From a virus: DNA of 30,053 bases. The DNA lies in the IMG/VR virus record IMGVR_UViG_3300025636_000020, positions 1 to 30,053 of that record. One strand, 5' to 3'. Position 1 is the stretch's first letter, and every line of letters begins with the position of its first letter. Positions 1-30,053 of the stretch are shown here, piece after piece. Position numbers and translations under genes: made by a program. Below the pieces are notes generated by a model. It was not told the DNA's origin and did no database searches. It was given only the letters and a program-made list of their open reading frames with translations.

Positions 1-213
1 ATATTCAAATCCTGAAGCTGGGTATATTTTTGAAAGTGGACAGTTATCTGCCCAAATATATTGGATTAATTCTTTTTTAACTGTATTTGCAGGACTAGAC
101 CACCAGCCATCCCAGTAGTAGTATTTGCCAACATTATTGAAAAAAGTCTCATCAGACTTTATCTTGTCTAATAAGACTTTATCTTTTATAAAATTATCAA
201 TTACTAATATCAT
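1..213 (-). CDS. 2OG-Fe(II) oxygenase-like protein, C-terminus cut by window edge
   Basis: The frame opens at the ATG at 213-211 and runs to the window edge without a stop (71 residues visible). It begins MILVIDNFIKDKVLLDKI and contains YYYWDGWWSSPANT and ASGFEY. This start resembles phage prolyl-4-hydroxylase / 2OG-Fe(II) oxygenase-like proteins, which often begin with a short strand and the words 'DNF', but the HxD...H iron ligands would lie beyond the edge and cannot be checked. Its ATG overlaps the TGA of the upstream 99-aa gene (ATGA arrangement), so it is probably translationally coupled at the tail of the uvsX operon. The family call is tentative. Confidence 0.45.
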   Translation of the reverse strand, partial: MILVIDNFIKDKVLLDKIKSDETFFNNVGKYYYWDGWWSSPANTVKKELIQYIWADNCPLSKIYPASGFEY

Positions 214-509
214 TCGAATGGGTTTATTATTATTTTATAGGCCTCTTTGCCTTCTTCGCCGTTTGTTTCTTCTAGTAGGCCTAAATTAATCAAGTCTAAT
301 AGAGACTCTTTTAGATGGTCAACTTCTGTTTCTGGAAATCTATATGTTTTTAGAGCATGTAAAGTAAAGCTACCTTTATATCTGTCCGGGCTTCGCTCAC
401 ACATTCTAATTTCATTATAGACTATATCAAACCCAGAAGGATATCCTGGAATGTCTTTTTCAACACCCAGGATATACTTAATAGGTAGATTATCTTCGTT
501 AATCTTCAT
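210..509 (-). CDS. Hypothetical 99-aa protein, coupled to uvsX
   Basis: I do not recognise the family. It is a 99-residue soluble protein with a helical C-terminal part (ESLLDLINLGLLEE), an acidic loop and a short beta end (AYKIIINPFE). This spacing is compatible with a small winged-helix fold, but that is only an impression. Its ATG (509-507) overlaps the end of uvsX by 11 nt and its stop overlaps the next ATG by 2 nt, so the three genes are read as one translationally coupled unit. No membrane segment or metal motif is visible. Confidence 0.7.
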   Translation of the reverse strand: MKINEDNLPIKYILGVEKDIPGYPSGFDIVYNEIRMCERSPDRYKGSFTLHALKTYRFPETEVDHLKESLLDLINLGLLEETNGEEGKEAYKIIINPFE

Positions 510-1611
510 CTGTAGATTCCATTAATTCATCAACATTAAGCTCGACGCTTGTATTGTAGTTAAATAGGTCATAGATCTTTTTGTCAATCTTTTCTAAAAC
601 TTCTTGTGTAAATACTTTTTCCGTAAAGAATTCAGCATTTGATACAGTTTCATCTAAGTGTTTACAGATCCAACCTCTTGCAGTAGACTTTGGTATTTTA
701 ACACCTTTTTCAATAGTACCTCTAGTAATACCAATATCATCCCATTCAACATATTGTTCTAGACCAACATACTTATTCATCCCTTCAGAGAAGTGTAAGT
801 GGAATTTGATTGGGTGTGGTTTTGCAAAACGATTCTTATTAGGTTTAGCATTTACAATAATACCGGCCTTTTCGCCACCTTCTTTAAGTTGTGCTTTACC
901 TAAGAAAAGAACGATAGATGCAGCATACTCTGGTCCAGTTCCACCACCAGCTACTTGTCTTGAAATAAAGTCTTGTGTTTGGTATGTGTGGTTCGTAAAT
1001 AGGAATGGGATCTTAAGATCTGCCATTGGTGTCATTATAATTCTAAAGATTGATTTAAGAATTTTAGAACGAGTCATATCTGATTTTTCAGAACCCGATC
1101 TTGCATCTTCAATCTCTTTAGCAGTTGCTAAGTTACCTGCAGAATCTAAGATAATCATTACCTTTGGCGTAGTTCCACCTGCTCTTTTTACCTCTTGCAT
1201 TCTACCAGTAATAGAGGTTACAGAAGTTCTAAACTCTTGTACTGTATTGATTGGTTGGTAGTTTACTTTGGTTGTATCAATATTAAACTTCTCCATTAGA
1301 GATTTATCTACTGCAGCCTCTGAATCATAAAAGATTACATTATAACCCATATCAATTGCTCTCTTCACAGAGTTTAGGATTAAGTAAGTCTTACCAGTTC
1401 CAGAAGGTCCAGCAATTGAACAGCTTCTATTGTTAGGCCATCCACCAAAAAGTGAACCACTAACACAAGCATTCAAATGATAGTTACCAGTGTCAATCCA
1501 CTCGGTAACTTCACTAAAAGTTGATTGGTCCATTACAGATCCAAGTGGGTTTAACGTTGCTAGCTCTGCATTGATATCATCAAAGCTAAATTCTTTGCTT
1601 TTTTTTGCCAT
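499..1611 (-). CDS. uvsX: UvsX RecA-like recombinase
   Basis: RecA/RAD51-type strand-exchange ATPase that forms filaments on gp32-coated single-stranded DNA and drives T4-style recombination-dependent replication and repair. Visible motifs are a Walker A GPSGTGKT (residues 68-75), the catalytic-Glu region IFYDSEAA (93-100), a Walker B VMIILDSAGN (151-160), a TNHTYQT segment and the glycine-rich loop VAGGGTGPEYAAS typical of UvsX/RecA L2. At 370 aa it is close to T4 UvsX (about 390). It sits downstream of polymerase part B, as uvsX follows gene 43 in T4, and its partners UvsY, UvsW and gp32 are all in this window. The start at 1611 has an A/T-rich leader and no clear Shine-Dalgarno sequence. 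Confidence 0.95.
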   Translation of the reverse strand: MAKKSKEFSFDDINAELATLNPLGSVMDQSTFSEVTEWIDTGNYHLNACVSGSLFGGWPNNRSCSIAGPSGTGKTYLILNSVKRAIDMGYNVIFYDSEAAVDKSLMEKFNIDTTKVNYQPINTVQEFRTSVTSITGRMQEVKRAGGTTPKVMIILDSAGNLATAKEIEDARSGSEKSDMTRSKILKSIFRIIMTPMADLKIPFLFTNHTYQTQDFISRQVAGGGTGPEYAASIVLFLGKAQLKEGGEKAGIIVNAKPNKNRFAKPHPIKFHLHFSEGMNKYVGLEQYVEWDDIGITRGTIEKGVKIPKSTARGWICKHLDETVSNAEFFTEKVFTQEVLEKIDKKIYDLFNYNTSVELNVDELMESTDED

Positions 1612-1622
1612 ATTATTATTTT

Positions 1623-1796
1623 TTATTCTTCGAAAAGTTTATCCTCTTCAGTTCTTAATACTTCCAGTTCTGCTAAAAGTTTCTTAGTCTCCTCTTTTAC
1701 TCTGGCCATTTCTGCTTCCAATTCACTAAGTCTATTATATAGAGCTTGGTATTTCAGGACATGTTCGGCCTGTTCTGGTGTCATATTTACATTCAT
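1623..1796 (-). CDS. Small coiled-coil protein (57 aa)
   Basis: Translation from the ATG at 1796-1794 to the TAA at 1625-1623 gives 57 residues beginning MNVNMTPEQAEHVLKYQALY and ending EDKLFEE. Nearly all of it is a charged heptad-like helix (NRLSELEAEMARVKEETKKL), so it should form a coiled coil. It overlaps the end of the preceding 56-aa gene by 4 nt and ends 11 nt before the uvsX ATG, filling an otherwise empty gap in the operon. Function is unknown; the position between polymerase B and uvsX suggests an accessory role in replication, which is inference. Confidence 0.65.
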   Translation of the reverse strand: MNVNMTPEQAEHVLKYQALYNRLSELEAEMARVKEETKKLLAELEVLRTEEDKLFEE

Positions 1797-1963
1797 AGTT
1801 CTTGATTTTCAAACATATCTAATTGCCCAGGCAATTGCTCGTCTGCAATCTCTTGACTTTGTGCTTTCTTCATTTCCCAAACAAGAGATCTGACTTTGTT
1901 GCCAAGATCCATATTATTTGGTGTTTCTCTTTCTAGTAGGTAAAGTATCTCTTTTAAATTCAT
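1793..1963 (-). CDS. Hypothetical 56-aa protein
   Basis: An upstream in-frame ATG at 2023 would overlap the polymerase gene by 55 nt. I chose the ATG at 1963-1961, which lies just after the polymerase B stop (TAG at 1971-1969) and gives 56 residues starting MNLKEILYLLERETPNNMDL and ending in QLDMFENQEL. The end GQLDMFE resembles a sliding-clamp-binding peptide (QxxLxxF-like), so it could be a clamp-interacting peptide. This is inference from a short motif. No known domain is recognised. Confidence 0.6.
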   Translation of the reverse strand: MNLKEILYLLERETPNNMDLGNKVRSLVWEMKKAQSQEIADEQLPGQLDMFENQEL

Positions 1964-1968
1964 TGTTT

Positions 1969-3177
1969 CTAAAATAGTGCCGAAGCGTAAATTAAGTTTG
2001 TATCTAATGTTTGTAATCCACAAGCAACAAGTACTCTATTAAGAGGGTCAATCATTGCTTTTTCAAATTGTGTATCATAGTCGACCGGTGGTGCAAATTC
2101 ATAAGGGTGATCTCCAGGCATATAAGCGTAAACTTCACTAATTGGACTTTTACAGTTATAGATCTTAAGCTTCTCTCCGTTACCAATTACTTTATACTTG
2201 GTCTTATACTTTGAATTGGTATTTAATAAGTAGTTGTAGTAACCAGCAGCCTTTACGTTTGCTGGACATTTAAGACCAACTTGTAATTCAATCTGGTCAT
2301 CAACAATATACTTTTCAATATTATTAGTTCTACGATTAAAACTAATGTCATCAATGTTTGCCATTTGAAACTCTTTCTTAGTCTCTTTCATGAAAGTTAC
2401 TAGAGTTTGTAGATCTTCTGCAGTTGGACTACTTCCACGTTGAAAGATAATCTTTAGTGCTTCAGTAAGCTTAGTACGTACAAATGCTGGAGTTGAAGAT
2501 TGGATTGTATCGAAACCAATAGTCTTAACCTTCTTAAGAGGTTTATGTCTATCAGTTACTTCTAACTTATCATCCCATGCAATATTTTGAATATACTTTT
2601 TCTTTGCCAACCAAATACCATTATAGGCTAGTGATTCTAATTCAAATACCAAGAAGTTCTCAGAGTTTCTAGCGTCTGCATACTTCTCCATACATTTTCT
2701 AATGTATTCTTTAAGTCTAAATGCATACAACTCTAATATAAAGACATCAATTGCAATCTTATCCTCTTCGTTTGGCCATACAATAGACTCATATAGATCC
2801 TGGAATTGAATATAACAAGAATCCGTATCAATATAAATTACTGCTGGTTTTTCAATCTTACCTTTGGCTTTAATACCGAAATGTTCATGGACTGCTTTAT
2901 CTTTATGCCAAAATTCTTGCACGTATTTGTTAAGAATAGATTCTGAATAAAGAATTGCATTCTTACTCTGTTTAGTAATTGATTCTGCAATATTAATGTC
3001 AAAAAAGTGGAACCATTTATTACCAAAGGCACCATAGATAGAGTTAAGAGTTAACTTAACAGCTTGCTCATAAGCTGTATATTTAGCAGAAAGCTGCTCA
3101 TAATGATTTATGAGCAGCTTTGCCTCTTCTTGTGAAAGTTGATCTGTTGGTTTATTTTCTAACTCTTGGATATCCAT
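1969..3177 (-). CDS. 43B: DNA polymerase family B, C-terminal half (gp43 part B)
   Basis: C-terminal part of a T4-like replicative polymerase: second fingers helix, palm and thumb. Motif B is at residues 41-53 (KLTLNSIYGAFGN, compare KxxxNSLYG). Motif C is at 112-121 (AVIYIDTDSC), with the metal-binding DTDS aspartates at 117 and 119. There is no exonuclease domain and no motif A; both are in the gene at 7059-8462. The first 35 residues are a charged helix with no counterpart I know. It begins 3 nt after the gp45 stop, so clamp and polymerase half are coupled. 402 aa plus the 467-aa part A is close to the 898 aa of T4 gp43. The protein ends LIYASALF, compatible with a C-terminal clamp-binding tail. 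It should be active only as a heterodimer with part A. Confidence 0.92.
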   Translation of the reverse strand: MDIQELENKPTDQLSQEEAKLLINHYEQLSAKYTAYEQAVKLTLNSIYGAFGNKWFHFFDINIAESITKQSKNAILYSESILNKYVQEFWHKDKAVHEHFGIKAKGKIEKPAVIYIDTDSCYIQFQDLYESIVWPNEEDKIAIDVFILELYAFRLKEYIRKCMEKYADARNSENFLVFELESLAYNGIWLAKKKYIQNIAWDDKLEVTDRHKPLKKVKTIGFDTIQSSTPAFVRTKLTEALKIIFQRGSSPTAEDLQTLVTFMKETKKEFQMANIDDISFNRRTNNIEKYIVDDQIELQVGLKCPANVKAAGYYNYLLNTNSKYKTKYKVIGNGEKLKIYNCKSPISEVYAYMPGDHPYEFAPPVDYDTQFEKAMIDPLNRVLVACGLQTLDTNLIYASALF

Positions 3178-3180
3178 TAA

Positions 3181-3924
3181 TTACGCAGTTTGGCAAGTTG
3201 ATATTGTCAATAATGTGTCTGAATCATTTGATTGAAAAACAACCTTTGAATTCGAAACATATACCGTTTGCTCTTCTTTGTCTAATAGATTTAAGTATTT
3301 TTTGTAGACTGTAACATTTCCAGTTCCATTTGCTGCAGGATTAACTACAACTTTAAATGATTTACCATCAACGTTAACTCCAGCTACATCAGATTTAATA
3401 TTGAAAGTTTCTTCTTTATCTAGAGAGAAAAGATTCTTAACTTTATTCAACATATGAGTATCTAATGCAAAATCAAATTGACCTCCGTCTTTAGCAAAAA
3501 TAACTTTAACTTGGTCTTCAGTAAGATCTTTAAATCCTAGCGTTGGCTCTGAACAAGAAAGTGTAATTTCTAATTCGTCGTTAAAGATTCTAAATGTAGA
3601 AGCAACTAAATCTTCATCATTCTCAATGAATTCAATCTCACCCTTAATAGCATCATGGTCAAAGTGCTTAATAGCATCAATTACTTTGCTACCTTCAAAA
3701 AAGGCAATCTTCATTTCTTTGTCCGTGTCAGGCCACTCACTGATTTGGAACATCTCAGAGACATCTACGCTATGGCTTTTTACAGCATCTCTCTGTGGTA
3801 AATAAACGACAGATTTTACTCTGCCACCCGAAATCTTCATATAAATGAAGGAGTCGATTAGCTTGACACGGTTAATAAACTCTGTCAAAGCATGTTGGTC
3901 AATACGATCAATTTTTAACTTCAT
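3181..3924 (-). CDS. 45: Sliding clamp, gp45-like
   Basis: A 247-aa protein with the composition and strand pattern of phage sliding clamps: acidic, beta-rich, no catalytic motif, and a C-terminal stretch of alternating strands (TVYVSNSKVVFQSNDSDTLL). T4 gp45 is 228 aa and forms a trimeric ring that tethers gp43. The call rests mainly on length, general pattern and position directly upstream of polymerase part B; in T4 gene 45 also lies upstream of gene 43, with 44, 62 and regA between. A promoter-like motif at 3951-3979 and the terminator at 3994-4031 place it at the head of a new transcription unit. Its leader is A-rich with no Shine-Dalgarno sequence. Confidence 0.75.
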   Translation of the reverse strand: MKLKIDRIDQHALTEFINRVKLIDSFIYMKISGGRVKSVVYLPQRDAVKSHSVDVSEMFQISEWPDTDKEMKIAFFEGSKVIDAIKHFDHDAIKGEIEFIENDEDLVASTFRIFNDELEITLSCSEPTLGFKDLTEDQVKVIFAKDGGQFDFALDTHMLNKVKNLFSLDKEETFNIKSDVAGVNVDGKSFKVVVNPAANGTGNVTVYKKYLNLLDKEEQTVYVSNSKVVFQSNDSDTLLTISTCQTA

Positions 3925-3950
3925 GTTTTTTTGTTTTTTTAATATAGTTA

Positions 3951-3979
3951 TTATACTAGTAAATCTAGTTTAGTTTCAC
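3951..3979 (-). promoter_or_regulatory. Putative phage promoter for gp45 / 43B / uvsX unit
   Basis: On the minus strand GTGAAACTAAAC is followed by TATAATAA, with 22 nt from the G of GAAAC to TATAA. The same pair occurs before five other genes here. It lies just downstream of a strong terminator and about 30 nt before the gp45 ATG, as expected of a promoter opening a new operon. Confidence 0.55.
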
Positions 3980-3993
3980 TAAAATTAGTGCAT

Positions 3994-4031
3994 AAAAAAG
4001 GGCAGAGATAGTAGCGAACTTTTCTCTGCCC
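3994..4031 (-). terminator. Rho-independent terminator after nrdA
   Basis: Read on the minus strand: a perfect 9-bp stem GGGCAGAGA / TCTCTGCCC with a 14-nt loop, followed by six T residues. It ends the 43A-nrdB-nrdA direction of transcription ahead of gp45. The loop contains TTCGCTAC, the complement of the conserved 23S rRNA word GTAGCGAA. Confidence 0.85.
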
Positions 4032-4035
4032 AACC

Positions 4036-4056
4036 CGTTAACTATAACGGTCCTAA
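4036..4056. other. 18-nt match to 23S rRNA helix 69-71 / I-CeuI half-site
   Basis: The plus strand reads TAACTATAACGGTCCTAA at 4039-4056, identical to the first 18 bases of the 27-bp I-CeuI site, itself a universally conserved piece of bacterial 23S rRNA around helix 69-71. The identity stops where I-CeuI cuts the top strand, as I remember that site. With one extra T the match extends to CCG on the left, keeping a CCGTTA/TAACGG hairpin like helix 69. It lies in the 3' untranslated region of nrdA, antisense to rRNA in the nrdA message. Confidence 0.7.
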
Positions 4057-4087
4057 AATGTGGTCCTATTTCATACCACCGGATATC

Positions 4088-5908
4088 TTACCCATCACAG
4101 CTTAAGCAATCTGGATCCATTGCTGAAGCAGCAATATCACCTCTTAACACTGATTCTGTTCTCATATAATAGAGTGTTTTAACTCCTTGCTTATAGGCTT
4201 CCAAGTGAACTTGGTTAATAAATTTAGGCTCTGCTTCTTTTGGGAATGCTAAGTTTAAACTTACTGCCTGGTCAACATATTGTTGTCTAACACCTGCTTG
4301 TTTTACAAGCTCTAATTGATTTACCTCTTTAAATGTTTTAAATATATTTTTTAATGAGGTATAGTTATCTTGTTCTAGTGCTGGTAACTTTTCAAAGTCT
4401 TTATTTTTAATCGGTGGATTCTCTTTTGAGATAGGCTCCCCAATCTTAATTTTATAATCATCAATAAACCCAAGACCTAAAACACTTCCACCGTCTGATA
4501 AGATTTGATCCCAAACTCCTTTAGTATTTTTACTAATAAGTTCAAGTGCTCTCTCAAGTGTTGGATTCTTACGAATAAAAGTACCCTTTGCAGTTTGTTC
4601 TGTAAAGACGTTAGCAGCCCATGGCTCAATACCAGCAGATACATTACCACTTAATTTTGAGTTAGATACAGTTGGTGCTATGGCTCTCAGGTGAGTGTTT
4701 CTCATTCCAGTTCCAACACACCATAGAGGTTCTCCATATTCTAGTGCCATATCTCTAGATGCTCTTTCAGACTCAATCTTAATTTGAGAGAAGATCTTTC
4801 TAGTTTCAAATTGTGCAGTTAAGCCTTCAAATGGAATGTTATTATCTTGTAAATATGTATGCCATCCAAGAACTCCTAATCCAAGTGCTCTTCCCTTTTC
4901 TGCAGAACGAATTGAGTTTTCAAAGCCTCTCATAAATTTAGCCTTCTGGATAAATTCTTCCATAACTCCATCTAGGAACCAAGTAGCAGTATAGACTAAA
5001 TCAGTATCTTTCCATTCTTTATATTTAGCAAGGTTCACTGAAGATAGACAACAAACAAAAGAGTGTGACTCATCGGTATGCAGTGCAATCTCTGAACAGA
5101 TATTAGTCATATAGACTTTAAGTCCATTATTCTTATATGCATCTGGGTTTGCTCTATTAACATTTCCCTTAAACATTATATAAGGCTCTCCAGTAGATCT
5201 ACGTTTTCTAAGAACTGCAGCCCATCTTTTACGTGCTTCTTTGTCTCCAGCTTCTACTTTTTGCATAAATCCATCAGAGACAATAACACATTGGTGCATA
5301 TTAAGAGATTGTCTATTAACATCTCCTTTAGGCTCTCTAATCTCTAGCCATTCCCAGAAATCTGCATGTTCAATATCAATATTAACAGATGCTGCTCCTC
5401 TTCTTACACTTCCCTGATTGGTTGCTAAGATTGTAGAATCATAGATCTTACAGAAAGGTACAACACCATCACTGGTTCCATTACCTTTAATTGTAGATCC
5501 TGCTGGGCGGATTTGATTAATACCAATTCCAACGCCACCTCCATGTTTTGCAAGTAGCATCATCTCTAAATTCTTTGCACCAATATCGTGGATTGAATCT
5601 GCAACATCGATACCAAAACAAGAGATTGGAAGTCCTCTTTCTGTTCCAGTATTTGAAAGTACAGGGGACGCTAGATTTAACCAGCCTTTCCAGATATAGT
5701 CAAAGAACTTGCTTGCCATTTCTGGTTTACTAAGTCTTTTTGCTACAGTTGTTGCAACTCTCCAATAAGCATCCTTTGGAGTCTCATTCTCTATAAGGTA
5801 GCCATTGCTAATGGTCTTTACATAAATTTCAGTATTGGCCCATGTTGGAAAATCAACACCCAGCTCCCAACCAAGTGCTTCTCCATAATTAATTGTATCG
5901 TTTTTCAT
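4088..5908 (-). CDS. nrdA: Ribonucleotide reductase class I, large subunit NrdA
   Basis: Reduces ribonucleoside diphosphates to dNDPs for phage DNA synthesis, with NrdB supplying the radical. Visible motifs: ISCFG with redox Cys97; a loop-like region KGNGTSDG (141-148); NMHQC (203-207); the active-site word TNICSEIAL (268-276) giving Asn269, Cys271 and Glu273; a VCCLSSVNL stretch with the partner cysteine (286 or 287); and a C-terminal CLSC pair (Cys601, Cys604) that would accept electrons from thioredoxin or glutaredoxin. At 606 aa it is shorter than E. coli NrdA (761), and the N-terminus enters the catalytic part directly, so no ATP-cone allosteric domain is present. It starts 12 nt after nrdB. 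Confidence 0.95.
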   Translation of the reverse strand: MKNDTINYGEALGWELGVDFPTWANTEIYVKTISNGYLIENETPKDAYWRVATTVAKRLSKPEMASKFFDYIWKGWLNLASPVLSNTGTERGLPISCFGIDVADSIHDIGAKNLEMMLLAKHGGGVGIGINQIRPAGSTIKGNGTSDGVVPFCKIYDSTILATNQGSVRRGAASVNIDIEHADFWEWLEIREPKGDVNRQSLNMHQCVIVSDGFMQKVEAGDKEARKRWAAVLRKRRSTGEPYIMFKGNVNRANPDAYKNNGLKVYMTNICSEIALHTDESHSFVCCLSSVNLAKYKEWKDTDLVYTATWFLDGVMEEFIQKAKFMRGFENSIRSAEKGRALGLGVLGWHTYLQDNNIPFEGLTAQFETRKIFSQIKIESERASRDMALEYGEPLWCVGTGMRNTHLRAIAPTVSNSKLSGNVSAGIEPWAANVFTEQTAKGTFIRKNPTLERALELISKNTKGVWDQILSDGGSVLGLGFIDDYKIKIGEPISKENPPIKNKDFEKLPALEQDNYTSLKNIFKTFKEVNQLELVKQAGVRQQYVDQAVSLNLAFPKEAEPKFINQVHLEAYKQGVKTLYYMRTESVLRGDIAASAMDPDCLSCDG

Positions 5909-5920
5909 ATAATATATTGT

Positions 5921-6922
5921 TTAGTCAAATAAATCGTCTTCGTCCCAGTTCTCATCTTCTCCAGCCTTTGCATAATCAGTTGGTCTAATAGCAAAAAAGT
6001 CAGTATGTGTATGACCGCCAGTCAAGTGATAGAACCAATCTAATTCTGAAGCCGAATCTTTATCAAAATCAAATTTGGATTCATATCCAAGTTCTACTAG
6101 TTTTTCATTAGTTCTTTTAGTAATAAAATGCTTTAAGTCCTCTGCTTTCATGTTTTCTAGGTCTCCCATTTCAAACATCTTATCAATAAATTTATGCTCC
6201 ATTTGGCACATTAATTCTGCAGCCTGTTCTACATCTCTTTGAACTTCATCTTTAAGCTCAGGATATTCATCACACATATGTCTAAATAATTGACATCCCA
6301 TTTTAGAATGAAGTGACTCATCTCTAACTGACCATTTCATTTGCTGACCGATACCTTTAAGTAGGTTTCTCATTTGGAATGAGTAAAGTACTGCAAATGA
6401 GCTATATAATGATACACCTTCTGCAAACGCACTAAAGATTGCTAAAGATCTAGCAACTTGTCTTCTTGCATGTGTATTTTCAGCAAGATCTTCATGTGTC
6501 CAGTCAGCTTCAGTAGAAGTTAAGTGTTCAAATTTTTCTGCAATTGTAGGTTCATGTAAGAAGGCTGCAAAGTCTTCTAGACCTAGAGTCTCATTTAAGT
6601 ATGAGTATGCTGTGGCGTGAATAGTCTCTTGTGAACCAAACATCATTGCCATTTGCTTAATCTCATGTTTTGGAAACCAATTAGTAACCATAGTAGTCCA
6701 GTAATCAGAAACTGCACATTCAGTTTGTGCAAAACCTAAAAGAATATTACCAACAATATTTTTTTCAGACGTGGTTAATTTCTCATTCCAATCTTTAACA
6801 TCACCTTGCATACTAATTTCAGTATGTAACCAAAATGCCTGTGCTTGTTTTAACCAACCTTCTGTATAGTACTCTGGGTACTCAAATGGCTTATATTCTA
6901 ATCTTTCTGTAAATAGTGACAT
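5921..6922 (-). CDS. nrdB: Ribonucleotide reductase class I, small subunit NrdB
   Basis: Ferritin-like radical-generating subunit. Carboxylate and histidine ligands of the dimetal site are visible: Glu68 (AQTECAVSDYW), Glu99 and His102 (SQETIHATAY), Glu168 (AFAEGVSLY), Glu202 and His205 (RDESLHSKMG). Tyr106, four residues after His102, is in the place of the radical tyrosine of E. coli NrdB (HSRSY). The first ligand appears to be Glu instead of the Asp usual in class Ia, so metal use may differ. The acidic C-terminus (EDENWDEDDLFD) would dock into NrdA. At 333 aa there is no N-terminal ATP-cone. Unusually, nrdB precedes nrdA, and both lie between the two halves of the DNA polymerase. Confidence 0.95.
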   Translation of the reverse strand: MSLFTERLEYKPFEYPEYYTEGWLKQAQAFWLHTEISMQGDVKDWNEKLTTSEKNIVGNILLGFAQTECAVSDYWTTMVTNWFPKHEIKQMAMMFGSQETIHATAYSYLNETLGLEDFAAFLHEPTIAEKFEHLTSTEADWTHEDLAENTHARRQVARSLAIFSAFAEGVSLYSSFAVLYSFQMRNLLKGIGQQMKWSVRDESLHSKMGCQLFRHMCDEYPELKDEVQRDVEQAAELMCQMEHKFIDKMFEMGDLENMKAEDLKHFITKRTNEKLVELGYESKFDFDKDSASELDWFYHLTGGHTHTDFFAIRPTDYAKAGEDENWDEDDLFD

Positions 6923-6952
6923 ATTTTGCTAATAATTTTTTTAATAAAGGCT

Positions 6953-6976
6953 AAAAAAGGTCTAGTTTTAGACCTT
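6953..6976 (-). terminator. Rho-independent terminator after polymerase part A
   Basis: On the minus strand a 7-bp stem AAGGTCT / AGACCTT with the 6-nt loop AAAACT runs into a T tract. It separates the 43A unit from nrdB, so part A and part B of the polymerase are on different transcription units unless there is read-through. Confidence 0.7.
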
Positions 6977-6999
6977 AAATTCTTTCTGGGTTTTTAATA

Positions 7000-7052
7000 A
7001 ATTACTAGCAGCGCTGCTTGTTGTATTATATATCAGAGCTCTGCTGGTAATT
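7000..7052. repeat. Inverted repeat with two nested palindromes
   Basis: AATTACTAGCAG (7000-7011) and CTGCTGGTAATT (7041-7052) form a 12-bp inverted repeat with one T-G position. Nested at the stem ends are two perfect palindromes, AGCAGCGCTGCT (7007-7018) and CAGAGCTCTG (7034-7043). It fills the gap between the polymerase part A stop and its terminator, and is GC-richer than its surroundings. Confidence 0.7.
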
Positions 7053-7058
7053 TTTAAT

Positions 7059-8462
7059 TTATGCGTTAAATATTTTTTTTAATTCGTGTGCTTTTTCATA
7101 ATACTCATAAGATGTCTTTTTATAATCTTTTCGTTGACCATACAGATCACTTAGGATTAACTTTAACATAGAATCTTCTTTCTTATAAACTGCACCATTT
7201 TCACAAACAATAACATTCTTATCAGCTCTTCTATTAGGTACTTCCATCTCTGGTACCATTTCAATAAATGAGTCTGGTGAGATATTAAACTGTCTCATGA
7301 TTGATGGATAAAGAGAGGCAAAGTCAAATGCACTTACTCCACTATAATAACCAACAATTGGTTGCTTTACAAATGCACCTTCATACTTAGTATCTTTTTT
7401 AGGTCCATCTTTATTCCACTCTACTGCAATCTTTTTATTCTCACCTGCTAGCTTTCTAGCAATAAGAGATTCAGTAACTGCCACTGGAGAGGCTGCTTTA
7501 TAGAGCGGCATTCTTGTAATAGTAGCCAGTGTTAATAGTACTTCCATTGACCTTAGTTTCCGATCTATATAATAAACTAGACAAGAATCGACTACGTTGT
7601 AGTAAATATATTTTTGGAAGTCTCTTTCATAGAGTTCTTGTAATCCACCAGTATATTTAATCTTTGCAACATCTAATACAGCGCCAGATACAAAGTCTAA
7701 TGAGTTAGATTCTTTAACTGCAACAGATCTATCATATTTATCATATAATTGCATGTAGTCAAGAATACCCATGTGCATTGGTCTCTGGTCAGTCTTATCT
7801 AGAGTTCCAGTAATTGCAACTTCGGTTAAATCAATCTGAAGTCTTTTACAACGGTTTACGATATATTGCCAGTCATAGTTAATAAAGTTCCACCCAGTCA
7901 TCATTGGAAACTTAGGTAAGAATTTATGCAAGAATGTATACAACATATTGTACTCATCTTTAAACTTGTAGTAAGAGAATTCCCAATCTTGGTCATAATC
8001 TTTAAAGTGAGCATTTGTATCGTCTTCGATCTTTTTAATCTGAGCAGCACTAAGATCTTCTAATCCAAGTACAATAGCTTTACGCTCTGGTGTGATAATT
8101 GAGAATGAAAGTATTCTTGATTTAGCCTCTTCTGGCTTTGGAAAACCATCAATAATTTCAGTCTCAATATCCACAAAATAAGTACGTGGCATATTAAACT
8201 CGTAAATCTCTTCTTTGTCTTTCTCTGGAAGACTGTCCATGAAATAGAGTAGAGAGAACTTGTTAAATGATTTAGAAATACCTCGTTTGATTGGGCGACC
8301 ATCCCAGTTCTTAAACGTTTGGTCAGCATATCGGTCATCTTCTTTTGCAATAGTCCAGTTTTGAAACGTATCTACTGGGTATCTTTTAAATGAGACCTTG
8401 CCCTCTTTGTCGTAATAAGAAACGATTAGTTCGCGGTCGGTTTGTTCAATATCTAATAGCAT
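7059..8462 (-). CDS. 43A: DNA polymerase family B, N-terminal half (gp43 part A)
   Basis: N-terminal, 3'-5' exonuclease, first palm segment and first fingers helix of a T4-like polymerase. Exo I is YFVDIETEI (Asp98, Glu100), Exo II TGWNFINYDW (Asp197), Exo III YNVVDSC (Asp292). Motif A is DFASLYPSI (380-388), followed by the fingers sequence GQRKDYKK (442-449). The protein stops soon after, at ELKKIFNA (467), exactly where T4 gp43 would cross the tip of the fingers. Motifs B and C are encoded separately at 1969-3177. No intein-like sequence is seen at the break. Its ATG overlaps the dUTPase stop (TAATG), so it is coupled to the nucleotide-metabolism genes upstream. Confidence 0.93.
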   Translation of the reverse strand: MLLDIEQTDRELIVSYYDKEGKVSFKRYPVDTFQNWTIAKEDDRYADQTFKNWDGRPIKRGISKSFNKFSLLYFMDSLPEKDKEEIYEFNMPRTYFVDIETEIIDGFPKPEEAKSRILSFSIITPERKAIVLGLEDLSAAQIKKIEDDTNAHFKDYDQDWEFSYYKFKDEYNMLYTFLHKFLPKFPMMTGWNFINYDWQYIVNRCKRLQIDLTEVAITGTLDKTDQRPMHMGILDYMQLYDKYDRSVAVKESNSLDFVSGAVLDVAKIKYTGGLQELYERDFQKYIYYNVVDSCLVYYIDRKLRSMEVLLTLATITRMPLYKAASPVAVTESLIARKLAGENKKIAVEWNKDGPKKDTKYEGAFVKQPIVGYYSGVSAFDFASLYPSIMRQFNISPDSFIEMVPEMEVPNRRADKNVIVCENGAVYKKEDSMLKLILSDLYGQRKDYKKTSYEYYEKAHELKKIFNA

Positions 8463-8929
8463 TAATAATTATTCTTTTGGCGGTTAACATTCTCTTCTGC
8501 CTTTGCGAAATAATAATTATATGCTGTCTTAGCATCTAATCCAATAGAGGCTGCATAGTTAATAAAGAAGTGTAGGATATCCACCCACTCCATATACAAT
8601 TCCTTCTTGTCACCTTCGGACATATCGGAAATCTTTAATGTCTCATATTTTGAGAAGTCTTTCTTCCAGTATTTCCAGACTGCATTTCCACTTCCGTCTT
8701 TAATACCTCCAAGTGCATCTGTCATTTCGTGAATTTCATCAACAACTGCATGTGTATTACAGTGCCAGAAGTTCATGATTTCTCGGATTGTCATATCTTC
8801 AAAGTTAAAACCATAAGTCTGCTCTTGCATCTTCTTTTGGTTTTCCATGATGTCCGCCAAGTGTGTTGTTGATTGATCGTAGAAGTCTTTTACTTCTAGG
8901 TCTTTACATTCATTGTCTATGTTTGCCAT
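8462..8929 (-). CDS. All-alpha dUTPase-like NTP pyrophosphohydrolase (MazG superfamily)
   Basis: Likely hydrolyses dUTP (or a related dNTP) to the monophosphate. A 155-aa helical protein with the metal-binding pattern of dimeric dUTPases: VVDEIHEMTDALGG in one helix and EWVDILHFFINYAASIG in the next, with acidic residues spaced ExxE and ExxD. The frame stays open upstream to a TTG at 8998, but I chose the ATG at 8929-8927. That choice leaves room for the promoter-like motif at 8950-8976 and an A-rich leader, and avoids overlap with the upstream PLP gene. The product feeds the RNR pathway and protects the phage from uracil in DNA, or it may supply dUMP for base modification. Confidence 0.7.
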   Translation of the reverse strand: MANIDNECKDLEVKDFYDQSTTHLADIMENQKKMQEQTYGFNFEDMTIREIMNFWHCNTHAVVDEIHEMTDALGGIKDGSGNAVWKYWKKDFSKYETLKISDMSEGDKKELYMEWVDILHFFINYAASIGLDAKTAYNYYFAKAEENVNRQKNNY

Positions 8930-8949
8930 TATTTTTTTATTTAATAGTT

Positions 8950-8976
8950 TTATAACTAAAGTGTCATTAGTTTCAA
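8950..8976 (-). promoter_or_regulatory. Putative phage promoter for dUTPase / 43A
   Basis: Minus strand TTGAAACTAA followed by TATAAAAC, with 20 nt from GAAAC to TATAA. It matches the recurrent motif seen before gp45, gp32 and others, and lies about 20 nt ahead of the dUTPase ATG. Confidence 0.5.
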
Positions 8977-8981
8977 TAAGA

Positions 8982-9878
8982 TTATAGATCTGTTTCAAGA
9001 ACTTGACCCCATTCTCTTTCGGAGTTTACTAAAGATTTAGCGTCCATGTCTTCTGGTTTAGGATCTCCTCCAACATTCCAGAACCAAGCGCCAGGATTAC
9101 CATGCTTTTTCATAAATTCCCAGGCTTTAGCATCGTAGTTCATAGCAGATGGAAATGGTGGGGCAAATTTTGGATCTACATTAGATGCAAATGCCTTTGG
9201 ATGCGACCAAACTTTAGCTCTTCCTAATTCTCCAGCCTGTATATTTCTAGAGACTGCAACTGCATTAAATTCTGCGTCAGGCCAGGCTATTTGTAGAGAT
9301 CTAGATAGAACGCCAGTGGATATGGCTGACCATACTTCTTCCGGGTAACCATGTTTCTCTGCAATATCATAAGCAACCTTAACTGCAGCCGCTGTAACGA
9401 GCTCATGCTTTAGCCCAAGTGGAATAAAAGTAGCATTGTTATCTTCGGCCCACTGTTTTGCAATTCTATTTAGATTAGGCATTGCTGCAATTCTCCTAAA
9501 TTTAGGAATTGCTCCTCTTTCAATACAGATCGCTTGGTGGTCTGATATAATTTTACCAGATGGCATAAACAAGACTAACTTCTTATTGTACTTCTTAGCT
9601 AAATATGCAAGCGATATACCTGCAAATCCAAATCTAGGCTGCACATAAACTAATGTATCGGTTGGTGCTTGTTGGACTAAAATATCACCAAATCTACATT
9701 TAGAACCAAATCCCATCATATCTTCTCTAATAACTTTAAAACCGTCATGTTCTTTTATTACCGGAGATTCAATTGGATCTTTCCAATCACCAGCTAAATC
9801 TAACCACGCCTGTCTATTTGGCATCATTAGGTTTAAATCCTGATTCATTTTACTTGTCGTGTGACTATCGTGTGCCAT
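8982..9878 (-). CDS. PLP-dependent enzyme, fold type II-like (ACC deaminase / cysteine synthase family)
   Basis: A 298-aa protein resembling the tryptophan-synthase-beta superfamily. IREDMMGFGSKCRFG (50-64) matches the KREDL...GGNKxRK region of D-cysteine desulfhydrase / ACC deaminase, which puts the putative PLP-binding lysine at Lys60. TDTLVYVQPRFGFAGISLAYLAKK (split here only by length; residues 74-96) corresponds to the next strand and helix, but the usual SNHxR word is replaced by RFGFAG. STGVLSRSLQ (187-196) stands where the glycine-rich phosphate loop is expected. The substrate is unknown, and the altered substrate loop argues against ordinary cysteine metabolism. It overlaps the 406-aa gene upstream by 14 nt, suggesting the two act in one pathway. 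Confidence 0.6.
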   Translation of the reverse strand: MAHDSHTTSKMNQDLNLMMPNRQAWLDLAGDWKDPIESPVIKEHDGFKVIREDMMGFGSKCRFGDILVQQAPTDTLVYVQPRFGFAGISLAYLAKKYNKKLVLFMPSGKIISDHQAICIERGAIPKFRRIAAMPNLNRIAKQWAEDNNATFIPLGLKHELVTAAAVKVAYDIAEKHGYPEEVWSAISTGVLSRSLQIAWPDAEFNAVAVSRNIQAGELGRAKVWSHPKAFASNVDPKFAPPFPSAMNYDAKAWEFMKKHGNPGAWFWNVGGDPKPEDMDAKSLVNSEREWGQVLETDL

Positions 9879-11085
9879 ATAATTCTTTTACTTTTAATTT
9901 ATAATCTTCTACTGTTAAGCCAGCAGCTGCTATAATTTTATCATCAGATGGATGTGCAGTCATTCCATTAAAAGTTTCTACCAGACCTAAATCCAACATT
10001 GCCTTCTGTCTACCATAAGGATGGTCTAGGATTGTTGATGAATTCCAGATTCCATCCATGTCAATATGTCCATAATCTGCTCCAGGTCTTAGATAATTTT
10101 CAATCCATCTAATAAAGTCACAAGCAACATCCTCTGCATTATAAGGTAATGAGCCAGTGTCTTCATAAATCTTAGTCATAACTGCATCTAGGAAAGCCTC
10201 ACTCTTTTTACCACCGCCAGAAACTGGATCTGCTAAGTAACCAATACATTCTACAGCATTCGTGCCATAATAGAACATTGATTCTCTATTTACATATTCC
10301 GGAAACCAGTCTGCAATATCTGCAAGAACTGCTGCATACTGGAATCTATAAGCTCTTAATCCGTTATCGGCATTCCACTTAAACATCCATTCACCCATTT
10401 CCCTCAGGTCTCTCTTCTTACCAGATCTTAACCAAGCTGCCATATCTCTGGAGAGCCTAGGTGCGAATTCACATAAGAAATAGTCTCCACCTCTTTTGTA
10501 AACATATTCTGGTTCTGTAAAACTTTCCATTCCTACAAAAGAGTCTTCATTTGTAGTTGGCTTTGGTGGCTTTGGAAACGCCGGGAATTGATATCCAACC
10601 GAAGTATAGAATGATGTTGGGTGGTATTTCACCTTTTCACACATTTCCTCTATTGTATCACAGTCATGTAGATCGAACAGAATTGTGTTATGATATCCAG
10701 ATGGTTTAGTTGCATAATTAATAGCAGAACCACAAACTCTATGAAGGATAAAAACATAAAGCCATTCTTCTAGGCCAAATACATCTCTTTTACCAGTCCA
10801 GTTTTTTGCAACCTCTTCTCTTTGTGGGAAGATTTTACCAGCCTTCATGTGTTCCCAATAAGGGTGTTCTTCAGTCCAGCCATAAAAGCAATCATTTATA
10901 ATCTGACTAAAACCTGCATATTTACGCTCAACTACATCATACAATTCAATATGCTCCATTAATGGGTCATTCATACCGCTATCGATATGGTTAACTGTCC
11001 CTAAGTTTGAGAGCTCTTGTTGTTTAAGTGCTAAATCAAAGTACCTTAAGAATTCTTCGTAATATTTTGTAGTTTTTATCTGCAT
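9865..11085 (-). CDS. Conserved phage protein of unknown function (406 aa)
   Basis: Not firmly recognised. I chose the ATG at 11085-11083, one base after the preceding gene's stop; a TTG at 11094 is also in frame. The sequence is mostly helical and rich in aromatic residues. Notable words are EEWLYVFILHRVCGSAINYA, SGYHNTILFDLHDCDTIEE and a GGGKKSEAF turn. The 'HR.cGSa...GYhNT' pattern reminds me of the clade-3 family named alpha-glutamyl/putrescinyl thymine pyrophosphorylase (DNA-glycosylase-like, thymine hypermodification), but this is a weak recollection. No P-loop, thymidylate-synthase or PLP motif is present. Its stop overlaps the start of the PLP-like gene, and a dUTPase follows. Confidence 0.6.
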   Translation of the reverse strand: MQIKTTKYYEEFLRYFDLALKQQELSNLGTVNHIDSGMNDPLMEHIELYDVVERKYAGFSQIINDCFYGWTEEHPYWEHMKAGKIFPQREEVAKNWTGKRDVFGLEEWLYVFILHRVCGSAINYATKPSGYHNTILFDLHDCDTIEEMCEKVKYHPTSFYTSVGYQFPAFPKPPKPTTNEDSFVGMESFTEPEYVYKRGGDYFLCEFAPRLSRDMAAWLRSGKKRDLREMGEWMFKWNADNGLRAYRFQYAAVLADIADWFPEYVNRESMFYYGTNAVECIGYLADPVSGGGKKSEAFLDAVMTKIYEDTGSLPYNAEDVACDFIRWIENYLRPGADYGHIDMDGIWNSSTILDHPYGRQKAMLDLGLVETFNGMTAHPSDDKIIAAAGLTVEDYKLKVKELYGTR

Positions 11086-11086
11086 A

Positions 11087-11236
11087 TTATTCAATTATTT
11101 CCCAATTAAAAGGATCTCTATTCCTATGGTATTGGCTCATAGACCACTCTATATCCGATGTTGTTATTTCAATAATATAGCTTGGTGCATTATCATTAAT
11201 TGGTGTAATTCTAATGTTGTATGTTTTAGTTTCCAT
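11087..11236 (-). CDS. Hypothetical 49-aa protein
   Basis: The ATG at 11236-11234 opens a 49-residue frame: METKTYNIRITPINDNAPSY at the start and NRDPFNWEIIE at the end, stop TAA at 11089-11087. It fits tightly between its neighbours, starting 3 nt after the SGNH-like gene's stop and ending 1 nt before the ATG of the 406-aa gene. That packing is the main support for it being real. Predicted to be a small beta-plus-helix protein; no family recognised. Confidence 0.55.
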   Translation of the reverse strand: METKTYNIRITPINDNAPSYIIEITTSDIEWSMSQYHRNRDPFNWEIIE

Positions 11237-11239
11237 AGT

Positions 11240-12310
11240 TTAGAAAAGAGCGCTCTGAATTTTAATAGCCTCTAATTTTTTATTTGGTTCATTATTTACC
11301 AAGTCCCATCTGTAGAATTCTCTAGCAATATGGACTGACTTAGGTTTCTCCATTACATCAAAGCTTAATTCACCAATTGGATTCTTATAAGCTTCCGAGT
11401 GTTGCCATGTAGACCATCCGTTACGGTCACACATTTCCACAATCATTCTATTCATTAATTCTACAAGAGCAGTTCTCTCTTGCCAAGAACCAGCAAATGG
11501 AGCGTCTTTATAGTAACCAGTCTTTGGTAACTTTCTAGATTCATTCTCAATTGGAAGTGCTTGTACAACTTCAATGGTTTTCATACCCGATTCTTGAAGT
11601 GCTCGCTCATATTGCTCCATCATCTTAGTCAGCGCTGATTTGGGATCAGCCTGTCGCATTAAATGATGTCTTATGTCGATATTACCAAGATAGATTCTAA
11701 GCTCATTAGACCATGGGTATACATATTCTGATAGACCTCTCTTTAAAGTTCCAAATAGAGTTAGGCCATCATTACGATTGACCATAAAACCAGGTGAGTA
11801 CTGACTAAAACTATGTGAATCTCCAAAGCAAAGCTTATCGGTCTTTTCAATATGGTCTACTCTTTGGATTCCAGAGCAAATCTCTCTAGCCTCTTCAATT
11901 CTAGCCTCAAGTGTTTTAAATAATTCCGAGCCAGTCTTTAATCTCTTCTCAATTAATTCTGCAATTGAGGGCATATCATGATGTAGTGAATACATCCTAG
12001 GGCCTTTAGTAAAGAGTCTATTTATTTGGTGGAATAACTCGTCGTTAGCTCCGCCGAATATGTTGAACGTACCTTTATATTCCATACCATGCTCAAGAAG
12101 GACTACATCAAATTCCGACCAGTCCGTAGTCCAATCTGTAATTACAGTAGCATTCTTATAACCAGCATTTACCAATTGGTTACACAGCATAAAAGCCCAG
12201 CCAGACTTATGTGAGCTTGGCTTAGGGCTTAATTTACCAACAAGTGCAGATATTGCTATCTTAATTGACTTGTCAGATTCATAATCTGTAAAGTATTTAA
12301 AGTTCTGCAT
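11240..12310 (-). CDS. SGNH/GDSL-hydrolase-like protein with N-terminal extension
   Basis: 356 aa from the ATG at 12310-12308; an upstream ATG at 12349 would overlap the preceding gene by 53 nt, so the shorter form is preferred (14-nt overlap). The C-terminal two thirds shows the order of SGNH-hydrolase blocks: CFGDSHSFSQ (GDS with candidate nucleophile Ser165), IYLGNIDIRHH (206-216, in place of the GxND block) and SFDVMEKPKSVHI (candidate Asp318 and His327). The N-terminal about 150 residues (TDWTTDWSEFDVVLLEHGME, NIFGGANDE) is a separate alpha/beta region I cannot name. Esterase or acyltransferase activity on a nucleoside, sugar or peptide is possible. Its placement with PLP-like and dUTPase genes suggests small-molecule or base modification; that is inference. 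Confidence 0.6.
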   Translation of the reverse strand: MQNFKYFTDYESDKSIKIAISALVGKLSPKPSSHKSGWAFMLCNQLVNAGYKNATVITDWTTDWSEFDVVLLEHGMEYKGTFNIFGGANDELFHQINRLFTKGPRMYSLHHDMPSIAELIEKRLKTGSELFKTLEARIEEAREICSGIQRVDHIEKTDKLCFGDSHSFSQYSPGFMVNRNDGLTLFGTLKRGLSEYVYPWSNELRIYLGNIDIRHHLMRQADPKSALTKMMEQYERALQESGMKTIEVVQALPIENESRKLPKTGYYKDAPFAGSWQERTALVELMNRMIVEMCDRNGWSTWQHSEAYKNPIGELSFDVMEKPKSVHIAREFYRWDLVNNEPNKKLEAIKIQSALF

Positions 12311-12608
12311 CTTCTGTACCAATTGGTTTTTCAGTTTCACCATAACCATACTTCTTAATATAGTTATCTAGGCCACCGATATAAGCCACTGCATCAAGTA
12401 GATTGTCTTCTTTATAATTATATGAATGTCTACTTAGTTTTAAGGCAACAAGTGCTGCGTACATATCAGCGCCAGTAAATTCTTTACCGGTCATTCCACC
12501 ACAAATCATTGCAGCTCGACGCATGCCCTCTTCAAAGGGACCATACATGCGTTCTTTTTCTTCTGAGCGATGATTGATAATCTTATCTGCTTCGTTTAAA
12601 ATATTCAT
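12297..12608 (-). CDS. DUF6378-like phage protein
   Basis: A 103-aa helical protein whose pattern INHRSEEKERMYGPFEEGMRRAA ... MYAALVALKLSRHSYNYKEDNLLDAVAYIGGL (given here by its words ERMYGPFEEG, ALKLSRHS and DNLLDAVAY) matches the family I know as DUF6378, common in phages. The family has conserved YG, LK.sR and DN..D positions and looks like a distant all-alpha nucleotide-binding or MazG-like bundle, but no activity is established as far as I know. It opens an operon behind the promoter-like motif at 12624-12652 and overlaps the SGNH-like gene by 14 nt. Confidence 0.7.
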   Translation of the reverse strand: MNILNEADKIINHRSEEKERMYGPFEEGMRRAAMICGGMTGKEFTGADMYAALVALKLSRHSYNYKEDNLLDAVAYIGGLDNYIKKYGYGETEKPIGTEDAEL

Positions 12609-12623
12609 GTGTAATTGCTTTAA

Positions 12624-12652
12624 TATTATATGTATTATCCTCGATTTGTTTA
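12624..12652 (-). promoter_or_regulatory. Putative phage promoter for the DUF6378 / SGNH / PLP operon
   Basis: Minus strand CTAAACAAATCG with TATAATATT placed 22 nt from the first base of the left box. This copy has TAAAC instead of GAAAC. It follows the terminator at 12665-12689 directly. Confidence 0.5.
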
Positions 12653-12664
12653 GACTTAAAATAG

Positions 12665-12689
12665 AAAAAGCCAGTCTTTCGACTGGCTT
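12665..12689 (-). terminator. Rho-independent terminator after the DUF932-like gene
   Basis: A perfect 9-bp stem AAGCCAGTC / GACTGGCTT closed by a GAAA tetraloop (minus strand) and followed by a T run. Strong intrinsic terminator. Confidence 0.9.
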
Positions 12690-12714
12690 CTCAGTAGTAT
12701 TAGAGTTTCGGATC

Positions 12715-13848
12715 TTAGTTTAACAAGGCTCCAACTTGTGCTCTTGGGTCTAGTTTGTTTGAGCTAAATGGGTTTGGAACTTGATTTCCAAGGTCCCAAG
12801 ATTTACCCAAGATATTACCAGACTGAATCATCAACTCAGTAGAGTCTTTATCAGTCATATTGAATGCAAGTTGCTCTGGAGCATGGGTTGCAACGTGAGT
12901 CATACCATTTACTAGAGACCAAATTGATTGGTTAGTATGAGCATTCTTAAGCTCGTCGCTTGTTAATTCACTTGTATTAATATTTGCTTTTGTGTAGACT
13001 GATTTGTTTTCGTTTAATGGAATCCAGTTATCAGCAGCATCTCCAACGTGACGCTTAATTGTATTATGAGCTCTTTGCATTTCCCATAGAGATGCTGGAG
13101 TTGTCATCGCTTTGTTTACAGTATTTGCAAAATCAGTTGGTACAAATCCGTTCTTACGCAATTGAGACATATGTTGGAAGAAGTTCTCCATAGACTCTTT
13201 ACTTAAATTGCTAAGAGTGTAGGCTTCTTTTGCCATTGGAGTTGTTAGTCCATTTGAACACCACATTCTGTTGATATAAGGCATAACTTGAATACCTCCA
13301 TCTGGGCTATTTGTTAACGTCAATCCAGCTTTGAAAACCTCATCCGCAACTCCAAATTCTGCTTTTGGATTAAAAGCATTGATAGTTACAAGACCTTTAT
13401 TAGCATCAACACCCCAGTTTGTAACTTCAAAACCGTGTTGGTCAATAATTTGATCTGCAAGATTAATAAAACGCTCGTGGCTAATAAGTCCAGTATTAGT
13501 CTTAGAAAATCCTAAGATTCTTTTAGTAGTTGGAGATACAATTAATGTAATCTCGTTTAACTGAGATGCCATTGCGTTTTTCATTTGATTAATGAATGAC
13601 GCTTTAGCCTCTGCGCTAAATAGAGTCTCAAACTTTTTAGCAAACGTTTGGCTCATTCCGATAATTTTCATCAAGTTCTTAAAAGCATCTTTAGTAATCT
13701 CTAGGCGCTTACCTTGAATTTCAATTGTTGTGTCGTTAATTAAATTAAGTTCACGAACAGCGATTGTTTTACGAATTGCTTGTGAGTTAAGAGTTTCAGC
13801 TTTTCTACTTTCAATTGCTGCTCCGGATAATGTTGTTAATACTGCCAT
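12715..13848 (-). CDS. DUF932-like protein
   Basis: A 377-aa soluble protein. The central segment FKAGLTLTNSPDGGIQVMPY followed by INRMWCSNGLTTP (about residues 169-205) is the hallmark of DUF932/DUF945-type proteins found on phages and plasmids, where a loading or defence-evasion role has been proposed but not settled. The C-terminal half is helical, with NMTDKDSTELMIQSGNILGKS near the end. It is a single-gene unit: the promoter-like motif at 13869-13898 lies 20 nt upstream and the strong terminator at 12665-12689 lies downstream, which suggests high or separately timed expression. The leader is A-rich (ACAAATATT before ATG) without a Shine-Dalgarno sequence. Confidence 0.65.
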   Translation of the reverse strand: MAVLTTLSGAAIESRKAETLNSQAIRKTIAVRELNLINDTTIEIQGKRLEITKDAFKNLMKIIGMSQTFAKKFETLFSAEAKASFINQMKNAMASQLNEITLIVSPTTKRILGFSKTNTGLISHERFINLADQIIDQHGFEVTNWGVDANKGLVTINAFNPKAEFGVADEVFKAGLTLTNSPDGGIQVMPYINRMWCSNGLTTPMAKEAYTLSNLSKESMENFFQHMSQLRKNGFVPTDFANTVNKAMTTPASLWEMQRAHNTIKRHVGDAADNWIPLNENKSVYTKANINTSELTSDELKNAHTNQSIWSLVNGMTHVATHAPEQLAFNMTDKDSTELMIQSGNILGKSWDLGNQVPNPFSSNKLDPRAQVGALLN

Positions 13849-13868
13849 AATATTTGTTTATTTGTTGT

Positions 13869-13898
13869 TTATAGTGGATATACTTTGATTTGTTTCAA
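13869..13898 (-). promoter_or_regulatory. Putative phage promoter for the DUF932-like gene
   Basis: Minus strand TTGAAACAAATC with TATAAACA 23 nt from GAAAC. Located between the 101-aa gene's stop and the DUF932-like ATG. Confidence 0.5.
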
Positions 13899-13901
13899 TA
13901 A

Positions 13902-14207
13902 TTATGCTACTTGTTTCTGTAGCATTGACATAAACTCTTCTGAGTTTAACTCAGTTGGCTCTGACCATTGTATCTCATGATCTATATATTCGAATGCCTC
14001 GTAGTCGTTAGACTCGTTAGCGAGCATCTTTTTAAAGACCTCAATACAGGCAGACTCTTCATAAAGAAGGAAGTCGGTGTTCATCTCCAACTTGAACTGG
14101 AAGCCACCCTTTGGTTTCCAATGTTGTGGACATTCTCCGTTTCCATCCCAATCGTGGGCTCCGTAGTTCTCTTTGTATTGTGTGTTGATAATAACTGTGT
14201 TTTTCAT
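13902..14207 (-). CDS. Hypothetical 101-aa protein (TQYKENYGAHDW family)
   Basis: Starts MKNTVIINTQYKENYGAHDW and continues with GNGECPQHWKPKGG. This N-terminal pattern (a strand, then TQY.ENYG.HDW..G...P..WK.KGG) recurs in phage and plasmid hypothetical proteins, but I know no function. The C-terminal half is acidic and helical (FEYIDHEIQWSEPTELNSEE). It has an individual leader element (14223-14253) and a terminator-like hairpin upstream, so it is probably expressed alone. Confidence 0.7.
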   Translation of the reverse strand: MKNTVIINTQYKENYGAHDWDGNGECPQHWKPKGGFQFKLEMNTDFLLYEESACIEVFKKMLANESNDYEAFEYIDHEIQWSEPTELNSEEFMSMLQKQVA

Positions 14208-14222
14208 GATGATTTGTTTTAA

Positions 14223-14253
14223 GTTTTAATTACAGTATAAATATAATAAAAAA
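14223..14253 (-). promoter_or_regulatory. 31-nt leader element, copy A
   Basis: Matches 14439-14469 at 29 of 31 positions (minus strand TTTTTTATTATATT, a short variable spot, then TACTGTAATTAAAAC). Each copy directly follows a terminator hairpin and precedes a small gene by 10-16 nt. It is therefore probably a promoter or 5' leader. On the plus strand this copy also contains TATAAATA, the T4 late-promoter word, but copy B does not, so I give that no weight. Confidence 0.5.
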
Positions 14254-14262
14254 GATTGATAT

Positions 14263-14294
14263 AAAAAAATGTTTTTGCAATTATTTTGCTAAAA
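14263..14294 (-). terminator. Probable terminator after the 43-aa gene
   Basis: Minus strand TTTTAGCAA / TTGCAAAA stem with one bulged A and a 5-nt loop, followed after ACA by seven T residues. AT-rich and weaker than the others. Confidence 0.45.
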
Positions 14295-14298
14295 GTTA

Positions 14299-14430
14299 TT
14301 AACAATCTTTGTTTTTGTGCTTTGACTTACGAGTATAGTGCTTCTTACTCTTATACACATTACCTCGCATTGCTTGCCAGATCTCTTGTATTGTAAATTC
14401 CGTCTTTTGTAATTTAGTCTTCTTATCCAT
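14299..14430 (-). CDS. Small very basic protein (43 aa)
   Basis: The ATG at 14430-14428 opens 43 codons: MDKKTKLQKTEFTIQEIWQA, then MRGNVYKSKKHYTRKSKHKN, ending KDC. The C-terminal half is strongly cationic (Lys/Arg/His-rich), suggesting nucleic-acid or ribosome binding. It has its own leader element (14439-14469) and is bracketed by terminators (14464-14494 and 14263-14294), a layout typical of small early phage genes that act on the host. Function is unknown. The region 14208-14539 otherwise holds only these regulatory pieces. Confidence 0.6.
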   Translation of the reverse strand: MDKKTKLQKTEFTIQEIWQAMRGNVYKSKKHYTRKSKHKNKDC

Positions 14431-14438
14431 TGTCTTTT

Positions 14439-14469
14439 GTTTTAATTACAGTACTAATATAATAAAAAA
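14439..14469 (-). promoter_or_regulatory. 31-nt leader element, copy B
   Basis: Second copy of the element at 14223-14253. Its T-rich start overlaps the T tract of the terminator at 14464-14494, and it ends 8 nt before the ATG of the 43-aa gene. Confidence 0.5.
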
Positions 14470-14494
14470 AGGCCAAACAAAAAAATGTTTGGCC
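14464..14494 (-). terminator. Rho-independent terminator of the head-protein cluster
   Basis: Minus strand perfect 9-bp stem GGCCAAACA / TGTTTGGCC with a T-rich loop and a 7-T tail. It ends transcription coming from the 196-aa gene. Confidence 0.9.
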
Positions 14495-14539
14495 AATTAT
14501 TTTCAAAAAGTTATTAACAATTACTTAAGATTCATCTTT

Positions 14540-15130
14540 TTATTTTATGTTTCCCGTTGCCAAGTGGCCATCAATCTCTGTAAATGGTACGTTATTCCCC
14601 TTAACAGTAATAGTCCCATATGAGAAAGAAAGATTTGCACCGGTTCCTCCAACCTTTAGTTGTGTGTCATATGCTGCTTTAATAGATGCTTCATCTTCAG
14701 CAACGGCAAGCACATTAGGTCTAAATCCAGCGCCAATGTTCATATCTCCTTCAGATCTTAAATGCATGGATTGTTTATTAACCTCAACGGTATTATGTGT
14801 AATCAAAGCATATGCAGTTTCTCCTTTAGCAGGTAGATCAAATCCGTCAAATTGTCCTTTATTAAAGTAGTAAGACCCAAATTTTATTTTTTCATAAACT
14901 TTGCTTTCAGATCCTATGTTAAGAAATGATTCAAATGTTTTTAAATATTTCATTCTTTTCTTCTTCTTTTTTTTGTACTCTTCTTCGGCATCTCCGGGTC
15001 CAGCTGGCACATCACCAGAACCTGGAATTCCAGACATTGGCAGGACAACAGGTCCCATTCCACCAATTGTAGCAGGTGTTACATTTTCAGCAACCTCTGG
15101 GAGTCCTTCATGTTTTGAAGTACTTGGCAT
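14540..15130 (-). CDS. Probable virion-associated protein with internal capsid-targeting-like sequence (196 aa)
   Basis: Two parts are visible. Residues 1-52 are low-complexity, Gly/Pro-rich (GGMGPVVLPMSGIPGSGDVP), ending in a Lys tract (KKKKKKR, 53-59); similar 'GMGxV.LP...GSGD...KKKK' segments occur in T4-like structural proteins of marine phages. From Met60 the sequence MKYLKTFESFL repeats the N-terminal motif of the other cluster proteins, so Met60 may be the end of a fused module or a second start. The C-terminal 125 residues (GSYYFNKGQFDGF ... GNNVPFTEIDGHLATGNIK) are unknown and beta-rich. Its ATG lies 1 nt after the stop of the 104-aa gene. Followed by a strong terminator. Confidence 0.6.
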   Translation of the reverse strand: MPSTSKHEGLPEVAENVTPATIGGMGPVVLPMSGIPGSGDVPAGPGDAEEEYKKKKKKRMKYLKTFESFLNIGSESKVYEKIKFGSYYFNKGQFDGFDLPAKGETAYALITHNTVEVNKQSMHLRSEGDMNIGAGFRPNVLAVAEDEASIKAAYDTQLKVGGTGANLSFSYGTITVKGNNVPFTEIDGHLATGNIK

Positions 15131-15131
15131 A

Positions 15132-15446
15132 TTAAAGTCCTAAGTGTTTAGCAGCTGCGTCTTTTAACTGATCGTAAGTGTATTTACCAGTTAGTGCGTC
15201 ATCTAGGATAGTTCCACCATTTTTACCTTTAGCATAAAGAGATACGTGGTCAAATCCTAACCAATCTCCACTACCAAATTCATCTTTAGGGTTTAAACCT
15301 AAATCTAAAGATAAAGTTTTAGAAAGAGATTGTCTTCCTAGGAATTGATCGTTATAACCTAACTCTCCTGCTTTAATATAAGCTGATGCATTTACTGCTT
15401 CGTTTAATTCTGAAGTAAATTCTTCGTAAAGTTTAATATGTTTCAT
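15132..15446 (-). CDS. Probable internal head protein (104 aa)
   Basis: Begins MKHIKLYEEFTSELNEAVNA, closely resembling the T4 internal-protein capsid-targeting peptide MKTYQEFIxEA. LNE/A at residues 14-17 fits the T4 prohead protease rule (Leu/Ile-x-Glu, cut after Glu). The rest (GYNDQFLGRQSLSKTL, DYxxGDWLGFDHVSLYAKG-like) is a small globular domain I do not recognise. Coupled to the 196-aa gene. A TATAAAAC word lies 20 nt upstream. The head localisation is inferred from the N-terminus. Confidence 0.6.
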   Translation of the reverse strand: MKHIKLYEEFTSELNEAVNASAYIKAGELGYNDQFLGRQSLSKTLSLDLGLNPKDEFGSGDWLGFDHVSLYAKGKNGGTILDDALTGKYTYDQLKDAAAKHLGL

Positions 15447-15466
15447 TGTATTAAATTGTTTTTATT

Positions 15467-15474
15467 GTTTTATA
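15467..15474 (-). promoter_or_regulatory. Possible late promoter TATAAAAC before the 104-aa gene
   Basis: Minus strand TATAAAAC, 20 nt before the ATG, in a gap between two head-type genes. It resembles the T4 late promoter TATAAATA. The same octamer lies upstream of the 122-aa head-type gene (27759-27766). Low information content in an AT-rich genome. Confidence 0.25.
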
Positions 15475-15478
15475 TATC

Positions 15479-17311
15479 TTACCACGCGTAGCTAAAGGTT
15501 TCAATCTTATCAATCCCGTCTTTTATCTCCTTTGCGTATTGTTTAATGTTTCTACCATACCAAGATTCAGCCTGTCCATATTTTTCTTTAGATTCCTCTT
15601 CTTGTTTTACATAATCAACGTATCTAGCATAGTTATCTAAGATATTTGACATGTGGTTAGAAGCATCTCTCATTTTAACTTCATTACCTTTTTTATTTTT
15701 ACCGATAATGATATCCCCATAACGCCCTTTCTCTCCTTTTGCTAAACCATCTTTAATTTGATTTGCTAATGTATCAATAGCATCTGCAACCATTTTATCA
15801 AGAGGTAATTTAGAAGCTTTATTTTGTAGAATAATTTCATACCTATTTCTATTCTCAGTTTTAAAATCTTTATCAGACTTAAATGCAGTTGCTCCAGCTT
15901 TAGCAGCAGCCCTAGCATCTCTTATTGCTGCAGTAGAATATTTTTGTCTTAATAGTTCTAGGTTTACAATTACAGCTCTATCGGAAACTTCTGCAATTCT
16001 CTTAACATTAGAAAGTCCAGTTGCTCCCCAACCTCTATAGTTTGTATTATCGATATTACCAACACCTGCAGTTTTCTTAAAGCTACCAGCATTCCATTTT
16101 GAAGTTTTTGTATATTTGTCCCATGAATTTGTGATAAGATTTCTATCACCTGTTGTTACTGCAAGTAATGAACCTCCACCTGGAATTTGCTTAGACCATG
16201 AACCGCCCCCCTGATCTCCATAAGGATTTTCCTTAGGATTGTCTGAGATCCAGAATACTATGTTAGATGCTCCCTTTACATTTTTATATACATCTGTTGG
16301 GTTAGAACTTAGAATAAAGTCTTCATCTTGTACCTTATCAAGGGCAACTTTCGCTAGTGAATAAAATCCCTTTGCTAATTCGCCTCTCTTCTTTGCAGCT
16401 CCTTTAGGATCTTCTTGTCCAAAGCTTAAAATGCTTGATAATAGACTAGAACCTAGTGCTTCAGTAATATAGTTAGCTCCTAAGAAATCACTAAATGATT
16501 CATGCAAGAATGTTGTATTTTTCATATTAATGTTATTATTTTCTAATCCTTGTTCCATGTTTTGTTTTTTAGCATATGCGATAGCCTCTTCTTCGGTTTC
16601 AAAACATTCTACTCTAACGTCTCCTTCCCATACTGCCCAAGGAGTTCCCTCTTCGTCACATGGTTTTACAACGTACTTATCATTAGGATTATCAGTATGA
16701 TCTTCTTCTACTTTGTAAGTTTTACCATCGAATTCAAATTCTTCATCTCCAGCCTCTTTAGCCTTTCTAACAGCATCTCCGAAAGCATTACCTTCAGACA
16801 CATCTGAGTTTGAAGTAACTTTATATGTTTTACCATTAAATTCGAATTCTTCTCTATCCTCTTCAATTGCTTTAGCTCTTGCACCTAAGAATGCATTTCT
16901 TTCGCTAACTTCAATATCTTCTTCTACTTTGTAAGTTTTACCATCGAATTCAAATTCTTCATCTCCAGCCTCTTTAGCCTTTCTAACAGCATCTCCGAAA
17001 GCATTACCTTCGTTAACTGTAATAGTTTTAAGAACTTTAGTACCATATTTAGAAAGTGCAACACCATCTTCAGATACATTAAAGAATCTTGAGTTTCTTT
17101 TTAGCCACCTAGATGAATCCTTAGACATTTCACTAAGAATAGTATCGAATTGTTCTTGTGTGATTTTTCCATCTTTAATAGCTTCTAACATTCTATTACG
17201 AATAGCAGCACTTTTACCGACTGTAATTGCTGGATGGTTCTCTGTATACTGTCTCTTAAGAGTAACGTTTTTGCCTTCTCCTAAAAAATCTGAAAATGTA
17301 TTTTTAATCAT
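15479..17311 (-). CDS. Repeat-bearing probable head protein with two targeting-like segments (610 aa)
   Basis: Modular protein. It starts MIKNTFSDFLGEGK, a targeting-peptide-like N-terminus with LGE/G. Then come three tandem modules of about 36 residues, each opening VxExNAF and ending EFEFxGKTYKV (about 98-133, 134-169, 170-205). A DUF2188-like domain follows (KYVVKPCDEEGTPWAVW ... CFETEEEAIAYAKKQ, about 213-252). A second in-frame targeting-like segment, MKNTTFLHESFSDFLGANYI ending in TEALG (about 263-288), starts a C-terminal domain of about 320 residues (FYSLAKVALDKVQDEDFILS, GGGSWSKQIPGGGSLL) I cannot assign. The gene looks like a fusion of two head proteins; the second could also be made from the internal ATG. 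Modules 1 and 3 share a 96-nt perfect DNA repeat, so the duplication is recent. Confidence 0.7.
   Translation of the reverse strand: MIKNTFSDFLGEGKNVTLKRQYTENHPAITVGKSAAIRNRMLEAIKDGKITQEQFDTILSEMSKDSSRWLKRNSRFFNVSEDGVALSKYGTKVLKTITVNEGNAFGDAVRKAKEAGDEEFEFDGKTYKVEEDIEVSERNAFLGARAKAIEEDREEFEFNGKTYKVTSNSDVSEGNAFGDAVRKAKEAGDEEFEFDGKTYKVEEDHTDNPNDKYVVKPCDEEGTPWAVWEGDVRVECFETEEEAIAYAKKQNMEQGLENNNINMKNTTFLHESFSDFLGANYITEALGSSLLSSILSFGQEDPKGAAKKRGELAKGFYSLAKVALDKVQDEDFILSSNPTDVYKNVKGASNIVFWISDNPKENPYGDQGGGSWSKQIPGGGSLLAVTTGDRNLITNSWDKYTKTSKWNAGSFKKTAGVGNIDNTNYRGWGATGLSNVKRIAEVSDRAVIVNLELLRQKYSTAAIRDARAAAKAGATAFKSDKDFKTENRNRYEIILQNKASKLPLDKMVADAIDTLANQIKDGLAKGEKGRYGDIIIGKNKKGNEVKMRDASNHMSNILDNYARYVDYVKQEEESKEKYGQAESWYGRNIKQYAKEIKDGIDKIETFSYAW
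16700..16795 (-). repeat. 96-bp perfect direct repeat, copy 1 (inside the 610-aa gene)
   Basis: Identical to 16916-17011, offset 216 nt (72 codons, in frame). It encodes the EGNAFGDAVRKAKEAGDEEF to KVEED part of module 3. The intervening module 2 is diverged, which points to recent conversion or duplication between modules 1 and 3. Confidence 0.95.
16916..17011 (-). repeat. 96-bp perfect direct repeat, copy 2 (inside the 610-aa gene)
   Basis: Second copy of 16700-16795, encoding module 1. Codon-for-codon identity over 32 codons. Confidence 0.95.
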
Positions 17312-17330
17312 TTTGTATATTTTATTTTTA

Positions 17331-19178
17331 TTATATATTCTTTATAAAACTATCAAAGGTTAAAAAAGTCTCAACGCTCTCATTAGCTGACATAGAATCC
17401 TCTAGTTTTTGTTTTAACTCACCATACATATTATGTACAGCTTTTGGTGTAAGTTTCTTAAATAGCTTCTCATCACCATCTAACATTGCGTTTCTAACCT
17501 GAGTTGCTGAAATATTATTATCATCTCTAGGGATTTCAAATAGACCAAAATCCGGTCTAACTCCTAAGTCTTCTCTATAAGACTCTTTATTAACTTGGAA
17601 TCCATAAGTTTTCATTCTATCAGTTCCAGTTCCCCAAAGTACTGGTTCGTACTTAGGTCTCATTGCGTTAAACATTGTATCAATACCTCCAGTTGGAATT
17701 ATAAACACATCTTCAATTGGATATGTGGATTTAAGTTTTTTAAGCATCTTAACTTGAGTCTCCTCATCATAAGGTCTCTTAAATGCATCCTCTTTCTTCT
17801 TGTTTTTAGCCTTAACTAATAAGATTACTACCGGATATCCATTCTGCTTGTGAATTGCCTCAACAACTTTAGCATGTCCTAATGTAAATGGTTGGAATCT
17901 ACCAACGAACATATTTACTAATTTCTTACCCTGTTCTGGATAATCTACCTTAAGTGCTTCTAGAATAGGACTAGTTTGCGCTTGTAGATTTTGATTCTTT
18001 AAATAAGTATTAAAATTCATAATGCTATCTTCTGATACTTCACCCATAATTAAAGCATCTATTTTTTCTACAATTTCATTTAACTGTACCATTAAATCTT
18101 TGTTGATGATATCAGTCTCTTTAGTTCTCCTCTTTCTAAATGAACCCAGTGCTATCTTAAATAGTTCTGACAAAACTTTATTTTGTACATGTGATATTGT
18201 CTTCTCGTTTTCTATAAATTCTTTGTTTAGTTCAAACCCAGGGCTTGAAGCAAAATCTGCAGAATTAAAACTAGCACCAACATACTTAGTTGCATGCTTT
18301 TCAATATATGCATTAAATATAATAGAGATTAATTCAATATATCTCATGTCTGTCTCTTCTGACTTCAATTCAATTTTAGTTAAATCAAATTGACTCATAA
18401 ATTCAACTAGGTCTAATATAGAGATCTGGTACATATCGGACGGAGTTCTATCGTTATCAGTCTTTTTATCAAATCTTTCTAATTTAAAACTCTTAACATT
18501 CTTGCCTTCATAAAAGTTAAGAATAAAAGAGTCTACGTCAGATTCTAATGTATTATTTAAGGCTGTTGAATTTAGACCTTTATTAAAAATATTGTAAATA
18601 TGTCTTGTGAATGAAATATCTTTAAATTTATCAGTGAATGCTTCATTGCTTAATTCTAATATTGCCAGCAATTCATCTCTTTGGTCACCTGATAAAACTC
18701 CTTGGTGTATAATTTGAGGTCTTTGAACCTCTAATTGATCTGCCCAATGGTAAAGTATTTTAGGGTCTCTAATTACTTTTTTAATCTGTGTAGGATCTAT
18801 TGGACTTATTGTTTGTATATGAGTTAAAATCAAATTATTCTTTGGTAATAAGTCATACTCAAGTGTAACCGACTTTTTTGTTGGTAAATAGTCAAATCCA
18901 AACTTCCAATCCAATGGCATTTGCTCAATTATAGCCGGATTGATTGCTTTAAAATAGTTAATTGCAGTCTCGTAATATTTAACAATAGTCCTATCAACTT
19001 TATTCATCTCGGTCTTTTGACCACTCTTGTAAAAATCAAATCCGCCGTTTTCGTTTCTTTTTACATGAAACGAAGAGGCTTGAACTTTTTCAGAAACGAT
19101 AGCTGGTTGCTTAATCATTCTTACAAAGTCTTGTCTATTACTAGATTCAAAATATGTTTTTAGGTTTTGAAGTGCCAT
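17331..19178 (-). CDS. Fusion of ligase-like nucleotidyltransferase and NMN adenylyltransferase-like domain (615 aa)
   Basis: C-terminal domain (about 420-580): MFVGRFQPFTLGHAKVVEAI carries the (H/T)xGH nucleotide-binding motif of NMN/FMN adenylyltransferases (426-435), with WGTGTD (515-520) and ISATQVR (556-562), matching the family's ISxTxxR. It should transfer AMP to NMN or a similar monophosphate. N-terminal domain (about 1-240): SEKVQASSFHV (29-39) lies where RNA ligases have EKxDGS, with Lys31 the possible nucleotidylated residue; TLEYDLL (105-111) and EGKNVKSFKLE (224-234) resemble later ligase motifs. The DG of the lysine motif is replaced by QA, so catalysis is doubtful. The C-terminus ends in a targeting-peptide-like ETFLTFDSFIKNI. 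It starts 2 nt after the KTDG ligase-like gene. Confidence 0.75.
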   Translation of the reverse strand: MALQNLKTYFESSNRQDFVRMIKQPAIVSEKVQASSFHVKRNENGGFDFYKSGQKTEMNKVDRTIVKYYETAINYFKAINPAIIEQMPLDWKFGFDYLPTKKSVTLEYDLLPKNNLILTHIQTISPIDPTQIKKVIRDPKILYHWADQLEVQRPQIIHQGVLSGDQRDELLAILELSNEAFTDKFKDISFTRHIYNIFNKGLNSTALNNTLESDVDSFILNFYEGKNVKSFKLERFDKKTDNDRTPSDMYQISILDLVEFMSQFDLTKIELKSEETDMRYIELISIIFNAYIEKHATKYVGASFNSADFASSPGFELNKEFIENEKTISHVQNKVLSELFKIALGSFRKRRTKETDIINKDLMVQLNEIVEKIDALIMGEVSEDSIMNFNTYLKNQNLQAQTSPILEALKVDYPEQGKKLVNMFVGRFQPFTLGHAKVVEAIHKQNGYPVVILLVKAKNKKKEDAFKRPYDEETQVKMLKKLKSTYPIEDVFIIPTGGIDTMFNAMRPKYEPVLWGTGTDRMKTYGFQVNKESYREDLGVRPDFGLFEIPRDDNNISATQVRNAMLDGDEKLFKKLTPKAVHNMYGELKQKLEDSMSANESVETFLTFDSFIKNI

Positions 19179-19180
19179 TA

Positions 19181-20482
19181 TTATCTTCCGTATTTAATGA
19201 TACCCATTAGCTGATTTATAGCAGCGAAAGTACCGGTTAATTTATAAGTATGTCCTTTATATCTAAACACTAGGCCTTCAGTTGGAATAATGGATTCAAT
19301 ACCACCGATTCGATCTAATCGCTCTAGTTCTTTAGCTACTTTATCTATCTGACTTATATCTCCGCCCTTTTTAATCTTATCAGCTTCCGTTCTAATTTGA
19401 TTATGCAATCTCTGCATTTCTTTATCAGGGTTAGCAGCAACAAAGTTACTAGCATTCTTTAAGATAATACTACCTAATTCTAAGAAAAGATCTTCGAATG
19501 GTCTAATATTCTCTTTATATTTCTTCTTAACATCCTCTTTATCAAATTTCTTAATAAGAGCTGCTTTATCTTTTCCAAGTTCTTTGTCTAAACTTCTTAG
19601 GTTCAATGTCTTTTTATCTCCATAAGCCCATCTTAATAAGAGTCCTTCTTTAAAGTCTTGTGTTAGATCTGGGAAGTTCTTGTCGATTTGCTCTCTCCAC
19701 CACATTTCGTGATATCTTGAAACCTCATCAGCATCTGTTAATCTATAAGCATCTCTAAGAGTTTCAATCTTCTTAATGAATTTTGCTTTATTCTCATCGA
19801 AATTAATATCCTTTCCAATCTTAATAACTTGAGGTGGGATAACTGTAAATACTTTACCAATATTAGCGTTAACCGCCTCTAATGCTTTTGCAATAGATTT
19901 AGCGTACTTAGGTTCATCACCTATAATATTACCCTCTCCATCTGTAACTTTTATGCCATGGAATTGAATAAGATCTCTATCGTAATAGATTACATTTGGG
20001 TTTTTAGAATAGATTAACTCCATGTTCATGAAGTTCTTACCATTGTCAAAAGCTTCTAGGTCGCCCTCTGGTAGCTTTAATAGTGCAGATGATAAATCTT
20101 TAGCTGCAAATATATAAGTCTCTTCAACGAGCTTAGAAGCATGTCCAGTAAACATATCGATGATACCATTAAGGTCTAATGGATTTGCCATTTGTCCTTT
20201 ATTTCTAGCAAACATCACTTGTCCATCTTTTACAGTGACAAATAAGTTTTGACCATCAGTTTTTTCAGTTGGCTCCTCTTCAAAGTTAAGCTCTCCACTA
20301 AGTCCAGAGTTTACTAATTCTTTAAAGTCTCCAAATGTTAATTCTTTATTGTCAAACGGGTGTGACATATGCCCTGCAGCACCACCTTCCAGTATAAGAG
20401 CCTCATTAACCGAAAATGAAGGAGCTTCTTTCGAAGTCCTTCTTTCCAGTACAAATTCTCTATAAGATTGTAATTTTTTCAT
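19181..20482 (-). CDS. KTDG ligase-like nucleotidyltransferase with head-targeting-like N-terminus (433 aa)
   Basis: Starts MKKLQSYREFVLERRT, then SVNEALILEGGAAGHMSHPF (24-43). The 'EGGxxGHMxHPFD' word is one I associate with proteins of marine T4-like phages, and VNE/A or ILE/G are candidate prohead-protease cuts. After that comes a covalent-nucleotidyltransferase pattern: EKTDGQNLFV (73-82; candidate Lys74, motif I KxDG), MFARNKGQ (90-97), FMNMELIY (151-158, like motif III), EGLVFRYKG (402-410, motif IV) and YKLTG (413-417, motif V lysine Lys414). All five ligase motifs are therefore in order, with a helical insert at about 230-395. Substrate (RNA, DNA, or nucleotide) is unknown. Genes on both sides have similar N-terminal peptides, so it may be packaged in the capsid and ejected with the DNA. 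Confidence 0.72.
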   Translation of the reverse strand: MKKLQSYREFVLERRTSKEAPSFSVNEALILEGGAAGHMSHPFDNKELTFGDFKELVNSGLSGELNFEEEPTEKTDGQNLFVTVKDGQVMFARNKGQMANPLDLNGIIDMFTGHASKLVEETYIFAAKDLSSALLKLPEGDLEAFDNGKNFMNMELIYSKNPNVIYYDRDLIQFHGIKVTDGEGNIIGDEPKYAKSIAKALEAVNANIGKVFTVIPPQVIKIGKDINFDENKAKFIKKIETLRDAYRLTDADEVSRYHEMWWREQIDKNFPDLTQDFKEGLLLRWAYGDKKTLNLRSLDKELGKDKAALIKKFDKEDVKKKYKENIRPFEDLFLELGSIILKNASNFVAANPDKEMQRLHNQIRTEADKIKKGGDISQIDKVAKELERLDRIGGIESIIPTEGLVFRYKGHTYKLTGTFAAINQLMGIIKYGR

Positions 20483-20483
20483 A

Positions 20484-21980
20484 TTATGCTAATGATGATT
20501 GTAAGATTCCTGCTGCTTTACCATAGTCTCCATCAGATTTTGATAAGATACCATTAACAACATCGTCTGCTTTTGCTTGGTCAAATTCTTCACCAAATGC
20601 TTTTTTTAGTACTGAGTATGCATATTCTTTAAATTCATCATCTGATTTGATTTCAGCTTCGTTTACTACTGATTCATATGCATCTTCATGATCTTCGATA
20701 GAATCCGGTCCCCATATATCAGCTAAAACCTTTTCAATATCTTCTCTTTTACCAGTTAATTTAACTTCTGGGTAACCATGGTCGCCTTCTTCTTTTTCAA
20801 CTTCCATTTTAACCTTATTCTTCTTTAAAGATTGAACTAATGGTTTAAATTTAGTTGGGTGTATGTCATCATCGTTTCCAAATTCTATACCTGAAAGAGA
20901 AGCTTCATTAACTACTGATCCAGTTCCAGTAACACCTTCAAACATAAGATTAAATGCTGTTAATAAAGATTGTCCAGCTGCTTCTTCTTTAAGTTGTTCT
21001 AAGTATAATGCAGTACCTTCAACAATTCCAATACCACTCCATCCAGCTGCATTAGCAATATCCGAATAGTATTTGTCTAGGATTTCTTTAATAGTTTTTG
21101 GTCCAATTTTTACAAAATGGTTGCCTAATCCTGGTAGTTTAATTTCAAAAGGTTTAATTTTACCTTTAATATTTTTAGAGATTGCAAAACCTTCTCTTGA
21201 AAAGTTAGCATCTTCCATTGCATATTCAAATAAGTATTTAATAAGTCCTAATTGACCCTCTTTATCCAATGCTCCAAAATCAGTTAATTTTTTAGCAAAT
21301 AAGTTATTATAGACTGTAACTACCTTTTTAGCATCTCTTTTACCACTAACCTTAATAGCTTCATTAACTGAAACTGATAAAGATTCAAATGCTGGAACTA
21401 ATTCCATACCACCATAAATATCTGCCATCAACCATTCTTTATTAGCCTCATCCCAAAGGTAAACATATTCTGCTCCTGCATCATCACTAACATCTTGAAG
21501 ATAACCTTTTACATTTGCAATACTTCCAGTCGAGCTTTCTGTACCATCATTGTAGAAATCCATATTTTTAGGATCAGATTCTAAACCAGAAGCTGCACCG
21601 CTTTTAATAACAGTATCTACGTTTTTACCACCTTTATAACCTTTCTTTAGAAGAGGTAATACATTTTCTGGATATCCATCATAGTGCATATAGACAGATG
21701 TAATGTTTCCCTTTCTATCAATCTTACCAAACTGTGAGCGAGTTCCTTCTTGGATTAAAGCAACTGATTCATTAACATCAGCACCTCTTAGCTTTTCAAA
21801 GAATTCAGTTCTTTGTTCTTCAGTTAATTCTTTAATTGCTGCAACTCCATATTCTGATAGAAGTGATTTAAAAGTCTCAGCTTCGCTTGATCTTTTTGCA
21901 TCTTGCTCTTCTTGAATTGCAGCCGCTGCTACTTTAGCATTAGTCTTTGCAAACTCTTCAAATGTGCTTAGTTTTTTCAT
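20484..21980 (-). CDS. Probable head polyprotein with repeated V-N-E-A junctions (498 aa)
   Basis: N-terminus MKKLSTFEEFAKTN matches the targeting-like peptides of this cluster. Four regions are separated by near-identical junctions: DVNESVALIQE/G (68-79), SVSVNE/A (203-208), SVVNE/A (355-360) and SVVNE/A (437-442). The pieces are a helical leader; a domain with YMHYDGYPENVLPLLKK (97-113) and EYVYLWDEANKEWLMADIYG (171-190); a domain of about 140 residues (VVTVYNNLFAKKLTDFGAL ... LYLEQLKEE); a small beta/alpha domain (KMEVEKEEGDHGYPEVKLTG); and a C-terminal helical domain. The junctions resemble T4 gp21 prohead-protease sites (hydrophobic-x-Glu). I infer a polyprotein cut inside the prohead. 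Functions of the pieces are unknown. It ends 1 nt before the ligase-like gene. Confidence 0.65.
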   Translation of the reverse strand: MKKLSTFEEFAKTNAKVAAAAIQEEQDAKRSSEAETFKSLLSEYGVAAIKELTEEQRTEFFEKLRGADVNESVALIQEGTRSQFGKIDRKGNITSVYMHYDGYPENVLPLLKKGYKGGKNVDTVIKSGAASGLESDPKNMDFYNDGTESSTGSIANVKGYLQDVSDDAGAEYVYLWDEANKEWLMADIYGGMELVPAFESLSVSVNEAIKVSGKRDAKKVVTVYNNLFAKKLTDFGALDKEGQLGLIKYLFEYAMEDANFSREGFAISKNIKGKIKPFEIKLPGLGNHFVKIGPKTIKEILDKYYSDIANAAGWSGIGIVEGTALYLEQLKEEAAGQSLLTAFNLMFEGVTGTGSVVNEASLSGIEFGNDDDIHPTKFKPLVQSLKKNKVKMEVEKEEGDHGYPEVKLTGKREDIEKVLADIWGPDSIEDHEDAYESVVNEAEIKSDDEFKEYAYSVLKKAFGEEFDQAKADDVVNGILSKSDGDYGKAAGILQSSLA

Positions 21981-22013
21981 TGTATTTGTATTTTTATTTT
22001 GTATATTATTAGA

Positions 22014-23528
22014 TTATATATCCCCATCAAAATTGACATTTTTTATATCAAACTTAAACTTCTGTTCTTTATAGATCTTTTGTCTAGCTTTTGAATGTCG
22101 CATTAGGTAGTTATCCCAGTCTGGTGAACTTAGATCATCTACAAAATCTATAATGTTAACCGAGTCTTTAGATGCATGTTGTCTTAAACCTCTACCGATA
22201 GATTGCCTAATAATTACTTCCGATTTAAACGATTCCGTAAAGAATATATTGTGGATTTTCTTAATCGAGATACCTGTCGAGAAGGTACCATAAGAGGCAA
22301 CAATAACAATTTCTTCACCGGCTTCCATCTTTCTTTTAAATTCTTCTCTAATATCGCTGTCAATCCCACCATCCACATAGTAGACTGTTTTATCACTCTC
22401 TTGCCTAAGCTTCTCATAAATCTTCTTACCATGCTCAATCCTATGGAAGAGTACCAAACTATTACGTTTAACTCTGGATATAATGCTAGTAATAAAGTTA
22501 AGGCGGCCCGGTGAATTAATGACATAATTTTGTTCAAACTTGAAAACATCTTTACTTTCATATCTATTTTGTGACATTTCTCTAAAAGCATCTTTAGTAC
22601 TTTGTGAAGCATAATCCATTTTAATAATCTTTACATGGCACTGTGCAATATGCCCTTCGTTTTGTAAATAATTTGCAGTAACCTCTGTAATTACAGGTCC
22701 AGTATATGCCATCAATGTTAATCTATCTAATGTGTTTGGCTTTGGAATAGTTCCAGAAAGTCCGGTTCTATATTTAGCATTCGTACATTTTTGTAAGATT
22801 GTTTTAATTGAGGCTGATTTTGCTTTATGTGTCTCATCAATAATAACAGCATCAAACTGCTCAAAATAGGATTTTTCTTTTTTAACTAGAGATTGATAGG
22901 TTCCAATTACAACATTCCTTCCAGCTCTAATCTTTTGGCCAGAATAAATTTGTTGTACTTTTATTGAAACTCTATTTCTCCAATTGTACTCTAAGAAATC
23001 TTCACTAGCCTGAACAACTAATGAAACATTTGGTACAATAAATAGAATCTTCTCAGCTTTCTTTTTCTCAATCATATAAGAGACTACTAAGAAAGAGATT
23101 AGGGTTTTACCAGCTGAAGTTGCTAGCTCAGACAAACATTTTCTAAACTTAAGTATATTAAATGCTGCTTCTATTTGATAGTCCCTTGGTGTAATACCAT
23201 CTGGATTATCTTTAAAAAAATCTAGGGCCCATTCGGTAAACTCTTCTTGTTTAATTGTTCTATCAAACAATTCCGTTATACCATTTATTTTTAGTTCGTA
23301 TCCATATTCTTTACAAACATTCATTACCTCTCTCCATAAACCAGATGGAATCCACTTATCATCTTTAATATAAGAGATATAGCCATCCCATAGTCCTTTT
23401 TTAACCAGAGGGTGAAACCTCCAATTTTCAACTCTACGGTTTAGGGAAATATTAAGTTGCTCGATCTCCATTTCGGAGGCCGAGTCAACTCTTAGTAATT
23501 GCTTATTTTCTGTTAAACTTATTTCCAC
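22014..23528 (-). CDS. uvsW: UvsW-like superfamily 2 helicase
   Basis: ATP-dependent DNA/RNA helicase that in T4 unwinds R-loops and branched DNA and switches origin-dependent to recombination-dependent replication. Visible motifs: TPRDYQIEAA (Q-like, 113-122), Walker A ATSAGKT (136-142), VVIGTYQS (Ib), DETH (motif II), LSGT (motif III), VASYGTFSTG (motif V) and RQSIGRGLRQ (motif VI). An N-terminal about 90-aa domain precedes the helicase core, as in T4 UvsW (503 aa; here 504). It lies 19 nt downstream of uvsY, as neighbours in T4. Downstream is the late head-protein cluster, 33 nt away. Confidence 0.93.
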   Translation of the reverse strand: MEISLTENKQLLRVDSASEMEIEQLNISLNRRVENWRFHPLVKKGLWDGYISYIKDDKWIPSGLWREVMNVCKEYGYELKINGITELFDRTIKQEEFTEWALDFFKDNPDGITPRDYQIEAAFNILKFRKCLSELATSAGKTLISFLVVSYMIEKKKAEKILFIVPNVSLVVQASEDFLEYNWRNRVSIKVQQIYSGQKIRAGRNVVIGTYQSLVKKEKSYFEQFDAVIIDETHKAKSASIKTILQKCTNAKYRTGLSGTIPKPNTLDRLTLMAYTGPVITEVTANYLQNEGHIAQCHVKIIKMDYASQSTKDAFREMSQNRYESKDVFKFEQNYVINSPGRLNFITSIISRVKRNSLVLFHRIEHGKKIYEKLRQESDKTVYYVDGGIDSDIREEFKRKMEAGEEIVIVASYGTFSTGISIKKIHNIFFTESFKSEVIIRQSIGRGLRQHASKDSVNIIDFVDDLSSPDWDNYLMRHSKARQKIYKEQKFKFDIKNVNFDGDI

Positions 23529-23547
23529 ACCATGTGTTTTGTTTCTT

Positions 23548-23970
23548 TTATAGATCTTTTAATGCAAGTCTATTTCGGATTGCAAATCCCATATTGTCTA
23601 GGGTTTTAACCGATTCTCTGAAAAAATCCATTTGATTCTCCAAATGTGATAGTATCATATTGTCATTAGCAAGATCGGTTTCAATAAACCTTTCTTTCTG
23701 TTTCTCGCCAAGCTTATAGTCATATTCATAATAACGAATATAGGCCTCTCGATATCTGACTGCTACTTTATTTTTCTGCTCTTTAATCTTAACATTCATG
23801 TAGGCCATTTGGTCTATAAGAGTCTGTCTTGATGAAAGTACATCTGCTATCGTAACCTCAAGCGTATTGATATTACGAAGACTTTGTGCTAGAGCTTTGA
23901 TCTTTTCAGACCATTCAGTTCTCTGCCCGCTTAGTTTAGCATCAAGTGCTAATATTTGTTCTTTGCTCAT
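23548..23970 (-). CDS. uvsY: UvsY-like recombination mediator
   Basis: 140-aa helical protein, close to T4 UvsY (137 aa). The C-terminal end VKTLDNMGFAIRNRLALKDL aligns with the T4 UvsY end (ALDAIKSRGFAIKHIQDM), and the preceding ETDLANDNMILSHLENQMDF matches its helical block in spacing. In T4, UvsY helps load UvsX on gp32-covered single strands as a ring-shaped oligomer. Here it lies between primase and uvsW, with uvsX and gp32 elsewhere in the window, which supports the call. The alignment is by eye and limited to the last about 50 residues. Confidence 0.72.
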   Translation of the reverse strand: MSKEQILALDAKLSGQRTEWSEKIKALAQSLRNINTLEVTIADVLSSRQTLIDQMAYMNVKIKEQKNKVAVRYREAYIRYYEYDYKLGEKQKERFIETDLANDNMILSHLENQMDFFRESVKTLDNMGFAIRNRLALKDL

Positions 23971-23980
23971 TTAGTTCTTT

Positions 23981-24205
23981 TTAAAATAGAGATTTATTAC
24001 CGCCAGTTTTAGGCTTGATAAAGACGCTTGTCTTCTGTTTCTTTTTAAACTTAGGTTTACCAGGGTTAAAAGTTGCAGATTCTGCTTCAAGGTCAATAGG
24101 CTTGAAGTCAATAAGCAATTTAAGGTTTCTAAACCTCTCTTTATCTTTATAAAAATCGTCTAAATTATCTTCCACTCTACTATTAATTTCTTCTATAAGT
24201 ACCAT
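23981..24205 (-). CDS. Hypothetical 74-aa basic protein
   Basis: Begins MVLIEEINSRVEDNLDDFYK; the C-terminal half is lysine- and proline-rich (NPGKPKFKKKQKTSVFIKPK) and probably disordered, which suggests nucleic-acid binding. It overlaps the primase stop by 13 nt and ends 10 nt before uvsY, so it belongs to the replication operon. No family recognised. Confidence 0.65.
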   Translation of the reverse strand: MVLIEEINSRVEDNLDDFYKDKERFRNLKLLIDFKPIDLEAESATFNPGKPKFKKKQKTSVFIKPKTGGNKSLF

Positions 24206-25269
24206 AGGTCTAATTGATTTGATGTGAAATAATTATTAATTTGCTTGTGTGCATCTGACTTAAGCTCAAAACATTTCAAAATCAATTCATTTAGATCTTT
24301 GATGTTATATTTATCTAGATTATTATCCTTAAGAAATTTAGTCCACATGAAAACAGGCTTACCTTTCTTAAGCTTCTCAATCATTTTAGAGCGCCCAGTC
24401 TTATCATTATCAAATAAGTATCTTACAGTTGCCATCTGGTCAAACTCGTCTGTAGTTCTACCAGCGGTTGCAAGTGCAATAGAGTTATGCATAAACTTAG
24501 CATCAAGAGGACCTTCAAAAATAGTCAATGGTCTTTGAAAGTTAACTTGCATAATTCCAAATAGTGTAGATGCCTTATTCATATTAGCTAACAAGGTTGG
24601 TTCCAGTTCTAATTCCTTGCCCATCTCAGAATATAATTTTGAAAGGTCATAAGTTAGATACCTTGTACCATAGCCTTTCATCTTTCTAGTCTGAGCTCCC
24701 ATTATCTTACCAGTGTTAGTCTTATTAAGAATCCAAAGTCTATGTCCCTTCTCGGTATATAGAAATTCTTCAGCTCTATTATGAAGTAGTCTGGCCTTTA
24801 ATTGAAACCAAATCCAATCACCTGGCTCCACTGGCTTAGCTCTAAAAAACTTTTTAAAATCATCAACTGATATTGCATATTCTTCAACTGAGCTCATTAC
24901 AGCATGCTTAAGAGTATCATCCGGGTTGATTTTAGTCTTATTCTGCTGGATATAGTCAATTATAGTAAAAGCATCCTCAGAATTACTAAATTTAATTCCA
25001 TGGTCTTTAAATAGAGTATGAATATTTGTATGATGGCTACAATTATAGCAATGGTATTGAAGAGTGTCCCAAAATATGTTACCTCTCTTCTTAGTATCAT
25101 CAGTTGTGGAATCACCACAATAAGGACATGCACAGGTTATTCGCCCGTGCATGTCTTTTAGTAGTTGTTTACTAGGAGATTGATGTTCTTGTACCACTAA
25201 TTGTTTTAGTGCTACTTTTATTTTATCTCTTAGCTCTTCTGTTAAGTTTATATTAGATGTCGAGGTCAT
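24193..25269 (-). CDS. 61: DNA primase, gp61-like
   Basis: Synthesises RNA primers for lagging-strand replication with the gp41-type helicase (not in this window). N-terminal zinc ribbon: CACPYCGDS (46-54) and YHCYNCSHH (72-80), i.e. Cys48/51 and Cys74/77. TOPRIM-type catalytic region: LTIFEGPLDAKF with the conserved Glu, and YLFDNDKTGR with the DxD aspartates. At 358 aa it is close to T4 gp61 (342). It overlaps the gp32 stop by 17 nt and is followed by a coupled 74-aa gene. The start at 25269 gives MTSTSNINLTEEL; a shorter start is not needed. Confidence 0.9.
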   Translation of the reverse strand: MTSTSNINLTEELRDKIKVALKQLVVQEHQSPSKQLLKDMHGRITCACPYCGDSTTDDTKKRGNIFWDTLQYHCYNCSHHTNIHTLFKDHGIKFSNSEDAFTIIDYIQQNKTKINPDDTLKHAVMSSVEEYAISVDDFKKFFRAKPVEPGDWIWFQLKARLLHNRAEEFLYTEKGHRLWILNKTNTGKIMGAQTRKMKGYGTRYLTYDLSKLYSEMGKELELEPTLLANMNKASTLFGIMQVNFQRPLTIFEGPLDAKFMHNSIALATAGRTTDEFDQMATVRYLFDNDKTGRSKMIEKLKKGKPVFMWTKFLKDNNLDKYNIKDLNELILKCFELKSDAHKQINNYFTSNQLDLWYL

Positions 25270-26179
25270 TCAAAAAAGAATCAAGGTCATCATCCGTACT
25301 AACATTGCTTGCTGCGCTTGAACTAGTTTCTGAAGCTGTTGCTTCATTAGTTCCGGCTGCTTGTGCTACTTTAGCTGGTTCTGGTTTTGTTTCTTTTTTA
25401 GTAGATCCAGTTACTGCTGCAATAGAATCACCTGGGTTCAAGTACATACGCAAAACATCATTAACAAATGTGCGAACTTCTTCGTCCCATGGTCTGTAAT
25501 CATAAGATGCTAAAGAAGGAGCGTTGTCCAATTCAGCTTTGATTGCAGTCATTGTCTCTTTGCTACGTTCAGCTGGAGAATCACCTAAGATGATTGCTGA
25601 TCTGTTAGAAGAGAATTTAGATTTATCATAGTTGTTATATTCACCTTGACGTGTAATAATCAACTCAAAGTTTTTACCTTCAAATAGGTCAAATACTTGT
25701 GTTGGGTCACCAAAGTCAGGCTTCAATTCTGCATCAATCTTCTCTTTAATTTTATAACCAAATTTAAAGATCTTGTACTGTCCTTCCAAATCTGGATTCT
25801 GTGGATCTTTAATAATCTTGATTAATGCATAGTACTGCTGACGTCTCTTAAGTTTTTCAGATGCCTTACGGTCAACTGCTGAGTCAGACTTACGTAATTT
25901 CCAAAATACATCTGCAATAGGACACTTTTCTCCTACTGTCGATGGGCTATCTACTAGTTTACCATCGCCACTTGAGTTAGTTAACCAGTGTACGTATTTT
26001 TGGATTAGTGAGTTACGAGGGTTCTCTGGGTTAGGTACAAAACGAATCATCGCTTTATAAGTTCCATCTTTACCATCGTCTGCGGTTGGTTTGTAGATCT
26101 CATTTACTGAGCTACTTGCTTGGGGCTGATGCGTATCTACGTCTTCTACGCCCAAATTGAAAATGTCAAAATCTTCCAT
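25253..26179 (-). CDS. 32: gp32-like single-stranded DNA-binding protein
   Basis: Binds ssDNA cooperatively and organises replication, recombination and repair proteins. Conserved blocks: IRFVPNPENP (45-54), KYVHWL, YYALIKIIKDPQNPDLEGQ and the core FEGKNFELIITRQGEYNNYDKSKF (split words FEGKNFELII and NYDKSKF), which match the T4 OB-fold region (WEGANFVLKV, NYDESKF). The long C-terminal tail is Ala/Ser-rich and ends DDDLDSFLNDLDI, an acidic protein-interaction tail like that of T4. Of the T4 zinc ligands (one His, three Cys), only a His in KYVHW and the Cys in EKCPIA remain, so the zinc site seems lost. Its 5' leader has TTTAAATTG repeats that may be an autogenous operator. Confidence 0.9.
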   Translation of the reverse strand: MEDFDIFNLGVEDVDTHQPQASSSVNEIYKPTADDGKDGTYKAMIRFVPNPENPRNSLIQKYVHWLTNSSGDGKLVDSPSTVGEKCPIADVFWKLRKSDSAVDRKASEKLKRRQQYYALIKIIKDPQNPDLEGQYKIFKFGYKIKEKIDAELKPDFGDPTQVFDLFEGKNFELIITRQGEYNNYDKSKFSSNRSAIILGDSPAERSKETMTAIKAELDNAPSLASYDYRPWDEEVRTFVNDVLRMYLNPGDSIAAVTGSTKKETKPEPAKVAQAAGTNEATASETSSSAASNVSTDDDLDSFLNDLDI

Positions 26180-26184
26180 GTTCC

Positions 26185-26216
26185 TTTAAATTGTTTAAAT
26201 TGTTTAAATTGTTTAA
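26185..26216 (-). promoter_or_regulatory. Tandem 9-nt repeats in the gp32 leader (candidate translational operator)
   Basis: Three and a half copies of TTTAAATTG on the plus strand; as mRNA, CAATTTAAA repeats running to 5 nt before the AAAGGAAC-ATG start. T4 gp32 represses its own translation by binding an unstructured U/A-rich leader with UUAAA-type repeats; this leader has the same character. Confidence 0.6.
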
Positions 26217-26238
26217 TACTTGAAATTACTTTCAGTCC

Positions 26239-26267
26239 TTATAGTATGCAAATAAAATTAGTTTCAA
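26239..26267 (-). promoter_or_regulatory. Putative phage promoter for gp32 / primase / uvsY / uvsW
   Basis: Minus strand TTGAAACTAATT with TATAAGGA 22 nt from GAAAC. It gives a leader of about 50 nt that would carry the 9-nt repeats. It overlaps the last codons of the upstream 60-aa gene. Confidence 0.55.
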
Positions 26268-26446
26268 GAGTTAGGCAAAGTTAATACGGTTGTTTCTGAT
26301 TGTCTCCATCTTCCATCCTCGAGCTTAATCAAGCCAGCTTTACGGAGTAAGTCTTCTCGCTCTTGAGCGGTAATCTTTTCATCTCGTACCATTTTTATAA
26401 GGACTTCGTTGAGACGGATTAAATCAGTTGTATTTAACATTTGCAT
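26264..26446 (-). CDS. Hypothetical 60-aa protein
   Basis: MQMLNTTDLIRLNEVLIKMV followed by RDEKITAQEREDLLRKAGLI and a tail LEDGRWRQSETTV. Two helices and a short beta end; no family known. ATG at 26446 or 26440 are both possible. It has a dedicated promoter-like motif at 26477-26505 and precedes gp32, so it may be a small early or middle regulator. Upstream it faces the 71-bp repeat region. Confidence 0.6.
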   Translation of the reverse strand: MQMLNTTDLIRLNEVLIKMVRDEKITAQEREDLLRKAGLIKLEDGRWRQSETTVLTLPNS

Positions 26447-26476
26447 TCTTTATTTAATAGTGTTTGCATATGTGTA

Positions 26477-26505
26477 TTATATATCTTAATCTAGTTTTGT
26501 TTCTA
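26477..26505 (-). promoter_or_regulatory. Putative phage promoter for the 60-aa gene
   Basis: Minus strand TAGAAACAAAAC with TATAATACAC 22 nt from GAAAC; about 30 nt before the ATG. Confidence 0.55.
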
Positions 26506-26542
26506 GGTAAACTACAAAAAAAGTTTGAAATAATTTGCTTTA

Positions 26543-26613
26543 GTTTGGAACAATTTCCCATACCTTGCATATAAGTTATGTCTTTAAGGGAAAGATAAGG
26601 TTAGGTTAGAGTT
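26543..26613 (+). repeat. 71-bp direct repeat, copy 1, with plus-strand promoter-like motif
   Basis: Perfectly identical to 26669-26739 (126-nt period). On the plus strand it contains GGAACAATTT (from 26547) and TATAAG (from 26570), spaced 23 nt like the minus-strand promoters. The promoter-like pair is followed by a small TCTTT/AAAGA hairpin and GGTTAGGTTAG. No ORF of useful length follows in either direction. Confidence 0.9.
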
Positions 26614-26668
26614 GGTTAAGTTAAGCTTACAAAGCTTTATTTAATTTATTTTGAAATAAACTAGATTT
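26614..26668. other. Spacer between the 71-bp repeats
   Basis: AT-rich spacer with AAGCTTACAAAGCTT and TTTATTTTGAAATAAA inverted repeats and runs of GGTTAAGTTAAG. No coding potential; possibly part of an origin or small-RNA locus. Confidence 0.5.
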
Positions 26669-26739
26669 GTTTGGAACAATTTCCCATACCTTGCATATAA
26701 GTTATGTCTTTAAGGGAAAGATAAGGTTAGGTTAGAGTT
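26669..26739 (+). repeat. 71-bp direct repeat, copy 2, overlapping the end of the RuvC-like gene
   Basis: Second perfect copy. Its last 13 bp (26727-26739) are the 3' end of the RuvC-like gene, so the copied unit includes coding sequence and copy 1 probably derives from copy 2. The plus-strand promoter-like motif (GGAAC at 26673, TATAA at 26696) would direct transcription antisense into the RuvC-like gene. Confidence 0.9.
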
Positions 26740-27377
26740 TGAGCAGTATAAGCTGCAAGGTAGCAAGCATCGATAAGGTCATCAAAAGGCTTTGGAACCT
26801 TTTTCCCAGTTTCAATATTCTTAATATAATTATATAGTGTGCTTTTAAGCAGAGACTTGTCTTCAGCGGTATTGGCTTTAAAGGCATCAAATAATTGAAG
26901 CTTACTCATATTACCTTTACCAGCAAACTTCTTAAGAGAGGTTGGAGCAACAGTTAAAATATCTTCCGGCTGCAGAGTCTTAATCATCTTTAATTTTAGG
27001 ATAGCTGCACCAGCTGCCATATCAATCATATTATTGGTTCCCATCTTTGAACCATATGAAGAGCCTTCAAAAGCAATAGTATAACCATCACCGTCAAATG
27101 AGTTCTGTAAAATTAAATTGATGATATCGTCAGCCATCTTGTCATATCTTTTAACTTTGGCTAACTCTGACTTTGAATAGTCTTTATTACTTGTAAAATC
27201 TGGTTGAGCTACTAATGTAACGTCTGGTAAGATGCTAATTTCCTCCTGCATCTTCTGTTCTGCCTTGGTTCCTGACTTAGGCTTAAGATAGCTTATAAAA
27301 TGATACTCTTTACTTTTATCATTCCAAATGCATATGCCTGGGGAATTTAACGAGAAATCTACTCCAATATAATTCAT
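26727..27377 (-). CDS. RuvC/RNase H-fold nuclease, probable Holliday-junction resolvase
   Basis: 216 aa with a ribonuclease-H-like arrangement: first strand YIGVDFSLNSPGI with Asp7, second acidic position in TIAFEGSSYG (Glu104), and a C-terminal helix PFDDLIDACYLAAY with Asp199/200/203. VAPTSLKKFAGKGNMSK (143-159) matches the RuvC-type 'P...K....G.g...K' region. T4 itself uses endonuclease VII (gp49), so this could be a functional replacement for resolving branched DNA before packaging. It begins directly after the stop of the 122-aa head-type gene (TAAATG). Its 3' end lies in a duplicated 71-bp repeat. Confidence 0.7.
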   Translation of the reverse strand: MNYIGVDFSLNSPGICIWNDKSKEYHFISYLKPKSGTKAEQKMQEEISILPDVTLVAQPDFTSNKDYSKSELAKVKRYDKMADDIINLILQNSFDGDGYTIAFEGSSYGSKMGTNNMIDMAAGAAILKLKMIKTLQPEDILTVAPTSLKKFAGKGNMSKLQLFDAFKANTAEDKSLLKSTLYNYIKNIETGKKVPKPFDDLIDACYLAAYTAQTLT

Positions 27378-27746
27378 TTACATTCTTTTACCAAGTGTAG
27401 CACCTAACGCAGTACCTACCAATCTTGAAGTTAATAAATCATATAGTACACCTTTTTGTACACCTAATACTCGAGCAATCATTTTACCAACAGATTTACC
27501 AAGAGCAAATCCGGCTAAACCACCTAAGATAGAACCTAAAAGTCCCTCATTAGTAATCTCTTCATTAAGTTTATTCAAATCATAAGTACCATCCTCTTTC
27601 ATATATTCTGCTTCAAATAGATCTAATGCCTCGTCAACTTTAGCTTCTAGTTCCGGAGTCCATTCTTCTTGGAGACCTTCTTTTAGCATTTCATAATCTT
27701 GCTCTGAGATTTGATTTTCAATTAAATACTTATTAAATGTTTTCAT
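27378..27746 (-). CDS. Probable internal head protein with glycine-zipper tail (122 aa)
   Basis: N-terminus MKTFNKYLIENQISEQ strongly resembles the T4 internal-protein targeting peptide MKTYQEFIxEA; LIE/N and ISE/Q are possible cuts. An acidic helical middle follows (EWTPELEAKVDEALDLFEAE), then EITNE/G and a hydrophobic glycine-zipper segment GLLGSILGGLAGFALGKSVG (about 68-87) and again VGTALGATLGKRM at the end. Such a segment can insert in or perturb membranes, so the mature C-terminal peptide might act during DNA ejection; this is inference. Preceded by the TATAAAAC word at 27759-27766. Located between tail genes and the RuvC-like gene. Confidence 0.62.
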   Translation of the reverse strand: MKTFNKYLIENQISEQDYEMLKEGLQEEWTPELEAKVDEALDLFEAEYMKEDGTYDLNKLNEEITNEGLLGSILGGLAGFALGKSVGKMIARVLGVQKGVLYDLLTSRLVGTALGATLGKRM

Positions 27747-27758
27747 GTTTATTAATTT

Positions 27759-27766
27759 GTTTTATA
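27759..27766 (-). promoter_or_regulatory. Possible late promoter TATAAAAC before the 122-aa gene
   Basis: Same octamer as at 15467-15474; here it ends 12 nt before the ATG. Two occurrences before head-type genes are suggestive only. Confidence 0.25.
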
Positions 27767-27775
27767 ATCTATATA

Positions 27776-28327
27776 TTAAGCTATTTCTATCCTAAGATCT
27801 AATTTGTTGTAGAAGAAAGTAACTTCAAACGTTGAAAACTCTGCTACATTTTGTGCCATGTTAAGACTTAGCTCGTTGATAGAGTTCATAATTGGCTTTT
27901 GAAATTCCATATATGCAACGCTTGCACCCTCGGCATCTAAAATTCTTAAAGTCATTGGCGGAGTGTATGCATCTTTCGTACTTCTAGCATAATAGTAAAG
28001 AAGTGTGTCCATCATAATCCAATAGTTAATGAAACCATCTAATAATTGCATAGTCACCGTAAACTCTCTCTGAATGGTATTCTGGATCGGTATAGCACCT
28101 CTATGATATCTAGTAGTACCATCGTTATCAGCTTGTGTTGTTGGGTCAAATGAAACCCCAGGTATATTAATACCTTGAATAGAATAATTTATATAGTCAA
28201 TTGGCTCAGCTAAAAGCGAACCTGGAATTCTATCTAAATAAGTCTTATACTTATCAGCAACTTCCTTAGGTATAAAGTTTCTAGGGAATCTAAAATCATA
28301 TAAATTATTTCTACTATTTAAAATCAT
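27776..28327 (-). CDS. Tail-tube-like protein (gp19 / gp54 type)
   Basis: 183-aa protein with the pattern of contractile-tail tube proteins: an N-terminal arm (FRFPRNFIPKEVADKYKTYL), then a beta-rich core with NYSIQGINIPGVSFDP, REFTVTMQLLDGFINYWIMM, LRILDAEGASVAYMEFQKPI and the closing strands LSLNMAQNVAEFSTFEVTFF. The 'N..EFSTFEVTFFYNKLD' end is typical of tube-fold proteins, where the last strand reads F.v.F.Y. It could be the tube subunit itself or the baseplate tube initiator (gp54/gp48-like). It sits 6 nt downstream of a large structural gene, which favours a baseplate-associated role. Confidence 0.6.
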   Translation of the reverse strand: MILNSRNNLYDFRFPRNFIPKEVADKYKTYLDRIPGSLLAEPIDYINYSIQGINIPGVSFDPTTQADNDGTTRYHRGAIPIQNTIQREFTVTMQLLDGFINYWIMMDTLLYYYARSTKDAYTPPMTLRILDAEGASVAYMEFQKPIMNSINELSLNMAQNVAEFSTFEVTFFYNKLDLRIEIA

Positions 28328-28333
28328 CCCCTA

Positions 28334-30053
28334 TTATTTTTTATTGATTGTCTCAGAAGACCATCTTCCACTTGTAATCATAGTCTCGTCAGTTCCATTA
28401 AACATTCCAATATAGAACGTTCTAGTCTGCATTCCTCTGATTGCACTTGCATTAGCCTCAGATACTTTAAATAGAACTTCACCGTCTCCCATGTTTATTG
28501 ACTTGTCAACGATATGATTAAATTTAAGTTTATTCTTACCATCCATAAACGAGAGCACAATATTATCAGCTCCACTTAAATCAATATTTACTAAATCATC
28601 ATTTAATTTTTTAGCAAGTTTAAATTTAAAGTAAGTTGTAAATGGTGGCACTTCTATTAGTAGTGAGTCACTTGCAACATAAGGCTTTGTTCCAACCTCT
28701 TCAAGTTCTTTATTAGCAGTTGCTAAAGATTCTAGTTCTTGAACACCAGTTGAAGAGACAACCACATTATATCTTTCAATAAATGAAGGTACCTTTTTAA
28801 TACTTCTAGGTGCTGCTGTTGAAATTAAATTACTAATTTTTCTATTCGTTGAAAGATTAGGCAATATATTATAGATTTCAGTCAATGTATTATTACCATT
28901 AATACTAATAGTCTGTAAAGTCTTTCCGTATTTACCAGCCTCATTAACTGTAATACTTGCTCGTTTAACAATTTGTGTGTTGTTAGTCTGGTTCCAGATT
29001 CTCATTGTCACATCAATTGAAAAGTTAACAGCAACATTAGCGTTTATAATTACAGGTCTAAATACAATCGGTGTATCAAAATCTTCATACTGCGTATAAG
29101 TTGTTGTAAATGTTTTTACATTTGAGGTTCCTATTTGCTCAAATACATCAACATCAAATAGAACCATAATGTCCTCACCAGATAGTCTAATCTTATTTAA
29201 GATATAGGCCTCAAATCCAGCTGTTGAATTATCACGCTCTCCGTAAATTTTAAAGTAGTCTCCATCTGCTGCATTCTCAACATTAACTGTAAAGTCTTGG
29301 AATTCATCCTCTCTCGAGATTGTAAACTTATTCTCTTCTACAGTTTTGATATAATCAAATCCACCAAGAGTCTCCAGCTTGCTAATTAATTTAAAACTAA
29401 TTCCATAATTAGAGGTTGGACTTAAATCCGAAGAACCTAAAGTTCCATCACCATAATATCTGTCATTAAATTCTGCATTCTGATTAATTAACGTTGGTAC
29501 TTTAACCTCAATAAATTTAGCATATAGAGTTTCACCAAGAATAAATGGCTTAGGATTGGCCATCTCATAGTTAGACTGGTTTAAGTAAACCAACTGTGTT
29601 AAGTTATTCTTAACTCCAGAAAGTCTTTCAGCCATCACCTCAAATAGGAAACCCTCATAGCCTCTTGCTGCAAAGTTATAACCACTTCTTAAGTGAAGTC
29701 TAATAGTATCATACTTAATATAGTTAATATTAGCAGTATTTGCAGTTTGAGATGCTAATAGGTCAGCCTCGTTCGAACCTGTCCAATCTTGGCTATTATT
29801 AATATAATTATAGGCATCATATGTGCCGGTTGAATCATATCCAATTAGAGCGTATTTGTCAACCTCGTCCGTATGTTGAACTGCATGGAATCTACCAAGT
29901 ACTTGATTAATATCATTCCCAACATTTTCATCTGGGTTTGCAAAAAGAGGGTTAGCTCTATTCGCAACTGTAATCTTACCTCCAATTAAACCTGTTGATT
30001 TATATTCTACTTGTCCGTCGACGTTTGGTGTAAATGTCGCGATATTAGTAGCA
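28334..30053 (-). CDS. Large virion structural protein, N-terminus beyond window edge
   Basis: The reading frame is open from the right edge to the TAA at 28336-28334, giving at least 572 residues. A GTG at 29638 is in frame but is not the start, because coding continues upstream through FAARGYEGFLFEV, HLRSGYNFAA, NSQDWTGSNEADLLASQTAN and TPNVDGQVEYKSTG without a stop. The protein is Asn/Thr/Ser-rich and beta-dominated, with no catalytic motif, typical of a tail, baseplate or fibre component. Words such as NPKPFILGETLYAKFIEVKV and TFYIGMFNGTDETMITSGRW suggest repeated beta domains. The following tail-tube-like gene, 6 nt away, supports a baseplate or tail assignment. Confidence 0.7.
   Translation of the reverse strand, partial: ATNIATFTPNVDGQVEYKSTGLIGGKITVANRANPLFANPDENVGNDINQVLGRFHAVQHTDEVDKYALIGYDSTGTYDAYNYINNSQDWTGSNEADLLASQTANTANINYIKYDTIRLHLRSGYNFAARGYEGFLFEVMAERLSGVKNNLTQLVYLNQSNYEMANPKPFILGETLYAKFIEVKVPTLINQNAEFNDRYYGDGTLGSSDLSPTSNYGISFKLISKLETLGGFDYIKTVEENKFTISREDEFQDFTVNVENAADGDYFKIYGERDNSTAGFEAYILNKIRLSGEDIMVLFDVDVFEQIGTSNVKTFTTTYTQYEDFDTPIVFRPVIINANVAVNFSIDVTMRIWNQTNNTQIVKRASITVNEAGKYGKTLQTISINGNNTLTEIYNILPNLSTNRKISNLISTAAPRSIKKVPSFIERYNVVVSSTGVQELESLATANKELEEVGTKPYVASDSLLIEVPPFTTYFKFKLAKKLNDDLVNIDLSGADNIVLSFMDGKNKLKFNHIVDKSINMGDGEVLFKVSEANASAIRGMQTRTFYIGMFNGTDETMITSGRWSSETINKK

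Follow-up and report, generated by a model that had tools for sequence, protein, structure and literature searches.

A folded phage RNA element at the 3' end of nrdA with conserved complementarity to 23S rRNA helices 69-71

In the window, the 30,053-nucleotide stretch of viral DNA analyzed here at its full length, a segment identical to part of bacterial 23S rRNA had been noticed behind the phage gene nrdA, raising the question of whether it is an accident of sequence, the remnant of a mobile element, or part of an RNA directed at the ribosome. As claimed in the initial annotation, TAACTATAACGGTCCTAA was found as an exact match at 4039-4056 on the plus strand (0 expected in shuffles of the window), GTAGCGAA was located at 4011-4018 in the apical loop of a hairpin on the minus strand, GGGCAGAGA...TCTCTGCCC, with a U-tract behind it, and the two pieces stand in swapped order relative to 23S rRNA. 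In E. coli numbering, we take helix 69 (H69) to be 1906-1924, the 18-mer 1911-1928, and GTAGCGAA 1930-1937. The observation was correct, yet larger than reported, as the segment is part of a widespread conserved RNA element.

The RNA element at the 3' end of nrdA

The element occupies about 3994-4087 on the minus strand and consists of the 3' UTR and terminator of nrdA, the gene for the class I ribonucleotide reductase large subunit (4088-5908, minus strand; Pfam PF02867/PF00317), whose ORF ends at 4088. All 20 scanned window proteins are encoded on the minus strand, with nrdB and nrdA ending directly ahead of the element. Read along the minus strand, it opens with a hairpin GUGGU-augaaauagg-ACCAC (4060-4079), the sequence of which differs among relatives, followed by the invariant core 1, UUAGGACCG (4048-4056), antisense to 23S 1920-1928. 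Core 1 overlaps the hairpin P2, CCGUUA-UAGU-UAACGG (4035-4050), whose stem covaries and whose loop UAGU is in register with the H69 loop; the 18-nt stretch at 4039-4056 is perfectly antisense to 23S 1911-1928. The terminator hairpin GGGCAGAGA...UCUCUGCCC (4000-4031) has stems that vary in relatives and a conserved loop GUUCGCUAC that includes the nearly invariant core 2, UUCGCUAC (4011-4018), antisense to 23S 1930-1937; the U-tract at 3994-3999 would form the 3' end of the RNA. The element occurs once in this 30-kb viral contig, and the region 3985-4090 gave a fold z of -3.0. The hairpin with its U-tract, the fold and the relatives of the same architecture (class A, below) agree on an intrinsic-terminator 3' end, which was absent from the output of a simple terminator scan because its loop exceeds the 3-8 nt limit of that scan.

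In the surrounding locus, a family-B DNA polymerase is split in two minus-strand ORFs (window positions 1969-3177 and 7059-8462), between which nrdB, nrdA, the RNA element and a 247-aa ORF are located; the extra sequence is too short for a split intein. The closest nrdA of a named phage was that of Flavobacterium phage immuto (60% identity), which suggests a host among the Bacteroidota for the window phage.

A search for the segment in related phage genomes, as had been recommended, was carried out with 80 relatives taken by nrdA protein similarity without use of the motif, and the 260 nt after nrdA were inspected. The element was present there in 56 of the 80. After removal of duplicates, core 1 was conserved in 33/33 distinct protein-anchored relatives, as UUAGGACCG in 32 and as UUAGGGCCG in one, a 34th string being excluded as a mis-hit of the loose pattern; the A>G change in UUAGGGCCG retains a G-U pair to U1923. 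Core 2 read UUCGCUAC in 32/34 and AUCGCUAC in 2/34, and the stems flanking the cores differed between relatives. For two of the phages lacking it after nrdA (L108 and L109), the model located the element elsewhere in the genome with intact cores (E about 1e-8). The 18-nt identity is a perfect match in the window; in relatives only TTAGGACCG (minus strand, 4048-4056) was strictly conserved. The other nine bases belong to the covarying hairpin at 4035-4050, of which they make up the loop and one arm, and their match to 23S is full in the window and partial elsewhere.

Distribution and architectures

Well over 100 contigs of uncultivated phages carried the element. The pattern TTAGGACCG-N12-42-TTCGCTAC matched at least 119 viral stretches, and nearly all of the matches that were read were structured; apart from the nrdA-anchored set, counts by architecture rest on such core-requiring pattern searches. 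The 18-mer had exact matches in 54 viral stretches, one of them (L041) true 23S rRNA and the other 53 outside rRNA, most of these adjoining a terminator oriented in the antisense direction. Exactly one copy was held by 23 of 25 large records (77-353 kb), where once per genome means once per record, IMG/VR contigs often being fragments; L010 and L011 carry variant forms. In L010, TTAGGACCGTTATAGTTA (1883-1900) lies inside a phage tRNA array with an adjoining HNH-like gene and has no obvious terminator.

The genes directly upstream fell into about 54 clusters, and in most loci the element is located no more than about 45 nt behind a stop codon. Carriers include a phage with a contractile tail sheath (L019), one with a portal protein of another family (L377) and one with an unrelated terminase (L025), and therefore do not belong to one lineage. 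The uncultured 642-kb phage LR756502 carries the element as well. It was found in none of the named phages T4, immuto, phi14:2 (the latter two the nearest named nrdA relatives), HTVC008M, S-TIM5, Lak-C1 and MaF61, and is therefore not universal; BLAST of element representatives against named phages returned nothing usable. The weak model matches to T4 and others (E 0.1-0.3) were taken as chance, with the exception of that to L011 (E 0.15), which the 18-mer scan had already revealed as a divergent carrier.

Several architectures were distinguished. In class A, the type of the window, core 1 is followed by P2 and then by the terminator with core 2 as its apical loop. P2 reads CCGnnn-UAGU-nnnCGG in the nrdA group; 96.8% of its cells were paired, and its covariation was 0.390 against 0.105 in shuffles, with 0/500 reaching the observed value. 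In class B, core 1 lies within a loop closed by a variable stem, the loop of a second hairpin pairs with the 3' tail in a pseudoknot, where 6 sequences exchange C-G for G-C, and a third hairpin presents core 2 as its loop AUUCGCUAC. Covariation in this class was 0.647 versus 0.206 in shuffles (0/500), slid versions scoring at most 0.16, and some of its loops stretch core 1 to a 14-nt complementarity (CUACCUUAGGACCG). The G-U pairs in both classes suit the transcript strand; together with the terminator, this speaks for the nrdA-transcript (minus) strand and led us to reject a mimic of H69 on the plus strand, which the initial annotation had offered as one option. Another class B loop, CGGCUGCUG (e.g., L153:2566-2659), is antisense to the 16S 530-loop sequence; as part of it covaries with its pseudoknot partner, this match was set aside, and the likeness is probably a structural coincidence.

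Class C comprises collinear antisense segments, 19-31 nt long, which occur in at least four groups (L008/L009 and relatives; L366/L379/L380; L371; L376/L377), most of them followed by a terminator-like hairpin, and in several loci these elements lie hundreds of bases past the preceding gene. A class C promoter was not confirmed by a simple scan, though a TGATATAAT-like box is visible by eye. Class D is limited to 20 nt antisense to H69 plus its 3' side, found behind a virion structural gene in L004/L015 and elsewhere in L025. L415 has a permuted order, with core 2 in a hairpin loop preceding core 1 and then the terminator. Among ten carriers of unusual forms, nine had exactly one CTTAGGACCG, and the tenth, L019, had TTTAGGACCG. 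Classes A to D and L415 have nothing in common beyond the apparent rRNA target. A neighbor gene of about 30% identity is found at loci of both class B (L149, L203) and class C (L366, L379, L380, L045), a hint of replacement at a similar locus.

Complementarity to a single 23S rRNA site

The segments CUUAGGACCG and UUCGCUAC are antisense to 23S 1920-1929 and 1930-1937, respectively, which are exactly contiguous, so that the joint span of 1920-1937 runs from the 3' strand of H69 to H71. The best hybrid window on the 23S piece overlapped 1911-1937 for 25 of 27 nrdA-anchored elements, compared with 2/108 dinucleotide shuffles. The eight positions that follow, UUAUAGUU, still matched the antisense in 36-69% of the class A sequences outside the nrdA group; complementarity thus extends to the H69 loop more weakly and in part for structural reasons.

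Control searches gave a different picture. An equally long conserved 23S word from elsewhere was found only in the contaminated L041, with no isolated viral match compared with 53 for H69-71, and the same core pattern in 257 Gb of prokaryote genomes gave 96 matches without structure, some of them true 23S. Reversing the core order yielded 15 viral matches, of which 14 were unstructured and one was a real variant, and the search for an archaeal-type antisense returned one unstructured match and no counterpart. The conserved complementarity to one 23S site exceeds chance and these controls, and chance identity was ruled out by conservation and controls together. Assembly artefact or rRNA contamination was likewise rejected for the element; true 23S was confined to L041 and the L369 fragment among the viral matches. 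What these data show is a folded RNA element that is conserved, specific to phages and present as a single copy, and whose complementarity to one 23S site is conserved as well.

Proposed pairing with the ribosome and its alternatives

From the complementarity, its recurrence and the controls, 23S rRNA is likely the target. We infer that transcription yields the element as drawn and that it pairs with 23S, and the RNA probably binds the ribosome during infection. The earlier suggestion that the terminated 3' UTR pairs with the ribosome gains backing from the conservation, the recurrence in unrelated architectures and the controls, and an nrdA 3' UTR RNA aimed at the ribosome is the best explanation overall, one that we regard as reasonably probable. 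We lean, if only slightly, toward the broader reading that a widespread phage RNA family, in several independent architectures, controls the host ribosome by pairing with 23S H69-H71.

In the mechanism that we envisage, the RNA would be freed at the terminator or trimmed out of the mRNA, and its two unpaired invariant segments would pair with the contiguous 23S 1920-1937, the pairing extending to 1911 in the H69 loop in the window phage and some others. Given the swapped order in classes A and B, a linker of P2 plus one terminator strand would have to span the distance between the two duplexes. The RNA would bind free or immature 50S subunits and cover the inter-subunit bridge region H69-H71, so that 30S joining would be blocked or delayed and host translation lowered or redirected; this consequence is put forward only tentatively. 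Several points count against this explanation: the segments are swapped in classes A and B and therefore form no single simple continuous duplex; part of core 1 (CCG) is paired intramolecularly; H69-H71 is itself folded in the mature 50S subunit; and the element is absent from several named phages and has no archaeal-type counterpart in the search described above. Published work lends support: anti-H69 PNA is reported to inhibit E. coli growth (PMC7038079), MazF-mt6 cuts helix/loop 70 in free 50S, not in 70S, and a single mutation in the region abolishes subunit association (PMC5408214).

Among the alternatives, the one that survives best is a structured RNA (an aptamer, riboswitch-like or protein-binding RNA) whose invariant loops are its own binding site and whose 23S match is coincidental. 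The complex class B fold with its pseudoknot, the invariant loops, which are typical for aptamers, and the swapped segment order in classes A and B would all suit such an RNA. It is nevertheless unlikely, considering that the chance of exact contiguity on 23S is about 1e-6 (our estimate from word lengths) and that the collinear, H69-only and permuted versions retain the rRNA complementarity alone. A protective or anti-defense RNA, in which H69-H71 pairing shields 23S from MazF-like toxins or keeps ribosomes usable for the phage, would fit helix/loop 70 as a known target of MazF-mt3/mt6 (PMC5408214) and the class C pairing, which would extend into the MazF cut site. Classes A, B and D, however, end before the UUCCU site, and we consider this role improbable. 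An equally small probability is given to a cis-acting 3' UTR device, in which rRNA pairing would tether or recycle ribosomes on the mRNA or stabilize it. The short distance to the stop codon in most loci would agree with such a device, and 18S-complementary 3' elements exist in some plant viruses; it is opposed by the occurrence of just one copy in each record, after about 54 unrelated kinds of genes, and by the remote position of class C in several loci. That an rDNA homing intron or endonuclease left a scar here or has its target here, an idea prompted by the overlap with the I-CeuI site region, conflicts with the conservation of the element as a folded RNA and is hardly tenable, given the RNA covariation, the single copies at many loci, the swapped order and the lack of any homing endonuclease among the 20 window proteins by Pfam and a simple LAGLIDADG motif check.

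The proposed ribosome-pairing RNA was also compared with known systems. Against Rfam 15, the window gave no match at gathering score, the class A, C and D loci none at E<0.5, and the class B loci none at E<3. Like bacterial trans-acting sRNAs derived from 3' UTRs, the element lies at an mRNA 3' end and has an intrinsic terminator and short seed-like unpaired segments; it differs in its apparent target, rRNA rather than mRNA, in its conservation across very diverse phages and in its complex fold. With the box C/D and H/ACA guide RNAs of archaea and eukaryotes it has in common that they are structured small RNAs with short rRNA-antisense segments, whereas it occurs in phages of bacteria without a known guide enzyme, and no box C/D or H/ACA elements were seen by eye in the class A and B alignments. 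By analogy, its action may resemble that of base-pairing sRNAs or guide RNAs, and we place it in neither class. Synthetic anti-H69 PNA oligomers, antisense to the same 23S helix, have been reported to inhibit the growth of E. coli (PMC7038079); they are synthetic, whereas the phage RNA is encoded.

The literature searched, which included few of the subscription journals and preprints, contained no report of a 23S-directed phage RNA, and we propose a 23S-targeting antisense RNA as a new kind of phage RNA. If the pairing is real, phages would regulate the ribosome by RNA and not solely by proteins or tRNAs, through a site nearly identical in all bacteria; the element would then be nature's equivalent of the antibacterial oligomers against H69, would give uncultivated phages a means of takeover that does not depend on the host, and would constitute a new RNA family that Rfam lacks.

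With respect to the I-CeuI site and 23S introns, the element shares 26/27 bases in two pieces and differs in its swapped order, antisense strand, folded RNA and lack of a detected endonuclease; the contiguous 27-bp site had no match in the window with up to 3 mismatches allowed. Two other viral records carry 23S-related sequence. At L369:14420-14438, true 23S stops at about 1920 and continues into non-rRNA DNA, a junction that may be either an insertion in rDNA or a chimeric contig, and at L370:3439-3457 an 8.4-kb viral contig matches antisense 23S over about 41 nt, with a single mismatch.
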